A stretch of DNA of 64,000 nucleotides from Erwinia billingiae Eb661 (GTDB taxonomy: Bacteria; Pseudomonadota; Gammaproteobacteria; Enterobacterales; Enterobacteriaceae), in contig NC_014306.1 of NCBI RefSeq assembly GCF_000196615.1, positions 372,001 through 436,000 of the forward strand. Reading direction: 5' to 3'. Positions 1 to 64,000 of the stretch are shown in pieces (position 1 is the first letter of the stretch; each line of letters begins with the position of its first letter). The notes beneath the pieces are model-generated. The model was not told where the DNA came from. It saw only the letters and a list, made by a program, of their open reading frames with translations, and made no database searches. The translations under genes and the position numbers were made by a program.

Positions 1-36
1 AGGCACTGGCGCAACAACAGCTGGTTTGCGGGCTGA
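1..36 (+). CDS. dinF: C-terminal end of DinF, MATE-family efflux transporter (partial)
   Basis: Only the last 11 codons and the stop are in the window; frame 1 reads RHWRNNSWFAG and then TGA. From memory the E. coli DinF protein ends in a very similar RHWRNGTWFAAT, and dinF lies directly upstream of yjbJ there, so both sequence and position agree. DinF is an inner-membrane multidrug/toxin extrusion-type transporter of the SOS regulon. The fragment is too short for an independent domain call. Confidence 0.7.
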   Translation, partial: RHWRNNSWFAG

Positions 37-276
37 AATAATTCGTTACACCCACCTGCCGCTTCGTTATCTGCTGATCTCCCTGCCTTTTTTCACTTTT
101 CGTTGTCACTTTTAGCTAAAAATGTGGCTTTATCTTTCGCCATTACGGGCAAACTCGCCATCATCTACTACAATTATCTGTACGTTAAGCAGTTAAGCAG
201 CGTTTTATGTTGCTGCTGTGTGGTCTGCAAAGACGAAATCCCTAAAGCTGTGAACCTAAGGTTGAGGAGTTATAAG

Positions 277-486
277 ATGAACAAAGACGAAGCCAGCGGT
301 AACTGGAAACAGTTGAAAGGTAAATTTAAAGAAAAATGGGGCAAGCTGACTGATGACGATCTGACCGTCGTCGAAGGTAAACGCGATCAGCTTGTAGGCA
401 AGATTCAGGAACGCTACGGATATGGCAAAGAGCAAGCAGAGAAGGAACTCGGTGAGTGGGAAACCCACAATAACCACCGTTTCTGA
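277..486 (+). CDS. yjbJ: CsbD-family stress protein YjbJ
   Basis: This encodes a 69-residue, highly charged soluble protein of the CsbD family (UPF0337), which is abundant in stationary phase and under general stress; its molecular function is not settled. The N-terminus MNKDEASGNWKQLKGKFKEK and the central KWGKLTDDDL are typical, and the length matches the family. An open frame extends upstream to 103, but the start at 277 is preceded by a GAGGAG ribosome site at 264-269, and the upstream codons (Cys- and Tyr-rich) do not belong to the family. It follows the end of dinF and converges with zur, as in E. coli. Confidence 0.93.
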   Translation: MNKDEASGNWKQLKGKFKEKWGKLTDDDLTVVEGKRDQLVGKIQERYGYGKEQAEKELGEWETHNNHRF

Positions 487-613
487 TTTGCAGCAAAATC
501 TCTGACAAGATTTAGTTTCAGGACGATGCTCCTACCCCGGCACAAGGACAGTGCCACTTAATCCCCCAGCACTATCCCTTCTTTAACCTAAGAAATTACC
601 CTGCGATGACGCT

Positions 614-1129
614 CTACTTGCCACGCTTCTTGCTGGCGACAGTATGATCGTGCTGGCATGCATCCTGATGCGTGCAGGCTTCCACTTCGACACAACCCCG
701 GCACAACCCATGAGCTTCGATAACACTATTAGCCAGTGCGAATCCCGAGGTCAGGGCCAGCATTTTCAAAATGTTTTCCACCCCTTCAGCCTGTTGCTCT
801 GCAACTGACCCGCAGCGATCGCAAATCAGCATCGCAGAAGTGTGAGAAGGCTGTTCAAAATGATGGCAGACCACGTAGCTGTTGGTGGACTCAACGCGGT
901 GCACAAATCCCTGTTCAAGCAGAAAATCCAGCGCGCGATAAACCGTTGGCGGCTTCGCCTGAGGCTCGCTTGCCCGCAGCAGATCCAGCAGGTCATAGGC
1001 GCTGATCGCCCCATGGTGCTGGCTCATCAGCCGCAATACTTCCATACGCTGAGGCGTCAGTCTGACGTTGCGTTGCTGGCACAAGGCTTCAGCCTGCGAC
1101 AGGATTTTTTCAGGACTGCTTACGTTCAT
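614..1129 (-). CDS. zur: Zinc uptake regulator Zur (Fur family)
   Basis: Zur is a cytoplasmic zinc-sensing repressor that, when Zn-loaded, shuts off znuABC and other zinc-acquisition genes. The 171-residue length equals E. coli Zur. Residues about 15-80 form the winged-helix DNA-binding domain (QRNVRLTPQRMEVLRL, then PPTVYRALDFLLEQGFVHRV). The C-terminal part carries the zinc ligands: the HTSAML/ICDRCG segment, the CRGCVEVEAC pair and a His-rich tail (THQDACQHDH). It is transcribed toward yjbJ. A GTTATGTTATCAC stretch at 1157-1169 just upstream resembles part of a Zur box, but autoregulation is only a guess. Confidence 0.95.
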   Translation of the reverse strand: MNVSSPEKILSQAEALCQQRNVRLTPQRMEVLRLMSQHHGAISAYDLLDLLRASEPQAKPPTVYRALDFLLEQGFVHRVESTNSYVVCHHFEQPSHTSAMLICDRCGSVAEQQAEGVENILKMLALTSGFALANSVIEAHGLCRGCVEVEACTHQDACQHDHTVASKKRGK

Positions 1130-1364
1130 AACTTTCCCCTCAGGTCAGATCAGTTTGTTATGTTATCACGTCCACCGAAAATCGCCGAATCCCGCCTTAA
1201 CGCGTCAATCCGCCGGCTGTTACCGTTTAACAGACTGAAAAAACTCTTAAAATGACTGGTATTTCCCTCAAGAGAAAACAGTTAGCGATACTGATTGGTT
1301 TAAGAGTTTCAAACCGTGCCATAAAATTTCTATAAAACTCTATTAATGTAATTTGCAGGCTGTA

Positions 1365-1442
1365 ATGTTACTGACTACCTTTTTACTGGGTGTTACAGCG
1401 ATCCTGGCCTTAAATGACGGGATCAAAATGCTTATTGATTAG
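1365..1442 (+). CDS. Possible small membrane protein (25 aa)
   Basis: A 25-codon frame lies alone in the gap between the divergent zur and traF-like genes. It reads MLLTTFLLGVTAILALNDGI and ends KMLID, giving one clear hydrophobic helix (residues about 2-16) and a short polar tail, the usual shape of enterobacterial single-pass microproteins. A weak purine site (GCAGG, 1355-1359) sits 5 nt before the ATG. I do not recognise a family. The rest of the gap, 1130-1364 and 1443-1605, shows nothing else I can name. Chance is possible at this length. Confidence 0.3.
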   Translation: MLLTTFLLGVTAILALNDGIKMLID

Positions 1443-1605
1443 CCTGATAACAGATAAACAAACAGCCAATGAGCAGATAAGCCCCACCATTGTTACTTAC
1501 TTCACAGCAATGAAATGTTGCCTTTGTGTCCATTATTCAGGCAGCAGAAATCTTCACGCCTGAACGGGCGTTTTTCCTCTTTTGTCACGGTGGGTTCTAG
1601 GTAAA

Positions 1606-2847
1606 ATGGCGAAATTAATCCGTAAGTTGAACAGTTTTTCCCGTCCTGCAGTTTTTCCCATAGTGTTTCTGGCCCCCCTTAGCGCGTTAGCCGCTGGCAA
1701 CTATTACGATGCCCGTAATGACGCCATGGGTGGGACGGGTGTGGCGTCCTCTACTTACGGCACGGCGGTGCTGGCTAACCCCGCGTTGATGACCAAAGCA
1801 AAACCGGATGACACGGTCAGCGTGATCCTTCCGGCTGCCGGTTTGCAGGTGACGGATAAAAACAATCTGGTGGATAAAGTTGATGACCTGACTGACAGCG
1901 TCGATCGCTATCAGGACATTGCCAACAACATCACCAGCTTTGCCGATTACCCAAAAGTGCAGGCGGCGGCCGGAGACCTGGCCAGTCAACTGCGGGGGAT
2001 CAAGGGGAATCAGGCCCACGGCACGGCGGGCGCGGCGTTTGCGGTAACCATTCCCAATGAAACGCTGCCATTTGCTTTCGTAACCAAGGCCTACGGTACC
2101 GCGCACGTTACGGCTGATGTCACCCAAAGCGATATTGATTATCTTCAGGGCGTCGCCGATGGCACCGTGTTCCCACTGCCAGGCGATCAGAGCAAGCTGA
2201 CGTCGGCTGGCCTCGGGCGTGGTGCGATTGTTTATGATTACGGTGTGGCGGTTGCGCACGAGTTCAATATCGCAGGCCATCCGGTTTCCTTTGGCGTCAC
2301 GCCAAAGCTGCAGAAAACCTACCTGTATAACTACAGCGCCTCGGTTTATAACTACGACAAATCAGATTTCACCAACGGTCGTTACAAAAACACCAACAGC
2401 GGCTTCAACCTTGATGCCGGCGCCGCCACCGATATTGGCGACAACTGGACGTTGGGTCTGAGCGCGCAGAACCTTATTTCGCGCGATATCGATACCAAAG
2501 AAGTGAACGGCTACAAAGATACCTACCAGATCAGCCCAATCGTCACGCCTGGCGTGTCTTTCCATACTGAGCGACTGACCGCAGCGCTGGACGTTGACGT
2601 AACGCCAACCAAAGGCTTCAAAACGCAGGAAGAAAGCCAGTATGCGGGCGTGGGTGCCGAGTACCGTCTGCTGAGCTGGTTACAGCTGCGTGCCGGTTAC
2701 CGTGCCGATATGAAGTCCAACGACACCAACGTTTACACCGCCGGTTTTGGCCTGTCACCGTTTGGCAAGGTGCATCTGGATCTGGCCGGTATGAAAGGCG
2801 ACGACAGAACCTGGGGTGCGGTTGCCCAGCTGAACTTCACCTTCTGA
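1606..2847 (+). CDS. TraF-like outer-membrane beta-barrel protein (conjugal transfer TraF_2 type)
   Basis: This predicts a 413-residue exported protein. The first about 33 residues are a signal peptide (KLIRKLNSF..., hydrophobic VFPIVFLAPLSA, cleavage near ALA/AGNYYDAR). The mature start AGNYYDARNDAMGGTGVASS is characteristic of the family annotated as conjugal transfer protein TraF (TraF_2) and related FadL-like barrels. The C-terminus alternates hydrophobic residues and ends in LNFTF, a classical beta-barrel terminal strand, so outer-membrane insertion is expected. The ATG at 1606 has AGG at 1599-1601; an upstream TTG at 1582 is in frame but would add residues ahead of the signal peptide. 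No conjugation genes are nearby, so the TraF name reflects family only. Confidence 0.8.
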   Translation: MAKLIRKLNSFSRPAVFPIVFLAPLSALAAGNYYDARNDAMGGTGVASSTYGTAVLANPALMTKAKPDDTVSVILPAAGLQVTDKNNLVDKVDDLTDSVDRYQDIANNITSFADYPKVQAAAGDLASQLRGIKGNQAHGTAGAAFAVTIPNETLPFAFVTKAYGTAHVTADVTQSDIDYLQGVADGTVFPLPGDQSKLTSAGLGRGAIVYDYGVAVAHEFNIAGHPVSFGVTPKLQKTYLYNYSASVYNYDKSDFTNGRYKNTNSGFNLDAGAATDIGDNWTLGLSAQNLISRDIDTKEVNGYKDTYQISPIVTPGVSFHTERLTAALDVDVTPTKGFKTQEESQYAGVGAEYRLLSWLQLRAGYRADMKSNDTNVYTAGFGLSPFGKVHLDLAGMKGDDRTWGAVAQLNFTF

Positions 2848-2880
2848 TCCCTCGGGCTGCATCAGCCATAAGGGTTAACA

Positions 2881-2907
2881 ACAGGGCGGGATCCTCTTCC
2901 GCCCTGT
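2881..2907 (+). terminator. Hairpin terminator candidate after traF-like gene
   Basis: ACAGGGCGG (2881-2889) and CCGCCCTGT (2899-2907) form a perfect 9-bp stem with a 9-nt loop, 33 bases after the stop codon. The following sequence is T-poor, so it is a weak intrinsic terminator by sequence. Confidence 0.5.
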
Positions 2908-3054
2908 ATTCCGTCTCCCCGTCGCAGCGATTAACTGCGGCAATGCCCGCGATAATGCGTGGGCCCGCGTGCTGAAGGTGTGTCTCCGCCGGCAGGCGTG
3001 TTATCATTGCGCACATTATCGTCATTTGTTAATCACACCGAGTTTGCGCGCTTT

Positions 3055-4050
3055 ATGACCCAGATTTTACCTGCACACCGTTTTTCCGTTGCCCCGATGC
3101 TTGACTGGACCGACCGTCATTGCCGTTATTTCCTGCGTCAGTTAACGCGTCATTCCCTGCTGTACACCGAGATGGTTACCACCGGTGCCATTGTGCACGG
3201 CAAAGGCGATTATCTGGCGTGGAATCAGGCAGAACAGCCTGTTGCCCTGCAGCTGGGCGGCTATGACGCTGCGGCGCTGGCCGAATGCGCAAAGCAGGCG
3301 GAAGCGCGAGGCTACAACGAAATCAATCTGAACGTCGGCTGTCCGTCGGATCGTGTGCAGAACGGCCGCTTCGGTGCCTGCCTGATGGGCGAACCGGCGC
3401 TGGTCGCCGATGGCATTAAAGCGATGCGCGACCAGGTGTCGATCCCGGTGACGGTGAAAACCCGCATCGGCATCGACGAGCAGGACAGCTATGAATTCCT
3501 CTGTGAGTTTATCCGTCAGGTGTCCGAGCAGGGCGGTTGCGACAGCTTTATCATTCATGCCCGCAAGGCCTGGCTGTCGGGGCTGAGCCCGAAAGAGAAC
3601 CGCGAAATCCCGCCACTGGATTACGAACGCGTCTATCAGCTGAAGCGTGATTTCCCGCATCTGACGATGTCGATCAATGGCGGCATCAAGTCGCTGGCAG
3701 AAGCCAAAGTGCATTTGCAGCACGTCGATGGCGTGATGATGGGTCGTGAGGCGTATCAGAATCCTGGGCTGCTGGCGCAGGTCGATCGCGAACTGTTTGG
3801 CAGCGAGTTACCTGCCCCGGATCCGGTGGCCGTTGTGCGGGCAATGTATCCGTACATTGAGGCTGAACTGGCGAACGGCACCTATCTTGGCCACATCACG
3901 CGCCATATGTTGGGCCTGTTCCAGGGCATTCCGGGCGCGCGCCAGTGGCGACGTCACCTGAGCGAGAATGCCCATAAGCCGGGAGCCAATATCGAAACGG
4001 TTGAGCAGGCGTTGGCGCTGGTGGCGGATAAAATCCCGGCCGCTGTTTAA
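3055..4050 (+). CDS. dusA: tRNA-dihydrouridine(20/20a) synthase DusA
   Basis: DusA is an FMN flavoprotein that reduces uridine 20/20a in the tRNA D-loop with NADPH. The 331-residue product has the Dus TIM-barrel with [11 protein letters not shown] near the start, ALQLGG, the catalytic-cysteine segment [30 protein letters not shown], the phosphate-binding SINGGI and [11 protein letters not shown], and the C-terminal helical tRNA-binding domain ([20 protein letters not shown]). An in-frame extension reaches 2959, but the ATG at 3055 gives a family-length protein. It lies upstream of pspG as in E. coli. Confidence 0.95.
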
Positions 4051-4208
4051 GCGTCAGAACCAGGATGAACGCACAGGTCAAGCCGCGACGGTTTGAACTG
4101 TGCGATTATCGTCACCGCTTCACCAATTAGTCATCAATTTCACCAGGTGCACTTCACCGCTGTTTATTCCATCTCAGTCAATTCAATCACTTAATCCAAC
4201 GCCAACCC

Positions 4209-4224
4209 TGGCACGCTTCTTGTA
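4209..4224 (+). promoter_or_regulatory. Sigma-54 promoter of pspG
   Basis: TGGCACGCTTCTTGTA matches the -24/-12 consensus TGGCACG-N4-TTGCW with one deviation (TTGT for TTGC). It ends 37 bases before the pspG start. In E. coli pspG is a sigma-54 gene activated by PspF, so the position and type agree. I could not define PspF or IHF sites upstream with confidence. Confidence 0.88.
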
Positions 4225-4261
4225 ATAGTCTCTGAGGAATCTTTTCTCTGGAGCGAACCTG

Positions 4262-4492
4262 ATGGAAATCTTATTTGTGCTTGGCTTCTTTGTCATGCTG
4301 CTGCTGACCGGCATCTCCGTGCTCGGCATTATCGCCGCGCTGGTCGTCGCTACCGTGGTGATGTTCTTTGGCGGCATGCTGGCGATTGTTATAAAATTGT
4401 TGCCTTGGCTGGCGTTGGCGGTGGTGGCGGTATGGATTTATCGCGCGTATAAAAAACCGAACTCGAAACTGGACCGTTGGTTATCCCGTTAA
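4262..4492 (+). CDS. pspG: Phage shock protein G
   Basis: This is a 76-residue inner-membrane effector of the phage-shock response to damaged membrane energetics. It contains two or three hydrophobic segments (residues about 2-22, 23-40 and 45-62), including the conserved SVLGIIAALVVATVVMFFGG, and a basic C-terminal tail ending LDRWLSR. GGAG at 4250-4253 serves as the ribosome site. As in E. coli it stands alone behind a sigma-54 promoter between dusA and qor, away from pspABC. Confidence 0.95.
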   Translation: MEILFVLGFFVMLLLTGISVLGIIAALVVATVVMFFGGMLAIVIKLLPWLALAVVAVWIYRAYKKPNSKLDRWLSR

Positions 4493-4662
4493 TATCAACG
4501 TGTTAGTCGGTAAATTACCGTAAAGAATGCGCACTGGATCACAAGATGGCATATTGCATAGACGAATCAGCAATTAAACATATTATTTACTTATGAATTC
4601 TGCCAGGATGTTTTCACTGAATTGACACGAATTCATCGCTCTGACCCTACAACCAGCGCGAA

Positions 4663-4699
4663 CTAAAAAAAAGAAAAAGGGGCTTCCTACGGGAAGCCC
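4663..4699 (-). terminator. Intrinsic terminator of qor
   Basis: GGGCTTCC (4680-4687) pairs with GGAAGCCC (4692-4699) across a 4-nt loop. The A-rich tract at 4663-4678 becomes a long U tract on the minus strand, directly after the stem as read from qor. Confidence 0.85.
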
Positions 4700-4740
4700 T
4701 GTTTGCATCTGGCGATCGGGAAAATTACCGCAACCGACGA

Positions 4741-5721
4741 TCAGGGGATCAGCAGGCTTGAGCCTTGCGTAGCCCGACTCTCCAGCGTTTTGTGCGCCTG
4801 CTGCGCATCCTTCAGGGCAAACTTCTGCTGCTCCGGCACATCGACATTAATCGCTCCGCTGCCAATCAGCGAAAACAGCTCATTGCTGGCGCTGGTTAAC
4901 GCATCGCGGTTGGTGACGTAGCCATTCAGGGAAGGGCGGGTGACGTATAACGAGCCTTTCTGGTTGAGGATTGCCAGATTCACGCCGCTGACCGGGCCGG
5001 ACGAGTTACCAAAGCTGACCATCAATCCACGCCGTTGCAGACAGTCCAGCGACGCTTCCCAGGTATCTTTGCCGACCGAATCGTAAACCACCCGCACCTT
5101 CTTGCCGTCGGTTAACTCGCTGACGCGTTTGGCGATGTCTTCTTCGCGGTAGTTAATGGTCGCCCAGGCGCCGGCCGCTTTCGCACGCTGCGCTTTCTCA
5201 GCCGAACCCACCGTGCCGATCAGATGTGCGCCCAAGGCTTTCGCCCACTGGCAGGCAATCAGACCGACGCCGCCCGCCGCGGCCTGGAACAGGAAAATCT
5301 CGCCCGGTTGTACCACATAGGTCTGGCGCAGCAGATAGTGAACCGTCAGCCCTTTCAGGAACGAGGCGGCGGCCTGCTCAAAGGAGATGTTGTCCGGAAT
5401 TAACGCCAGCTTATCGACATGCACCGCATGGAACTCGCTGTAGGCACCCAACGCCGACTGCGCATACACCACGCGATCGCCCGGCTTAACCGCCGTCACG
5501 CCGTCACCCACGCTCTTGACCACGCCAGCCGCTTCCGTGCCCAGGCCAGAAGGCAATGCCGCCGGATACAGGCCGGTCCGCATATAGGTATCGATGTAGT
5601 TAATGCCGATCGCTTTATTCTCTACCACCACTTCCCCGGCCGCTGGCTCAGGGATCGCGACATCAATCAGTTGCATCACTTCCGGTCCGCCATGCTGGCT
5701 GATTTGTATACGTTTTGCCAT
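4741..5721 (-). CDS. qor: NADPH:quinone oxidoreductase Qor
   Basis: A 326-residue zinc-free medium-chain dehydrogenase (zeta-crystallin type) that reduces quinones with NADPH. Seen: the GroES-like N-terminal half with ENKAIGINYIDTYMRTGLYP and GLGTEAAGVV, the Rossmann motif AAAGGVGLIACQWAKALGA, INYREEDI and the terminal ESRATQGSSLLIP. No zinc-binding cysteines are present, as expected for the family. The open frame extends to 5766, but ATG 5721 (MAKRIQISQHGGPE) gives the normal length. It is divergent from dnaB with about 95 bases between starts, as in E. coli. Confidence 0.95.
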   Translation of the reverse strand: MAKRIQISQHGGPEVMQLIDVAIPEPAAGEVVVENKAIGINYIDTYMRTGLYPAALPSGLGTEAAGVVKSVGDGVTAVKPGDRVVYAQSALGAYSEFHAVHVDKLALIPDNISFEQAAASFLKGLTVHYLLRQTYVVQPGEIFLFQAAAGGVGLIACQWAKALGAHLIGTVGSAEKAQRAKAAGAWATINYREEDIAKRVSELTDGKKVRVVYDSVGKDTWEASLDCLQRRGLMVSFGNSSGPVSGVNLAILNQKGSLYVTRPSLNGYVTNRDALTSASNELFSLIGSGAINVDVPEQQKFALKDAQQAHKTLESRATQGSSLLIP

Positions 5722-5816
5722 GCTCACTCCTGTTGATTCCGCTGTATTGAGGGAGGACGACAGCATCCCAAACGGGTATACTTGCCCGTCCCCACACTCT
5801 TCGGTATTGCATCACT

Positions 5817-7232
5817 ATGGCAGGAAATAAACCCACCAACAAATCCAACGAAAACCGTGAACCGCGCGACCGGCAGATGGAAGGCCTGAAGTTGCCGCCG
5901 CATTCTCTGGAAGCGGAACAGTCCGTGTTGGGCGGGTTAATGCTGGATAACGAACGCTGGGATAACGTCTCCGAACGCGTGGTCGCGCTGGACTTCTTCA
6001 GCCGCCCGCACCGGATGATCTTCAGCGAAATGCAGCGCCTGCTGGAACTGGGCAAACCCATCGATTTGATCACCCTGTCTGAATCGCTGGAAACCAAAAA
6101 CGAGCTGAATCTGGTTGGCGGATTCGCCTATCTGGCCGAACTGTCGAAAAACACCCCAAGTGCGGCGAACATCGGTGCCTATGCGGATATCGTGCGCGAA
6201 CGTGCGGTGGTGCGTGAGATGATCTCGGTGGCGAATGAAATTGCCGATGCGGGTTACGATCCGCAGGGACGCACCAGCGAAGATCTGCTCGATCTGGCGG
6301 AATCCCGCGTGTTCCAGATCGCCGAAAGCCGGGCCAATAAAGATACCGGCCCGAAGAGTGTCGATCAGATCCTTGAGGCGACGATCGCCAGGATCGAATC
6401 GCTGTATCAGACGCCGCACGATGGTGTAACCGGCGTGGATACCGGCTATCAGGATCTGAACAAGAAGACCGCCGGTCTGCAGCGTTCGGATCTGATTATC
6501 GTCGCGGCGCGTCCGGCGATGGGTAAAACCACCTTCGCCATGAACCTGTGTGAAAACGCCGCGATGCTGCAGGACAAACCGGTGCTGATTTTCAGTCTGG
6601 AGATGCCCGGCGAACAGATCATGATGCGTATGCTGGCGTCACTTTCCCGCGTCGATCAAACCCGTATCCGTACCGGCCAGCTCGATGATGAGGATTGGGC
6701 GCGTATCTCCAGCACCATGGGCATTCTGCTGGAGAAAAAGAACATGTTTATCGATGACTCCTCGGGCCTGACGCCGACGGAAGTCCGCTCCCGTGCCCGC
6801 CGCATCTTCCGCGAACACGGCGGCCTGAGCATGATCATGATCGATTACCTTCAGCTGATGCGCGTGCCGTCGCTTTCTGACAACCGTACGTTAGAAATTG
6901 CCGAAATCTCCCGTTCCCTTAAGGCGCTGGCGAAAGAGCTTCAGGTGCCGGTGGTGGCGCTGTCGCAGCTTAACCGCTCGCTGGAGCAGCGTGCCGATAA
7001 GCGCCCGGTCAACTCCGACCTGCGTGAATCAGGCTCCATCGAGCAGGATGCCGACTTAATCATGTTTATCTACCGTGATGAGGTCTACCACGAAAACAGC
7101 GATCAGAAAGGCATTGCGGAAATCATTCTGGGTAAACAGCGTAACGGCCCGATCGGCACGGTGCGCCTGACCTTCAACGGTCAGTGGTCGCGTTTTGATA
7201 ACTACGCTGGCCCGCAATACGACGACGAATAA
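5817..7232 (+). CDS. dnaB: Replicative DNA helicase DnaB
   Basis: The hexameric 5'-3' helicase that unwinds DNA at the replication fork and recruits primase. The 471-residue length is identical to E. coli DnaB. The N-terminal primase-interacting domain (PPHSLEAEQSVLGGLMLD) is followed by a linker and the RecA-like domain with Walker A ARPAMGKTT near residue 235, Walker B IMIDYLQLM, and QLNRSLEQRADKRPVNSDLR with the arginine-finger region. In E. coli the next gene is alr; here it is a transcriptional regulator, so alanine racemase must be encoded elsewhere if present. Confidence 0.97.
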   Translation: MAGNKPTNKSNENREPRDRQMEGLKLPPHSLEAEQSVLGGLMLDNERWDNVSERVVALDFFSRPHRMIFSEMQRLLELGKPIDLITLSESLETKNELNLVGGFAYLAELSKNTPSAANIGAYADIVRERAVVREMISVANEIADAGYDPQGRTSEDLLDLAESRVFQIAESRANKDTGPKSVDQILEATIARIESLYQTPHDGVTGVDTGYQDLNKKTAGLQRSDLIIVAARPAMGKTTFAMNLCENAAMLQDKPVLIFSLEMPGEQIMMRMLASLSRVDQTRIRTGQLDDEDWARISSTMGILLEKKNMFIDDSSGLTPTEVRSRARRIFREHGGLSMIMIDYLQLMRVPSLSDNRTLEIAEISRSLKALAKELQVPVVALSQLNRSLEQRADKRPVNSDLRESGSIEQDADLIMFIYRDEVYHENSDQKGIAEIILGKQRNGPIGTVRLTFNGQWSRFDNYAGPQYDDE

Positions 7233-7238
7233 CCCGTC

Positions 7239-7255
7239 ATGCACGAAATGTGCAT
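7239..7255. promoter_or_regulatory. Inverted repeat, possible operator upstream of the Lrp-type gene
   Basis: ATGCAC (7239-7244) and GTGCAT (7250-7255) are perfect inverted arms around a 5-base spacer, between dnaB and the AsnC/Lrp-type regulator. The half-site GTGCATGA/GTGCGTGA recurs downstream of that gene, so it may be a binding site for it (inference). Confidence 0.35.
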
Positions 7256-7352
7256 CGCCTGGCCTATCCATCAGAAAATAGTGTTGGACAACCAGGCGAA
7301 GAATGCGGTTATCTGTCTGGGTAGCGTCCCTGATTAGCCGCCCGGATCGATA

Positions 7353-7817
7353 ATGACCCAGATAGATGATTTCGACCTTAAGATACTGACTTTACTTGAA
7401 ACTAATGGTCGTCTGACCAATCAGGAACTGAGCGATCTGGTGGGGCTTTCTGCCTCACAGTGCTCACGCCGCCGCATCAACCTTGAGCAGGCGGGCTTGA
7501 TTCTGGGATACCACGCGCGGCTGTCGCCGGATGCCGTCGGTTTAGGCATGATCGGGCTGATTGAAGTGCGCCTGATTAACCATACTTCAGACTACGTTGA
7601 CAGCTTCCACAGCATGGTTGCCGAGCAGTCAGCGATTGTTGATGCCTATAAAACCACTGGCGATGCCGACTATTTACTGAAGGTGGCGGTGAAGGATTTG
7701 GCCGGGCTCAGTGCCTTAATCAGCCAGCTGGTTGCCGGTCACCAAAGCGTATCTCATGTCAAAACGTCCGTAGTGTTAACCCGTTTGAAAGAGAACGGCG
7801 TGATGACTCCCGCCTGA
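7353..7817 (+). CDS. AsnC/Lrp-family transcriptional regulator
   Basis: A 154-residue regulator. Residues about 5-65 form the AsnC-type winged helix (DFDLKILTLLETNGRLTNQE, LVGLSASQCSRRRINLEQAG), followed by the ligand-binding RAM domain (GMIGLIEVRL, TTGDADYLLKVAVKDL). Proteins of this type usually oligomerise around an amino-acid effector. It is not Lrp itself, which has a different N-terminus. It precedes a YitT-family membrane gene on the same strand, and repeated motifs in the gap between them suggest it controls that gene. The ribosome site is weak. The effector is unknown. Confidence 0.85.
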   Translation: MTQIDDFDLKILTLLETNGRLTNQELSDLVGLSASQCSRRRINLEQAGLILGYHARLSPDAVGLGMIGLIEVRLINHTSDYVDSFHSMVAEQSAIVDAYKTTGDADYLLKVAVKDLAGLSALISQLVAGHQSVSHVKTSVVLTRLKENGVMTPA

Positions 7818-7837
7818 GGGCTGAGCGCACCAAAACA

Positions 7838-7950
7838 GTGCGTGAGTGGATCGTGTTAGTGCATGAAACGCGGTGTTGATGCGTGAAGCGTGTAGTAAAA
7901 AGAATTCGAGTGCGTGATCTGACGGAGTAGCCCGTCTTTCATGCACGAAA
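7838..7950. repeat. Cluster of GTGCRTGA motifs upstream of the YitT gene
   Basis: Direct copies start at 7838 (GTGCGTGA), 7859 (GTGCATGAAACG), 7879 (ATGCGTGAAGCG) and 7910 (GTGCGTGATC), and an inverted copy TCATGCAC lies at 7939-7946 inside the near-palindrome TTTCATGCACGAAA. The first three are spaced 21 and 20 bases, i.e. about two helical turns, which suits a multimeric regulator. An assignment to the upstream Lrp-type protein is inference. Confidence 0.45.
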
Positions 7951-8074
7951 ATAAGTAGTAAAGCGCCTTGTATTCAATGGGATAATTCGCTGGCACCATC
8001 CGGCAGTCGTCTTTACTGCCGGATTGGTGCGATTTTTGCTATACCCAGAGACTATTTCTCTGAGAATCAGCACC

Positions 8075-8689
8075 ATGGATAATGTCGTTTCCCCCACAAA
8101 AGTTCCCCACACCCTGGTTGAAGATGCGCTGGCGATCCTGTTTGGTACGCTGCTGGTCTCCTTTGGCATTACGCTGCTGAAAACGGCTGGTGCGTTAACC
8201 GGCAGCACTGCGGGCATCGCCTTCCTGATCAGTTACCTGACGCACACCTCTTTCGGCGTGGCCTTCTTTGTGATCAATCTGCCGTTCTACTGGCTGGCGG
8301 CAAGCCGCATGGGCTGGGCATTCACCCTGAAAACCTTCTGCGCGGTCGGGCTGGTTTCGCTGTTCACCCATTTACATCCGCTTTTCATCCACTTTTCCGC
8401 GTTGGATCCCTTTTACGCCACACTGTTCGGTAACGTGATAATGGGAATTGGGTTTATAGTGTTGTTTCGCCATAAAGCCAGCCTCGGCGGCATCAATATT
8501 CTGGCGTTATGGCTGCAGGATCGGTACGGTATTCGTGCCGGGAAGCTGCAAATGGGCGTCGATACCTGCGTGGTACTGGCGTCGTTATTTGTGGTTTCCA
8601 TGCCGATGCTGGCCGCTTCAATCGTTGGCGCGCTGATCCTCAATCTGATCATTGCCATGAACCATCGCCCTGGCCGCTATTACGTCTGA
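8075..8689 (+). CDS. YitT-family membrane protein
   Basis: This predicts a 204-residue integral membrane protein with about five or six helices, for example residues 15-35, 45-62 and 110-130. The motifs GITLLKTAGALTGSTAGIAF and ASLGGINILALWLQDRYGIR are typical of the YitT/DUF161 family, whose transport role is undefined. The frame is open from 8024, but ATG 8075 (MDNVVSPTKVPH) avoids an upstream extension without similarity. It lies between the Lrp-type regulator and tyrB, where E. coli has alr. A regulated metabolite transporter is a reasonable guess; no substrate can be read from sequence. Confidence 0.8.
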   Translation: MDNVVSPTKVPHTLVEDALAILFGTLLVSFGITLLKTAGALTGSTAGIAFLISYLTHTSFGVAFFVINLPFYWLAASRMGWAFTLKTFCAVGLVSLFTHLHPLFIHFSALDPFYATLFGNVIMGIGFIVLFRHKASLGGINILALWLQDRYGIRAGKLQMGVDTCVVLASLFVVSMPMLAASIVGALILNLIIAMNHRPGRYYV

Positions 8690-8736
8690 TAAGTTGTTAA
8701 CCTACAGCACCACACCAATTAATGGAGATCTGCACC

Positions 8737-9930
8737 GTGTTTCAAAACGTTGATGCCTACGCTGGCGATCCAATTCTCTCCCTGATGGAGACGTTCAAGC
8801 AGGATACCCGACCGCAAAAGGTGAACCTGAGCATCGGCCTGTATTATGACGGCCACGGTGTGATCCCACAGCTGAAAGCCGTGGCGGAGGCGGAAGCGCG
8901 TCTGACGGCCCAGGCACAGAATGCCTCGGTGTACCTGCCGATGGATGGCCTGCCACCTTACCGTAGCGCGGTGGCTCCGTTACTGTTTGGGCAGGATCAC
9001 CCGGCGCTGAAAGCCGGCCGCATCGCCACCATCCAGACGGTGGGCGGCTCTGGCGCGCTGAAAGTCGGTGCAGATTTTCTGAAAACCTACTTCCCTGGCT
9101 CGTCTGTGTGCGTCAGCGATCCGACCTGGGATAACCATGTGGCGATCTTCAGCGGTGCCGGATTCGAAGTCAGCACCTATCCGTGGTACGACGAAGCGAC
9201 CAACGGCGTGAAGTTTGACCAGTTCATGGCCAAGCTGAACACCTTGCCCGCACAGACCATCGTGCTGCTGCACCCGTGCTGCCACAACCCGACCGGTGCC
9301 GACCTGACAAACGCCCAGTGGGACAGCGTGACCGAAGTGCTGAAAACCCGCGATCTTATCCCGTTCCTCGACATCGCCTATCAGGGCTTTGGTGCCGGAA
9401 TGGAAGAAGATGCCTACGCCATCCGCGTTATTGCCGCCGCAGGCTTGCCGGCGCTGGTCAGCAACTCCTTCTCTAAAATCTTCTCGCTGTACGGTGAGCG
9501 CGTTGGCGGTCTGTCAGTGGTCTGTGATGATGCGGAAGAAGCCTCTCGCGTGTTGGGCCAGCTGAAAGCGACCGTACGTCGCAACTACTCCAGCCCACCC
9601 AACTTCGGTGCCCAGGTGGTGTCCTGCGTGCTGAATGATGCTGAACTGAAAGCCAGCTGGCTGGCCGAAGTAGAAGAGATGCGCGTGCGTATCTCCTCTA
9701 TGCGTCAGGCGCTGGTCGACGCGTTGACCCAGGCGATGCCGGGTAAAAGCTTCGACTACCTGCTGAAGCAGCGTGGCATGTTCAGCTACACCGGCCTGAG
9801 CGCAGCACAGGTTGATCGCCTGCGTGAAGAGTTCGGCGTTTACCTGATCGCCAGCGGCCGCATGTGTGTCGCCGGGCTGAACAGCCAAAACGTTCACCAG
9901 GTGGCCGAAGCCATGGCTGCAGTAATGTAA
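8737..9930 (+). CDS. tyrB: Aromatic-amino-acid aminotransferase TyrB
   Basis: A PLP enzyme that transaminates phenylpyruvate, 4-hydroxyphenylpyruvate, oxaloacetate and 2-ketoisocaproate, completing Phe, Tyr and Leu synthesis. The product closely matches E. coli Tyr[21 protein letters not shown] at the start, [27 protein letters not shown], and the PLP-lysine segment [17 protein letters not shown] chose the GTG at 8737 because GGAGA (8724-8728) precedes it and it gives exactly 397 residues, the E. coli length; an in-frame ATG at 8722 would contain the ribosome site. I saw no clear TyrR box. Confidence 0.95.
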
Positions 9931-9968
9931 CTGCACGCCAGCACTCATTGAGTTAAAGGAACAAGACA

Positions 9969-10385
9969 ATGTGGTATCAGCAGACGATTACCTTAAGCCC
10001 CAAATCTCGTGGATTTCATCTGGTTACCGAAGAGATCGTCGACGAGCTGCGGCGCTTAAGCGACGTGCAGGTTGGGCTGCTTCATCTGCTGCTACAACAC
10101 ACCTCCGCGTCTTTGACCCTGAATGAGAATTGCGACCCAACGGTGCGCAGCGATATGGAACAGCATTTCCTGCGCGCCGTGCCGGAAAACGCGCCTTACA
10201 AACACGATTATGAGGGGGCAGATGACATGCCCGCGCATATCAAGTCGTCGCTGTTAGGCACGTCGCTGCTATTGCCCATCAGTCGTGGCCGTTTGATGCT
10301 TGGCACGTGGCAGGGGATCTGGCTCGGTGAGCACCGCGTGCAGGGCGGATCGCGGCAGATTGTTGCCACGCTGCAAGGCGAATAA
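9969..10385 (+). CDS. yjbQ: YjbQ, UPF0047 family protein
   Basis: A 138-residue cytosolic protein of the UPF0047/YjbQ family, for which a weak thiamine-phosphate-synthase-like activity is known from E. coli. Conserved features are [21 protein letters not shown] with the His/Asn/Asp patch, the [14 protein letters not shown] segment and the terminal [23 protein letters not shown] upstream serves as ribosome site. It follows tyrB directly (E. coli has aphA in between) and precedes yjbR. Confidence 0.93.
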
Positions 10386-10475
10386 GTCGTCAGATACGCC
10401 AGATCGCCTATACTCACCTACCAACGCCGGGCAAAAAACCGACAACATTGCCAGGCTGCAAGGAGAATGTAAAAG

Positions 10476-10808
10476 ATGAACGTATCGGATCTTCTGTCTT
10501 ACTGTATGGATAAGCCAGGCGCGGAGCAAAGCGTGCACAGCGACTGGAAAGCGACGCAAATTAAAGTGGATGATGTGCTGTTTGCGCTGGTGCATGAGGT
10601 GGATGGCCGACCGGCCGTGGCGTTGAAAGCCACACCGGCGCTGGCCGATTTACTGCGTGAAGCGCATACCGACGTCCGTCCCAGCGACCATCTGAATAAG
10701 TCGCACTGGAGTACCGTCCTGTTGGACGGCACCTTAAAGGATTCGCAGATCTATTATCTGGTCGATGCCTCGCTGCAAAAAGCGCTGGATACCCGCGGCG
10801 CCCATTAA
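10476..10808 (+). CDS. yjbR: YjbR, MmcQ/YjbR-family DNA-binding-like protein
   Basis: A 110-residue protein of the MmcQ/YjbR (CyaY-like fold) family of unknown function. Typical segments are CMDKPGAEQS, KVDDVLFALVHEVDGRPAVALK and NKSHWSTVLLDGTL. AAGGAGAA lies a few bases upstream. Its stop codon overlaps the stop of the convergent M20 gene in a TTAA shared by both. In E. coli uvrA is the next neighbour; here about 11 kb of accessory genes intervene. Confidence 0.92.
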   Translation: MNVSDLLSYCMDKPGAEQSVHSDWKATQIKVDDVLFALVHEVDGRPAVALKATPALADLLREAHTDVRPSDHLNKSHWSTVLLDGTLKDSQIYYLVDASLQKALDTRGAH

Positions 10809-11929
10809 TACTCAGCCGTTTCCCAGTCAACTATCAGCTGGCCATACAGCCTTTCCGCTTCGGCAAGGCGGCCCAGCAGGCAATACTCATCGGTCTGATG
10901 TGCCATGGTCGGCTCTCCTGGCCCCAAAATAATGCACGGCGGATTGCCCATTGCCGGCAACAGCAACGATGCATCGGTAAAGTAGGGGACGATTTTCGCC
11001 TCAATCGGCTGGTCGTGCAGCGGCTGACAACGCCGATACACGCCGGCAATCCAGCGGTTATCCTCTTCACTCAGCACCGCAGGCAGATCGACCAGCGTGG
11101 ACACCATCACCTTTTCGCCCAGCGTGGTGGTGAGGTTCTGACGGATGGTGGCGTGCTGCAGATTGGGTGCGGTACGAATATCCACATCAAACTGCGTGCG
11201 ATCCGGCACCGAATTAATATTCAGCCCGCCCTGGATGCGGCCAACGTTAATCGTCGGCTTCTTCATCAGTGGATGAGGCGCGCCAGGCGTAAAACTCTGG
11301 ATCTTGCCTAATGCTTCCGCCGCCAGATAAATGGCGTTGATCCCCAGCTCCGGCATCGCGCCGTGCGCCGTTTTGCCCTGCGTTTCGCACCGTAACCACA
11401 ACGCGCCTTTATGCCCAATCACCGGGTAGTTTGCCGTGGGTTCACCGACGATCAATGCGCCCACCGCCGGCAGATCGCCAGCCGAAATCAGCGCTTTCGC
11501 GCCGTCACAGCCGGTTTCTTCTCCGCCGGTGATCAGCAGTACCACGCCTGAACCCTGGCGGATCGCCGCCAGATTGTCCACGCAGGCCACGGCAAAAGCC
11601 GCCACGGCCGCTTTCATATCACTGGCGCCACGACCGTACAGACGATCCCCGTCGATCGACGATCCAAAAGGATCGTGCTGCCAGCGTTGATTGCCCAACG
11701 GCACGGTATCGAGATGGCCGGTGAAGCCCAGCGGATCGCCGGCGGTTTCGCCGACGATCCGCGCGATCAGGTTCACGCGATCCTCACCGAACCCGCTGAG
11801 CGTCACCTCAAAGCCATTGTCCTCCAGCCAGCCGGCAAAAAAGGCCATGCAGGCCGCTTCGTTGCCGGGCGGATTAATGGTATCGAAGCCCAGCAGGCGC
11901 TGGGCAAGCTGAAGCGTTCGATCGGTCAT
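10805..11929 (-). CDS. M20-family amidohydrolase/peptidase (ArgE/DapE type)
   Basis: A 374-residue dinuclear-zinc hydrolase of the ArgE/DapE/CPG2 group, which cleave N-acyl or peptide bonds of amino-acid derivatives. Seen: metal site GHLDTVP (His72, Asp74), bridging Asp and linker in GRGASDMKAAVAAF, the catalytic glutamates in TGGEETGCDGA, GEPTANYPVIGHKG, the dimerisation domain with KTAHGAMPELGINA, and the last ligand His in MAHQTDEY. It is the last gene of the five-gene minus-strand operon starting with the ABC ATPase, 43 bases after the amidotransferase-like gene. Its neighbours argue for catabolism of an imported amide-containing compound rather than arginine synthesis. Substrate unknown. 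Confidence 0.85.
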   Translation of the reverse strand: MTDRTLQLAQRLLGFDTINPPGNEAACMAFFAGWLEDNGFEVTLSGFGEDRVNLIARIVGETAGDPLGFTGHLDTVPLGNQRWQHDPFGSSIDGDRLYGRGASDMKAAVAAFAVACVDNLAAIRQGSGVVLLITGGEETGCDGAKALISAGDLPAVGALIVGEPTANYPVIGHKGALWLRCETQGKTAHGAMPELGINAIYLAAEALGKIQSFTPGAPHPLMKKPTINVGRIQGGLNINSVPDRTQFDVDIRTAPNLQHATIRQNLTTTLGEKVMVSTLVDLPAVLSEEDNRWIAGVYRRCQPLHDQPIEAKIVPYFTDASLLLPAMGNPPCIILGPGEPTMAHQTDEYCLLGRLAEAERLYGQLIVDWETAEY

Positions 11930-11972
11930 GCGCCGGACTCCTCAGGTGGGGACAGCAGGTTAGCCACGGCCA

Positions 11973-12728
11973 TTATGCCTTCTCCGTCAGCCAGTCCAGA
12001 CAGTTGACCCACAGCTGGCGATAGCCCGGCCAGGCGGCAAACTCCGTCGGCAGCCAGTGCGCAGACATATCGCTGGTCCAGACTAACGAGCGCCCTTGTT
12101 GATATTCGCGCACCGCGACCAGAGGATGCTCAGTGCCCGCGATGGTCGCCAGCAGCGTGCCTTCCGGATGCATCTCCACTTCGTTGTAGCCCAGCAGCCA
12201 CGGCCAGTCGCCCGAAATATCGTTGAACACCGCGTGTGACTCTTTGATCTCCGGATAAATGCCTTCCGGCGATTCAATCCGGTCATCCCAGGCCAGGCAG
12301 CGAACCGGCAGTACCTTTTCCACCGCGGTGTTGCGATAGCGCGCGCCACCGTTGATCCCCTGGAAACTGTAATAGCCGCCAATCATCATCAGGCTGCCGC
12401 CGCCGGCAACATAATCGTGGATCAACGCCAGACGATTCGGCGTGCGCTGGCTTTTCAGCCAGGTATCGGGATGCAGCAACAGCGTATTGGCACCGATATC
12501 GGAAAGGATAATCGCATCCCACTCCTGTAAGCCTGCCAGCGTCAGCGGAAAACTCACCGGCGCTTCATGGGCCGGCATATGCGTGATGGCGTAATCGCTG
12601 TCCGCCAGCGCGGTAAGAAAATCGGTGGCACCGTTGTGCCAGGTTGCCGTGGCGAACTGGTCGAAGCCCTTAACGTGTGTCGAGGTGCTGGTCCAGGATT
12701 CACCGACCAGCAGAATTTTCTTTGGCAT
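11973..12728 (-). CDS. Glutamine amidotransferase-like protein (GATase1-like, DUF1355)
   Basis: A 251-residue flavodoxin-like protein of the 'putative glutamine amidotransferase' group related to ThuA. The start KKILLVGESWTSTSTHVKGF, the WDAIILSDIGAN strand and GGSLMMIGGYYSFQGI are typical. At the nucleophile elbow the usual G-C-G of class I amidotransferases is IGGYYSF, so the catalytic cysteine is missing and glutaminase activity is not expected. The family often sits beside ribose-type ABC transporters and sugar-catabolic genes. Here it lies between the phosphotriesterase-related and M20 genes, 12 bases after the former, clearly co-transcribed. A role in carbohydrate or amide processing is inference. 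Confidence 0.75.
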   Translation of the reverse strand: MPKKILLVGESWTSTSTHVKGFDQFATATWHNGATDFLTALADSDYAITHMPAHEAPVSFPLTLAGLQEWDAIILSDIGANTLLLHPDTWLKSQRTPNRLALIHDYVAGGGSLMMIGGYYSFQGINGGARYRNTAVEKVLPVRCLAWDDRIESPEGIYPEIKESHAVFNDISGDWPWLLGYNEVEMHPEGTLLATIAGTEHPLVAVREYQQGRSLVWTSDMSAHWLPTEFAAWPGYRQLWVNCLDWLTEKA

Positions 12729-12740
12729 TATTCTCTCCCT

Positions 12741-13820
12741 TTACCCGCCAAATACGCGCTGCGGGTTAGCAATCATTAATGTTTCAAGCTGCTCACCACT
12801 GACGCCATGGCGGCGCAGACGGGGAACGAAATGTTTAAGGATGTAGCCGTAACCGTGGCCGCCGTAGCGGGTCAGCATGGTTTTGAGAAAAACATCCTGC
12901 GACAGCAGAATTTGCTGAATAAAGCCGTCATCGATCAGCTCGCGGATCGCCCGCGCATTCTCTTCATCAGAAGGCGACTGCGCAGACTCATCGGCGTAGT
13001 AGTAGCTCATGCCGATCATGTCGTATTCCAGAAAGGCACCGCGCTGCGCCAGTTCACGCTGATAACGTTTGTCAGCAAAACTGGGGTTCATATGGCACAG
13101 CACGGTATGACGCAGATCGGCGCCTTCCTGTTCCAGAATATCCAGCACCTTATGGCCCAGTCGTTCCCAACCCGGCAGGTGCACCTCAATCGGCACGCCG
13201 GTTGCCGCGCTGGCCCGGCCGGCGGCCCGCAACGACTTCTCTTCATCGGCGGTGAAGCGGCTGGAAACGCCGATTTCGCCAATCAGACCGGCAATCACCT
13301 CCGGCTTTTCGTCCGCGCCGCCGACATCGTAAATCAGCTTTTCGGTCAGCTGTTCGACGGAGATAGTCTTCACCCATTCGGGATGCGAAGGCTCCAGATA
13401 CAGGCCGGTGCCCATCACGATATTCAGCCCGGTCAGCCGGGAAATGCGTTGCAACGCTTTGGGATCGCGGCCGATGCCAATGTTGGTCGGGTCGATCACC
13501 GTCTGGCCGCCCAGCGCGCGGTACTTCATCAGCTCCTCGATGGCGACATCGACATCAAACAGCTGGCAGTTATCGCGGCTCATCAACGGGTTAAGCGACA
13601 GCTCGCCCAGATTTTCAATTTTGACCGGCATCTCGGCCACATGACGATCGCTACAGCAGCAGGGCGCCACCCACTTGCCGGACGCATCCAGCAGAATGTG
13701 TTCGTGCATCAGCGTCACGCCCATCTCACTCAGCGGCATCGGCCCCAATACGGTCATCACATGGCCACTGCTCACCCCAACGGGCAGGGGATCGGCATGG
13801 CGAAAAATAGACCCTTTCAT
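12741..13820 (-). CDS. Phosphotriesterase-related metal-dependent hydrolase
   Basis: A 359-residue amidohydrolase-superfamily TIM barrel of the PTE/PHP/lactonase group. Metal ligands visible: His39 and His41 in TLMHEHILLD, Glu in GLIGEIGVS at the position of the carbamylated lysine of true phosphotriesterases (E. coli Php also has Glu), then His in IEVHLPGW, His in VLCHMNPSF and Asp in LLSQDVF. A CCC cluster near residues 53-55 is unusual. Members hydrolyse lactones, phosphoesters or N-acyl amino acids; which applies here is unknown. It starts 3 bases after the permease gene and is followed by the amidotransferase-like and M20 genes, so it probably acts on the transported compound or an early intermediate. 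Confidence 0.85.
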   Translation of the reverse strand: MKGSIFRHADPLPVGVSSGHVMTVLGPMPLSEMGVTLMHEHILLDASGKWVAPCCCSDRHVAEMPVKIENLGELSLNPLMSRDNCQLFDVDVAIEELMKYRALGGQTVIDPTNIGIGRDPKALQRISRLTGLNIVMGTGLYLEPSHPEWVKTISVEQLTEKLIYDVGGADEKPEVIAGLIGEIGVSSRFTADEEKSLRAAGRASAATGVPIEVHLPGWERLGHKVLDILEQEGADLRHTVLCHMNPSFADKRYQRELAQRGAFLEYDMIGMSYYYADESAQSPSDEENARAIRELIDDGFIQQILLSQDVFLKTMLTRYGGHGYGYILKHFVPRLRRHGVSGEQLETLMIANPQRVFGG

Positions 13821-13823
13821 CAG

Positions 13824-14834
13824 CTATCCTTTCGAGGGCGCGCGCGCCGGGTTAAGAATGCGGGTGTTCAGCCAAATCGCCAGCAGGATGATGGTGCCGG
13901 TGGCAATCTGGGTATAAAACGGCGAGATATGCGACAGGATCAAACCGTTCTGAATGATGGCAATCGACAGAGCACCCAGCAGCGTGCCGATAATGGTGCC
14001 AAAGCCACCAAACAGGCTGGTACTGCCCAGCACCACCGCGGCAATCACCTGCAATTCAAAGCCTTCGCCCTGGTTTGAGGAACCGCTGCCCAGACGCGCG
14101 GTGATAATCATCCCGGCCAGTGCCGCCGCCATGCCGCTGATCATATAGACGCGCATCGTTACCGCTTTGGTGTTGATCCCGCTGCGGCGTGCGCCTTCGG
14201 TGTTGGCACCAATGGCGGTGACGTAACGGCCAAAGCGCATATGATTCAGCACGATATGACCGACAATCAGCACCACGATGCCAATCAGCGCCGGCATCGG
14301 AATGCCGACAACCCACGCGCGGCCCATCAAGGTAAACGGGCTGTCAGCCGGAATTGGAATCGAATAGCCCTGGGTGATCAGCAGCGCCACCCCGCGCACC
14401 ACCGCCAGCGTGGCGAGGGTGACGATAAAGGCGGGAATGCCTTCGTAAGCAATAAAGAAGCCGTTGATCGCCCCAACCAGCGCGCCGAGCATCAGGCCGC
14501 CAATCAGCACCACCGGCCAGGGCAGTCCCCAGCTCTTCAGGGCAATGGCCGACAGCGCGCCAACCAGCGCCAGCGTGGAGCCGACCGACAGATCGATACC
14601 GCCGGTGGTGATCACCAGCGTCATCGCGGTGGCGACAATCAGCAGCGGGGCGCTCTGACGGATGATATTCAGCCAGTTGGTGCTGCTGAGAAAGTTGCTG
14701 GTGATAAACGAGAACACCACGCAACAGAAGATGAAAAACAGCGCGATACTGACCACGCCAGAATGGCTGTGCAGCAGGCGGCGCGGCAGTGAATGCCGGA
14801 TCATGCGTGTACCGCTTAAATTGATCATACTCAT
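13824..14834 (-). CDS. Ribose-type ABC transporter permease
   Basis: A 336-residue inner-membrane permease of the RbsC/FrcB family with eight to ten helices. The family signature TLVITTGGIDLSVGSTLALVGA is present (in pieces), together with GRYVTAIGANTEGARRSGIN and the AAVVLGSTSLFGGFGTI stretch. I start it at ATG 14834 because GAGG lies 8 bases upstream and this leaves a 10-base gap to the ATPase gene; the open frame continues to 14888. It pairs with the ATPase just upstream and with the periplasmic protein encoded on the other strand at 17.4-18.3 kb. Such importers carry pentoses, hexoses, autoinducer-2, polyols or nucleosides. Confidence 0.9.
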   Translation of the reverse strand: MSMINLSGTRMIRHSLPRRLLHSHSGVVSIALFFIFCCVVFSFITSNFLSSTNWLNIIRQSAPLLIVATAMTLVITTGGIDLSVGSTLALVGALSAIALKSWGLPWPVVLIGGLMLGALVGAINGFFIAYEGIPAFIVTLATLAVVRGVALLITQGYSIPIPADSPFTLMGRAWVVGIPMPALIGIVVLIVGHIVLNHMRFGRYVTAIGANTEGARRSGINTKAVTMRVYMISGMAAALAGMIITARLGSGSSNQGEGFELQVIAAVVLGSTSLFGGFGTIIGTLLGALSIAIIQNGLILSHISPFYTQIATGTIILLAIWLNTRILNPARAPSKG

Positions 14835-14844
14835 CCCGTTTACC

Positions 14845-15627
14845 TCAGTGCGCGGCGGCTGAATGTGCGGTGAATTTCTCGCCGACAATCAGGTTAACGA
14901 TATCGCTGAGGCTGGTATCAGCCACCTGACGATCCGCCACGTTGGTGCCTTCGTACATCACCATGATGCGGTCACAGACCAGGAACAGATCCTGCAAGCG
15001 GTGGGTGACCAGAATAACGCTGACGCCACGCGCGCTGACGCGCCGGATCAGTTCAAGTACCGCTTCCACCTCGGCCACCGCCAGCGCGGCGGTCGGTTCG
15101 TCCATGATCAGCACCTTTGGCTCGAAGGCGGCCGCGCGAGCAATGGCAATCGCCTGGCGCTGACCGCCGGAGAGATTGCGCACCAGCAGGCGGGTATCCG
15201 GAATCGAAATGCCCAATCCTTTCAGCATTTCCCGCGCATCGGCATGCATTTTTGCCTGGTCGAGAAACGGGATGCCCAGCAGATGCTTCAGCGGTTCGCG
15301 GCCCATAAACAGATTGCCGGCCACGTCAACGGTGTCGCACAGCGACAGATCCTGATAAACCATTTCGATATGACACCGGCGGGCGTCCGCCGGATTGGTA
15401 AAGTGCATCTCTTCACCATCAATGCGGATCGCGCCGCTGGTGGGCACCACCGCGCCGGAAAGCACTTTGGTCAGCGTGGATTTCCCCGCGCCGTTATCAC
15501 CCACCAGGCCCAACACTTCACCCGGCGCCAGCTTGAGGTTCACCCCGCGCAGCGAGCGGATCGCGCCGTAGGTCTTGGTGATATTGACCATTTCTACCCG
15601 CGCTCTGGCAGGCTGTGGCTGTTGCAT
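14845..15627 (-). CDS. Ribose-type ABC transporter ATP-binding protein (single domain)
   Basis: A 260-residue cytoplasmic ATPase. Walker A is GDNGAGKST, the Q-loop VYQDLSL, the signature LSGGQRQAIAIARA, Walker B VLIMDEPTAAL and the H-loop VTHR. It has only one nucleotide-binding domain, as in rhizobial FrcA, whereas RbsA-type subunits have two. The start at 15627 is preceded by GGGAG six bases away; the frame stays open to 15780 without similarity. It is the first gene of the operon ATPase-permease-hydrolase-amidotransferase-like-M20, and two palindromic operators lie in the 370 bases upstream. Confidence 0.9.
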   Translation of the reverse strand: MQQPQPARARVEMVNITKTYGAIRSLRGVNLKLAPGEVLGLVGDNGAGKSTLTKVLSGAVVPTSGAIRIDGEEMHFTNPADARRCHIEMVYQDLSLCDTVDVAGNLFMGREPLKHLLGIPFLDQAKMHADAREMLKGLGISIPDTRLLVRNLSGGQRQAIAIARAAAFEPKVLIMDEPTAALAVAEVEAVLELIRRVSARGVSVILVTHRLQDLFLVCDRIMVMYEGTNVADRQVADTSLSDIVNLIVGEKFTAHSAAAH

Positions 15628-15736
15628 CGTTGACTCCCATCGCAGTTCGTTTATGAGGGAAAACCCTCTCGCCAGACATCGATTACCCGGGACGGTGATG
15701 GCCGAAAAGGGTTCCGCTGGTCGCGGTCTACTTCTT

Positions 15737-15750
15737 GTAAACCGGTTTAC
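15737..15750. promoter_or_regulatory. LacI-type operator 1, GTAAACCGGTTTAC
   Basis: A perfect 14-bp palindrome with a central CG step, the hallmark of LacI/PurR-family operators. It lies 110 bases upstream of the ATPase start, adjacent to the gene for a LacI-family repressor, and an identical 14-mer occurs 170 bp away. Confidence 0.82.
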
Positions 15751-15905
15751 CTGAACAGCGGAACTGTCTCCAGTGCACATCGGGACAAAACGCTAACTAT
15801 TTGTTCGCCACTGATGACTAAGCAGCTTCCATGCCAGGCTTGTGAGGAGGGCGGAGAGAGGATTTCTAATTGGCTGTAATCTAATAGGATAATTTTAAAT
15901 GTATC

Positions 15906-15921
15906 GGTAAACCGGTTTACC
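15906..15921. promoter_or_regulatory. LacI-type operator 2, GGTAAACCGGTTTACC
   Basis: A perfect 16-bp palindrome containing the same core as operator 1, centred exactly 170 bp from it, about 16 helical turns. Two in-phase identical sites between lacI-type gene and target operon suggest repression by looping (inference). The 15628-15997 gap contains no coding sequence I can support. Confidence 0.82.
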
Positions 15922-15997
15922 CGATGGCTCATCGCCTGAAAGGGTTGAACAGTTTTTGCGCCAAAGTTGTGCGATTACTGCGCCATTTTGGACCGGG

Positions 15998-17011
15998 CTA
16001 ACGTGATTGAATGGAATCGCGTCCAATCCAGGTGACCGGCAGGCGGGTTTCGGCAGGGACATTTTCCTCGCCTTTTAGCAGCCGCAGCATCAGGCTGACC
16101 GCGGTTCTGCCCAGTTCCCGTGCGGGTTGGCGAATGGTGGAAATGCGCGGTTGGGTGAAATCGGCGTAGCTGGCGTCATCGAAGCCAACCAGCGATAAAT
16201 CCTCTGGTGCACGCAGGCCCAGTTCCCGCAAACCATCTAACAAACCGAGCACCAGAAAATCACTGGCGGCAAAGATCGCCGTCGGGCGGATCGCCTTGCT
16301 GAACAGCGTGTGCAGCGCCTGCTGACCGAACTCGCGCTGATATTCGCCGTACATCACCCACTCTGGCGGACAGTGTAAACCGGCCTGCGCCAGCGCGGTG
16401 CAAAAACCCTGGTAACGTTCGCGCACGCTCATCAGCTCATCGGGCCCGCCGATAAAGGCGATCTGCTGGTGGCCAGCGGCAATCAGCTGCTGGGTGGCGA
16501 TAAAGCCACCCTGAACGTTGTCGGCAAACACCTTTGGTACCTTGCTGCCGGGGATATCTTCATCCAGCAGGACAATGCGCTGATGGCGCTGGATCTCACG
16601 ACATAACAGGCCGTTATCCGGGCGGTTAGTGGTAAACAGCAGGCCATCAACCTGGCAGGTATCCAGCCAGCGAATAAACTGCGTCTCTTTTTCGGGATTG
16701 TTCCGGGTGATGCACAGCACCAGGCTGTAACCGTGTTCGAAAGCGGCTTCTTCTGCCGCATCGGCCAGTTCGGCAAAGAAGGGGTTGGTAATATCCGGCA
16801 GCACCAGGCCGAGCGTTTCGCTACCGCCTTTACTCAGCCGGCGGGCGAGGCTGTTTCCGCGATAATCCAGCTCGGCAATCGCGGATTCAATGCGCGCAAT
16901 GGTCTCTTGTGGCAGCACAATACTGTTGTTCAGATAGCGGGAAACCGTCGCTTTCGACAGTCCCGCATGGGATGCCACATCGGAGAGCAAAACGCGTTTT
17001 TTAATCATCAT
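15998..17011 (-). CDS. LacI-family transcriptional repressor of the catabolic island
   Basis: A 337-residue repressor with an N-terminal helix-turn-helix (LLSDVASHAGLSKATVSRYL, then the hinge helix around NSLARRLSKG) and a periplasmic-binding-protein-like effector domain (LGLVLPDITNPFFAELADAA, IAFIGGPDEL, IFAASDFLVLGLL, LVGFDDASYADF). It resembles GntR/RbsR-type members. Start choice is uncertain: tandem ATGs at 17011 and 17008 and a GTG at 17020. It sits between the minus-strand transport/hydrolase operon and the divergent binding-protein gene, ideally placed to control both; the palindromes at 15737 and 15906 are its probable sites. Confidence 0.9.
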   Translation of the reverse strand: MMIKKRVLLSDVASHAGLSKATVSRYLNNSIVLPQETIARIESAIAELDYRGNSLARRLSKGGSETLGLVLPDITNPFFAELADAAEEAAFEHGYSLVLCITRNNPEKETQFIRWLDTCQVDGLLFTTNRPDNGLLCREIQRHQRIVLLDEDIPGSKVPKVFADNVQGGFIATQQLIAAGHQQIAFIGGPDELMSVRERYQGFCTALAQAGLHCPPEWVMYGEYQREFGQQALHTLFSKAIRPTAIFAASDFLVLGLLDGLRELGLRAPEDLSLVGFDDASYADFTQPRISTIRQPARELGRTAVSLMLRLLKGEENVPAETRLPVTWIGRDSIQSR

Positions 17012-17105
17012 GCCGGCCACATCAGAAAAAGAAGGGTATCTGTAACATAGTTAAGCGCCGCTGTTATACCCTTTTCGCTGCAATTCGCGCTGGCAAAAAT
17101 AGCGC

Positions 17106-17137
17106 TTGACAAAAAAACGGCCAGAGAGAATTGTAAT
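17106..17137 (+). promoter_or_regulatory. Putative promoter of the binding-protein gene
   Basis: TTGACA (17106-17111) is a perfect -35 box. TGTAAT (17132-17137) is a near-consensus -10 but the spacing of 20 is long. An imperfect operator half CAGTTTAC (17141-17148) follows, 7 of 8 bases like the half-site of the two palindromes, which could bring this promoter under the same repressor. The leader from here to the start codon is about 230 bases. Confidence 0.4.
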
Positions 17138-17365
17138 AGGCAGTTTACCTGCATGACCCGGGAAGAGATTCCCACCCGTTTAAGAGACATTTTATCCCTG
17201 CACCGAAATGGACCGGCTGCCTAAATGTTTTTTTCACGGTTTCACCTTAACGCCCCCATTTCTACCGGGTGTTTACGCCATCACGCTACTATTTGCCCTG
17301 CCATCCATAATTCCGCCCGGTGTATTTTACGCCGAGGTAGAGATTTAATCCCATTGAGGATCATG

Positions 17366-18319
17366 ATGATGGTTTTTAACACCGGAAAATTGCGAATTGT
17401 AGCCCTGGCAACCGTTTTACTGGCTTCTGGCAGTTATATGACCTCGGCGCTGGCAGCAGCACCGACTTATGCATTAGTGCAGATTAATCAGCAGGCGTTG
17501 TTTTTCAACCTGATGAATAAAGGTGCGCAAGACGCGGCGAAAGCCAGCGGCAAAGATCTGGTGATCTTTAACGCCACGGATAATCCCGTTGCCCAGAATG
17601 ATGCCATCGAAAACTATATTCAGCAGGGTGTGAAGGGCATATTAGTCGATGCGATTGATGTGAACGGCATTATGCCGGCAATTAAAGAAGCCGCAGCGGC
17701 GAAAATCCCGGTCATCGCCATTGATGCCGTGCTGCCAGACGGTCCTCAGGCCGCGCAGGTGGGCGTGGACAACATCGAAGGCGGCAAAATTCTCGGCCGA
17801 TACTTCGTTGATTACGTTAAAAAAGACATGGGTGGCAAGGCACGCGTCGGCATCGTCGGTGCGCTGAACTCGGCTATCCAGAATGACCGTCAGAAAGGCT
17901 TTGAAGAGACGATTAAAAGCAATAAACAGATTACCGTTGCGGACGTGGTCGATGGCCAGAATATTCAAGACAACGCGATGACCGCGGCGGAAAACCTGAT
18001 CACCGGTAACCCGGATATCACCGCAATTTATGCCACAGGTGAACCGGCGCTGCTTGGCGCGATTGCGGCGGTAGAAAACCAGGGTCGCCAGAAAGATATC
18101 AAAGTCTTTGGCTGGGATCTGACCGCGAAAGCCATCAGCGGCATTGATGGTGGCTACGTCACCGCGGTATTGCAGCAGGATCCGCAGAAGATGGGCGAAG
18201 AAGCGTTAAAAGCCCTGAATGAGATTACCGCCGGTAAAACGGTACCGAAGCGTATTTTGGTGCCGGCAACCGTGGTCACCAAAGACAATGTCGGTCCCTA
18301 TCGCACGCTGTTTAAATAA
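17366..18319 (+). CDS. Periplasmic sugar-binding protein of ribose-type ABC transporter
   Basis: A 317-residue exported binding protein of the RbsB type. The signal peptide covers about 30 residues (basic FNTGKLRI, hydrophobic VALATVLLASG, cleavage near SALA/AAPTYALV). The mature part has two Rossmann-like lobes: NLMNKGAQDAAKASGKDLVI, GVKGILVDAIDVNGI, VGVDNIEGGKILGRYF, ITAIYATGEPALLGAIAA and VFGWDLTAKAISGIDGG. Three ATGs stand in tandem (17363, 17366, 17369); GAGGA at 17356-17360 best suits the second or third. It is divergent from the repressor and probably feeds the permease/ATPase pair on the minus strand. Confidence 0.9.
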   Translation: MMVFNTGKLRIVALATVLLASGSYMTSALAAAPTYALVQINQQALFFNLMNKGAQDAAKASGKDLVIFNATDNPVAQNDAIENYIQQGVKGILVDAIDVNGIMPAIKEAAAAKIPVIAIDAVLPDGPQAAQVGVDNIEGGKILGRYFVDYVKKDMGGKARVGIVGALNSAIQNDRQKGFEETIKSNKQITVADVVDGQNIQDNAMTAAENLITGNPDITAIYATGEPALLGAIAAVENQGRQKDIKVFGWDLTAKAISGIDGGYVTAVLQQDPQKMGEEALKALNEITAGKTVPKRILVPATVVTKDNVGPYRTLFK

Positions 18320-18326
18320 GGCTGAA

Positions 18327-18348
18327 GGCCCACATGAAACTGTGGGCC
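18327..18348. terminator. Hairpin between convergent binding-protein and kinase genes
   Basis: GGCCCAC (18327-18333) and GTGGGCC (18342-18348) form a perfect 7-bp stem with an 8-nt loop in the 36-base gap between two convergent genes. It lacks a strong T run on either side but may stop transcription from both. Confidence 0.5.
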
Positions 18349-18355
18349 CTGCAGT

Positions 18356-19216
18356 TTAGTTTTGCAGTAAGGCGGTCAGTTCGCTGATGCTGGGGAACGC
18401 GCTGTAGGTTCCGGCACGGCTAACGGTAATGGCAGCCGCCTGACTGGCATGAGTGAGTGCTAACTTATCAATCTCTGTATGACGCAGCAACGCAGAGGCC
18501 AGCATCACTGCCAGAAAGGTATCGCCAGCGCCGGTACTGTCGACAGCCGTCACCGCGATTGCGCGACAAAACGCTTCGTTATCAGGGGCTTTGAGCAACG
18601 CGCCCTGTGAACCGTGAGTGACCACTAACGTTTTGACCCCTTCTGGCTTCAGCAGCGCCGCTTCATGCTGATTGAGGACGGCAATATCGACCAGAGACCA
18701 GAGCTCAGCGAAGGCGGCTTTGACCGGTGAAGGGTTAAACACGGTGATCATGCCACGGGCCTTGGCGAACGCGAACAGGCCACGGGTTTTCTCAACGGAG
18801 AAATTACCCTGTTGCAGCAAAACGTCACCGGGCTGGGCGGCAGAAAGCGCCTGCGTAATCCCGGTGAGCGATAATGAATCCGCCGCGGTGGTGGTGGTGA
18901 TAATGGCATTATCACCGTCGGCGCTATTGAAAATAATTGAGGTATCACTGTGACAAGGGAATAACGTGTCAGGCAACAGTTGCAGGGATTCAGCGAGCAT
19001 CTGCTCTTTGATCCACTTGCCATTATTGTCATTTCCGATCGCGGCAACTAACGTTGTTTCTATGCCGCAGCGGGAAAGTAATATTGCCTGATTGGCGCCC
19101 TTGCCACCGATATCTTGTGACGTTTTATTGCCATGAATGGATGAGCCTTTTGTGGGAATATCGGGAATTGACCAGATTTCATCGACGGCTATATTCCCGG
19201 TGACATAAACACGCAT
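18356..19216 (-). CDS. PfkB-family carbohydrate kinase (ribokinase-like)
   Basis: A 286-residue kinase of the PfkB/ribokinase family. Signature 1 is QDIGGKGANQAILLSRCG; signature 2 with the catalytic base is AVDSTGAGDTFLAVM; TLVVTHGSQGALL and the alternating core are typical. Such enzymes phosphorylate ribose, deoxyribose, other sugars or nucleosides; the ligand is not evident. AAGGA just upstream of ATG 19216 is a good ribosome site. It is transcribed against its neighbours, and its start is only 27 bases from the start of the divergent btpA-like gene, so its promoter must reach into that gene. It probably phosphorylates the imported sugar moiety (inference). Confidence 0.88.
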   Translation of the reverse strand: MRVYVTGNIAVDEIWSIPDIPTKGSSIHGNKTSQDIGGKGANQAILLSRCGIETTLVAAIGNDNNGKWIKEQMLAESLQLLPDTLFPCHSDTSIIFNSADGDNAIITTTTAADSLSLTGITQALSAAQPGDVLLQQGNFSVEKTRGLFAFAKARGMITVFNPSPVKAAFAELWSLVDIAVLNQHEAALLKPEGVKTLVVTHGSQGALLKAPDNEAFCRAIAVTAVDSTGAGDTFLAVMLASALLRHTEIDKLALTHASQAAAITVSRAGTYSAFPSISELTALLQN

Positions 19217-19243
19217 AGTGTTTCCTTGAACAGGATGAAGAAG

Positions 19244-20089
19244 ATGGTTTCTATATCAGCAGGAAAAAAAGACGCAATACAAGCTATTTTTTCACGTAAG
19301 AAAGTGGTCATTGGTGTTATTCATTGTGACCCTTTTCCCGGCACGCCGAAATACAGAGGGAAAACAATCGGCGATATTATTGAGCGTGCGTTACGCGATG
19401 CGGATAATTATGTTTCCGGCGGCGTTCATGGCCTGATAATTGAAAACCACGGCGATATTCCTTTTTCTAAACCGGAAGATATCGGCCCGGAAACGGCGGC
19501 GCTGATGGCAGTGATCACCGAAAAGGTGCGCACCCGTTTTAACGTGCCGTTAGGCATCAACGTGCTGGCAAATGCGGCGATCCCTGCGCTGGCTACCGCG
19601 CTTGCCGGCGGCGCCGACTTTATCCGCGTCAATCAATGGGCCAACGCCTACATCGCCAACGAAGGCTTTATCGAAGGTGCGGCGGCCAAAGCGCTGCGCT
19701 ATCGCAGCCAGCTGCGCGCTGAACACATCAAGGTCTTTGCCGACAGCCACGTTAAGCATGGCAGCCATGCCATCGTCGCCGACCGCTCAATTCAGGAACT
19801 GACCCGTGACGTCGACTTCTTTGAAGCCGATGCGGTGATCGCCACCGGTCAGCGCACTGGCGACAGCGCCACGCTGAGCGAAATTGATGAGATCCGCGGG
19901 GCCACCGAATTGCCGCTGCTGGTGGGATCGGGCGTTACGCCGGATAACGTTGGCCAGATCCTGTCGCGTACCCAGGGCGTGATCGTCGCCAGCGCGCTGA
20001 AGGTGGATGGCGTCTGGTGGAATGAGGTTGAGCTGGCGCGGGTGAAGCATTTTATGGCTGCGGCGGCGTCCGTGTTGGAGGGCGAATAG
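19244..20089 (+). CDS. BtpA/SgcQ-family protein
   Basis: A 281-residue predicted TIM-barrel protein of the BtpA family (photosystem I biogenesis protein BtpA in cyanobacteria, SgcQ in the E. coli sgc sugar operon). Seen: VVIGVIHCDPFPGTPKYRGK, HGLIIENHGDIPFSKPEDIG, GADFIRVNQWANAYIANEG, KVFADSHVKHGSHAI, ADAVIATGQRTGDS and LLVGSGVTPDN, a phosphate-binding-like loop. In bacteria outside cyanobacteria the family occurs in sugar-catabolic operons, so a (phospho)sugar lyase or isomerase is plausible but unproven. ATG 19244 has AGGA eight bases before it; an ATG at 19235 and a TTG at 19226 are alternatives. The next gene starts right after its stop. Confidence 0.82.
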   Translation: MVSISAGKKDAIQAIFSRKKVVIGVIHCDPFPGTPKYRGKTIGDIIERALRDADNYVSGGVHGLIIENHGDIPFSKPEDIGPETAALMAVITEKVRTRFNVPLGINVLANAAIPALATALAGGADFIRVNQWANAYIANEGFIEGAAAKALRYRSQLRAEHIKVFADSHVKHGSHAIVADRSIQELTRDVDFFEADAVIATGQRTGDSATLSEIDEIRGATELPLLVGSGVTPDNVGQILSRTQGVIVASALKVDGVWWNEVELARVKHFMAAAASVLEGE

Positions 20090-20731
20090 ATGGAAACCTT
20101 CAGCGATCGTTTGCTGCGGGAGCATCAGGGAGCCTGGCATGAGATGCAGCAGCATCGCTTTGTCTGCGAGATTGAGCAGGACGTTTTGTCTGCCGACGTT
20201 TTCAATCGCTACCTGGTGTTTGAAGGTAACTTTGTCGCCACCGCCATCGCCATCTTCGCGCTGGGCGTCAGTAAAGCGCCCGATATTCGTCAGCAGCGCT
20301 GGTTGATCGGCGTGCTGAATGCGCTGGTCGATACGCAGATTGCCTGGTTTGACACGGTGCTGGCCAAACGGCAGGTCAATCCGGCCGGTTATCCGGACGA
20401 TCTGCCTGGCGTCAGACGATTTCGCGACGGCATGCTGAACGTAGCCCAGCGCGGCAGCTATGAAGAGATCATCACCTTGATGTTCGGCGCGGAGTGGATG
20501 TATTACCACTGGTGCAAGCGCGTCAGCCTGAAAACGCAATCCGATGAAGATGTGCGACGGTGGATTGAGCTGCACGCGGAAGAGGAATTTTTCCTGCAGG
20601 CCAGCTGGTTAAAAACGGAGTTGGATCGCTGTGCGGCACAACTGAGCGCCGAGCAGAAATTCGCGCTGTCTGACCTGTATGGCAAGGTACTGAAGTGGGA
20701 AATTGATTTCCATAGCGCCGCCTATGCGTAA
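20090..20731 (+). CDS. TenA-like protein (TenA/THI-4/PQQC family) without the catalytic cysteine
   Basis: A 213-residue all-helical protein of the TenA family, whose studied members (thiaminase II) hydrolyse aminopyrimidines for thiamine salvage. Typical segments are YLVFEGNFVATAIAIFALGV, FGAEWMYYHWCKRV and the late acidic stretch WIELHAEEEFFLQASWL. In Bacillus TenA the nucleophile cysteine lies two residues before the W in PCYWLYY; here the same block is GAEWMYY, so Ala134 replaces it and Glu135 is adjacent. This resembles the cysteine-less TenA_E type. ATG 20090 follows the btpA-like stop without a gap and GGAGG lies upstream, so the two are translationally linked. A sugar-linked pyrimidine or related amine is one possible substrate. 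Confidence 0.8.
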   Translation: METFSDRLLREHQGAWHEMQQHRFVCEIEQDVLSADVFNRYLVFEGNFVATAIAIFALGVSKAPDIRQQRWLIGVLNALVDTQIAWFDTVLAKRQVNPAGYPDDLPGVRRFRDGMLNVAQRGSYEEIITLMFGAEWMYYHWCKRVSLKTQSDEDVRRWIELHAEEEFFLQASWLKTELDRCAAQLSAEQKFALSDLYGKVLKWEIDFHSAAYA

Positions 20732-20774
20732 GCAAGCTGACGGGCGAGGGAGTGTCCGGCGGTTCAGACGCAAA

Positions 20775-20804
20775 AAAGGGCGGAAACCCTTCCGCCCTTT
20801 CTTT
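20775..20804 (+). terminator. Intrinsic terminator after tenA-like gene
   Basis: AAAGGGCGGAA (20775-20785) pairs with TTCCGCCCTTT (20790-20800) over a 4-nt loop, followed by CTTT. The flanking A and T runs make it usable in both directions, also for the convergent alcohol dehydrogenase gene. Confidence 0.88.
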
Positions 20805-20848
20805 ATTATCCGGCCACTACAATCTGAGGCCGGTTGTGCCCATCGGCC

Positions 20849-21904
20849 TTACTGGTTGCGTAAGGTATCGATGTCGATCACAAAGCGGTATTTCACATCG
20901 CTTTTCAGCATACGTTCGTAGGCGTCGTTCACTTCATCCATCTTGATCATTTCGATATCAGAGGTGATGTTGTGCTTACCGCAGAAATCCAGCATCTCCT
21001 GCGTTTCTTTAATGCCACCGATCAGAGAACCGGCCACGCTGCGACGTTTGAACACCAGGTTAACCACCTGGGGTGCCGGGTGGTCATGTTCTGGCACGCC
21101 GACCAGGGTCATGGTGCCATCGCGACGCAGCAGGGTGATGAACTGGTTCAGATCGTGCTGAGCGGCAACGGTGTTCAGAATAAAGTCGAAGCTGTTGGTG
21201 TGCGCCGCCATCTGCTCAGGATCTTTGGAAATGACCACTTCATCTGCGCCCAGGCGCTTGCCGTCTTCGATTTTAGAGGGAGAAGTGGTAAACAGCACCA
21301 CATGTGCGCCCATCGCATGAGCAATTTTCACGCCCATGTGACCCAGACCGCCGAGACCAACGATACCGACTTTCTTACCCGGACCGACTTTCCAGTGGTG
21401 CAGAGGCGAGAAGGTGGTGATGCCCGCACACAGCAGTGGCGCTGCGCCAGCCGGATCCAGGTTCTCAGGAATACGCAGCACGAAGTCTTCGTTAACGATT
21501 ACCTGAGTGGAGTAGCCGCCGTAGGTGATGTCGCCGGAAATGCGGTCTTCGCCGTTATACGTGCCGGTGAAACCGTTTTCACAGTACTGCTCCAGGTCTT
21601 CTTTACAGCTGTCGCACTCGCGACAGGAATCAACCAGACAGCCAACGCCAACTAAATCGCCCACTTTATATTTATGGGTATGTCCGCCAACAGCGGTAAC
21701 ACGGCCGACGATTTCATGGCCAGGGACGACAGGAAAAATGGTGTTTTTCCACTCGTTACGGGCCTGATGCAGATCCGAGTGGCAGACGCCACAGAACATA
21801 ACTTCAATCTGGACATCGTGTTCACGCAGTTCGCGCGGCTGGAACTCAAACGGAGCCAGCTTTGATTTGGCGTCCTGTGCGGCATAAGCATGCGTAATAT
21901 TCAT
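20849..21904 (-). CDS. Zinc-dependent NAD(P)-linked alcohol dehydrogenase (CAD/YahK-like)
   Basis: A 351-residue medium-chain dehydrogenase of the cinnamyl-alcohol/YahK group that reduces a range of aldehydes. Catalytic zinc residues are in CGVCHSDLHQARNEW and GHEIVGRV (His-Glu); structural zinc cysteines in CLVDSCRECDSCKEDLEQYC; the cofactor motif is GIVGLGGLGHMGVKIAHAMG, followed by TTSPSK, which in this group favours NADPH. ATG 21904 gives the family length; the frame runs five codons further. It is a single gene between two terminators, so its link to the catabolic island is positional only. The gap 21905-22183 holds no gene I can recognise. Confidence 0.9.
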   Translation of the reverse strand: MNITHAYAAQDAKSKLAPFEFQPRELREHDVQIEVMFCGVCHSDLHQARNEWKNTIFPVVPGHEIVGRVTAVGGHTHKYKVGDLVGVGCLVDSCRECDSCKEDLEQYCENGFTGTYNGEDRISGDITYGGYSTQVIVNEDFVLRIPENLDPAGAAPLLCAGITTFSPLHHWKVGPGKKVGIVGLGGLGHMGVKIAHAMGAHVVLFTTSPSKIEDGKRLGADEVVISKDPEQMAAHTNSFDFILNTVAAQHDLNQFITLLRRDGTMTLVGVPEHDHPAPQVVNLVFKRRSVAGSLIGGIKETQEMLDFCGKHNITSDIEMIKMDEVNDAYERMLKSDVKYRFVIDIDTLRNQ

Positions 21905-22183
21905 GGTGTCTCCAGTCATTGAAAGTGTTTAGAACTTATTGCTTAGAGGATGTTCTGACAGACCGTGCTGGCAGAATCGGTGTAGGGAGTCGAGCCCATT
22001 AAGGATAGTTAGCTATTGGCAAAGGGGGTATGCCGGAACCTGTCTAAATCTTGCCTGATCCTGCAGGATTTGCTCTGAAGCGGCAAAACGAAGGGGAAAA
22101 GAGCGCTAATTTGTTGCTGAGTGTGGAGTTTATTTCTTCATGTAAATCAAATAAAACTGTCATCCGCCCGGCGGACGGCGGCG

Positions 22184-22216
22184 AAAAAAACAAGGGGCGA
22201 TGAAATCCGCCCCTTG
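22184..22216 (-). terminator. Intrinsic terminator of uvrA
   Basis: CAAGGGGCG (22191-22199) and CGCCCCTTG (22208-22216) form a 9-bp stem with an 8-nt loop. On the minus strand it is followed by seven U (A run at 22184-22190). It lies 63 bases after the uvrA stop. Confidence 0.88.
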
Positions 22217-22278
22217 CTCACACTTTGCCCGAACTGTCCTGAATCTCCCGCTTATCCTTGCGATAAACGTCAGGTAGC

Positions 22279-25110
22279 TTAATCCAGATTCAACAGCGGT
22301 TTCAGGAAGCGTGCGGTGTGCGACTCTTTGCACATTGCGACCGTTTCCGGCGTGCCGGAGGCGAGGATCATCCCGCCGCCGCTGCCGCCTTCCGGACCCA
22401 GATCGACAATCCAGTCCGCGGTTTTGATCACATCAAGGTTGTGTTCAATCACCACGATGGTGTTGCCCTGGTCACGCAGCTGATGCAGCACTTCCAGCAA
22501 CTGCTGAATATCCGCGAAGTGCAAGCCGGTGGTCGGCTCATCAAGGATATACAGCGTCTGGCCGGTACCGCGCTTGGAGAGTTCTCTCGCCAGCTTCACG
22601 CGCTGCGCTTCACCGCCCGAAAGGGTGGTTGCCGACTGGCCCAGTCGGATATAAGACAGGCCGACGTCCATCAGCGTTTGCAGCTTACGCGCCAGTGCAG
22701 GCACGGCATCAAAGAACTCGCGGGCTTCTTCAATGGTCATTTCCAGCACTTCGTGAATGTTCTTGCCTTTGTACTTCACTTCCAGCGTTTCACGGTTATA
22801 GCGCTTGCCTTTGCACTGGTCGCACGGCACATAAATGTCCGGTAAAAAGTGCATCTCTACCTTGATCACGCCGTCGCCCTGACAGGCTTCGCAGCGGCCG
22901 CCACGGACGTTAAAGCTGAAACGTCCAGGCGTGTACCCGCGCGTACGGGATTCCGGCACGCCGGCAAACAGTTCACGCACCGGGGTGAAAATACCGGTGT
23001 AGGTAGCCGGGTTCGAGCGCGGCGTACGGCCAATCGGGCTCTGGTCGATATCGATAACCTTATCGAAGTTTTCCATGCCGGTGATATCGCGATACGGTGC
23101 CGCTTCGGCGATGGTCGCCCCGTTCAGCTGACGCTGGGCGATCGGGAACAGCGTATCGTTGATCAGGGTGGATTTACCGGAACCAGAGACGCCAGTAATG
23201 CAGCTGAATAACCCGACCGGCAGCGACAGCGTCACATCCTTCAGGTTGTTGCCCTTTGCGCCGGTCAGCTTCAGCACTTTACTCGGATCGGCCTTCACGC
23301 GTTCTTTCGGGATGGCGATACCGCGCTTGCCGCTAAGGTACTGACCGGTCAGAGATTCCTCCACCGCCATAATGTCATCAACGGTGCCTTCCGCCACCAC
23401 CTGGCCGCCATGCACACCGGCACCGGGCCCGATATCAATCACGTGGTCTGCGGCGCGGATCGCATCTTCATCATGCTCAACCACAATCACCGTATTACCG
23501 AGATCGCGCAGATGCACCAGCGTTTCCAGCAGGCGTTCGTTATCGCGCTGATGCAGACCGATTGAGGGCTCATCCAGCACGTACATTACGCCGACCAGGC
23601 CCGCACCAATCTGGCTTGCCAGACGGATACGCTGCGCTTCACCACCGGACAGCGTGTCGGCGGAGCGTGACATCGAAAGGTAGTTCAGACCGACGTTGAC
23701 CAGGAACTTCAGGCGGTCGCCAATCTCTTTCAGCACTTTTTCGGCAATCTGCGCACGCTGGCCGCTCAGCTTCATGTTCTGGAAGAACTCCATCGCATGA
23801 CCGATGCTCATATCGGAAATGGTCGGCAGCGTGGTGTTTTCAACAAACACGTGGCGCGCTTCGCGCTTCAAACGGGTGCCGTGGCAGCTGGTGCAGGAGC
23901 GGTTGCTGATAAATTTCGCCAGATCTTCGCGCACGGCGGAAGATTCAGTCTCTTTATAGCGGCGCTCCATATTGTGCAGCACGCCTTCAAACGGATGGCG
24001 ACGCACCGAGGTGTCGCCGCGATCGTTGATGTACTTAAACTCGATGGTCTCTTTACCGGAGCCGAACAGGATCACCTGACGGGCATGATCTTCCAGCGAC
24101 TCAAACGGCGATTCGATATCAAATTTCAGGTGCTCCGCCAGCGAGCGTAGCATCTGGAAGTAATAGAAGTTACGGCGATCCCAACCTCGGATTGCGCCGC
24201 CCGCCAGCGACAGCTCAGGATTCTGTACCACCCGGTCAGGATCGAAATACTGCTGCACGCCCAGGCCATCACAGGTTGGGCAGGCACCGGCCGGGTTGTT
24301 AAAGGAGAACAGGCGCGGTTCCAGTTCGGTCATGCTGTAGCCACAGACCGGGCAGGCGAAGTTCGCGGAGAACACCAGCTCTTCCGCTTTTTCATCGTCC
24401 ATATCCGCCACCACGGCGGTGCCACCGGAGAGCTCCAGCGCCGTTTCGAACGACTCTGCCAGCCGCTGCTGCAGATCTTCACGCACCTTAAAGCGATCGA
24501 CGACCACTTCAATGGTGTGTTTCTTTTGCAGTTCCAGCTTCGGCGGATCGGAAAGATCGCACACTTCCCCATCGATACGGGCGCGGATATAGCCCTGCGA
24601 GGCCAGATTTTCCAGCGTTTTAGTGTGTTCGCCCTTACGCTCTTTCACGATCGGCGCCAGCAGCATCAGCCGGCGGCCTTCTGGCAGCGCCAGCACGTTA
24701 TCCACCATCTGGCTGACGGTCTGTGCCGCCAGCGGAATGTCATGATCCGGGCAGCGCGGCTCGCCGACGCGGGCAAACAGCAGGCGCAGGTAGTCATGAA
24801 TTTCAGTGATGGTGCCCACGGTGGAACGCGGGTTGTGTGAGGTGGATTTCTGTTCGATCGAAATGGCTGGCGACAAACCTTCGATATGATCGACATCCGG
24901 TTTCTCCATCAGCGAGAGAAACTGGCGCGCATAGGCCGACAGGGATTCTACATAGCGGCGTTGCCCCTCGGCGTACAGCGTATCAAACGCCAGCGAGGAC
25001 TTACCGGAACCTGACAAGCCGGTGACAACGATCAGTTTGTCGCGCGGGATGGTCAGGTTGATATTTTTCAAATTATGGGTGCGTGCACCCCGTACTTCGA
25101 TCTTATCCAT
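22279..25110 (-). CDS. uvrA: Excinuclease ABC subunit UvrA
   Basis: The damage-sensing ATPase of nucleotide excision repair; a UvrA dimer with UvrB scans DNA and loads UvrB at lesions. The 943-residue product has two ABC modules: Walker [21 protein letters not shown] (residues about 31-50) and [13 protein letters not shown] in the second half, signatures [18 protein letters not shown] and [18 protein letters not shown], and zinc-finger cysteine pairs (CPVCGYS...CPTCDG, and CEACQGDG...CDQCKGKR). It is divergent from ssb across a 304-base gap holding an SOS box. Highly conserved. Confidence 0.98.
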
Positions 25111-25139
25111 TCACAATTCCCGGATTAACACAGATCTCA

Positions 25140-25158
25140 CCATGCCGGTCCGGCATGG
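25140..25158. repeat. Inverted repeat in the uvrA leader
   Basis: CCATGCCG (25140-25147) and CGGCATGG (25151-25158) are a perfect 8-bp inverted repeat with a 3-base loop, 29 bases before the uvrA start. As RNA it would form a stable hairpin in the uvrA leader. Function unknown. Confidence 0.4.
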
Positions 25159-25193
25159 CCAGAATTAAGCCTGTAATTATGGCACAAAATAAC

Positions 25194-25209
25194 CTGATTG
25201 GATATCCAG
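25194..25209. promoter_or_regulatory. LexA (SOS) box between uvrA and ssb
   Basis: CTGATTGGATATCCAG fits the LexA consensus CTG-N10-CAG. It lies 84 bases from the uvrA start and about 205 from ssb, matching the shared SOS control of these divergent genes in E. coli. The inner ten bases are less AT-alternating than a strong box, so affinity may be moderate. Confidence 0.68.
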
Positions 25210-25414
25210 TGTTTTGCCGAAAGCACTCAGCAGGATCCTGATGCAGGCTGCGACCTGGCCGTAAAAAATCTCGATCCTGCTCAGGCCGCAATCTGCAACG
25301 GCGCAAGCGTGATAAAGGCCTTTGAGATCCGGATCTGAAAGTAGGATCTCAGGGAGTGGCATGTTAGAATTTCCGGCTTAGACTTAAAGCAGAACAATTA
25401 TCGGAGACTCGAAC

Positions 25415-25963
25415 ATGGCCAGCAGAGGCGTAAACAAAGTGATCCTGGTGGGCAACCTGGGTCAAGATCCGGAAGTCCGCTACATGCCTAATGGCGGCGC
25501 CGTTGCCAACATCACGCTGGCCACGTCCGAAAGCTGGCGTGACAAGCAAACCGGCGAAACCAAAGAAAAAACCGAATGGCACCGCGTTGTGCTGTTTGGC
25601 AAACTGGCGGAAGTCGCGGCAGAGTACCTGCGTAAAGGTTCTCAGGTGTATATCGAAGGCGCACTGCAGACCCGCAAATGGACTGACCAGGCTGGCGTTG
25701 AGAAGTACACCACCGAAGTGGTCGTCAACGTTGGCGGCACCATGCAGATGCTGGGTGGACGTCAGGGCGGCGGTGCAGGCGCACCGGCTGGCGGCGGCGG
25801 CCAGGGCAGCAACAACGGCTGGGGTCAGCCACAGCAGCCACAGAGTGGCGGCAACCAGTTCAGCGGCGGCCAGCAGGCACGTCCGCAGGCTCAGCCACAG
25901 CAGAACAGCGCGCCGGCTAACAACGAGCCACCAATGGACTTCGACGACGATATCCCATTCTGA
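25415..25963 (+). CDS. ssb: Single-stranded DNA-binding protein SSB
   Basis: A 182-residue tetrameric SSB essential in replication, recombination and repair. Residues about 1-112 form the OB fold ([52 protein letters not shown]). This is followed by a Gly/Gln-rich flexible linker and the acidic tip MDFDDDIPF that recruits partner proteins. CGGAGA before the ATG serves as ribosome site. It is divergent from uvrA. Confidence 0.98.
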
Positions 25964-25995
25964 TTTCAGAACGTTGTTGAACCTCCCATAAAAAC

Positions 25996-26017
25996 CCCGC
26001 TCCGGCGGGTTTTTTTT
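25996..26017 (+). terminator. Intrinsic terminator of ssb
   Basis: CCCGC (25996-26000) and GCGGG (26005-26009) form a stem with loop TCCG, followed by eight T, 32 bases after the ssb stop. A classical short-stem, strong-T-tract terminator. Confidence 0.9.
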
Positions 26018-26115
26018 ATGCCTGCGCGACCAGCTTTCTCCCCGTATCCCTCTGCTTTCCCTCGCCTTACATTCTGTTACGTAATCGCAGTGAACCTTTG
26101 CAAGATTCCTTGAAG

Positions 26116-26134
26116 CCAAATGATTACTATTCAC
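26116..26134 (+). promoter_or_regulatory. Fur-box-like site upstream of the siderophore receptor
   Basis: CCAAATGATTACTATTCAC matches the 19-bp Fur consensus at 11 positions, including the central AATGAT block, 126 bases before the receptor gene. Iron repression is expected for such a gene; the match is only moderate. Confidence 0.4.
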
Positions 26135-26259
26135 ATTCTCATTTCGTGCGCATCGCGCCTGATGTGAGTTCAGCCGGATAACAGTGGCAAGCTGCACCGG
26201 CGTAGAAAGACAAAAAAGAAGCCTCAGCTTCCAATAATAAAATTCTATGGGATACGGTT

Positions 26260-28500
26260 ATGTCTTCATTTGGCAGGGAAAAAGGGCCGCAATCACGCGC
26301 GCCTGAGAATAAAACACGCGTCAATTTTTCACTTTCGGCACTGGCGATGCTGGTGCTGGTAAACCCTGCGCTGGTGCAGGCCGCCGACAGTAATAGCGCT
26401 GCTCCGGCAGCAAACGCCGCCGCAACCCCGGCCAAAACCTCTTCTGCTCCATCCTCCACTCAGCAGGATATGGTGGTCGGTGCAACGGTCGACGATTCTG
26501 CCGAGGAGCAGCAGGATTACAGCGTAAAAACCACCACCGCCGGCACCAAAATGCTGCTGACGCCACGCGATGTGCCCCAGTCGCTCAGCGTGGTGACCAA
26601 ACAGCGTATGCAGGACCAGAACCTGCAGTCGGTCGGCGATGTGTTAAATAACACCACCGGTATTTCGACGGAAGTGATCGACAGCGAGCGCGCGTCTTAC
26701 TTCTCCCGCGGATTTATGATCAGCAGCTACACCTACGATGATATTCCCAGCTCGGTTAGCGATACCTGGAACTTTGGCGATGCCGCAGAAGACACGGCGA
26801 TTTATGACCGCATCGAAGTGGTCCGTGGTGCTACCGGCCTGATGACCGGCGCCGGAAACCCGGCGGCATCCGTCAATATGGTGCGTAAGCAGGCGGACAG
26901 CCGTGAGTTTACCGGCAACGTCAGCGCCAGCTACGGCAGCTGGAACAAGCAGCGTTATGTGGCGGATGTCTCCGGTCCCTTAAACGAGGCGGGCACCGTG
27001 CGCGGCCGTGTGGTGGCGGGCTATCAGGATCAGGACGGGCAGCTGGATCGCTACCATAAAACCAAGAAATTCCTCTATGGCGTGGTCGATGCCGATCTGA
27101 CAGAAAACACCACGCTGTCGCTGGGCTACGACTATCAGCAAACCAACACCAGCGACCCGACCTGGGGCGGCTTGCCAACCTGGTACAGCAACGGGGTGAA
27201 AACCCATTACACCCGCAATACCAGCACCTCGACCGACTGGACGCATTACGACATCAACTCGCGCAAGGTCTTCGCCAATATTCGCCATGATTTTGATAAC
27301 GGCTGGAGCTTCCGGGTCAATGGCACCCATGCCGAAGAGACCTTTAACGATGCCTTGCTGTATATAGAAGGTTTCCCGGATGCCACGACGGGCGAAGGCA
27401 CCACCGGCTTTGGCAGTAAGGATCGAGGAACGCGTAAGCTTGAATCCGTTGACGCCTATGCCAGCGGGCCGTTCGACCTGTTTGGCCGCCAGCATGAGCT
27501 GATCACCGGGGTGAGTTACAGCCGTCAGCGCAATACCACCTACAGCGCGGATGGTCCAATAGACAGCGAACAAATGGGCAGCTTTGGCAGTAACTGGGAC
27601 GGCAACGTCGCCGAACCGGAGTGGGGCGACTGGTATCAGAACCTGGACGACACCGTTCGTCAGAAAGCGGGCTATATCGCCGCGCGTTTTTCACTGGCCG
27701 ATCCGCTGTCGCTGATTTTAGGCAGCCGTTACACCCAGTGGAGCACCATCGGCTCCAGCGGCGACGTGCATAAAAACAACCTCACGCCGTATGCGGGCCT
27801 GGTGTATGACATCAACGACTCTCTGTCCGCCTACGCCAGCTACACCTCGATCTTCCAGCCGCAGACCTATCGCGATCGCAACGGCACTTACCTCTCGCCG
27901 GTGACCGGAAAGAACTACGAAACCGGCCTGAAATCTGACTGGATGAACGGGCGTCTGACGGCCACCTTCGCCATCTTCCGCATCGAGCAGGAGAACGTGG
28001 GCCAGGCCGATGGCTCAAACTTCGTCAATGACAGCAGCGAGCAGGCCTATTATGCCGCGCAGGGCACGGTAAGTAGGGGTGCTGAGTTCGAAATCAATGG
28101 TGCGGTGACCGACAATCTGCAGCTGACCTTCGGCGCGACGCGCTATGTGGCCAGGGACGATACCGGCGCACGCTTAAACAGCAATATGCCGCAAACGCAG
28201 CTCAAACTGTTCAGCCGTTATCAGCTGCCGATGCTGCCCGATTTGACCATCGGTGGCGGCGTAAACTGGCAGAACAAGACCTTCCAGGACGCCACCGGGC
28301 CGGATGGCGAAACAACGCGCGTCTATCAAAGCAGCTATCCGCTGGTTGATCTGTTTGCCCGTTACCAGCTGACCAAACAGCTGGCGGTGCAGGCCAACGT
28401 CAACAATGTCTTCGATCGCACCTATTACTCCTGGCTGAGCGATTACGCGGTGTATGGCGATGAACGCAACTACTCCGTCAATCTCTCCTATGCCTTCTGA
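26260..28500 (+). CDS. TonB-dependent ferric-siderophore receptor (FhuE-like, hydroxamate type)
   Basis: A 746-residue outer-membrane receptor. An unusually long N-region (about 42 residues, basic then hydrophobic LSALAMLVLVNPALVQA) acts as signal peptide, followed by a low-complexity Ala/Ser/Pro linker and a short Val-rich segment (QQDMVVGATVDD) that could hold the TonB box. The plug domain contains TPRDVPQSLSVVTKQRMQDQ, RGFMISSYTYDDIP and IEVVRGATGLMTGAGNPAASVN. The barrel ends in NLSYAF. It resembles E. coli FhuE (coprogen, rhodotorulic acid) and pyoverdine/ferrioxamine receptors. The next two genes are fhuD and fhuB homologues, which fits hydroxamate siderophores. Exact siderophore not readable. 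Confidence 0.88.
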   Translation: MSSFGREKGPQSRAPENKTRVNFSLSALAMLVLVNPALVQAADSNSAAPAANAAATPAKTSSAPSSTQQDMVVGATVDDSAEEQQDYSVKTTTAGTKMLLTPRDVPQSLSVVTKQRMQDQNLQSVGDVLNNTTGISTEVIDSERASYFSRGFMISSYTYDDIPSSVSDTWNFGDAAEDTAIYDRIEVVRGATGLMTGAGNPAASVNMVRKQADSREFTGNVSASYGSWNKQRYVADVSGPLNEAGTVRGRVVAGYQDQDGQLDRYHKTKKFLYGVVDADLTENTTLSLGYDYQQTNTSDPTWGGLPTWYSNGVKTHYTRNTSTSTDWTHYDINSRKVFANIRHDFDNGWSFRVNGTHAEETFNDALLYIEGFPDATTGEGTTGFGSKDRGTRKLESVDAYASGPFDLFGRQHELITGVSYSRQRNTTYSADGPIDSEQMGSFGSNWDGNVAEPEWGDWYQNLDDTVRQKAGYIAARFSLADPLSLILGSRYTQWSTIGSSGDVHKNNLTPYAGLVYDINDSLSAYASYTSIFQPQTYRDRNGTYLSPVTGKNYETGLKSDWMNGRLTATFAIFRIEQENVGQADGSNFVNDSSEQAYYAAQGTVSRGAEFEINGAVTDNLQLTFGATRYVARDDTGARLNSNMPQTQLKLFSRYQLPMLPDLTIGGGVNWQNKTFQDATGPDGETTRVYQSSYPLVDLFARYQLTKQLAVQANVNNVFDRTYYSWLSDYAVYGDERNYSVNLSYAF

Positions 28501-29401
28501 TGGTGTAGCGCCGGGCACGTCAGCCAGCATCGACAGACCGCGTCGCCGCCTGGTCACCGCGTTGATGCTGTCGCCGCTGCTGGTGGGCTTTTCGCTACGG
28601 GCGGCTGAGCCTGCCCGGCGCATTATTGCGCTGGAATGGCTGCCGCTGGAAATGCTCTTTGCCCTCGGGATCACCCCGATGGCGGCGGCCGATACCCGCG
28701 ATTATCAGCTGTGGGTGCGCGAACCGGCGATACCGGCCAGCGTGACTGATGTCGGCACGCGTTCCGAACCCAATCTTGAGTACATCGCTGAACTGAAGCC
28801 AGACCTGATCCTCTATTCGCAGGGCTATGGCCCGCGCGAGGCGCAGTTACGCGCTATCTCACCGGCACAGGCGGTGGCGTTCACCGATGAGCACGGCCAG
28901 CCGTTGCAGACGGTGCGGGCAGGGCTGGTGACGCTTGCGCAGCGGTTGAATTGCCAGGCGGCTGCGCAACATCATCTGGCATGGTTCGACCGCCAGCTGG
29001 CTGACGCGCGCGAACAGCTGGCGGCTTACCGCCATCAGCCGTTACTGGTTTTCTCACTTATTGATGAAAGACATGCGGTGATCCTCGGTGAAACCAGCCT
29101 GTTTGGTAACGTGATGCAGCAACTGGGGATTAAAAATGCCTGGCAGGGAGAGAACGGCTTTTGGGGAACGGCAACGGTGGGGATTGAACGTTTAGCCAGC
29201 CTGCCGGCCTGCCGGGCGATTTGTCTGGATCATGGCGATGAAGCCGCCAGGACGCGCATTCGCGCCACGCCGGTCTGGCAGGCGATTCCCTTTGTACGAC
29301 AAAACAGCGTGCGTACCGTGCCCGCCATCTGGATTTTTGGCGCAACCCTCACCGCGATGCAATTTTGCCGCATGCTGCAGGGACTGGAGAAACAATGGTG
29401 A
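28490..29401 (+). CDS. fhuD: Periplasmic hydroxamate-siderophore-binding protein FhuD-like
   Basis: A 303-residue class III binding protein that takes ferric hydroxamates from the receptor to the FhuB permease. The N-terminus has a twin-arginine-like signal (DRPRRRLVTALMLSPLLVG), as in E. coli FhuD. Conserved segments are RIIALEWLPLEMLFALGITP, VGTRSEPNLEYIAELKPDLI, NAWQGENGFWGTATVGIERL and PAIWIFGATLTAMQF. The start at 28490 overlaps the receptor gene by 11 bases; the frame is open further upstream inside that gene. It overlaps fhuB at the other end, so the three genes are one operon. Confidence 0.9.
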   Translation: MPSDGVAPGTSASIDRPRRRLVTALMLSPLLVGFSLRAAEPARRIIALEWLPLEMLFALGITPMAAADTRDYQLWVREPAIPASVTDVGTRSEPNLEYIAELKPDLILYSQGYGPREAQLRAISPAQAVAFTDEHGQPLQTVRAGLVTLAQRLNCQAAAQHHLAWFDRQLADAREQLAAYRHQPLLVFSLIDERHAVILGETSLFGNVMQQLGIKNAWQGENGFWGTATVGIERLASLPACRAICLDHGDEAARTRIRATPVWQAIPFVRQNSVRTVPAIWIFGATLTAMQFCRMLQGLEKQW

Positions 29402-31410
29402 CGTTGAACGCACGGCGGGCAGGCAAACCGCACCGCACACCCTTTGCGCTGATCCTGCTGACGCTGGCGGTTGCCGCCACGCTGATACTGAGCCTCAGCA
29501 ACGCGCAGCAGCTGCTTCCCCACCATCTGTGGGCGGCGACGATCCTCCATCCTGATAAAACCGATATCCAACAGGTTCTGTTTTATTACAGTTTCCTGCC
29601 TCGCGTGGCGATCTCGCTGCTGGTTGGCGCGGGGCTGGCGCTGGCCGGCGTTTTATTCCAGCAGGTGTTACGCAATCCGCTGGCCGAACCCGCCACCCTT
29701 GGCGTCGCCAGCGGCGCGCAAATGGGCGTCACCCTGGCCAGCCTGGGCATGTTGCCCGCCGGTATTGTCGGTCAGCAAGGTGCCGCGATGCTGGGCGCGC
29801 TGGTGATTGCCGTGGTGGTGTTTGGCACCGCCTGGGGTAAAAAGCTTTCTCCCGTCACCCTGATCCTCGCGGGGCTGGTGCTGAGCCTGTATTGCAGTGC
29901 CCTTAACAGCCTGCTGGCGATCTTCCATTTTCAGGAACTTCAGAGCCTGTTTTTATGGAGCAGCGGGGCGCTCAATCAGCAGGACTGGTCAGCGGTACAG
30001 TCTCTTCTGCCAAGGCTGATCCCGTGCCTGCTGCTGGCGCTGATGCTGGTCAGGCCGCTGACCTTACTGGGTGTGGATGATGATGTGGCCCAACAGTTAG
30101 GGCTGGGGCTGTCGTCTGCCCGCTTTGTCGCGCTGGCGCTGGCGGTGGTGTTGAGCGCCTTTATGGTGAATGCCGTCGGCGTGGTCGGCTTTATCGGCCT
30201 GTTTGCGCCATTGCTGGCCAAATTACTCGGTGCCCGACGCCTGTTGCACCGGCTACTGCTTGCGCCGGTGTTAGGGGCCTTGCTGCTGTGCCTGTCCGAT
30301 CAGGCGATGGTGATGCTGGCGCGCGTCTGGCAAGAGGTGCCGACGGGCGCGGCAACGGCGTTGATCGGCGCACCCGTTCTGCTTTGGCTGTTACCCCGCC
30401 TGCGACACGCCAGCCAGCCTGCAGTCTCCGGCCAGTATGGCGAGTTACCGACTGAGCGCCAGCGGCCAGCAGGATGGATTGCCGGTGGCGGCGTTCTGCT
30501 GCTGGCGACATTAGTGGTGGTGCTGATGGTAGGACGCGACAGCCAGGGCATTCATTGGGCGGGTGACGACCTCTGGCGCGTCTGGCCCTGGCGCTGGCCG
30601 CGCACCCTGGCGGCATTGAGTGCCGGTGTGATGCTCGCCGCAGCGGGCACCTTGATACAAAAACTCACCGCCAATGTGATGGGCAGTCCGGAAGTGTTAG
30701 GCATCAGCGCCGGCGCGGCGTCAGGGGTGGTGCTCACTCTGTTCCTGCTGCCCGCCGGCGGATTCGCAGCGATGTTAGTGGCGGGGAGCGGCGGCGCGGC
30801 AATCACCCTGGCGGCCATTTTGCTGGTGGCGGGCAGGCGCCATTTCTCCACCCAGCGCCTGTTACTGGCGGGCATTGCCTTAGGCACGCTGTTTTCTGCC
30901 ATCATTTCACTGTTACTGGCCAGCGGCGATCCGCGCCTCGGTAACCTGCTGAGCTGGATTTCCGGTTCGACTTACGGCGTCGAGCCGCCGCAGGCCATCG
31001 CCAGCGCGGGGCTCGCACTGGTGCTGATGCTGTTAATGCCGTTGTGCCGTCGCTGGCTGAACGTTATGCCGTTGGGCGGCGATACCGTCAGAGCGCTGGG
31101 CGTACCGCTGATGCGCTCCCGGCTGATCGTTCTGTTGCTGGCCTCGATACTGACGGCGGGCGCAACCTTAACGGTCGGCCCGTTGAGTTTTATCGGGCTG
31201 ATGTCACCGCATATGGCGCGCATTCTCGGTTTCCGCCGCGCGATGCCGCAACTGGCGATGGCCGCGATCGTCGGTGCACTGCTGATGCTGCTGGCCGACT
31301 GGTGTGGCCGGATGGTGTTATTCCCCAACCAAATCCCGGCCGGACTGCTCACCACCTTTATCGGCGCGCCGTACTTTATTTTCCTGCTCAGATCGCAGGG
31401 AAAAGGGTGA
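29395..31410 (+). CDS. fhuB: Ferric-hydroxamate ABC transporter permease FhuB (duplicated)
   Basis: A 671-residue inner-membrane permease consisting of two homologous FecCD-type halves of about 10 helices each, as in E. coli FhuB (660 residues). Half 1 has FLPRVAISLLVGAGLALAGV, RNPLAEPATLGVASGA and GVVGFIGLFAPLLAKLLGAR; half 2 has RWPRTLAALSAGVMLAAAGT, NVMGSPEVLGISAGAASGVV and GPLSFIGLMSPHMARILGFR. ATG 29395 overlaps the fhuD stop by 7 bases and has GGAG upstream. No fhuC ATPase follows; the operon ends here, so the energising subunit must come from another locus. Confidence 0.93.
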   Translation: MVTLNARRAGKPHRTPFALILLTLAVAATLILSLSNAQQLLPHHLWAATILHPDKTDIQQVLFYYSFLPRVAISLLVGAGLALAGVLFQQVLRNPLAEPATLGVASGAQMGVTLASLGMLPAGIVGQQGAAMLGALVIAVVVFGTAWGKKLSPVTLILAGLVLSLYCSALNSLLAIFHFQELQSLFLWSSGALNQQDWSAVQSLLPRLIPCLLLALMLVRPLTLLGVDDDVAQQLGLGLSSARFVALALAVVLSAFMVNAVGVVGFIGLFAPLLAKLLGARRLLHRLLLAPVLGALLLCLSDQAMVMLARVWQEVPTGAATALIGAPVLLWLLPRLRHASQPAVSGQYGELPTERQRPAGWIAGGGVLLLATLVVVLMVGRDSQGIHWAGDDLWRVWPWRWPRTLAALSAGVMLAAAGTLIQKLTANVMGSPEVLGISAGAASGVVLTLFLLPAGGFAAMLVAGSGGAAITLAAILLVAGRRHFSTQRLLLAGIALGTLFSAIISLLLASGDPRLGNLLSWISGSTYGVEPPQAIASAGLALVLMLLMPLCRRWLNVMPLGGDTVRALGVPLMRSRLIVLLLASILTAGATLTVGPLSFIGLMSPHMARILGFRRAMPQLAMAAIVGALLMLLADWCGRMVLFPNQIPAGLLTTFIGAPYFIFLLRSQGKG

Positions 31411-31450
31411 TGTAGGTTGGCGGTGAGTGGAGCCTGTTAGTGGTGGGTAA

Positions 31451-31598
31451 AATGATAGTATTTTATTGAAAAACACCCAATAACGATAAAATATTATCGT
31501 TTTTAGATCGCTCACTTAACGCGCAATAGATGGAAAGTATTTTTAAAAGTGATAATATTATGACGTTTTGATCCTTAAAAAGCGGAAATAGTATCGTT
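31451..31598. promoter_or_regulatory. hipBA operator region
   Basis: A perfect inverted repeat AACGATA-N6-TATCGTT lies at 31482-31501. A degenerate copy (AATGATA-N6-TATTGAA) is at 31451-31470, an AT palindrome ATAATATTAT at 31552-31561, and a further half-site TATCGTT at 31592-31598 touching the hipB start codon. Arrays of such sites are known to bind HipB or the HipBA complex in E. coli; assignment here is inference. Confidence 0.55.
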
Positions 31599-32135
31599 AT
31601 GGCACAAAAAACAGCTCCTTTATTACCCCATACCCAAAAGCTGCTGGCAGGGTTGGGCGAGCGTCTGAAAATGGCCCGCTTACGAAGGAAACTGACCGCC
31701 AAACAGGTTGCAGAGCGTGCGGGCATGACAGCGGTAACCCTTCGCTCATTGGAGTCTGGCAGCGCGGGAGTGACAATAGGTGCCTGGCTTTCAGTTATGC
31801 AGGTCCTTGGGCTGGAAAACGATCTGGCAAAGCTGATTGCCGATGATGAGCTTGGTCGACAGCTTCAGGACGCCCGTCTGATGGGGGATAAAACTGTGAG
31901 AGCCAGGAAACCAATTAAGACCGATAAGATTGAGCGACGCAATCGGACCAAAGCCGCCACGGTTAAATCAGACGAGCTGATTGCCACATTCGATAACTCC
32001 TCCGCAAAAGAGCCGGCCAGCCCTGAATATAAGTCAGTGCAGAACAAGGGATTGAGAGAACCCGCAGCAGTAGGTAAAACGGCAACCGAATTGGTTGCCC
32101 TACTGAAACCAGTCAACAAAAAGGATGAGGACTGA
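31599..32135 (+). CDS. HipB-like antitoxin, XRE-family regulator
   Basis: A 178-residue protein with an XRE helix-turn-helix at residues about 18-75 (LGERLKMARLRRKLTAKQVA, ERAGMTAVTLRSLESGSAGV), then a long basic, low-complexity tail (RARKPIKTDKIERRNRTKAA) that has no counterpart in the 88-residue E. coli HipB. It precedes the hipA-like gene by 2 bases. It should repress its own operon and neutralise the kinase toxin. The AT-richer composition of this gene pair than its neighbours suggests horizontal acquisition. Confidence 0.8.
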   Translation: MAQKTAPLLPHTQKLLAGLGERLKMARLRRKLTAKQVAERAGMTAVTLRSLESGSAGVTIGAWLSVMQVLGLENDLAKLIADDELGRQLQDARLMGDKTVRARKPIKTDKIERRNRTKAATVKSDELIATFDNSSAKEPASPEYKSVQNKGLREPAAVGKTATELVALLKPVNKKDED

Positions 32136-32137
32136 CA

Positions 32138-33400
32138 ATGACCATGATCGGTGTCTATGCAGATTGGGAAGGACTGCCTGCTGCGAAACGAATTGGATTT
32201 CTGCATGTCCGTAAGACACGTGCGCGGGAATTATTTGAGTTCCAGTATGATCCCCTCGCATTAGCCGATCCCAGCCTGGGGTATCTGCAACTTGACCCTG
32301 ATATTCATTTGTATCCGGGACCCCAATACCCTTCTCAGCATCGCGAGAGTTTCGGGGTCATTGGTGATTCCAGTCCTGACAGATGGGGGCGAGTCCTGAT
32401 GGATCGACGTCTTGAAAGGGATATCAGAGCCGGCACTGAGCCCGGGGGAACACGGCTTTATGAGTCGGATTATCTGCTGGGTGTACACGATCTTTATAGA
32501 GTCGGTGCGCTTCGTTATCGCCGTGAAGATCGTGGGGAGTTTCTTGACGACAGAGCAGGGATCGCCGCGCCACCCTTTACGGAAATTCATGCTCTGGAAA
32601 GGGCCAGCATCGCGTTGGAGCAGGATCCTGATAACCGTGATCCTCAGGGGCAGGAGTGGTTGCGAATGCTTATTGCACCGGGCGGATCCCTGGGGGGAGC
32701 AAGACCTAAAGCCAGTGTGGCTGACGATCAGGGCAGGCTGTGTATCGCAAAATTTCCCAGCGCACGAGACGACTACGATGTCGGTGGCTGGGAAATGGTA
32801 GTGAATGTGTTGGCGAAAGGATGTGGACTGAATGTGGCCGCTGCTGAGGCCAGAAAATTTGCGAGCGACTATCACTGTTTTATGGTCAGACGTTTTGATC
32901 GCACAGAACACGGGCGGCGCCTGCATTTTGCCTCGGCGATGACAATGACCCGACACCTTGATGGCGATGATGCCTCCAACGGCGTTAGCTATCTTGAACT
33001 TGCTGATGTCCTTATCAGACAGGGTTCTCAGACCAACAAAGATCTTCGCGAGTTGTGGTCAAGAATTGTATTCAACATTCTGGTGTCCAATACGGACGAT
33101 CACTTGCGTAATCATGGTTTTATTTTGGTTCCCGGTGCCGGGTGGCGGCTTTCAGAAGCCTATGACATGAATCCTGTCCCCTTCGCGGATGGTCTCAAAT
33201 TGAATATCACTGAGGCTGATAATGCGCTTGATCTTGAACTGGCACGGGAAGTTGCAGGCTACTTTCGTGTTCGCTCGGATGATGCCAACGAAATCATCGA
33301 AAATTTCAGTGATGTTGTGGCTCAATGGCGAGTGATCGCGAATGGATTGGGGCTGCCAAACCGCGAGCAGGATCGCATGGCCCCAGCGTTCCGAAGTTAA
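32138..33400 (+). CDS. HipA-family serine/threonine kinase toxin
   Basis: A 420-residue HipA-type kinase. HipA of E. coli phosphorylates glutamyl-tRNA synthetase and induces persistence. Seen: N-terminal subdomain SFGVIGDSSPDRWGRVLMDR, the P-loop-like GGSLGGARPKASVADDQGRL with the ATP-binding lysine segment CIAKFPSARDDYD, catalytic loop VSNTDDHLRNHGF and metal-binding SEAYDMNPVP. All key motifs are present, so it is probably active. The start is preceded by GAGGA inside the end of the antitoxin gene. Its target is unknown; many HipA relatives have other substrates. Confidence 0.87.
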   Translation: MTMIGVYADWEGLPAAKRIGFLHVRKTRARELFEFQYDPLALADPSLGYLQLDPDIHLYPGPQYPSQHRESFGVIGDSSPDRWGRVLMDRRLERDIRAGTEPGGTRLYESDYLLGVHDLYRVGALRYRREDRGEFLDDRAGIAAPPFTEIHALERASIALEQDPDNRDPQGQEWLRMLIAPGGSLGGARPKASVADDQGRLCIAKFPSARDDYDVGGWEMVVNVLAKGCGLNVAAAEARKFASDYHCFMVRRFDRTEHGRRLHFASAMTMTRHLDGDDASNGVSYLELADVLIRQGSQTNKDLRELWSRIVFNILVSNTDDHLRNHGFILVPGAGWRLSEAYDMNPVPFADGLKLNITEADNALDLELAREVAGYFRVRSDDANEIIENFSDVVAQWRVIANGLGLPNREQDRMAPAFRS

Positions 33401-33487
33401 CCTTTCCCGGCAAATATCCCAATGCTGATCGCCCGCCTTCATCATCATTCCCTCTCCGCGCTTGTCCTACGGAGAGGGACGGATCGA

Positions 33488-34387
33488 CTATTCAGCGTGT
33501 TCCTTTACCCATCGCACGATATCGGCATGGGTGGCAAACCAGGCACCATGCGAGCGACCGAGCTTGATGATCTCTTCCAGGATCCACACCCGCGAACGGG
33601 CAGAAATAATATGCGGATGCATGGTGAGCTGGAACAAGCCGCCATCCTGATGGGCATATTCCAGCTCGCGGCGGAAAATATCGTACACCGCTTCCGGTGG
33701 CGTATAAGGGCGTAAGGCCTGAAAACGGTTCATCATAAAATAGACCGCATCATCGCGGATCCACTCCACGGGAAGCTCGACCACGCCGGTCTGTTCACCG
33801 TCCAGCAGCAGCTCGTAGCAGTTCTCGTCCGCCATTAATGAAGAGTCGTACAGCAACCCCATCTCTTTGGCGATCCGCAGCGTGTGCGGGCTGAAATCCC
33901 ACGAGGGCGTGCGCATCCCCACAGGCCGGTTGCCGGTTACCTTTTCCAGCGTCTCGGACGCTTTCAGCATCAGGCTGCGTTCATCCTCATACGACAGCAC
34001 CGAGTTCAGCTCATGGATCCAGCCATGCAGCGCGATTTCGTGTCCTTGTGCGGTCAGTCTGATTTGCTCTTCAGGGTAAAGCAGGGCGCACACCGCCGGG
34101 ACGTAAAAACTGGCCGGCACATCCGCCTTGCTCAGCAGCGCTTCGATACGGGGAATGCCCACGCGGGTACCAAACTGGCCCCAGCTCATGCGGCCAAAGG
34201 ATTTTCCGCCTTCCCGCAGCTCATTGGTTTCATGGTCGCTGTCAAAAGAGAGCGCGATAGCGAAGGGCGCGTTATTCGGCCAGTGCGTAGGCTTCAGGGT
34301 TTTCCCCGCTCTGACGTGATTAACCTTCTGCTGCCAGATTTCGTCCGGCCACTGCCAGGGTTCCTGCTGTGATTCTGTCGGGTGCAT
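33488..34387 (-). CDS. Polysaccharide-deacetylase-family hydrolase
   Basis: A 299-residue NodB-fold protein resembling the group of Helicobacter PgdA and bacterial cyclic-imide hydrolase. Seen: ALSFDSDHETNELREGG (first metal Asp/His region), ASFYVPAVCALLYPEE, GHEIALHGWIHELN with the H-x3-H metal pair, GMRTPSWDFSPHTL and the C-terminal LTMHPHII. No signal peptide is present, so it acts in the cytoplasm, which argues against peptidoglycan and for a small cyclic amide or N-acetyl substrate. It is the last gene of the IclR-linked operon; ATG 34387 lies 4 bases after the SDR stop with GGAGGT upstream. Confidence 0.75.
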   Translation of the reverse strand: MHPTESQQEPWQWPDEIWQQKVNHVRAGKTLKPTHWPNNAPFAIALSFDSDHETNELREGGKSFGRMSWGQFGTRVGIPRIEALLSKADVPASFYVPAVCALLYPEEQIRLTAQGHEIALHGWIHELNSVLSYEDERSLMLKASETLEKVTGNRPVGMRTPSWDFSPHTLRIAKEMGLLYDSSLMADENCYELLLDGEQTGVVELPVEWIRDDAVYFMMNRFQALRPYTPPEAVYDIFRRELEYAHQDGGLFQLTMHPHIISARSRVWILEEIIKLGRSHGAWFATHADIVRWVKEHAE

Positions 34388-34391
34388 GGGC

Positions 34392-35138
34392 TTAACTACC
34401 TCCATCAACTGAGATGATTTGTCCGTTAATAAATGAAGACAGATCGGACGCAAGCCACACGGCGGCATTCGAAATATCGCGGGCGGTGCCCAGACGGCGA
34501 AGCGCAATACTGTTCAGCAGCTGCTGTTGGCGTTCCTCGCCAAAGTTATCCCACTGTTTTTTCGTGGCTTCATTGGTGAAGACAAAGCCTGGCGCGATGG
34601 CGTTAACCCGAATACCAAACGGCCCGAGTTCATGGGCCAGCTGGCGGGTCAGGCCGAGTACCGCGTGTTTGGAGGCGCAATAGGCCTGCACGCCAGTCAG
34701 CGAAGCTTTTAACGCCGCACCGGAGCTGATATTGATAATGTTTCCCTGCCCGGCCTGCTTCATTAATGGCGCGGCGGCCCGGCACAGGGCAAAAGTGGCA
34801 CCCAGATTGATGTCGACCACGCTGTCCCAGTCGGCATCGCTCACCTCTTCAATCGCTTTTCCCTGCTGGCCCGCCACGCCACCGGCATTGTTGACCAGAA
34901 TATGCACCGGCCGGCTGCCATTCTGGCTCAGCTCCGCAATCCAGCTGGCGGCGGCCTCGCGGTCACACAAATCCACCTGCCAGTTGATAATGCCTTCCTG
35001 CTCCAGCCCGGCCAGCGCACGGATATCGCATACGTGCACTTCTGCGCCAAGCGAGGCGAAATGCAGCGCCATCTCGCGGCCGAAACCAATGGCACCGCCA
35101 CTGATTGCGATGCGTTTACCACTGAATGAAAGGGTCAT
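34392..35138 (-). CDS. Short-chain dehydrogenase/reductase (SDR)
   Basis: A 248-residue classical SDR. The nucleotide motif is SGGAIGFGREMALHFA followed by HVCDIRAL (Asp suggests NAD preference); then LVNNAGGVAGQQGKA, the catalytic Ser in NIISISS-like NIINISSG, YCASKHA with Tyr-x3-Lys, and FGIRVNAIAPGFV. Ends SFINGQIISVDGGS. It overlaps the stop of the preceding reductase gene by ATGA, so translation is coupled. Probably oxidises a hydroxy-acid intermediate of the pathway (inference). Confidence 0.88.
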   Translation of the reverse strand: MTLSFSGKRIAISGGAIGFGREMALHFASLGAEVHVCDIRALAGLEQEGIINWQVDLCDREAAASWIAELSQNGSRPVHILVNNAGGVAGQQGKAIEEVSDADWDSVVDINLGATFALCRAAAPLMKQAGQGNIINISSGAALKASLTGVQAYCASKHAVLGLTRQLAHELGPFGIRVNAIAPGFVFTNEATKKQWDNFGEERQQQLLNSIALRRLGTARDISNAAVWLASDLSSFINGQIISVDGGS

Positions 35139-36151
35139 ATAAGCAGCTCATTAAGATTGTTTTCGGCCAGCGGACGTTCGCCGCGTTCGATTTGATGGAT
35201 CTGGGCGATCAGCGCGTTGAGTGCAGGCGTTGGAATGCCGTGATCGCCGGCGATGCGGACAACGATGCCCAGCTGACCGTCCACTTCCGTCGGGCGCTTG
35301 CGGATCGCCAGATCGCGCCATATTCCCGAATGGGTTTTGGTATTAGGCCGGTTAAATTCGACCATGTTATGAAAGGTGCTGTTAATGGCTTCAACGCTGG
35401 CACCCGCGCGGAAAGCCTGCGGATCGAAGCCATTAAAGCCCTTCAACGCAATGCCTTCGGCATCAGCAACCTGCACAATCTCCCGCGCCAGCGCCAACAG
35501 AACCGGGCGGATATCCTCGCGCGCCAGACAATCGGCAATGCCTTTTGCACCCACTGCCTGCGCAAACAGCAGCGAGGCATAGCCCAGTTTTCCCCATAGC
35601 CAGCCCGACAGTGCTTCAGACTGGATAATGCCCGGTTCAAAGTGGCTTAAATCGGTGTGCAGCGTGGCCAGACGCGGTGTCAGCCTGCCATCCAGCTCGC
35701 CAATCACCGCAGCACCCCGATTGGAATAGTTGATTTCGCCAGGCGCGGTCCAGTCGGCATAGAAATTAATAAAGGCGCCGACGGTGCGATCTTCACCGAC
35801 GATCTGGCTGATGGTGCTTTCGCACAGGCCATTTTGCAGTGATAACACATAGCCGTCGGCGTCGAGGAAAGGCGCCAGCTGGCGCGTGGCGTCCGCAGTG
35901 TGATGCGCCTTCACCGCCAGAAAAATGCGCTGCCACTTACCGCTCAGTTCCGAAGGGTGAAACGCCTTAGCCTGAACGGTGAAGCTATCGACCTCGCCGG
36001 TAATCTTCAATCCGCGGTGCGGATCGCGAATGCACTCCACATGCTGGCTATCGACGTCAACAAAGGTAACGTCATAGCCTGCCCGCAGCAGCCAGGCCCC
36101 GACGGTTCCGCCGATCGCGCCTGCACCCCAAATCAAAATATCTTTGCTCAT
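35135..36151 (-). CDS. Ketopantoate-reductase-family dehydrogenase (PanE/ApbA-like)
   Basis: A 338-residue two-domain 6-phosphogluconate-dehydrogenase-like enzyme of the PanE/ApbA family. Rossmann motif ILIWGAGAIGGTVGAWLLRA, AVKAHHTAD, SLQNGLCEST, then helical C-terminal half with LWGKLGYASLLFAQAV and the Lys-Pro-Thr-Glu-Val-Asp segment RKRPTEVDGQLG typical of the family. It sits between a MHS transporter and an SDR in an IclR-linked operon, so a catabolic role on a 2-oxo or 2-hydroxy acid is more likely than pantothenate synthesis. ATG 36151 has GGAGAA upstream. Confidence 0.85.
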   Translation of the reverse strand: MSKDILIWGAGAIGGTVGAWLLRAGYDVTFVDVDSQHVECIRDPHRGLKITGEVDSFTVQAKAFHPSELSGKWQRIFLAVKAHHTADATRQLAPFLDADGYVLSLQNGLCESTISQIVGEDRTVGAFINFYADWTAPGEINYSNRGAAVIGELDGRLTPRLATLHTDLSHFEPGIIQSEALSGWLWGKLGYASLLFAQAVGAKGIADCLAREDIRPVLLALAREIVQVADAEGIALKGFNGFDPQAFRAGASVEAINSTFHNMVEFNRPNTKTHSGIWRDLAIRKRPTEVDGQLGIVVRIAGDHGIPTPALNALIAQIHQIERGERPLAENNLNELLI

Positions 36152-36164
36152 GGTTGTTCTCCGG

Positions 36165-37472
36165 TTAGCGCAGGGCTTCAGTGGCCGTTTCACGCAGGCG
36201 CATAATCACCAGCCCCGATGCCAGGCCTGCCAGCATCAGATAGAAGGTCGGCGATACCGGTGAACCGGTAAATTCGATCAGCCCGGTGGCAATAAACGGC
36301 GCAAAGCCGCCAAAAATCGCCGTGGACAAGCTGTAGCCAATCGACAGCAGCATGGTGCGCGAAGCCGTAGGGAAGATTTCGCACAGCGCAGCCGGTGCCG
36401 CACCGGAAAAGGCCGCAATAAACAGGTTGAAGACGATCTGCACCGCCAGCACCACGTAGAAGGACTTATACGCCAGCACCAGCGAGAACAACGGGTAGGG
36501 AAGGATCACGAAAGCCGCGCAGCACATCAGCAGCAGAGGTTTGCGGCCAATACGGTCGGAAAGGGCACCAAAAAACGGAATGGTCAGCACCATCACCGCC
36601 AGCGCAATGGCGTTGGAGGTCAGCGCCTGGGTCTGGGTGAAGCCGACCTGCTTATTCAGGAAGGTGGGCATATAAGAGAGCATCACATAATAGGAAACCG
36701 TCCAGATGATGGCGAAACCAAAAGTCTGCGCCATCATGCGTATCGCCGGTCCCATCGGGGTTTTGGTCACCGCTTTCGGCTTGCCCTGGGCTTCAATAAA
36801 AGCCGGGGTCTCTTCCAGATTCCGTCGCATATACACCCCGACCGGCAGCAGCAGCACACCCAGCAGGAACGGAATGCGCCAGGCCCAGTCCACCATCTGT
36901 TGCTCGCTGAAAATCAGGGTGATCCCCGCCACCACCAGGCTGGTGATCAGCTGCGAAGAAGCGATGGCCGCCTGGCCCAGCGCACCAAAGAAACCACGGC
37001 GGTCCGATGGGGCCGATTCGACAACAAAGGCGGTGGCGGTGCCCCATTCCCCGCCGGCAGACAGGCCCTGGATCAGGCGAATGGTGACCAGCAATATGGG
37101 TGCGAGCATGCCAATGGTTTCGTAGGTCGGCAGTAAGCCAATGCCGACGGTGCCGAGCGCCATCCCGTAGATGGTGATACGCAGCGCCACGCGGCGGCCA
37201 TATTTATCGGCAATGCGGCCAATCACGGCACCGCCTAATGGTCTTGCGAGGAAGCCAACGCCAAAGGTGGCAAAGCTGGCCAGCAGACCGGTGGCACCAT
37301 CGCCCTGATAAAAATTACGGGCGATCAGCGTGGCCATATAGGCGAAGATAATGAAGTCATAGTATTCAAGAACATTGCCGATCATCGCGGCAAACAACTG
37401 CCGCCGCTTGTGCCGCGTCAGGCTGTCGGCAGGATAGAGATTCATTTCCTGGGTGAACTGGTCTTGGCTCAT
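36165..37472 (-). CDS. MFS metabolite:H+ symporter (MHS family)
   Basis: A 435-residue 12-helix transporter of the metabolite:H+ symporter branch (ProP, ShiA, KgtP, CitA). Hallmarks: GNVLEYYDFIIFAYMATLIA in helix 1, FGVGFLARPLGGAVIGRIADKYGRR (loop 2-3), RLIQGLSAGGEWGTATAFVV and GALSDRIGRKPLLL. Substrates of the family are carboxylates, betaines or related zwitterions. It is the first gene of the operon and stands behind two operator-like palindromes at 37510-37545; 13 bases separate it from the next gene. Confidence 0.9.
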   Translation of the reverse strand: MSQDQFTQEMNLYPADSLTRHKRRQLFAAMIGNVLEYYDFIIFAYMATLIARNFYQGDGATGLLASFATFGVGFLARPLGGAVIGRIADKYGRRVALRITIYGMALGTVGIGLLPTYETIGMLAPILLVTIRLIQGLSAGGEWGTATAFVVESAPSDRRGFFGALGQAAIASSQLITSLVVAGITLIFSEQQMVDWAWRIPFLLGVLLLPVGVYMRRNLEETPAFIEAQGKPKAVTKTPMGPAIRMMAQTFGFAIIWTVSYYVMLSYMPTFLNKQVGFTQTQALTSNAIALAVMVLTIPFFGALSDRIGRKPLLLMCCAAFVILPYPLFSLVLAYKSFYVVLAVQIVFNLFIAAFSGAAPAALCEIFPTASRTMLLSIGYSLSTAIFGGFAPFIATGLIEFTGSPVSPTFYLMLAGLASGLVIMRLRETATEALR

Positions 37473-37509
37473 AGTCAGGCTCTCAGTCAGAACTGCATGA
37501 AAAATGAAT

Positions 37510-37545
37510 GTTCATATATATGAACTTAAATTCTCATATATGAAT
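37510..37545. promoter_or_regulatory. IclR-type operators upstream of the MHS transporter
   Basis: GTTCATATATATGAAC (37510-37525) is a perfect 16-bp palindrome. ATTCTCATATATGAAT (37530-37545) matches it at 12 of 16 positions, centred 20 bp (two turns) away. The same sequence recurs upstream of the iclR-type gene. This strongly suggests binding of that regulator. Confidence 0.72.
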
Positions 37546-37688
37546 TCATCCTGACACACAGCTGAAAGCAGATCCAGCCTGCCGGCAACATCGGCACAGG
37601 GCAAAAAATCGTCAATTTAGCGCGGCGGTGTGATCGAATTTATGCGGGTTTGTAGTATTAAAGAGTGGTGATGATGAGAAAGGTGAAA

Positions 37689-37787
37689 TTACTCACCTTC
37701 CGTTGGTTTATATGCAGCGTTAAACACTGTGGTGAACATCAGCCAGCAGGCCAGATAAAAAAGTGAGAAATAAGAAGTTCGTATCAT
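37689..37787 (-). CDS. Possible 32-residue membrane peptide
   Basis: A short frame lies 24 bases downstream of the iclR-type gene on the same strand. It begins MIRTSYFSLFYLACWLMFTT and ends with a polar tail KPTEGE, a plausible single-pass microprotein. No good ribosome site is seen, and an inverted repeat (TTCTGCG 37787-37793, CGCAGAA 37800-37806) overlaps its start. I do not recognise it. The remainder of the 37473-37811 gap holds the operators listed separately. Confidence 0.25.
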   Translation of the reverse strand: MIRTSYFSLFYLACWLMFTTVFNAAYKPTEGE

Positions 37788-37811
37788 TCTGCGCATTTTC
37801 GCAGAACCCGA

Positions 37812-38582
37812 TCAGCCCTTCTCCGCAGCCTGGAACAGCGCCGTTAAACGCTGTCCCTGTTCCAACACCGTGCGGATAATGGCGGATTTTTTATCGCTAA
37901 AGCGGGCCGAAACCGATGAGACGTTCAGCGCAGCAATTGGCTCGCCGTTGCTGTCGCAAATCGCCGTACAGACGCCGGTGCCGCCAACGTCGACCTCATC
38001 TGCGGAAATGGCGTAATTTCTCGCACCGGCCTGGTTGATCAACGCTTCCAGTTCAAGCGGATCGGTCACGGTGTATTTTGTCCAGGGTGACAACGGGCTG
38101 CGGGCCAGCAACGCCTGGCGTTGCGCCGGGTTTTTGAATGACAAAAACATCCTGCCCATCGCGGTGCAGTGGATTGGCAGCAGCATGGTTGGCGACATCT
38201 CATAACGGATAGCCTGTGAGGAGAGAGCCTGATGCACCAGACGGATCTTGCCTTCAGAGGTCATCACGCCGAGGCTGACGGTTTCTTCCAGCTCACTGGC
38301 CATCTGCTCCATGATCGGTTTGGCCAGCGACAGCACCTGAGTCAGCTTCGCGCCGCCCCAGCTGAAGCCATGCAGACGAAACATCTCGTTAAGCCGGTAG
38401 ATGCCGCGATCGTTCTTAACCAGGTAGCCGCGCACGCACAGGGTACGCAGTAACCCCAGGGCACTGCTTTTCGGCAGGCTGAAGGTCTCGGAGATAGCGG
38501 CAAGGCTGGCTTCCCTTTCGTCCTCACTGAAATACTCCAGCAAATCCAGAACCCGGGCGGCCGAGCGAACGACATCATTCAT
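37812..38582 (-). CDS. IclR-family transcriptional regulator
   Basis: A 256-residue regulator. Residues about 5-70 form the IclR winged helix (SAARVLDLLEYFSEDEREAS, LPKSSALGLLRTLCVRGYL); the rest is the effector domain (MEQMASELEETVSLGVMTSE, LPIHCTAMGRMFLSF, GGTGVCTAICDSNGEPIAAL, VSSVSARFSD). ATG 38582 has GGA six bases before it; ATG 38588 is the alternative. It precedes the transporter operon on the same strand, and matching operators at both promoters imply autoregulation plus control of the operon and perhaps the divergent hydrolase. Confidence 0.9.
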   Translation of the reverse strand: MNDVVRSAARVLDLLEYFSEDEREASLAAISETFSLPKSSALGLLRTLCVRGYLVKNDRGIYRLNEMFRLHGFSWGGAKLTQVLSLAKPIMEQMASELEETVSLGVMTSEGKIRLVHQALSSQAIRYEMSPTMLLPIHCTAMGRMFLSFKNPAQRQALLARSPLSPWTKYTVTDPLELEALINQAGARNYAISADEVDVGGTGVCTAICDSNGEPIAALNVSSVSARFSDKKSAIIRTVLEQGQRLTALFQAAEKG

Positions 38583-38605
38583 AACCATTCCATATGTGTA
38601 CGGTT

Positions 38606-38621
38606 GTGCGTATATATGAAC
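38606..38621. promoter_or_regulatory. IclR-type operator between iclR-type gene and hydrolase
   Basis: GTGCGTATATATGAAC agrees with the perfect palindrome GTTCATATATATGAAC at 14 of 16 bases. It lies 24 bases upstream of the regulator start and about 100 bases upstream of the divergent hydrolase, so it could serve both promoters. Confidence 0.68.
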
Positions 38622-38722
38622 ACTATACCTTTATCACGCCGGCAATGCATCCGCTGAGCCAATCGCCATCACCAGCGTCGCCTGCTATCCTGCGGGCAGG
38701 CAAAAAACAAAGGAAAAACAAG

Positions 38723-39424
38723 ATGGCGGGACTGGTTTTACTGCCGGGCGTAATGTGTGACGCCGGATTATGGCAGGCAATGACCGACGAGCTGGCGGCG
38801 TTTGGTCCATTGGTATTTGGCGATCTGTCGCAGGATAGCTCGCTGGAGGCGATGGCGGCGCGGGTACTGCAACAGGCACCCGAACGCTTCACGCTGGTCG
38901 GCTTTTCGATGGGCGGATTTGTGGCGCGCGAAATGATCCGTCAGGCGCCAGAAAGGGTGGAAAAATTGATACTGATTGCCACCTCCAGCCAGCAGGACAG
39001 TGAACAGGCTCAGGCCTTTAAGGCGGCGACGGCGAAAACGCTGCAGTCTGCACGCGGCGCGTTTCGCGGTCTTGGCCATAAGGCCATTGCGCTGTCGCTC
39101 AGTGAAAAGCATGCCGGCGATGAAGGATTACAGCAGCAGGTGCTCGCCATGAGCCAGCGGATGGGAAGGGAAGCGTACTGTCGTCAGCTGCTGATGGCCC
39201 GCAACAGCGACACGGCACTTTTACCGCAGATAACCTGCCCAACCCTGGTGATTGCTGCAGCTGAAGACCGGATGCGGACGTTACACGAATCCGAAGTGCT
39301 GCGCGATAACATTGCCGGTGCAACGCTTACCGTGATTGAGGATTCCGGCCATATGCTGCCGCTGGAACAGCCGCAAGCGCTGGCCACGGTGATGACGCGC
39401 TGGCTGACGGCGCATCCGCTATAA
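38723..39424 (+). CDS. Alpha/beta-fold hydrolase
   Basis: A 233-residue alpha/beta hydrolase. The nucleophile elbow is VGFSMGGFVAREM (Ser), the acid is in VIAAAEDRMRTL and the catalytic His in EDSGHMLPLEQP. LVLLPGVMCDAGLWQAM supplies the oxyanion region. It resembles small esterases/enol-lactonases. AAGGAAAAA precedes ATG 38723; the frame extends to 38594 across the operator and is unlikely to be translated there. Divergent from the IclR-type regulator, it may be part of the same regulon. Confidence 0.85.
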   Translation: MAGLVLLPGVMCDAGLWQAMTDELAAFGPLVFGDLSQDSSLEAMAARVLQQAPERFTLVGFSMGGFVAREMIRQAPERVEKLILIATSSQQDSEQAQAFKAATAKTLQSARGAFRGLGHKAIALSLSEKHAGDEGLQQQVLAMSQRMGREAYCRQLLMARNSDTALLPQITCPTLVIAAAEDRMRTLHESEVLRDNIAGATLTVIEDSGHMLPLEQPQALATVMTRWLTAHPL

Positions 39425-39521
39425 ACATTTACCAAAAATAACGCAGATAATCGCTCAAATACTGTCGCGAAAGGGTAAATTAGCGGGGCATTTTGGCATT
39501 CCCGGGTAGAGATGGCATTAG

Positions 39522-39968
39522 ATGAAAAGATGGTTACTGGCACCGGTTATCGTGCTGATGGCTTGGCAGGTTGCGGCGGCAGAACACCGCAGCGATCCTG
39601 AAGCGGTCAGCCAGAGTTTTTACAGTTGGTATCTGACAGCGTTAAGCAAAGATGAGAGTCCCATCGATGAGCACGATCCGCTGCTCAACACCTATGTGAC
39701 GCCTGAGCTGCTGAGCAAAATCAATGTGCTGATCAAAAGTCCGGATGGCATGGACGATGATTTCTTCCTGCAGGATCAGGATTACAGCGATTCCTGGGTC
39801 GATCATGTCAGCGTCGGGCGCTTTACCCTGAACGGGCTTACCGCCACGGGCGACGTCACTCTGGGTAACGATCCCAACGATCAACAGCTGCTGGTGGTGA
39901 CACTGCAAAAAAAAGGCGCGATCTGGAAGATCGATGACGTGGAAAAAGAAGAGAATAAGCAGCCCTGA
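39522..39968 (+). CDS. Exported DUF3828-like protein
   Basis: A 148-residue protein with a signal peptide (MKRWLLAPVIVLMAWQVAAA, cleavage near AAA/EHRS) and a small globular domain: DPEAVSQSFYSWYLTALSKD, TPELLSKINVL, DYSDSWVDHVSVGRF, LLVVTLQKKGAIWKIDDVEK. This resembles DUF3828 proteins, which share the NTF2-like shape of YbjP. No lipobox cysteine is present, so it should be periplasmic. Function unknown. The adjacent hairpin 39961-39983 (AGCCCTG/CAGGGCT) may end transcription. Confidence 0.65.
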   Translation: MKRWLLAPVIVLMAWQVAAAEHRSDPEAVSQSFYSWYLTALSKDESPIDEHDPLLNTYVTPELLSKINVLIKSPDGMDDDFFLQDQDYSDSWVDHVSVGRFTLNGLTATGDVTLGNDPNDQQLLVVTLQKKGAIWKIDDVEKEENKQP

Positions 39969-39983
39969 CATCTGCACAGGGCT
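39961..39983. terminator. Weak hairpin between DUF3828 gene and virK-like gene
   Basis: AGCCCTG (39961-39967) and CAGGGCT (39977-39983) pair over a 9-nt loop; the left arm includes the stop codon region of the exported protein gene. There is no T run, so it is only a candidate for the two convergent genes. Confidence 0.35.
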
Positions 39984-39997
39984 GGACCTTCCTGATA

Positions 39998-40933
39998 TCA
40001 GGCGATGACCTGACTGAATTGCTCACGCAGCGTATCCAACAGATCGTACCGTTTACGGTACTCCGAACGCTTTTTACTGGCGATCTCTTCCAGCGGCTTC
40101 CTTGGGAAGCTCAGCGGCAACGAGTAGAGCTTGTTGCCTGACGGCTGGGCATTCAGCGTTTCCCAAAACTCGTTATAGCTAGCATGGAACAGGCTGCGTT
40201 TCTTCAGACGATAGCGCAGGCTGCGGAAGATGTGGCCCTGATCGCTGACCGCCTCAATTTTCGTCACGCCCGTCTCGGCACAAATAAGCGACAGGGTTTC
40301 CATTAACAGCCGTTTTGGAAACAGGCCATAGCACGCCTTGGTCGCTTCGCGGATCAGCTCATGCGGCGTATCGCGATGAGCACCCTGAATACCGCCAATC
40401 ATCGCCACCTTCTCACCGTCGACCGTTGTCACTGCAAAGGTCAGCATCGCCAGCTGCACGCCATCCCGGCGGAACAGCAGGTTCACTTCACCTTCACGTT
40501 CGCACCGGCCGGTACAGGCCAGGGTGACGGTAAAGGTTTCGCCATTTTTACCGGCAAAATTCACCAGCTCCACGCCCTGTTGGGTCAGCATTGCCTGGCG
40601 TAAGCGCAGGGAAGACAGCTGCTTCACATACTGGTAATGGCTGATGATGGCGTGGGTGCGCGCGGCCATCGGCATGCCATTATAAAGGTAAGGGCGGTGG
40701 ATCTTGCTCGGCAGCGTGTGTTGGATCGGCAGAACCTCGCGCATCACCGGCTCTTCGGTGATCGCCGTCAGCATCTTGTGGGTGGCGACAGGCCAGGCCA
40801 GCGAGCGGAACAGATACTTGATGCGATACTCCGGGTCATACCACAACTTGCCCGGCTTAACTTTTCCGGAGATCAGTGACAGAAAAAAGGTCAGGCTGTT
40901 TTCCTGATGGGGAACGAGTGTGGTATCGGTCAT
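39998..40933 (-). CDS. VirK/YbjX family protein (DUF535)
   Basis: A 311-residue protein of the VirK/YbjX family, linked in enteric pathogens to resistance against antimicrobial peptides and to virulence; biochemical activity is unknown. Typical parts are YRIKYLFRSLAWPVATHKML, RPYLYNGMPMAARTHAIISH, REGEVNLLFRRDGVQLAMLT, MIGGIQGAHRDTPHELIREA, TKACYGLFPKRLLMETLS and HIFRSLRYRLKKRSLFHASY. ATG 40933 gives MTDTTLVPHQ; an in-frame ATG at 40942 is an alternative. It reads into the 1-kb non-coding stretch upstream, which may hold its promoter. Confidence 0.88.
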   Translation of the reverse strand: MTDTTLVPHQENSLTFFLSLISGKVKPGKLWYDPEYRIKYLFRSLAWPVATHKMLTAITEEPVMREVLPIQHTLPSKIHRPYLYNGMPMAARTHAIISHYQYVKQLSSLRLRQAMLTQQGVELVNFAGKNGETFTVTLACTGRCEREGEVNLLFRRDGVQLAMLTFAVTTVDGEKVAMIGGIQGAHRDTPHELIREATKACYGLFPKRLLMETLSLICAETGVTKIEAVSDQGHIFRSLRYRLKKRSLFHASYNEFWETLNAQPSGNKLYSLPLSFPRKPLEEIASKKRSEYRKRYDLLDTLREQFSQVIA

Positions 40934-41349
40934 GGTCGGCATTCCAAGGATGAAAATGACAGTCAACCATGATCACGCTCAACGTTTGGTAAACATCCTG
41001 GCCGCAAATGGCCCTGTTCGCAGTCGGTTGAAGCGGCGTTTAATTTGCTGACGACTTAAGGCAAATCAAGGTGATAAACGGCCCGCTAATGAGGCTATTG
41101 GACTCAAGCCCGGTTCACGGGTGCGCTTGTTCAGGCTGCCTGCGGGCTATAGCCTGCCTGCTTCTTTGCTCACTCTCCCACCAATCCCGCGGGTAAAGCT
41201 TCTTTCTCGGCTGGCCGCAAATGCGCGGTTTATTATGTCAAATCTGTGAAGCGCACCGTGTTTTTAGGACAATACCGCAGGCCGAATAGCGGTTACACCG
41301 CACGCTTTTACCAGGCACAGTCTCTAATTGTTCCGCTATAAGAATAATC

Positions 41350-41368
41350 GTTAATGATAATCACCCGC
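41350..41368. promoter_or_regulatory. Fur-box-like sequence in the non-coding stretch
   Basis: GTTAATGATAATCACCCGC matches the 19-bp Fur consensus at 14 positions, with the uninterrupted core AATGATAATCA. A related hexamer AATAAT precedes it. No gene starts nearby, so a Fur-controlled small RNA or a lost gene is possible. Confidence 0.4.
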
Positions 41369-41788
41369 TTTTTGGACAGTGTACGGGCGCTTCTTAATGG
41401 TAAAGGCGCGCTTTTTGAGACGGTTTTTATATTCTCAAACCAGCCTTAACTCAAATTTCCAGTTCATCTAAAGGTTAATATCGGCGAAAGGTAAGGGCGA
41501 ACACATTAGAAAATCCGTGATTATGATTCCTTTGGCGAACGCTTCAGAGGCCTAAAGGGTGTAAATCTTAAGTGTTACTTTATGGTTTCTTACAGTATGA
41601 CTGGCTCTGATCGTGACGGATGCACCATCAGGCGGGGTTTTAAGCCAAATTGGTGAGTAGCATATGAAATGCACTTTTGCCCAAAAGATGAAAACCATGA
41701 ACCATTGATTAAAAGAGAATGTTAACGGAATTTGAAGGTGGGCGGGTGTTTTTTGACCTTCCGGTTAGCGAGGTTAATGTCAGGAAAG

Positions 41789-41822
41789 GCGCATTTATCT
41801 TTGGGTTCAAAGATAAATGCGC
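41789..41822. repeat. Perfect 14-bp stem-loop in non-coding DNA
   Basis: GCGCATTTATCTTT (41789-41802) and AAAGATAAATGCGC (41809-41822) are perfectly complementary around the 6-nt loop GGGTTC. No T tract follows. The long flawless stem points to a functional RNA hairpin or a mobile-element end rather than chance. Confidence 0.5.
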
Positions 41823-42012
41823 TCAGAAGGGATTGAAACAGATGGGTTTTTAGCTGGTGGTTAGTAAATATACAGCCTAACAGGGGACAATCCAGACAAT
41901 TAACTCATCAAGAAAAAGCGTCTCCAGAAAATCGAACCGTACTTTTCAATTAGCATTGGGAATATTTTATTTTGGTCCTGCGTCTAATATAGAAACGTGC
42001 TGTGGATCTCAA

Positions 42013-42408
42013 TTAATGGTTTTCAATGTTGTACGGGTAATGATACACGCTACGGCTAATATCCAGCAGGCGGCAACTGCGGCGAGTCCCGATATCAAAG
42101 GTATCCTGAAGGTAATTAACGGCCTGGCGCTTGTCATTGGTAGTAAAGAAGTTTTTAAGCACGCTTTGCAGCATCTCTTTGTCGGAGTTAAGGGTCTGCA
42201 GCTCGCGCTCCATGTTATGCACTTTCTCCTCCAGGTCTTTGATTTTACGGCCTTCTTCAGAAGATAAACCGGCAAATTTCTTCTTCCAGCTATAGAAGGT
42301 CGCTTCAGAGATACCCAGTTCGTCGCAGATCTCTTTCACCTTTACACCGCATTCTGATGCTTTAATGGCACTGGTGATTTGCTCTTCTGTATATCGTGAC
42401 TTTCTCAT
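42013..42408 (-). pseudogene. IS3-family (IS407-like) transposase remnant
   Basis: The N-terminal part is an intact OrfA: MRKSRYTEEQITSAIKASEC, GVKVKEICDELGISEATFYS (helix-turn-helix), KDLEEKVHNMERELQTLNSD (leucine-zipper-like) and DKEMLQSVLKN. It continues in the same frame into KRQAVNYLQDTFDIGTRRSC and LLDISRSVYHY, which is the beginning of OrfB, normally reached by a frameshift. It then stops, and the DDE catalytic domain is absent. No terminal inverted repeats could be defined. It is therefore a deletion remnant at the border of the flippase/ATP-grasp insertion. Confidence 0.82.
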
Positions 42409-42952
42409 AAATGCTCTTCCCTTTCTTAACAATAATGTGATGAGAACGACTGCAATAATTAGTGGATCTGATTATTCCAAAAATCACAGCAGTGTCGTTA
42501 AGTGCGCGATTTGAATGGCAGGGATTAAGTTAAGTGATTATGAAGAAATATCATCATGGGATTTCTCCTATTTTATTTCCAAACCCCTTAGTTAGCTTTC
42601 GATATGCAGGTTTTTGATATAAATTCGTCTCATGAAATCTTCAATGCCAACATGTGATTCAGAATACTCCCGCATGTGCAGCCTGAAATTTGTGCCATGA
42701 TAATTAGCGCCAAAAAGTGACTTGTGAAAAGGTTTACATGAATTTAAGCGCGTAATTACCCTGGCTATTTTTCAGCGGTGAAGCGCTCAGACAAAAAAAC
42801 GCATTTGATTGCGAGCGGATTAGGAATTGTCCGTATTATAAATTTTAGGTCCATTTTTATCGCCAGGTATATTGAGCGTTAATCTTTTCCGTTTTCGACA
42901 TGGACGTGCCGAGTTATTGCAATAAGTGATTAGTTTTACAAAGGATGCTTCG
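42409..42952. other. AT-rich non-coding gap upstream of the flippase gene
   Basis: About 540 AT-rich bases without a credible gene on either strand. No JUMPstart/ops element, typical of polysaccharide loci, was found. The promoter of the flippase gene should lie here but no clear -35/-10 pair stands out. Confidence 0.5.
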
Positions 42953-44209
42953 ATGAAACACAGCGCAATGTCAAACGCCATCTGGATGATGTCGGAAAAG
43001 GTCGTTTCCGTATTTGGAGTGATATTTGTCACATCCTATGTCGCAAAATCCTTTGGCCCCTCAATATTCGGGCAAATAGCATTTTCTGCATCACTTTTTT
43101 CAATTGTTCAGACTATCGCTATTTTCGGTACTGAAACCATTCTGTTTAAAAGTATCAGCAAAAGTGCGCCAAAAGGAATACGGCTGATGGCGGTGGCCAA
43201 ACAGCTGAGAATGGTTTTGTTGTTAGTCTTATCTTTGCCGGTATTAATTTACGTCTGGCTGGAGATGCGGGAAAACTTTTTGGTTTTTGCGGTCGCGTCA
43301 TTCTTGTCGGCAATGTTTGTTACGCAGGATATCTTCAGCGTTTACAACAATGCCCGGTTAGAGTCCCGGATGAACACGGTGGCGAATGCCACGGGAATGA
43401 TCATCAGTTTTGGCATCAGCTTTCTGGTGGCCTGGTTCAAACTGAGTCCTTTGCTGCTGTCGTTTTCAATCGTGGCGGTCACGCTGGTGCCGTACATGAT
43501 CAAGCGCAGCCGGTTCCTTCAGGCGAACACCATCAGCTCGCCGCCTAAGCGCAAGCACAGAAGCTATTTGCGCTACCTGTTACATGCGGGACTCCCGCTG
43601 GCCATCTCCAGCGTGTTCATCTCAATACAGGTTAAGCTGGCACAATTTTTCCTGGTAGGCGTGGGCTCAGCGCATGAGCTGGGGCTGTTTACCGCCGCCA
43701 ACACTATCTCTGCTTCGTGGATTTTTATCCCGGTAGCGATCATTACATCCTGCTTTTCTGAGATCTTCAGGGAGCGTGCGGATGTGGCAGTAAAACTGGC
43801 CGCAAGGCTGAATGGCTATGTAATGGCAGTTTCCTTTTTGATGCTTCTTGTCGTCGCGCTGTTTGGCGAAAAGATCATCACTACCCTTTATGGGCATGAC
43901 TACACACAATCAGGAAATCTCGTTACGTTATTGTCGTTAGCAACCTGCTTTTCGGCAATGGGAACAGTAGCTTACCGCTACATGGTGAAGGAAGGTGGTT
44001 TTAATTACCTGCTGGTCAAGATCGTGGTGCTGGTCGTAATTAGCGTGGCAACCAACTGGTTCTTCATCCGTTTCTGGGGATTAACAGGCGCAGCCTGGAG
44101 CGTTCTGGTCACCGAACTGCTCTCCCTGACCGTAATGAATTATTTCTTTAAGAATGCCGTCATTCTTAAAATACAGCTTTCCTCACTTAACTACAAAACA
44201 TACAAATGA
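42953..44209 (+). CDS. Polysaccharide flippase-like membrane protein (MATE/MVF, Wzx-type)
   Basis: A 418-residue protein with about 12 predicted helices. The N-terminus (AIWMMSEKVVSVFGVIFVTS, KSFGPSIFGQIAFSASLFSI) and the repeated helical pattern are those of oligosaccharide flippases that move lipid-linked saccharides across the inner membrane. ATG 42953 follows AAGGA by 7 bases; a GTG at 42926 is in frame. It is followed 8 bases later by an ATP-grasp gene. No glycosyltransferase, polymerase or nucleotide-sugar genes are nearby, so the substrate and even the polysaccharide role are uncertain. Its composition is AT-rich for this window, suggesting transfer. Confidence 0.8.
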   Translation: MKHSAMSNAIWMMSEKVVSVFGVIFVTSYVAKSFGPSIFGQIAFSASLFSIVQTIAIFGTETILFKSISKSAPKGIRLMAVAKQLRMVLLLVLSLPVLIYVWLEMRENFLVFAVASFLSAMFVTQDIFSVYNNARLESRMNTVANATGMIISFGISFLVAWFKLSPLLLSFSIVAVTLVPYMIKRSRFLQANTISSPPKRKHRSYLRYLLHAGLPLAISSVFISIQVKLAQFFLVGVGSAHELGLFTAANTISASWIFIPVAIITSCFSEIFRERADVAVKLAARLNGYVMAVSFLMLLVVALFGEKIITTLYGHDYTQSGNLVTLLSLATCFSAMGTVAYRYMVKEGGFNYLLVKIVVLVVISVATNWFFIRFWGLTGAAWSVLVTELLSLTVMNYFFKNAVILKIQLSSLNYKTYK

Positions 44210-44217
44210 GGTAAAAA

Positions 44218-45171
44218 ATGTTAAAACTCAAAGCAGAATTGAGAAAAGGCGTCTTATACCTGCTCAAGAAAATGCCATGGTCTTATCAGGACCGAGTTTA
44301 CTATTTTCACACTTTTAAGCGGTTACCTAACATTCGCCAGCCGAAACTGTTTAATGAGAAAATTCTGTACCGCAAATTCGTCACTGGCGACTATGTTCGT
44401 TATGGGAATCTTTCGGATAAAGTTTTAGTGCGCGATTACATAGCAAAAACAATTGGTGAAGAGTATTTAATTCCTTTGCTGCATGAAACGGCCGATCCGA
44501 TTTCATTGCTGGGGCTTAAATCCTTAAAAAACACCGTTATTAAACCGAACCACGGTTCTGGTATGGTAGAAATCTTTCTTGAAGAACCAGACTGTATTCA
44601 AAAACAGTTGCTGGTGCGCCGCTGTGAAGAGTGGTTGCGCTGTGATTTCTCGCATCAGTCGCGGGAAATTCATTATCGCTACATTAAGCCGCGCATTCTG
44701 GTGGAAGAGTATGTTGGTGATGGCAAGTTTGCCGCCATCGATTACAAATTCCACATGTTCAACAAGAAAGACGGCAACTTTGAGTACGTGCTGCAGATCA
44801 TCTACAACCGCTGTGGCAACTCACCGCTGTCGATGAACTTCTACGTCAACAACCTGGAGCAGTGCTTCTACAAGATCCGCGATACCGGACTGGATATCAG
44901 CGGGGATATGGAAACGTTGAAGAAGGCGCTGGAGCTGAGCAAAAAGCTGGCCAGTGACTTCGACTATGTTCGCGTTGACTGGTACATCAGCGAAGGGCAA
45001 ATCTTCTTTGGTGAGCTGACCTTTACGCCGGGTGCAGGCATGGTGACCGGGCTGGATATGGGCCTGGATAAGATGATGGGTGATATGTGGTTGCAGGAAC
45101 ACAAAGCAGCCGTATTGCCAGCAACGTCAGGAAGCGTTACGCCGCTGCCGGTGGCCTTTAAGAAGTTTTGA
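44218..45171 (+). CDS. TupA-like ATP-grasp protein
   Basis: A 317-residue protein of the TupA-like ATP-grasp family, named after teichuronopeptide synthesis and often found in surface-polysaccharide clusters. Seen: PKLFNEKILYRKF, YGNLSDKVLVRDYIAKTIGE, VIKPNHGSGMVEIF (nucleotide loop), ILVEEYVGDGKFAAIDYKFH, DYVRVDWYISEGQIFFGELT (metal ligands) and FTPGAGMV. Such enzymes are thought to join an amino acid or similar amine to a carboxylate, here perhaps on a sugar acid. Ribosome site GAGG overlaps the end of the flippase gene, so the two are co-translated. Confidence 0.82.
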   Translation: MLKLKAELRKGVLYLLKKMPWSYQDRVYYFHTFKRLPNIRQPKLFNEKILYRKFVTGDYVRYGNLSDKVLVRDYIAKTIGEEYLIPLLHETADPISLLGLKSLKNTVIKPNHGSGMVEIFLEEPDCIQKQLLVRRCEEWLRCDFSHQSREIHYRYIKPRILVEEYVGDGKFAAIDYKFHMFNKKDGNFEYVLQIIYNRCGNSPLSMNFYVNNLEQCFYKIRDTGLDISGDMETLKKALELSKKLASDFDYVRVDWYISEGQIFFGELTFTPGAGMVTGLDMGLDKMMGDMWLQEHKAAVLPATSGSVTPLPVAFKKF

Positions 45172-45190
45172 TTGAGCCGAATACAATAAC

Positions 45191-45228
45191 GAGCCGCTGA
45201 CTCTCTGAGTCAGCGGCTCGTTTGTTTT
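45191..45228 (+). terminator. Strong intrinsic terminator after the ATP-grasp gene
   Basis: GAGCCGCTGACTC (45191-45203) and GAGTCAGCGGCTC (45207-45219) form a perfect 13-bp stem with a 3-nt loop followed by GTTTGTTTT. It ends where the convergent yjcB gene stops. Confidence 0.9.
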
Positions 45229-45509
45229 CAGGGCATAGGATAATCAGTTGGGGTGTGGCTCATCACGTCGATAAACACATCTTTGGTGATGTGCCAGAAG
45301 TTATGCAGGTTATCCATACTCAGAGTGATACCTAACAGCCCGGTAACGAACCAGCATGACATGCCGATACCCACGCCGGTGAAGACAAAGGCAATGCCTT
45401 TGTGGCTGGCCTGACGGCACTTCACGTTAAAGGTGCTGGCAATAAACATCATTACTGCACTAACCAGTTCCCATCTCATCAATACCAGGCTAGCGGTTAA
45501 GGTACCCAT
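45228..45509 (-). CDS. yjcB: YjcB family membrane protein
   Basis: A 93-residue protein resembling E. coli YjcB: MGTLTASLVLMRWELVSAVM at the start, MFIASTFNVKCRQ, a central GVGIGMSCWFVTGLLGITLS and an acidic tail with HTPTDYPMP. Two or three transmembrane helices are predicted. Function unknown. ATG 45509 is preferred over an in-frame TTG at 45518 because of CGGAG upstream. In E. coli yjcB follows ssb; here 19 kb of accessory genes separate them. Confidence 0.85.
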   Translation of the reverse strand: MGTLTASLVLMRWELVSAVMMFIASTFNVKCRQASHKGIAFVFTGVGIGMSCWFVTGLLGITLSMDNLHNFWHITKDVFIDVMSHTPTDYPMP

Positions 45510-46057
45510 ATCGTTCAAACTCCGAGATTTACTGCCCTGACAAGAGGCGGTGTCATCACCGATCCAGACGAAAAGTTGCCAGGTTGCTTTTCACTTGAAC
45601 GGACATAACAGGTCACAGAAGTGTGATGACGGTCACATTATATCACTCGATTTTAAAATTTGAACAAAATTTAGACCTGGTATGGTAGTTTTTTGTCAGT
45701 GGAACATTAAGCCTTTTATTAACTGAGGTTTACCGATTTAATTCCAAAGTATGGGGAATAATCCGTATAGGGAAAGAATGAAAACCGTCTTACAGGCTAT
45801 ATTACTGCGCATAATTCCTTATATTTTGGAAAATAATTACTCTCCGATATCAATTTTATTTTTAATTTAAGGCAGTTAGCTTTATTTTGAGACGACAAAT
45901 GACAATTAAACTCATTATAAATGATTAGCCCGATCGTCCGGTTCCACCTCTTATTTTCAACGGCACTGATGGAAACTCAGCAAAAACAGGTGCTTGATAT
46001 TGCTAGCAATTAGCGGGGTTGTTCCATACTTAAACCTTACTTAGCTTTTATTTGACG

Positions 46058-46069
46058 TGACTTAAGTCA
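46058..46069. promoter_or_regulatory. Palindrome TGACTTAAGTCA, possible FNR/CRP-type site
   Basis: A perfect 12-bp palindrome about 200 bases upstream of the small gene that opens the cyclase operon. Seven of ten defined FNR positions (TTGAT-N4-ATCAA) match in the 14-mer 46057-46070. Binding by FNR is unproven. Confidence 0.35.
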
Positions 46070-46108
46070 AATTACCTCTTTGAGATGAATCCGACCTCTT
46101 AAAAGTTG

Positions 46109-46153
46109 TACAACCCGCCAATGGGTTGTAGGATTTTTCATGGTAAAAATCCT
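46109..46153 (+). promoter_or_regulatory. Candidate attenuator with two adjoining hairpins
   Basis: Hairpin 1 is TACAACCC (46109-46116) with GGGTTGTA (46123-46130), followed by GGATTTTTC, a terminator-like layout. Hairpin 2 is AGGATTTTT (46130-46138) with AAAAATCCT (46145-46153); it would occupy the T tract of hairpin 1, and the two share base 46130. A third pairing, GTTGTACAAC (46106-46115), competes with the left arm of hairpin 1. Mutually limiting structures of this kind are typical of attenuators. Confidence 0.45.
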
Positions 46154-46272
46154 TATAACTCATTCCCTTCCATTTCCACAGGGCGGGATCTCTACACCTC
46201 AAATACAGCTCCCGTCATATTCGCTAAAGCGAAATGCGGTAACGGAGCAATAAAAACAATAAAGGAGGCTTT

Positions 46273-46410
46273 GTGTTTTCGACTGACGCAAAACAGCGCC
46301 CGCTGACGCCTGATGACGTGGCGACCCTGAGTAGCCACTACGTGTTACGGGTCCAGCACAACCAACAGGGCCACATTACCTCTGTGGAAGCACTCCGTGC
46401 ACAAGGCTAA
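46273..46410 (+). CDS. Small protein encoded upstream of the diguanylate cyclase (45 aa)
   Basis: A GTG-started frame with a very strong ribosome site (GGAGG, 46264-46268, 4 bases before the GTG). It encodes MFSTDAKQRPLTPDDVATLS followed by SHYVLRVQHNQQGHITSVEA and ends LRAQG. It is soluble and mildly charged, with no membrane segment. Its last codons overlap the cyclase start (GTG 46397) by 14 bases, so translation is probably coupled. I recognise no family; it may be a regulator or leader peptide. Confidence 0.6.
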   Translation: MFSTDAKQRPLTPDDVATLSSHYVLRVQHNQQGHITSVEALRAQG

Positions 46411-47680
46411 TTCAACGGCTAAAAAACCGCTGCTGACCTTACGCAAAAGTCTGCAACGCATTCATCTGGTGATCATCGTGGTGTCGCTGTTGTTCAGCGG
46501 CATCTCGTTGTCGGTGCTGTCGATGTTTGCCCTGCGCAGCTATGCGGAAAACAATCTCCAGCTGGTGGCCACCACCCTCGGCTACAGCGTGCAGCCGGCG
46601 GTGCTGGCGGGCGATGCGGATGCGGCTAACGACATCGTGCGGCAAATCGGGGCGAAGGCGGAGTTTGGCCACGTCAGAATTGTCGATGCCAGTAATCGCC
46701 TGCTGGTGAACTGGCCTCCATCCGGGGCGCAACATCATCAGGGCGCCGGGGAGCTGGTCACCCACTGGATTTTCCCGCAGCCTGCCAACGTGCCAATCGT
46801 GCACAACGGCAAGGTGATTGGACAGGTGTGGTTGAGCGGTGATGCCAGCCGGGTGCTGCATTATCTTAGCCAGGCGTTGAAGTGGCTGAGCGGCAGCCTG
46901 CTGGTGACCGCGCTGCTGGCCTCGTGCCTGTCCAACCGCATGCACGCGGGGATCCTCAGCGGGCTGCAAAATATTGCCTCAGTGGCGCACGACGTACGCC
47001 GACGGCGCGCCTTCTCGCTGCGGGTGCCGTCATCGTCGATTGCCGAGCTGAACAAGCTGAGCGGGGATTTCAACAGCCTGCTGGATGAGCTGTCAGACTG
47101 GCAGACCCATCTGCAGCGCGAAAACGACTCGCTGGCCCATCAGGCACGGCATGATGCGCTGACCGGTTTGCCTAACCGGACAGCGTTTGAGCAGGCGTTG
47201 CACACGCTGATGAACAACCCGCAAACCGCCGATCGGGTTGCGGTGCTGTTTATCGATGTTGACCGCTTTAAAGAGGTGAACGATACCTATGGTCACGCTG
47301 CCGGGGACAACGTGCTGACGGAAACGGCACATCGCCTGCGTGGCAGGTTGAGGAAAGATGATTTAGTGGCGCGTCTGGGCGGTGATGAGTTTGCGGTGCT
47401 GTTGGCGGGCATCGAAAACGGCGAGCAGGCGGCCAGAATGGCTGAAAACGTCATCGAAGCGATGCTCGAGCCGATCAGGCTGACCGACGGCAAGACGGTG
47501 GCGCAATCGCTGAGTATTGGCGTGGCGCTGGCCAAAAATCACCGCACCGGCGAGGCGATGATTGCCCAGGCCGATGCGGCGATGTACCACATCAAGGAAC
47601 TGGGCGGCGGCTGGTACTTCTCCCCGTCATTCTGGGGACAGGATCCGCAGGCCGCGCCAAAGATGCGTAACCGGGCCTAG
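46397..47680 (+). CDS. Membrane diguanylate cyclase (DgcN/YfiN-like, sensor-HAMP-GGDEF)
   Basis: A 427-residue cyclase that makes c-di-GMP from two GTP. N-terminal helix at residues about 22-45 (LVIIVVSLLFSGISLSVLSM), a periplasmic sensor domain with YSVQPAVLAGDADAANDIVR typical of the CHASE8/YfiN type, a second helix (GSLLVTALLAS), a HAMP linker, then GGDEF: HDALTGLPNRTAFEQAL, FIDVDRFKEVNDTYGHAAGD and the intact active site GGDEF at residues 328-332. An RKDD inhibitory (RxxD) site stands nine residues ahead. It starts at GTG 46397 with GGAAG upstream. In E. coli this place is held by the phosphodiesterase gene pdeC. Its stop overlaps that of convergent soxS. Confidence 0.88.
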   Translation: MHKANSTAKKPLLTLRKSLQRIHLVIIVVSLLFSGISLSVLSMFALRSYAENNLQLVATTLGYSVQPAVLAGDADAANDIVRQIGAKAEFGHVRIVDASNRLLVNWPPSGAQHHQGAGELVTHWIFPQPANVPIVHNGKVIGQVWLSGDASRVLHYLSQALKWLSGSLLVTALLASCLSNRMHAGILSGLQNIASVAHDVRRRRAFSLRVPSSSIAELNKLSGDFNSLLDELSDWQTHLQRENDSLAHQARHDALTGLPNRTAFEQALHTLMNNPQTADRVAVLFIDVDRFKEVNDTYGHAAGDNVLTETAHRLRGRLRKDDLVARLGGDEFAVLLAGIENGEQAARMAENVIEAMLEPIRLTDGKTVAQSLSIGVALAKNHRTGEAMIAQADAAMYHIKELGGGWYFSPSFWGQDPQAAPKMRNRA

Positions 47681-48105
47681 TTGCAGGCCGGGCTGTTGCT
47701 GTCCTGCTGCACTTTGCCGTAAGCGGAGCTGGCAAAGTCGCTGCAGTCGAAGCTGTAGCTCACCTGGCGGGTCAGCGACTGACGGCGCATGGTGTGACGG
47801 TAGGCAGTCGGCGTCTGCGAGAACTGGCGGCGGAACACGCGGGAGAAGGTCTGCTGCGAGTCGTAACCGTACTGCATGGCAATATCAAAAACCGGGCGCT
47901 GGGTCTGACTCAGCGCTTCGGCCGCCAGCGTCAGCCGACGCTCACGAATATAGCCGCCCAACGTCTGTTTGGTGACGGTGCGGAACATCCGCTGCAAATG
48001 CCACTTCGAATAGCCCGATTTCGCGGCCACTTCATCAATCGACAGGGTTTTATCCAGGTTGGTTTCAATCCAGTCGGTAAGGGTGTGGATGATGTCGTCA
48101 TGCAT
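47677..48105 (-). CDS. soxS: Superoxide response regulator SoxS (AraC family), C-terminally extended
   Basis: SoxS activates the oxidative-stress regulon (sodA, zwf, fumC, micF and others). Residues 1-107 match SoxS with two helix-turn-helix motifs: IDEVAAKSGYSKWHLQRMFR and FDIAMQYGYDSQQTFSRVFR. E. coli SoxS ends about here with YRHRL; this protein continues from YRHTM for some 35 residues (SLTRQVSYSFDCSDFASSAY and more, with two Cys). It is divergent from soxR, sharing the SoxR-controlled promoter region. GGGAG precedes the ATG. Confidence 0.93.
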   Translation of the reverse strand: MHDDIIHTLTDWIETNLDKTLSIDEVAAKSGYSKWHLQRMFRTVTKQTLGGYIRERRLTLAAEALSQTQRPVFDIAMQYGYDSQQTFSRVFRRQFSQTPTAYRHTMRRQSLTRQVSYSFDCSDFASSAYGKVQQDSNSPACN

Positions 48106-48160
48106 GCTGCTCTTCTCCCTGGCGAAATAATTTCTGGTCGTCTTCTCAATGGCTGCTGAG

Positions 48161-48190
48161 TATAATTCCTCAAGTTAACTTGAGGTAAAG
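48161..48190. promoter_or_regulatory. soxS/soxR divergent promoter with SoxR operator
   Basis: CCTCAAGTTAACTTGAGG (48168-48185) is a perfect 18-bp palindrome identical to the known SoxR operator. On the minus strand it fills the long 19-bp spacer between TTTACC (-35) and TATACT (-10) of soxS, the layout that SoxR remodels. On the plus strand TATAAT at 48161-48166 is a -10 candidate for soxR. Confidence 0.95.
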
Positions 48191-48196
48191 AGCTAA

Positions 48197-48655
48197 ATGA
48201 AAAAAAGTCGCAACTGCCCCAACAAGCGAGAACTGACCCCAGGCGACGTAGCGCAACGCTGCGGCGTGGCGGTCTCTGCGCTGCACTTCTATGAAAGCAA
48301 AGGGTTAATCACCAGCTTCCGCAATGCCGGTAACCAGCGGCGCTATCACCGCGACGTGCTGCGCCGGGTAGCGATCGTGAAAATTGCGCAGCGCATCGGT
48401 ATTCCGTTGGCCACCATTGGTGACCATCTGATGCAGCTGCCGGCGGGAAACCGCATGTCGCCGAAAGAGTGGAAGGTGCTGACCGAGAAATGGCGCGAGG
48501 AGTTGGATCGGCGCATCGAAACCTTAACCCGGCTGCGTGACGATCTGGACGGTTGCATTGGCTGCGGCTGTTTGTCGATGCAGGATTGCCCGCTGCGCAA
48601 CCCGGACGACAGGCTGAGCGAGCGCGGCACCGGCGCAATCCTGCTGGAGTCTTAG
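48197..48655 (+). CDS. soxR: Redox-sensing transcriptional regulator SoxR (MerR family)
   Basis: SoxR is a [2Fe-2S] dimer activated by oxidation through redox-cycling drugs; it then switches on soxS. The 152-residue product has the MerR helix-turn-helix ([29 protein letters not shown]), [20 protein letters not shown], the dimerisation helix, and the cluster cysteines in [12 protein letters not shown]. It is divergent from soxS with the shared operator in between. Confidence 0.97.
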
Positions 48656-48727
48656 CGGAAGTGAGCGGCATCAGGCTGTGGCGGAGGGTCTATACTGATA
48701 ACTCTTCGTATAACACAAGGTTAGAGC

Positions 48728-49390
48728 ATGATCACCGTTCACCATCTGAATAACTCCCGATCGCAGCGTGTGCTCTGGATGCTGGAAGAGCTGGAAGTGC
48801 CTTACCAGATCAAACGCTATCAGCGTGAGAGCACCATGCTGGCCCCGGACGCGCTGAAAAAAGTGCATCCGCTGGGTAAATCCCCGGTCATCACCGACGA
48901 AAATCGCGTGATTGCCGAATCCGGCGCGATCCTTGAATACCTCGCCGAGCGTTATGACGCAGAAAATCGCCTGAAACTAAATGATGAGGACGAGCGCCTG
49001 CAGTCTCGTTACTGGCTGCATTATGCCGAAGGGTCGTTAATGCCGCTGCTGGTGATGAAGCTGATCTTCAGCCGGATGGGCAAGCCGCCGGTGCCGTGGC
49101 TGCTGCGTCCCATTGGCAATGCCTTTGGTAAGGGCGTGCAGAAAGGCTATCTGGATAAACAGCTGGCGACCCATCGCGAATTTATCGAACAGCATCTGGC
49201 CAGCCACGCGTGGTTTGCCGGCGAGCAGTTCAGCATTGCCGACGTGCAGATGAGCTTCCCGATCCAGGCGCTGACCGCGCGAGGCGGTGCCGCCAACTCC
49301 CCGGCCATCCAGGCCTGGCTTGCGAAAGTGCAAAACCGTGCCGCCTGGCAGCGTGCGCTGCAACAGGGCGGTGAAGTGAAGCTCGACTGA
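48728..49390 (+). CDS. Glutathione S-transferase family protein
   Basis: A 220-residue GST. The thioredoxin-like N-domain has NNSRSQRVLWMLEELEVPYQ (catalytic Ser region), VHPLGKSPVITDENRVIAES with the cis-Pro and the Glu-Ser glutathione site; the helical C-domain follows (FIEQHLASHAWFAGEQFSIA, DVQMSFPIQAL). The position just after soxR suggests a role in oxidative or electrophile defence, but its start is not obviously SoxS-controlled. Substrate unknown. Confidence 0.88.
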   Translation: MITVHHLNNSRSQRVLWMLEELEVPYQIKRYQRESTMLAPDALKKVHPLGKSPVITDENRVIAESGAILEYLAERYDAENRLKLNDEDERLQSRYWLHYAEGSLMPLLVMKLIFSRMGKPPVPWLLRPIGNAFGKGVQKGYLDKQLATHREFIEQHLASHAWFAGEQFSIADVQMSFPIQALTARGGAANSPAIQAWLAKVQNRAAWQRALQQGGEVKLD

Positions 49391-49476
49391 ATGGATTTCT
49401 GCCTGAAATGCCCCTGCGTTTCAGGTTGCTGCAAATATAGGTGCGATCAGGAGTTGATAATGCACTGATAAAGGCT

Positions 49477-49536
49477 GGATAATCGTTTGCCTTTAAAATA
49501 GTGCGGCTTAATGCGTGACGTAGTAAACGTTTGCCT
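49477..49536. promoter_or_regulatory. Two PurR-box-like sites upstream of ghxP
   Basis: TAGTAAACGTTTGCCT (49521-49536) matches the PurR consensus ACGCAAACGTTTGCGT at 12 of 16 positions, including the complete core AAACGTTTGC. GGATAATCGTTTGCCT (49477-49492) matches at 10. They precede a purine-base permease, so control by the purine repressor is expected. Confidence 0.55.
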
Positions 49537-49672
49537 TTTTTCCGAACGTTGCCCGGCTAACGGGTTTTCGCGGTCTGTGAACAGTGCGTCCTGGGATGGT
49601 GAAACGTTGAATCAGTCAGCTTCATGCGTCACGCATCAATAACTCATAAGAAATCTCAGGGGATTTTTCACT

Positions 49673-51022
49673 ATGTCGACTCCTTCTCATCAGCCCGGCG
49701 GTTCGCTGGACAGCTGGTTTAACATTTCTGCGCGCGGCAGTTCGGTCCGTCAGGAAATTCTGGCGGGCCTGACCACCTTCCTTGCCATGGTTTATTCGGT
49801 GATCGTGGTGCCGTCTATGCTCGGCAAAGCCGGTTTTCCGCCGACGGCGGTCTTCGTCTCCACCTGTCTGGTAGCGGGCTTCGGATCGCTGATCATGGGC
49901 CTGTGGGCCAATCTACCGATGGCGATTGGTTGTGCAATCTCACTGACCGCCTTTACCGCCTTCAGCCTGGTATTGGGACAGCATATCAGCGTGCCGGTGG
50001 CGCTGGGTGCGGTGTTCCTGATGGGGATCCTGTTCACCATCATCTCCGCTACCGGCATCCGTTCGTGGATCCTGCGTAATCTGCCGATGGGCGTGGCGCA
50101 CGGCACGGGCGTTGGGATTGGCCTGTTCCTGCTGCTGATCGCCGCGGACGGCGTTGGCCTGGTGGTCAAAAACCCTGCGCCGGGCTTGCCTGTGGCGCTC
50201 GGTGATTTCGCCTCGTTCCCGGTGATGATGTCGATGGTTGGCCTGGCGGCAATTTTCGGTCTGGAAAAGCTGCGCGTGCCGGGCGGCATTCTGCTGACCA
50301 TTATCGCCATTTCCATTCTCGGGCTGATTTTTGATCCGGCGGTGAAGTACCAGGGGCTGTTTGCCATGCCAAGCCTGAATGATGCCAATGGTCATTCGCT
50401 GGTGTTCAGTCTGGACATTCTGGGTGCGCTGAAGCCTGCGGTACTGCCAAGCGTGCTGGCGCTGGTGATGACTGCGGTGTTTGACGCCACCGGCACCATC
50501 CGTGCCGTTGCCGGGCAGGCTAACCTGCTGGACAAAGACAATCAGATCATCAACGGCGGCAAGGCACTGACCACCGACTCGGTCAGCAGCATCTTCGCCG
50601 GTCTGGTGGGCGCATCGCCTGCGGCGGTGTATATCGAATCGGCGGCCGGTACGGCGGCGGGCGGCAAAACCGGCCTGACGGCAATCGTCGTCGGCCTGCT
50701 GTTCCTGGTGATCCTGTTCCTGTCGCCGCTGGCCTATCTGGTGCCGGGTTATGCCACGGCACCGGCGCTGATGTATGTCGGCCTGCTGATGTTGAGCAAC
50801 GTATCAAAAATCAATTTTGACGATTTTGTTGATGCGATGTCCGGCCTGCTGGCCGCGGTGTTTATCGTGCTGACCTGTAATATCGTGACCGGCATCATGC
50901 TGGGCTTCGGTTCACTGGTGATTGGCCGTATTTTTGCGGGCGAATGGCGCAAGCTGAACGCCGGCACGGTGATTATCGCGGTGGCGCTGGTGGCATTCTA
51001 TGCCGGCGGCTGGGCGATCTAA
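49673..51022 (+). CDS. ghxP: Guanine/hypoxanthine permease GhxP (NCS2 family)
   Basis: A 449-residue, 12-14-helix proton symporter, the same length as E. coli GhxP (formerly YjcD). Typical segments: [77 protein letters not shown] and [41 protein letters not shown] is near the start. PurR-like boxes lie about 140-200 bases upstream. It precedes yjcE, as in E. coli. Confidence 0.94.
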
Positions 51023-51027
51023 ACCGT

Positions 51028-51055
51028 CAGGGGCCGCCCGTCGGCCCCTGATTTT
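51028..51055 (+). terminator. Intrinsic terminator of ghxP
   Basis: CAGGGGCCG (51028-51036) pairs with CGGCCCCTG (51042-51050) over a 5-nt loop and is followed by ATTTT, six bases after the stop. Confidence 0.88.
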
Positions 51056-51190
51056 AGCCTTTAAATGCATTAATCCCTCGATAGCGCACTTCCTGTTTTT
51101 AAACCCACCGCATTTTTGTTTTACTATTCTCTCAGGTCGATCGTTCCGACTGGCATTTGTGTATTTCGCAGGAAGACAGATAAGGACAAC

Positions 51191-52840
51191 ATGGAAATCT
51201 TCTTTACCATCCTCATTTTGACGCTGATGGTGTCGCTCTCAGGCGTCGCTGCCCGCATCATTCCGTTTCAAATCCCACTGCCGCTGGTGCAGATCGCCAT
51301 GGGTGCCTTGCTCGCCTGGCCGACGTTTGGTTTGCACGTCGACTTCGATCCCGAGCTGTTCCTGGTGCTGTTTATCCCGCCGCTGCTGTTTGCCGATGGC
51401 TGGAAAACCCCGACCAGTGAGTTTCTGAACCACGGCCGCGAAATTATCGGGCTGGCGCTGGTGCTGGTGTTGATCACCGTGGTCGGGATTGGCTATCTGA
51501 TTTACTGGCTGGTGCCGGGCATTCCTTTGCTGGCGGCCTTTGCGCTGGCAGCGGTGCTGTCACCGACCGATGCCGTGGCGTTGTCCGGCATTGTCGGGGA
51601 AGGGCGCATCCCGAAGAAAATCATGGCGATTTTGCAGGGCGAGGCGTTGATGAACGATGCCTCTGGCCTGGTGTCGCTGAAGTTTGCCGTCGCGGTAGCG
51701 ATGGGCACCATGGTGTTTACCGTCTCCGGGGCCACCATCGAGTTCCTGAAGGTCGCGATTGGCGGGCTGTTAGCCGGTATCGCCATCTGCTGGCTGTACG
51801 GTAAATCGCTGCGTCTGCTCAGCCGCTGGAGCGGTGATGACCCGGCGACACAAACCGTGCTGCTGTTGCTGTTGCCGTTTGCCTCTTACCTGATTGCCGA
51901 ACATATCGGCGTGTCCGGGATCCTCGCGGCGGTGGCGGCGGGGATGACCATTTCCCGTTCCGGCATTATCCGTCAGGCACCGCTGGCGATGCGTCTGCGT
52001 GCTAACAGCGTCTGGCAGATGCTGGAATTCGTGTTTAACGGCATGGTGTTCCTGATGTTGGGCCTGCAGCTGCCGGACATCCTCACCAACTCGATGAATC
52101 TGGCCGAAGCCGATCCTAACGTCGATTTCTGGATGCTGGCGCTGTCAGTGGTGCTGATTTACGCCGCGCTGATGATCGTGCGTTTTAGCTGGTTGTGGGC
52201 GATGCAGCAGATCAGCAAGCGCCTGCTTAAGAAGAAGCCGATGGAGTTCACCAGTTACTCAACGCGTGAGCTGCTGATTGCTTCGTTTGCCGGCGTGCGC
52301 GGAGCGATCACTCTGGCCGGTGTACTGTCGATTCCGCTGTTCCTGACCAATGGCGACGCCTTCCCGGCACGTTACGAGCTGGTGTTCCTGGCGACGGGCG
52401 TGATCCTGTTCTCGCTGTTGGTGGGTGTGATCCTGTTACCGTTATTGCTGCGTGGCATTGAAGGGATGGATAAAACCGCCCATCGTCATGAAGTGCAGAT
52501 GGCGCGGGCAGTGATGGCCGGCACGGCGATTGAAAGTCTGCACAAGATGGAAGAGCGTCTGGCCGCCGATACCGAAGAGAACATCGATCCGGAGCTGGTA
52601 AAAGAGGTCAGTTCGCGCGTGACCGGCAACCTGCGCCGCCGCGTCGACGGCAAAGAGGATTTGGAGCGCGCGCTGTACGCCGAGAATCTGGAGCGCCGCT
52701 TCCGCCTGACGGCCCTGCGGGCTGAGCGAGGCGAGCTGTATCACCTGCGCGCCACGCAGAAAATCAGCAACGAAACCATGCAGAAATTACTGCACGATCT
52801 CGACCTGCTGGAAACGCTGCTGATCGAGAAAGAAGAGTAA
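51191..52840 (+). CDS. yjcE: Na+(K+)/H+ antiporter-like protein YjcE (CPA1 family)
   Basis: A 549-residue cation:proton antiporter of the CPA1 family, equal in length to E. coli YjcE. Twelve helices precede a cytoplasmic tail from about residue 420. Conserved: LFIPPLLFADGWKTP, VLSPTDAVALSGIV (ion-site Asp), GEALMNDASGLVSLKFAVAV and FAGVRGAITLAGVLSIPLFL. The tail is rich in charged helices. ATG 51191 follows AAGGACAAC; the open frame goes back to 51116. In E. coli yjcF-actP follow; here repeats and the cid genes intervene. Confidence 0.92.
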   Translation: MEIFFTILILTLMVSLSGVAARIIPFQIPLPLVQIAMGALLAWPTFGLHVDFDPELFLVLFIPPLLFADGWKTPTSEFLNHGREIIGLALVLVLITVVGIGYLIYWLVPGIPLLAAFALAAVLSPTDAVALSGIVGEGRIPKKIMAILQGEALMNDASGLVSLKFAVAVAMGTMVFTVSGATIEFLKVAIGGLLAGIAICWLYGKSLRLLSRWSGDDPATQTVLLLLLPFASYLIAEHIGVSGILAAVAAGMTISRSGIIRQAPLAMRLRANSVWQMLEFVFNGMVFLMLGLQLPDILTNSMNLAEADPNVDFWMLALSVVLIYAALMIVRFSWLWAMQQISKRLLKKKPMEFTSYSTRELLIASFAGVRGAITLAGVLSIPLFLTNGDAFPARYELVFLATGVILFSLLVGVILLPLLLRGIEGMDKTAHRHEVQMARAVMAGTAIESLHKMEERLAADTEENIDPELVKEVSSRVTGNLRRRVDGKEDLERALYAENLERRFRLTALRAERGELYHLRATQKISNETMQKLLHDLDLLETLLIEKEE

Positions 52841-52847
52841 ATAGCGC

Positions 52848-52926
52848 AGGTCGTCTGGATGTGCTGGTGGCAGGGTGAGTGTGGGTTTTTGCTGTTAGCG
52901 CGGAGGTCGTCTGGGTGTGCTGGTGA
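52848..52926. repeat. Direct repeat pair of 23 bp
   Basis: Two copies of a 23-mer start at 52848 and 52904 (56 bases apart). They begin AGGTCGTCTGG, end TGTGCTGGTG and differ at one internal base and the last. They lie directly after the yjcE stop. Nature unknown; possibly debris of the same repeat family as the palindromes that follow. Confidence 0.65.
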
Positions 52927-52938
52927 TTTGCTCAGGGA

Positions 52939-53029
52939 GAGAGGGGTGAACGCAAAGTCGCCGTAAACCCATCCCTGGGGGCTCAGCGGCGACATCCCTG
53001 TCGCCGATGCTTTGCTTATCACCCCTCTC
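52939..53029. repeat. Palindromic intergenic element A
   Basis: Outer arms GAGAGGGGTGA (52939-52949) and TCACCCCTCTC (53019-53029) and inner arms GCAAAG (52952-52957) and CTTTGC (53010-53015) enclose two smaller hairpins around CATCCCTG. The core, GCCGTAAACCCATCCCTGGG onward, matches element B in opposite orientation at about 40 of 49 positions. This is a MITE-like or REP-like repeat of about 91 bp. Confidence 0.75.
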
Positions 53030-53066
53030 ACCCTTCCCCTCAAGCTTCAGCGTTGAATGGTCGATT

Positions 53067-53111
53067 GTGGACACACACGTCAAACCCATTTTTTTTGACC
53101 TGTGTGTCCAC
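53067..53111. repeat. Long hairpin with T-rich loop
   Basis: GTGGACACACA (53067-53077) pairs with TGTGTGTCCAC (53101-53111); after one mismatch GTCAAA (53079-53084) pairs with TTTGAC (53094-53099). The 9-base loop carries most of a T run. It lies between elements A and B. It could act as a terminator for yjcE or be another repeat. Confidence 0.6.
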
Positions 53112-53147
53112 CGGCCCAATCCAAAACGTCAGTGTTAGTGGGTGGCG

Positions 53148-53241
53148 GCATAGAGCACGTTAGCCGGGTGTCTGCGGCAGGGATGCCGCAGCCAAGCCTC
53201 CAGGGATGGATTTACGGCGTCCCGGAAAATGTGCTCTATGC
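53148..53241. repeat. Palindromic intergenic element B
   Basis: Outer arms GCATAGAGCAC (53148-53158) and GTGCTCTATGC (53231-53241) enclose TGCGGCAGGGATGCCGCA (a perfect small hairpin) and CCAGGGATGGATTTACGGCG. The inner part is an inverted copy of the core of element A although the outer arms differ. Located just downstream of the LysR-type gene. Confidence 0.75.
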
Positions 53242-53273
53242 TGACGCCTTACCCCCGAAGCTGGTTTTGCCCT

Positions 53274-54191
53274 TCACTCTTTCAATCTCCCAACCGACAG
53301 CGTCGGGGCCTGGCCCGGCCAGAACTCGCGACAACAGGCAATCCATGCCTGCGCGCTTTTCGACAGATAGCTGCCTTCCCGCCAGATTAACCCCAGCTTC
53401 CACACCAAATCCGACTCTAACGGTAGCCACAACAGATGCTTCTTATCCAGACGCTGGCAAATCGGCTCGGGCAGGATCGCCACGCCCATGCCCGCCTGCA
53501 CCATCGCCGCGAGGAAATCCCACTGGCCGCTGCGCACCGCGATCTGTGGCGCAAAACCGCTGTTTTGAAACGCCTTCATTAACTGCCGGTTTAACGAAAA
53601 CTCCTCGTTATAAATCAGGATCGGATGCCCGGCTAACTCCGCAATCGGAATATGCGTGCGCCGCAACCATTCACTGGTGCGCGGCACCAATACGCATAAC
53701 GGATGACTCATCAACGGCAGCGAATTGAGCGGCAAATCATCGGCCACCGGCAATGCGGTCAACGCGATATCCAACGTGCCGGACAACACCGCCTGCTGCA
53801 CGGTGAGGCCGCCAAATTCGGAAATCTTCAGCTCCACGCCGGGATAACGGTGACGGAAGGCCGAAATCGAACCGGCAATCTGCATCCCGACCATCGGCGG
53901 GATCCCCAGCCTCAGCTCGCCGGTTTTTAAATCATTGATATCGGTGATTTCCGCTTCCAGCTGCTTAAACTCCTGCAGGATGGTCAGCCCGCGCTGATAA
54001 ACCGCCTGCCCGGTATCGGTCAGATGCAGCTTGCGGCCTTCGCGGATCAGCAGCGTGCAGCCCAACTCATCTTCCAGCTGGCGCAGCATCTTGCTGATGG
54101 TCGGTTGGGTGACAAACAGCTGCTCCGCCGCCCGGGTAAAGCTTTGCTGGCGGACCACTTCGACAAAATAACGCAGGGCTCGGACGTCCAT
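53274..54191 (-). CDS. LysR-family regulator, CidR-like
   Basis: A 305-residue LysR-type regulator. The N-terminal winged helix reads MDVRALRYFVEVVRQQSFTR, AAEQLFVTQPTISKMLRQLE; the effector domain follows (GELRLGIPPMVGMQIAGSIS, LDIALTALPV, GMGVAILPEPICQRL). It lies divergent from cidA/lrgA-like genes with a 101-base gap, the arrangement of Bacillus/Staphylococcus CidR, which activates cidAB in response to acetate. ATG 54191 has AGGA six bases upstream; ATG 54197 is an alternative. Confidence 0.85.
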   Translation of the reverse strand: MDVRALRYFVEVVRQQSFTRAAEQLFVTQPTISKMLRQLEDELGCTLLIREGRKLHLTDTGQAVYQRGLTILQEFKQLEAEITDINDLKTGELRLGIPPMVGMQIAGSISAFRHRYPGVELKISEFGGLTVQQAVLSGTLDIALTALPVADDLPLNSLPLMSHPLCVLVPRTSEWLRRTHIPIAELAGHPILIYNEEFSLNRQLMKAFQNSGFAPQIAVRSGQWDFLAAMVQAGMGVAILPEPICQRLDKKHLLWLPLESDLVWKLGLIWREGSYLSKSAQAWIACCREFWPGQAPTLSVGRLKE

Positions 54192-54292
54192 AAACATTCC
54201 TGAATGGCATAGTTTGAATAATATTAAGTCATTTTTTTCACTCTTTGTTACCGATTTATACTACCCACTCGCAATCTCGGGGAGAGGTCATT

Positions 54293-54721
54293 ATGGCGTT
54301 AGCATTACATCCGCAAAGAACGGGCTGGCTGCAACGTGTTCAGGTGCCATTACAGGTGGCGCTGTACGTCGGATTCTTTTTAGTGGCTGAGCAACTGGTG
54401 GACTGGCTCCACCTGCCGCTGCCGGCCAATATCGTCGGCATGCTGCTGTTGCTGGCGCTGATTATGCTGCGCGTGCTGCCGCTGGACTGGGTTAAAGCCG
54501 GATCCCGCTGGCTGCTGGCGGAAATGCTGCTGTTCTTTGTGCCGGCGGTGGTGGCGGTGGTCAACTACTCGCAACTGCTGCGCGTCGAAGGCTGGCGCAT
54601 CATGCTGGTGATCGGCATCAGTACGCTGCTGGTGCTGGCAACCACCGCGCTGGTGGTCGATCGCGTTTATCGCTTCGAAATCTGGCTGGCGGAACGCAAA
54701 CAGGCGCGCAACCATGAATGA
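54293..54721 (+). CDS. cidA: CidA/LrgA-family membrane protein
   Basis: A 142-residue protein with four predicted helices (residues about 20-40, 46-65, 72-95 and 102-125). Signature features are VAEQLVDWLHLPLPANIVGM, LLLLALIMLRVLPLDWVKAG and LLAEMLLFFVPAVVAVVNYS. The family was described as holin-like and, in partnership with LrgB/CidB proteins, has been linked to pyruvate or other small-acid transport. GGGGAGAGG precedes the ATG; TATACT at 54257-54262 is a -10 candidate. It overlaps the next gene by 8 bases. Confidence 0.88.
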   Translation: MALALHPQRTGWLQRVQVPLQVALYVGFFLVAEQLVDWLHLPLPANIVGMLLLLALIMLRVLPLDWVKAGSRWLLAEMLLFFVPAVVAVVNYSQLLRVEGWRIMLVIGISTLLVLATTALVVDRVYRFEIWLAERKQARNHE

Positions 54722-55412
54722 TCTGCGGGTCAGCGTACTCTGTCTGATCGCCACGCTGGCGATCTACTTCCTTAACAAACGACTCTATCGCCGCTGGCAT
54801 AAACTGCTGATGATGCCGCTGGTGATGACGCCGATGGTGCTGGTGGCGTTGCTGGTGATCACCCATATCTCCTGGCAGAACTATATCGGCGAAAGCCACT
54901 GGCTGCTGTGGCTGCTCGGCCCGGCAACGCTGGCCTTTGCCGTGCCGGTGTATGAAAACCTGGCGATAATCCGCCGCCACTGGATGTCGCTGAGCGCCGG
55001 GGTGATCACCGCCACCTCGGTTGCCGTGTTCAGCTCGGTGTGGCTGGCGCGCATGTTAACGCTGCCGGAAGCCATCCAGCGCAGCCTGGCGGTGCGCTCG
55101 ATCACCACGCCTTTTGCGCTGGCCGCCGCGAAACAGCTCGGTGGACAGCCGGACCTGGTGGCGCTGTTTGTGGTGATCACCGGGGTGTTTGGTATGGCAG
55201 TGGGCGACGTGCTGTTTATCCGTCTGGCGGTGAAACAGGGCATGGCGAAAGGGGCCGGATTTGGCGCGGCGTCGCACGGTGCCGGCACCGCCCGCGCCTA
55301 TGAAATCGGCCAGGAAGAGGGCGTGGTATCAAGCCTGGTGATGATGCTGTCTGGCGTAGTGACGGTGATTATCGCCCCGGCGATTGGCCATTTACTGTGG
55401 GCCACGGTCTGA
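54714..55412 (+). CDS. cidB: CidB/LrgB-family membrane protein
   Basis: A 232-residue protein with about six helices, partner of CidA/LrgA. Conserved segments: GPATLAFAVPVYENLAIIRR, SLAVRSITTPFALAAAKQLG, LVALFVVITGVFGMAVGDVL and GFGAASHGAGTARAYEIGQE. E. coli has the similar YohK. The start lies inside the end of cidA, so translation is coupled. Next to actP-acs it may take part in acid/overflow metabolite traffic (inference). Confidence 0.88.
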   Translation: MNDLRVSVLCLIATLAIYFLNKRLYRRWHKLLMMPLVMTPMVLVALLVITHISWQNYIGESHWLLWLLGPATLAFAVPVYENLAIIRRHWMSLSAGVITATSVAVFSSVWLARMLTLPEAIQRSLAVRSITTPFALAAAKQLGGQPDLVALFVVITGVFGMAVGDVLFIRLAVKQGMAKGAGFGAASHGAGTARAYEIGQEEGVVSSLVMMLSGVVTVIIAPAIGHLLWATV

Positions 55413-55557
55413 CAGACACATCCTGTTACTGCTGTTTTGTAATGTTAACTAAATTCTGCGTTCTGTCAGTGATGTCTCATAGGAATACGCTGGCAGTTGG
55501 TTTACTCTGCGAGGCCGCCCGTACAGGGTGTGAGTAAATTCATCAGGAGAATAAAAA

Positions 55558-56103
55558 ATGAAAGCAGTGGCAACTACCGCAGGCGCACTGGCGCTTCTGG
55601 CGCTGGCAGGATCCGCGCAGGCAATCGATGGCGGCGTTGACGTCGGTCGTGATTACACCAACCTGCACCTGGGTCTGGGCACCGATTCCCCAGGATTTGC
55701 GCTTTCAGGTGACTGGCTGCGTAGCGATCATGATGGCAACGTTGAGAGCCTGGGTCTGGGTTATAACGTCGCGATTGGCGATGTGTTCCTGTCGCCTGGC
55801 GCGAAAGTGATGTCGACCAACCCAACTGACAGCAAAGATGGCTATGCCGTTGCCGTCGGTGCTGGCGTGAAGGTGCCGGTCACCCATATGTTCAACGTAT
55901 TTGGTGAGTACTACTACTCGCCGGACGCGTTCTCCAGCCATATCGACAACTACCAGGAAGCCTCTGGCGGCGTGAGCTTCCAGCCAATCTCGCTGGTTGA
56001 CGTGCGCGTGGGCTATAAGTACATGACCATGAACGGCAAAGACGGTCGTAAAGACAACGTCATTGCTGATGGTCCTTATGTCGGTGCGTCAGTTCACTTC
56101 TGA
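55558..56103 (+). CDS. YfaZ-family outer-membrane protein
   Basis: A 181-residue exported beta-barrel protein. The signal peptide is about 22 residues (TTAGALALLALAGSAQA/IDGG). The mature protein has short alternating strands (VESLGLGYNVAIGDVFLSPG, YAVAVGAGVKVPVTHMFNVF, LVDVRVGYKYM) and ends in YVGASVHF with the terminal aromatic typical of barrels. It resembles YfaZ proteins of unknown function. AGGAG precedes the ATG. Monocistronic with a hairpin behind it. Confidence 0.85.
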   Translation: MKAVATTAGALALLALAGSAQAIDGGVDVGRDYTNLHLGLGTDSPGFALSGDWLRSDHDGNVESLGLGYNVAIGDVFLSPGAKVMSTNPTDSKDGYAVAVGAGVKVPVTHMFNVFGEYYYSPDAFSSHIDNYQEASGGVSFQPISLVDVRVGYKYMTMNGKDGRKDNVIADGPYVGASVHF

Positions 56104-56110
56104 TGCGCAA

Positions 56111-56132
56111 GGGCGGATCGTTCGATCCGCCC
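56111..56132. terminator. Hairpin between yfaZ-like gene and actP
   Basis: GGGCGGATC (56111-56119) and GATCCGCCC (56124-56132) form a 9-bp stem with loop GTTC between two convergent genes. No T tract, but stability and position suggest a bidirectional terminator. Confidence 0.55.
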
Positions 56133-56144
56133 CTCAACGCCCGT

Positions 56145-57803
56145 TTAGTGTGATTTCCCGCCTTCAATCCCGACACCCGTCTGTGAACGTACAAACTGTG
56201 CCTGGAAGCGCTTACGCTCCTCTGCGCCCGATGCCGAACTGTCGGTGATCGAGAACAGCCAGGTGCCGATAAAGGCCGCTAACATCGAGAACAGCGCCGG
56301 ATACTCATACGGGAAGATCGCTTTGGCATTGCCCAGCACCTGAACCCAGATTGTCGGGCCCAGCACCATCAGCATCACCGCCGTAATCAGCCCCAGCCAG
56401 CCGCCAATCATCGCGCCGCGCGTGGTCAGTTTCGACCAGTACATCGACAGCAGGATAATCGGGAAGTTACAGCTCGCCGCGATAGAGAACGCCAGCCCGA
56501 CCATAAAGGCGATGTTCTGCTTCTCGAACATAATCCCCAGCGCGATGGCGACAAAGCCCAGCAGCACCACGGTAATTTTCGATACCCGCAGCTCCTGCAG
56601 CTCGGTGGCCTGGCCTTTGCGGAACACGCTGGCATACAGGTCATGAGAGACCGCCGAAGCGCCCGCCAGGGTCAGACCGGCGACCACCGCCAGAATGGTG
56701 GCAAAGGCCACGGCAGAGATAAAGCCGAGGAACAGGCTGCCGCCAACCGCATCCGCCAGATGCACCGCCGCCATATTGTTGCCGCCGATCAGCACGCCGC
56801 TGGCATCCTTAAACGCCGGATTCGCGCCGACCAGCAGGATCGCACCAAAGCCGATAATAAATGTCAGGAAGTAGAAATAGCCCATAAAGCCGGTGGCGTA
56901 GAACACGCTTTTGCGCGCTTCACGGGCATCGCTGACGGTGAAGAAACGCATCAAAATATGTGGCAGGCCAGCGGTACCAAACATCAGTCCCAGCCCCAAC
57001 GACAGCGCGGAGATGGGGTCGTGAACCAGCCCGCCAGGACGCATAATTTCAACGCCTTTCGGGTGCACCGCCATCGCCTGGGTAAACAGGTTATTGAAGC
57101 TGAAGCCGACGGTTTTCATCACCATAAACGCCATAAACGACGCGCCGAACAGCAGCAGCACGGCTTTGATGATCTGCACCCAGGTGGTGGCCAGCATGCC
57201 GCCGAACAACACATACATCACCATCAAAATCCCGACCAGCACCACCGCAACATGATAATCCAGGCCGAACAGCAGCTGGATCAGCTTGCCTGCGCCCACC
57301 ATCTGCGCAATCAGATACAGCGCCACCACCACCAGTGAACCACAGGCGGACAGCGTGCGGATCGGCATCTGTTTCAGACGATAGGACGCCACGTCCGCGA
57401 AGGTATAGCGCCCCAGGTTACGCAGACGCTCGGCAATCAGGAACAGGATGATCGGCCAGCCGACAAGGAATCCCAGCGAATAGATCAGCCCGTCATACCC
57501 GGAGGTATAAACCAGCGCGGAAATACCCAAAAATGACGCGGCGGACATAAAGTCACCGGCCATCGCCAGCCCGTTCTGGAAGCCGGTAATATTGCCGCCG
57601 GCGGTATAATAATCGCTGCGCGAGCGGGTACGTTTCGACGCCCAGTAGGTAATCCCCAGCGTAAAGGCGACAAAAATCAGGAACATCACGATCGCTTCGT
57701 AATTGGTGGGCTGCTTTTGCACCGCACCGGTGATCGCGTCCGCCGCCAGGGCAGAGAACGGCAGCAGCGCCGCCAGACAGAGCAATAAACGAGGGCGCTT
57801 CAT
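56145..57803 (-). CDS. actP: Acetate/glycolate:cation symporter ActP
   Basis: A 552-residue sodium:solute symporter of the SSS family, close in length to E. coli ActP (549). An N-terminal signal-like helix ([15 protein letters not shown]) is followed by 13 helices. Seen: [77 protein letters not shown] and [18 protein letters not shown]. It imports acetate for Acs. Its start overlaps the yjcH stop by 4 bases (ATGA). Third gene of the acs-yjcH-actP operon. Confidence 0.96.
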
Positions 57804-58114
57804 CCTTTCACCTCTTTCAGCAGTTCACGGGTTAAGCGGTCGAATTCACCGTTGGCGCGCCAGACGTAGACGCCGGTCAGCAGGAAAGAGATCACGATCA
57901 GGCCAATACCAATGGGAATACCACGGGTCACGTTGGTACCGGCATGCAGAGGCGCGCCCAGCCAGCCAGGCGCAAAGGCAATTAACAGAATAAAACCTAC
58001 GTACAGGATGAGCATGATGACGGAGAGCAGAGTGGCAAAGGCCTGGCGTTTTCTCACCAGTTCTTTAAAGCGTGCACTCTTTTCTATCCGTTGATAAATA
58101 AGTTCATTCATCAC
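57800..58114 (-). CDS. yjcH: YjcH, DUF485 membrane protein
   Basis: A 104-residue DUF485 protein with two helices ([20 protein letters not shown] and [19 protein letters not shown]) and a conserved charged N-terminus [20 protein letters not shown]. It always accompanies ActP-type symporters; role unknown, perhaps an accessory subunit. AGACTCTG region upstream carries the ribosome site. It overlaps actP. Confidence 0.95.
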
Positions 58115-58181
58115 AGAGTCTCCAGAGGTATAAGTACAGGGTTTATTTTTTTAAAAAGGGTAATGGTCAGTAGAAGGAATA

Positions 58182-58221
58182 ATGGGCAGCGTTATTAACG
58201 ACTTTTTATTACGCTGCCCAT
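58182..58221 (-). terminator. Intercistronic hairpin between acs and yjcH
   Basis: ATGGGCAGCGT (58182-58192) and ACGCTGCCCAT (58211-58221) form an 11-bp perfect stem with an 18-base loop, 26 bases after the acs stop. Lacking a proper T tract it may only attenuate read-through, protect the acs mRNA 3' end, or both. Confidence 0.5.
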
Positions 58222-58247
58222 CAATAAAGGAAATCTATTAACCGGAC

Positions 58248-60203
<1,956 letters not shown>

Positions 60204-60735
60204 GGCTATTCTCCTTGAAGATGTTAATGATATGTCAATCAAAGGTTAATTGAAGCGAGCCGGGGAGTTTTGTTTGCTTTTTGCGCCACAGATCACGTCA
60301 TAACAACAGGTAATGAAAAGCGCGAAAACGGCCGCCGGAGACGCGAAATTTGCCTTTATTTCCGTCGGTCAAAACGCCGACGCGGGCCGCTGGGCTGAGT
60401 GAAAAGTAGACAACCGAACCGCGGGGCTATTTCAGGTCACAGCACGATAATGCATAGATATGCTTTATCAGTAACAAATATTGCCAAGTATAACAATGGC
60501 TTAGTTTGTGTGGGGCTGTTTCAGAGCTTTATCCTGTCCGCAGGCCATAAAGTAGCCACATCTCGCCGAGGGTTGCAATTTACCCAGTGAAAATGGTACT
60601 TATCACGCGCCTGAAATTCAGGTTTCAACCATCCATCATCCGCGAATTAGCCGACTTCGGCCTACTCCCCTTGAGAGTGATTCATTCCGCCAACTGCGCG
60701 CGGAGACCGGGTTTTGTTAAGGAAAAAGACAAGTT
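60204..60735. other. Divergent regulatory gap between acs and gltP
   Basis: 532 bases without a supported gene, between divergent starts. In E. coli the nrf operon lies here. No convincing sigma-70 box pair, CRP or terminator signal could be picked by eye; both promoters should be located in it. Confidence 0.5.
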
Positions 60736-62037
60736 ATGAAAGTAAAATTCAGCCTTGCCTGGCAAATAGTGACGGCGTTAGTACTGGGGATCATCGTCGG
60801 CGCTATATTGCATAATCAGCCATCCGAACGTGAATGGTTAATCACCAACATTCTCAGCCCGGCCGGTGACATCTTTATTCACCTGATCAAAATGATCGTC
60901 GTGCCGATCGTCATCTCTACGCTGATTGTCGGTATTGCCGGCGTCGGTGATGCAAAAAAACTCGGACGCATTGGCGTGAAAACCATCGTCTATTTCGAAG
61001 TGATTACCACCATTGCCATCGTGGTAGGGATTACCCTGGCGAATGTGTTTAAACCTGGCTACGGCATTGATATGTCGACGCTGGCAACGGTGGACATCTC
61101 TAAATATGAAGCGACCACGGCACAGGTGCAGAGCGGGGCGCACAGCCTGGTCAACACAATCCTGTCGTTGATCCCGCAGAATATTTTTGCCGCGATCGCC
61201 AAGGGCGACATGCTGCCGATCATCTTCTTCTCGGTGCTGTTCGGGCTGGGGCTCTCCTCGCTGCCGTCTGAACACCGCGACCCGCTGTTGAAGGTGTTCC
61301 GCTCGACCTCGGAAGCGATGTTCAAGGTCACGCACATGATCATGCGTTATGCGCCGATTGGCGTGTTTGCGCTGATCTCGGTGACCATCGCCAACTTTGG
61401 TTTCGCCTCCCTGTGGCCGCTGGCGAAGCTGGTGATCCTGGTGTACGCCGCCATCCTGTTCTTCGCCTTTGTGGTGCTGGGCGCGGTGGCCCGCATCTGC
61501 GGCCTGCGGATTACCACGCTGATGCGAATCCTGAAAGATGAGCTGATCCTGGCATACTCCACTTCCAGTTCCGAAACCGTGCTGCCGCGCATCATGGAGA
61601 AGATGGAAGCCTACGGTGCGCCGAAATCCATCACCAGTTTTGTGGTGCCGACCGGCTACTCGTTTAACCTCGATGGCTCGACGTTGTACCAGAGCATTGC
61701 GGCGATCTTTATCGCCCAGCTGTACGGTATTGACCTGTCGATTGGGCAGGAAATCGTGCTGGTCCTGACGCTGATGGTGACCTCAAAGGGCATTGCTGGC
61801 GTACCGGGCGTCTCTTTTGTGGTGCTGTTGGCCACGCTGGGTAGCGTCGGTATCCCACTGGAAGGACTGGCCTTTATCGCCGGTGTAGACCGTATCATGG
61901 ATATGGCGCGTACCGCGCTGAACGTGGTCGGTAATGCGCTGGCGGTGCTGGTTATTGCCAAGTGGGAGAACCAGTTTGATGCTAAACAGGCGGTTGCCTA
62001 CGAGACTAAAATGAAGACCTTAGCCTCGACGTCTTGA
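60736..62037 (+). CDS. gltP: Proton/glutamate-aspartate symporter GltP
   Basis: A 433-residue DAACS-family transporter, very similar to E. coli GltP (437). Features: FIHLIKMIVVPIVISTLIVG, VGDAKKLGRIGVKTIVYFEV, LAYSTSSSETVLPRIMEKME (hairpin 1), VVPTGYSFNLDGSTLYQSIA (substrate-binding), TSKGIAGVPGVSFVVL (hairpin 2) and GVDRIMDMARTALNVVGNAL. The trimeric inner-membrane carrier imports glutamate and aspartate with protons. Confidence 0.96.
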   Translation: MKVKFSLAWQIVTALVLGIIVGAILHNQPSEREWLITNILSPAGDIFIHLIKMIVVPIVISTLIVGIAGVGDAKKLGRIGVKTIVYFEVITTIAIVVGITLANVFKPGYGIDMSTLATVDISKYEATTAQVQSGAHSLVNTILSLIPQNIFAAIAKGDMLPIIFFSVLFGLGLSSLPSEHRDPLLKVFRSTSEAMFKVTHMIMRYAPIGVFALISVTIANFGFASLWPLAKLVILVYAAILFFAFVVLGAVARICGLRITTLMRILKDELILAYSTSSSETVLPRIMEKMEAYGAPKSITSFVVPTGYSFNLDGSTLYQSIAAIFIAQLYGIDLSIGQEIVLVLTLMVTSKGIAGVPGVSFVVLLATLGSVGIPLEGLAFIAGVDRIMDMARTALNVVGNALAVLVIAKWENQFDAKQAVAYETKMKTLASTS

Positions 62038-62049
62038 TTTAACGCTGGT

Positions 62050-62077
62050 GCTGGTGGCAGGTTTTCCTGCTGCCAGC
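62050..62077 (+). terminator. Hairpin after gltP
   Basis: GCTGGTGGCAGG (62050-62061) pairs with CCTGCTGCCAGC (62066-62077) through ten Watson-Crick and two G-U pairs, loop TTTT, 12 bases after the stop. No T tract follows. Confidence 0.45.
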
Positions 62078-62308
62078 TCGGCCCTCTCTCATGGGCGGCC
62101 TACCGCTAATAAAGGCTGGGGAAACTCAGCCCGTTATTCCCCCTCACTGAAGATACATCCGCAATACACTAAAACCCGCCTTAATAATAATGGCTTAGCA
62201 ATTCAAGGGGCATTGCCTGCCCTGGAACCGGTTCAAAGTGCACTAATCACGCAGCGGAAGGGCTTTGTCTGCTTTTTGGCCTGGATCGCAAAAGTTAGGT
62301 TAAGTCGC

Positions 62309-62335
62309 TAAAGTTCACTGATTTCCCGCCGAAAC
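62309..62335 (+). promoter_or_regulatory. Sigma-28 (FliA) flagellar promoter of the aerotaxis receptor
   Basis: TAAAGTTC (62309-62316), an 11-base spacer and GCCGAAAC (62328-62335) match the class 3 flagellar consensus TAAAGTTT-N11-GCCGATAA at 13 of 16 positions. It ends 64 bases before the receptor gene, so expression belongs to the flagellar regulon. Confidence 0.88.
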
Positions 62336-62399
62336 TATAAAAAAAGATAACTCTTCTGCCTAACCCCAATCCTGGCGACAGCCTCAAGGATGTTGATTC

Positions 62400-63944
62400 A
62401 TGCGTACAAATTTGCCCGTAACACAGCAGGAATATGTGTTTGACGATAATGCCACTCTGATGACCACCACCGACATCAGCAGCCACATCACCTATGCCAA
62501 CGATGCATTTATTGAGGCCAGCGGATTTTCGCCGGAAGAGATCAGCGGCCAGCCGCACAATATGGTGCGCCATCCGGATATGCCGCCTGAAGCCTTTGCC
62601 GATATGTGGGCGACCCTCAAGCAGGGCGAACCCTGGACCGGGCTGGTGAAAAATCGCCGTAAAAATGGCGATCATTACTGGGTGCGTGCCAACGCCATTC
62701 CGGTGGTCCGGGACGGCAAGGTGCAGGGATTTATGTCGGTTCGCACCAAACCCGGCAAGCAGGAAGTGCGTGAAACCGAAAAGCTTTACCGCGAGTTCCG
62801 CGAAGGGAAACGTAAAGGCTGGCGCTTCCATAAAGGGCTGCTGGTGCGAACCGGCTTGCTGAGCTGGACCACGCTGTTTAAAACCCTGTCTCTGCGCTGG
62901 CGCATCCGCAGCGCGATGATCGCTTTGCTGCCGTTGGCGCTGCTGGGCGTCTGGCTGCTGGGCTTGCCGGGCCGGTCGCTGGCGATCTTTGCCGCCGTCA
63001 TGGCGGTGCTGTTAATGCTGGCGTCGGCCTGGCTGGAGCAGCAGATTTCCCGCCCGATAGAGCGGATGTGCCAGCAGGCGCTGAAGGTGGCGACCGGGGC
63101 CAGCCACAAGGTGGATGAAACCGATCGGGTTGATGACGTCGGCATGACGCTGCGGGCGGTGGGTCAGCTGGGGCTGATGTTCCGCTGGCTGGTGGATGAC
63201 GTCAGCGGCCAGGCGATTAACGTGCTGAGTGCCAGCGATGCCATCGCCCACGGCAACAACGAACTGAGCCGCCGCACCGAACAAGCGGCCGCCAACGTGC
63301 AGCAAACCGCCGCCACCATGAATGAAATGACCGCGACGGTGCAGAGCAATACCGAAACCGCCCGTCAGGTGAACACGCTGTCGAAAAGCACCAGCGATGT
63401 GGCCACCAAAGGCGGCAAGGCGATGAACGAGATGGTGACGATGATGGCCGAAATCGACGAAAGTTCGAAGAAAATCGCCAGCATTACCAGCGTGATCGAC
63501 GGCATTGCTTTCCAGACCAATATCCTGGCGCTGAACGCCGCAGTGGAAGCCGCACGCGCCGGTGAGCAGGGTAAAGGCTTTGCGGTGGTGGCTGGCGAAG
63601 TCCGCAGCCTGGCGCAACGCAGCGCGGTCGCCGCCAGTGAGATCAAGAATCTGGTGGAAAACAGCGCCACCAAGGTGCGTTTAGGCAGCGATCACGTCAA
63701 CGATGCCGGTAAAACTATGGAAAACATCGTCAGCCAGGTCCAGAACGTTACCTCACTGATTGCGCAGATCAGCGCGGCGACCTCCGAGCAGGCGACCGCG
63801 CTCAGCGAAGTCAGCCTGGCGGTGGAAGACCTGGACAACATCACCCATCAAAACGCCGCGCGGGTGGAAGAGGGCGCTCAGGCCTCCGGCCGCATGACGC
63901 GTCAGGCTACGCGGCTGGTGGAAGCGATCAGCGTCTTCCGCTAA
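62400..63944 (+). CDS. aer: Aerotaxis receptor Aer-like methyl-accepting chemotaxis protein
   Basis: A 514-residue energy-taxis receptor, similar in length to E. coli Aer (506). Residues about 8-120 form the FAD-binding PAS domain ([57 protein letters not shown]). A hydrophobic anchor follows (residues about 165-210), then HAMP and the signalling hairpin with the conserved tip [20 protein letters not shown]. There is no periplasmic ligand domain. A sigma-28 promoter precedes it. In E. coli aer is elsewhere. An Aer-like paralogue rather than the orthologue is possible. Confidence 0.87.
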
Positions 63945-63952
63945 CCCCGGTC

Positions 63953-63984
63953 CCGGTTGCGGCACGCGAATGCGCGGCAACCGG
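63953..63984 (+). terminator. Hairpin after the aerotaxis receptor gene
   Basis: CCGGTTGC (63953-63960) and GCAACCGG (63977-63984) pair around a GC-rich loop that can itself fold (GCG/CGC). No T run within the window. Confidence 0.4.
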
Positions 63985-64000
63985 CTCGCATTGGCTAGTC

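Follow-up and report, generated by a model that had tools for sequence, protein, structure and literature searches.

Which compound is served by the ten genes that lie between yjbR and uvrA, two genes that we take to be adjacent in E. coli, in Erwinia billingiae Eb661? The original prediction, made on the 64,000-nucleotide stretch of DNA that we call the window, had read them as a self-contained system that takes up and breaks down a sugar conjugate with an amide- or amine-bearing part. Open reading frames and family-model matches placed the cluster intact at 10805..20731 (Table 1) and bore out the families and positions given for the M20, phosphotriesterase-family (PTE), permease, ATPase, LacI, binding, PfkB, BtpA and TenA-like proteins. 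One cluster gene, that of the GATase1_like protein, had been left without a name. The permease probably starts at 14834, which fits ortholog lengths of 1002–1011 bp, and the likely true starts are 15594–15633 for the ATPase (orthologs 747 bp) and 17360 for the binding protein. The nearest NCBIfam models, all below cut-off, were ribose permease for the permease, DapE/ArgE-type enzymes for the M20 protein, and CytR (231 bits) and RbsR (227 bits) for the LacI regulator.

Table 1 Genes of the cluster and the adjoining dehydrogenase gene, in window coordinates
Feature	Position	Strand	Family evidence or remark
M20 metallo-amidohydrolase, DapE/ArgE-like	10805..11929	-	PF01546 and PF07687 above cut-off
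GATase1_like protein	11973..12728	-	PF07090, 366 bits
PTE-family binuclear metal hydrolase	12741..13820	-	PF02126, 228.6 bits
ABC permease, ribose type	13824..14888	-	PF02653
ABC ATPase	14845..15780	-	PF00005, one stretch (one ATPase domain)
LacI-family regulator	15998..17020	-	PF00356 and PF00532
Periplasmic binding protein	17225..18319	+	PF13407
PfkB-family kinase	18356..19216	-	PF00294; Asn138 replaces ribokinase Glu143
BtpA/SgcQ-family protein	19226..20089	+	PF03437 and TIGR00259 above cut-off; start 19226 or 19244
TenA-like protein	20090..20731	+	PF03070 above cut-off; no thiaminase cysteine
Zinc alcohol dehydrogenase	20849..21919		between cluster and uvrA

The same gene set recurs in other genomes, and the grouping is therefore beyond chance. 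Around BtpA, in the best 80 of 409 BtpA loci (on contigs of unequal length, with L038, L042 and L071 cut), a PfkB gene was present in 80/80, the ABC parts in 78–79, PTE in 76, TenA in 72 (8 without a copy), GATase1_like in 70 and M20, an optional member of the set, in 46 (34 without a copy); the counts for ATPase, LacI, importer and M20 rest on a 38% identity limit and possibly include paralogs. For the residue counts given below, orthologs with a stop or below the identity or coverage limits were excluded, leaving 80 PfkB, 79 binding, 76 PTE, 72 TenA, 44 M20 and 68 GATase1_like sequences, to each of which the window's own was added. Among 247 Enterobacterales genomes, our own included, BtpA occurred in four at E 1e-100, and the same four carried PTE and three of them TenA. 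Across 274 genomes of the class, just five, our own included, had BtpA at E 1e-30, too few for a co-occurrence test there. The genes thus do co-occur elsewhere, as the original prediction required, and their recurrence supports the idea of a self-contained uptake and breakdown system. Its carriers include members of the Enterobacterales and of the Alphaproteobacteria, and several come from plants or soil; in Rhizobium johnstonii 3841 the copy lies on pRL9. The claim that no pathway with this gene set had been described held as well: the literature searched, which lacks most subscription journals, described no identical operon whose substrate is proven, nor did it yield a paper on the cluster itself (terms BtpA, SgcQ, PF07090, STM3548, Pmi1525, 5HSG, 3K2G and 3I3Y).

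Calling the cluster an island, on the other hand, proved too strong. It adjoins yjbQ, yjbR and/or uvrA in 11 of these best 80 of 409 loci, in several genera, and its G+C content (56.7%) is so near that of its flanks (54.7% and 55.5%) that composition gives no sign of recent arrival. The yjbR–uvrA gap measures 1.3–1.4 kb in four genomes of the same genus in which BtpA has no match, and because the dehydrogenase adjoins yjbR in both of those inspected (L106 and L107), it belongs to the site and not to the cluster. The E. coli collection held no near match to the cluster DNA.

To ask what the kinase might act on, we compared it with the seven ribose-binding residues of ribokinase, as defined in the accessible part of PMC9604405. 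Asp16, Gly42, Lys43, Asn46 and Asp255 were retained in 81/81 kinases, Asn14 in 0/81, and the Glu143 column held Asn in 81/81. The loss of Asn14 is weak evidence, because changing its equivalent in Arabidopsis ribokinase to Ala leaves ribose activity largely intact (PMC9604405, same part) and the pseudouridine kinase PsuK itself has Asn14. The Asn of the cluster kinases shares its alignment column with Asn143 of PsuK, which holds N3/O4 of uracil according to PMC9247573. The PsuK contacts Tyr97, Met114 and Lys170 become Ser (84/84), mostly Thr, and Asn (84/84), in a stretch where the local alignment is unsure and two alignments differ, and Lys43, retained in the cluster kinases, is absent from PsuK. 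Asn at 143 was also seen in 3/3 kinases beside other BtpA genes (Shinella L095, Rhizobium L096 and Roseomonas L102), and kinases at our genome's second BtpA locus and in Mesorhizobium had neither Asn nor Glu there. No aligned kinase adjoining BtpA had Glu143, which was present in 4/5 kinases that lie by GATase1_like but not next to BtpA. Judged from these residues, the cluster kinase is not a plain ribokinase.

The same comparison bears on a simpler explanation, in which PTE, M20 or GATase1_like would free ribose from an acyl-ribose or a ribosyl ester or amide and PfkB, as a true ribokinase, would convert it to ribose 5-phosphate for use in central metabolism. The closest solved kinases, about 65% identical, are 3ikh (with ATP and glycerol) and 3i3y, a Klebsiella protein titled ribokinase with D-ribose, which therefore binds at least the free sugar (the structure model of the window's kinase is modest, with mean pLDDT 74 and a poor last third, and served just for the titles of solved relatives). 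This explanation also draws on the dispensability of Asn14 in the plant enzyme and on Salmonella RikA, from a related locus, which lies beside GATase1_like and PTE and, according to PMC13432705, has ribokinase activity both in vitro and in vivo. It is opposed by the uniform exchange of Glu143 for Asn, given that related loci without an adjoining BtpA mostly keep Glu, and by ribose 5-phosphate having no need of BtpA, which pairs with kinases elsewhere; we consider it unlikely but by no means negligible.

The importer also departs from a ribose system. Measured against what we take to be the ribose-contact set of RbsB, the binding proteins lack the full set: six contacts (F15, F16, D89, R141, D215 and Q235) were retained and five altered in 80/80, with N13, F164, N190 and F214 replaced by A, N, G and W, and R90 by A or S. 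The closest solved chain is 5hsg (543 bits). The exchange of Phe214 for Trp is one to a larger residue, which counts against a nucleoside. Since each set is one family, the agreement among 81 kinases and among 80 binding proteins represents one evolutionary event. The likeliest sugar is a ribosyl group that carries a substituent at C1, as in a nucleoside.

BtpA scored well above cut-off in both of its families (PF03437, 232.9 against 30; TIGR00259, 221.3 against 153.4), and by sequence it had one weak match among solved structures. Its structure model (mean pLDDT 85, pTM 0.88) resembled TrpA, ThiE, HisA, HisF and TrpF-like barrels, and we predict a phosphate-binding TIM barrel of the TrpA/ThiE/HisA kind, many barrels being so nearly tied that the matches pick out no single chemistry. 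This class of barrel spans many chemistries. His27, Asp71, Arg128, Asp167, His169 and Lys171 are candidates for residues that line the active site. Kinase or PTS genes adjoin other BtpA genes, and a Halostagnicola BtpA has no adjoining sugar kinase. The literature searched gave no enzymatic activity for the BtpA/SgcQ family.

HisA and TrpF among these matches would suit a substrate of another type, an N-ribosyl amine or amino acid, whose phosphorylated adduct BtpA would isomerise in the manner of TrpF/HisA, as in an Amadori rearrangement, before amidases or TenA took off the amine. A Roseomonas copy in which an oligopeptide-type ABC importer stands by GATase1_like, BtpA and PfkB fits this scheme, as does a Ti-plasmid GATase1_like gene near genes for fructoselysine 6-kinase, SIS and hydantoinase, although a LysR gene intervenes there and these neighbours may form a separate unit. 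An SIS-type deglycase is not among the ten proteins, however, and a nucleoside is the better match both for an importer of the ribose type and for the kinase's Asn143 signature, so that we hold a glycosylamine to be distinctly improbable.

The remaining enzymes would deal with the other half of the conjugate. The six metal ligands that we take to define PTE (HxH/E/H/H/D) were found in 77/77 sequences, and the M20 metal ligands in 45/45, save one gap at one position. GATase1_like has the solved relatives 2gk3 and 3soz (STM1381). For PTE the closest solved chain was 3k2g (413 bits), for which we found no function, followed by 3rhg (Pmi1525, 205 bits) and 9efa, perhaps an animal PTER; residues of mouse PTER were mapped onto 9efa, where the numbering disagreed, and no claim was drawn. 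Pmi1525 reportedly has methylphosphonate esterase activity. If PTE worked as such an esterase, as proposed for Pmi1525, the cluster would break down a phosphonate or phosphate ester; the names of Pmi1525 and of the esterase occur together in PMC5341072. With 3k2g closer to PTE than Pmi1525 is, no phosphonate genes among the ten and two or more other amidohydrolases present, we find this scarcely credible.

The TenA-like protein exceeded the PF03070 cut-off (59.1 bits against 22) and did not reach that of the thiaminase II equivalog (56.7 against 130). When aligned to solved TenA chains, it lacked the catalytic cysteine of thiaminase II, whose column is filled by Ala134 in 73/73 sequences; Glu45, Glu135 and Glu204 were likewise found in 73/73. 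TenA_E is the cysteine-less form of TenA, to which the cluster protein could belong, and YlmB is an M20 protein. Salvage of the thiamine pyrimidine thus comes into view, with M20 or TenA deformylating N-formyl-aminopyrimidine and hydroxymethylpyrimidine being released: there are precedents, in the portion of PMC10470507 consulted, in Bacillus, where YlmB performs the deformylation and TenA_C acts on the product, and in Arabidopsis, where TenA_E prefers the formyl compound itself. Such salvage leaves no role for the sugar kinase, BtpA or the ribose-type importer, and a TenA match is absent from those 8 of the best 80 of 409 loci; we regard it as very unlikely. A carbamoylase-family gene follows TenA or BtpA in 14/34 alphaproteobacterial loci and in 0/46 others (again the best 80 of 409), and also occurs in the Shinella and Rhizobium loci L095 and L096 and in Sinorhizobium L088. 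This amidase of some rhizobial copies points to a ureido or cyclic-amide aglycone. An argument from a lack of other hydantoinase or carbamoylase genes in our genome was dropped: elsewhere in it one carbamoylase-family match exceeds the cut-off, and one hydantoinase-family match is full-length but falls below its own.

Gene content and conservation, the signature residues and the fold prediction for BtpA are results of the analysis; from them we infer a substrate class, an order of steps and each of the reactions. We tentatively propose, as a reading that is quite possible though short of probable, that the operon serves catabolism of an imported ribonucleoside-like compound, in which D-ribosyl is linked through C1 to an amide or ureido (cyclic amide) part, by way of PfkB and BtpA. 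The ABC importer would bring in the intact conjugate and PfkB would phosphorylate the 5'-OH of its ribosyl group. BtpA would split, or first rearrange, the phosphoribosyl conjugate to give a pentose phosphate and the aglycone, as PsuG does with pseudouridine 5'-phosphate. PTE, TenA and M20, joined in some rhizobia by the carbamoylase-family amidase, would then open the aglycone and remove acyl, carbamoyl or amino groups, and LacI would detect the substrate or an intermediate. The sugar–amide or sugar–amine conjugate of the original prediction fits this reading and is narrowed by it to a C1-substituted ribosyl group with a ureido or cyclic-amide aglycone, with a TenA that lacks the cysteine and an M20 that is optional. 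Against it count the loss of TenA and of M20 from some copies, the breadth of chemistry in the BtpA barrel class, the Halostagnicola BtpA that has no kinase beside it, the D-ribose structure of the closest solved kinase and the ribokinase activity of RikA. The literature and structures searched contained no nucleoside complex, assay or phenotype for these proteins.

A bolder version, which we think rather doubtful, is that BtpA is a new phosphonucleoside-splitting enzyme, unrelated to PsuG and built on a phosphate-binding TrpA/HisA barrel, and that the operon degrades a modified ribonucleoside with a saturated or ureido-type base, for which it would be the first route. PfkB would form the 5'-phosphate, BtpA would free the base, and the PTE-type amidohydrolase with the carbamoylase or TenA would degrade it. 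Dihydrouridine from tRNA may be named as an example, purely as a guess that the sequence does not single out; a literature search combining dihydrouridine and PfkB turned up nothing on the cluster. Were BtpA to split phosphonucleosides, the orphan BtpA/SgcQ family would gain a function. More broadly, BtpA/SgcQ, GATase1_like and a cysteine-less TenA outside thiamine salvage, whose reactions are unsettled, share one operon here, so that the identity of the substrate would give reactions to all three, bear on the role of SgcQ in E. coli and reveal a compound taken up by these bacteria, several of which come from plants. The signatures of kinase, importer and BtpA narrow the question to a few assays.

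Set beside known systems, the cluster is nearest to a published Salmonella locus, STM3547–3550 (rikA), in which PfkB, GATase1_like and PTE genes likewise stand side by side and for which the available part of PMC13432705 gives no proven substrate. In that part of the paper, the Salmonella locus has a DMT transporter where the cluster has an ABC importer, its kinase gene starts with a DeoR domain, and BtpA and TenA are not mentioned; the kinases of the rikA-like loci L110 and L111, unlike that of the cluster, retain Asn14 and Glu143. The E. coli sgc operon combines BtpA/SgcQ with sugar-phosphorylating PTS genes and with SgcX, annotated as a putative protein with a Zn exopeptidase domain, but differs in its PTS import, its epimerase SgcE and its distant BtpA, all sgc annotations being putative. 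The rbs operon of E. coli has a related binding protein, permease, ATPase and kinase and a LacI-type regulator in common with the cluster, in which the kinase and binding-protein contacts are altered, no RbsD-type gene is found among the ten and five further enzymes are present. PsuK/PsuG of E. coli pair a PfkB kinase carrying Asn143, as in the cluster, with an adjoining gene for the phosphonucleoside-splitting PsuG, whose glycosidase family is, by family models, not among the ten proteins. In its place the cluster has BtpA, the putative splitter, and it further differs in its additional amidohydrolases, in an ABC importer of its own and, as far as the uncertain alignment shows, in the loss of several PsuK base contacts.

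Comparison of open reading frames and family profiles in the window identified ten intact genes, arranged as listed below. The original prediction had placed the cluster genes correctly, and every gene it named is present, but it left the GATase1_like (PF07090) gene unnamed. The named protein closest to the window's BtpA is from Erwinia (96%).

Coordinates and strands of the cluster genes, in order, and of the gene that follows
Feature	Coordinates	Strand	Remark
Whole cluster	10805-20731		ten genes
M20		minus	
GATase1_like	11973-12728	minus	
PTE		minus	
Permease		minus	
ATPase		minus	
LacI		minus	
Binding protein		plus	
PfkB		minus	
BtpA		plus	
TenA		plus	
Zinc alcohol dehydrogenase	20849-21919		after cluster, before uvrA

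A scan of public genomes with the BtpA protein returned 409 relatives, the best 80 of which were kept for locus counts. Besides BtpA, present in 80/80 by construction, these best 80 of 409 carry PfkB (80), LacI and the binding protein (79 each), the ATPase and permease (78 each), PTE (76), TenA (72), GATase1_like (70) and M20 (46), a few genes being missing because of contig ends (L038, L042, L071). The co-occurrence of BtpA, TenA and PTE, for which the original prediction suggested a search, extends beyond the window. Gene order varies between Enterobacterales and Alphaproteobacteria, whereas the set is largely kept. Among 247 Enterobacterales genomes, the window's own included, BtpA (E 1e-100 or better) and PTE (E 1e-100) occur in the same four, TenA (E 1e-30) in three of these, and GATase1_like (E 1e-15) in seven, the four among them. 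Annotated copies bear family names only; they occur on megaplasmids of Pantoea, on plasmids of Rhizobium and Paracoccus and in one Klebsiella record. The cluster is a real, widespread and uncharacterised catabolic operon. In Klebsiella pneumoniae CP125156.1 (L085), recorded as a 5.4 Mb plasmid but resembling a chromosome, an IS1-family transposase gene lies within the PfkB gene, which matches as two pieces.

BtpA was matched (E 1e-60 or better) in seven of 31 genomes searched, own included; in all seven the closer copy lies within ~13 kb of uvrA, and in four, again including our own, yjbR is on the cluster's other flank. The yjbR-uvrA gap is 1.3-1.4 kb in four relatives without BtpA (G519, G522, G525, G535), in two of which the DNA was read and the dehydrogenase adjoins yjbR (L106, L107). 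Also without BtpA are G532 (L109), with a ~5 kb gap holding the dehydrogenase and no cluster gene, and G533, with a gap of 7.4 kb. The congeneric G527 (L105) keeps M20 through the binding protein, with no PfkB, BtpA or TenA; the uvrA match in that genome contains a stop. In 11 of the best 80 of 409 loci, spread over several genera, the cluster has yjbQ or yjbR and/or uvrA as neighbours (L006, L007, L016-L018, L020, L032, L033, L046-L048). Given this recurrent site and the cluster's ordinary G+C, the locus looks long established and patchily lost or exchanged rather than newly acquired; of the predicted 'catabolic island' the self-contained set stands, while 'island' seems too strong a word.

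The main new observation concerns the kinase. Among solved chains PfkB is closest to 3i3y, whose title names a Klebsiella ribokinase with D-ribose, and to 3ikh. Seven ribose contacts are reported for E. coli ribokinase (PMC9604405); in the alignment, Asp16, Gly42, Lys43, Asn46 and Asp255 are retained in 81/81 PfkB proteins, Glu143 is Asn in 81/81, and Asn14 is replaced in 81/81 by Ala, Thr, Val, Gly, Ser or Cys. The substituted Asn shares its column with Asn143 of E. coli pseudouridine kinase PsuK, reported to contact the base at N3 and O4 (PMC9247573), but Lys43 is retained as in ribokinase and other PsuK base contacts appear to be absent, in a stretch where the alignment is uncertain. The Asn14 change alone is weak evidence, because a plant ribokinase reportedly tolerates Ala there (PMC9604405), PsuK itself retains the Asn and Ile occupies the position in a plant pseudouridine kinase (PMC9247573). 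Both Asn14 and Glu143 are kept in four kinases beside GATase1_like with no BtpA seen adjacent (two from Rhodococcus, plus those of L110 and L111); a fifth, poorly aligned, fused to a LacI-type DNA-binding domain (L066:12945-14120), does not keep them. Judged from these sequences, the altered kinase appears to pair with BtpA, in a small sample whose 81 kinases represent one family. In the own genome PfkB and BtpA recur in a second small operon (L097, G000:C3 ~611-614 kb), together with a regulator that by eye is of GntR type and with no importer or amidase recognised adjacent; its BtpA is 49% identical to the window's, and its kinase also lacks Glu143.

The importer's binding protein was compared with E. 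coli RbsB at the ribose contacts of the latter, in mature-protein numbering. Phe15, Phe16, Asp89, Arg141, Asp215 and Gln235 are kept in 80/80 binding proteins; Asn13, Phe164, Asn190 and Phe214 become Ala, Asn, Gly and Trp in 80/80, and Arg90 becomes Ala or Ser. Most changes go to smaller residues (Phe214 to Trp excepted), as would suit a ligand larger than ribose. A second importer with a DapE-like M20 gene comes straight after TenA in L010, L015, L019, L028 (11513-16508), L045 and L049; in Pantoea dispersa its annotation gives an AI-2-type binding protein and two permeases. In L059, L063, L066 (12945-20015) and L072 this second importer comes after the carbamoylase and is accompanied by a second GATase1_like gene; HTH-PfkB was checked in L066 only.

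All six PTE metal ligands are retained (77/77). Among solved structures 3k2g comes closest (413 bits), followed at ~200 bits by Pmi1525 and a phosphotriesterase-related protein; mammalian PTER, reported as an amidase for N-acetyltaurine, has 3k2g as its model's best structural match (PMC11374699). TenA retains Glu45, Glu135 and Glu204, with Ala134 at the thiaminase cysteine position (73/73 each). Of the 34 alphaproteobacterial loci (class taken from record titles) among the best 80 of 409, 14 carry a hydantoinase/carbamoylase-family gene, against 0 of the remaining 46; the gene follows TenA in 12 and BtpA in the two where TenA is missing (L067, L084), and L060 is a fifteenth, with the gene in a neighbouring unit. 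It also follows BtpA in Sinorhizobium L088, Shinella L095 and Rhizobium L51/94 (L096), where TenA had no match; both proteins scored (L066, L095) passed the family cut-off. Combined, the PTE, TenA and carbamoylase evidence suggests that the compound contains amide or ureido bonds. GATase1_like accompanies PTE and PfkB (Salmonella type, L110, L111), PfkB and LacI (Rhodococcus), or a nitrilase and M24 protein (L098); given these varied partners, its target may be either the nitrogen part or the sugar. The L098 set (K. pneumoniae plasmid NZ_CP055176.1, typed as conjugative) pairs a 55% identical GATase1_like with nitrilase-family and M24 proteins, a sulfonate/taurine-type importer and LacI. In L101 (pTiA47a) the gene has trbI on one side and, on the other, beyond a LysR gene, genes for hydantoinase A/B, SIS and fructoselysine 6-kinase; it may be part of an opine-type set.

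Our best explanation, tentative and at somewhat less than even confidence, is catabolism of a nucleoside-like ribosyl compound, a reading in which Asn14 and the TenA cysteine are given reduced weight. The ribosyl conjugate would be taken up, 5'-phosphorylated, cleaved or rearranged by BtpA, and its aglycone hydrolysed by PTE, TenA and M20. The amide-bearing sugar conjugate first proposed is upheld in outline and refined to this ribosyl compound. There is a modest chance that BtpA could reveal a new enzyme type. In line with the original prediction, no described pathway with the ten-gene set was found, nor any account of a BtpA reaction, in the literature covered, which excludes most subscription journals. 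The nearest published relative, described in a June 2026 study, is the Salmonella STM3547 locus, where a kinase with ribokinase activity lies beside GATase1_like, a transporter and PTE, and which its authors suggest acts on an as yet unnamed substrate (PMC13432705). The L110 kinase, fused to a DeoR-type DNA-binding domain (L110:3556-4770), is reminiscent of Salmonella RikA, whose 90-residue extension was reportedly not found in the isolated protein (PMC13432705); recurrence of the domain in another genome suggests that it is used.
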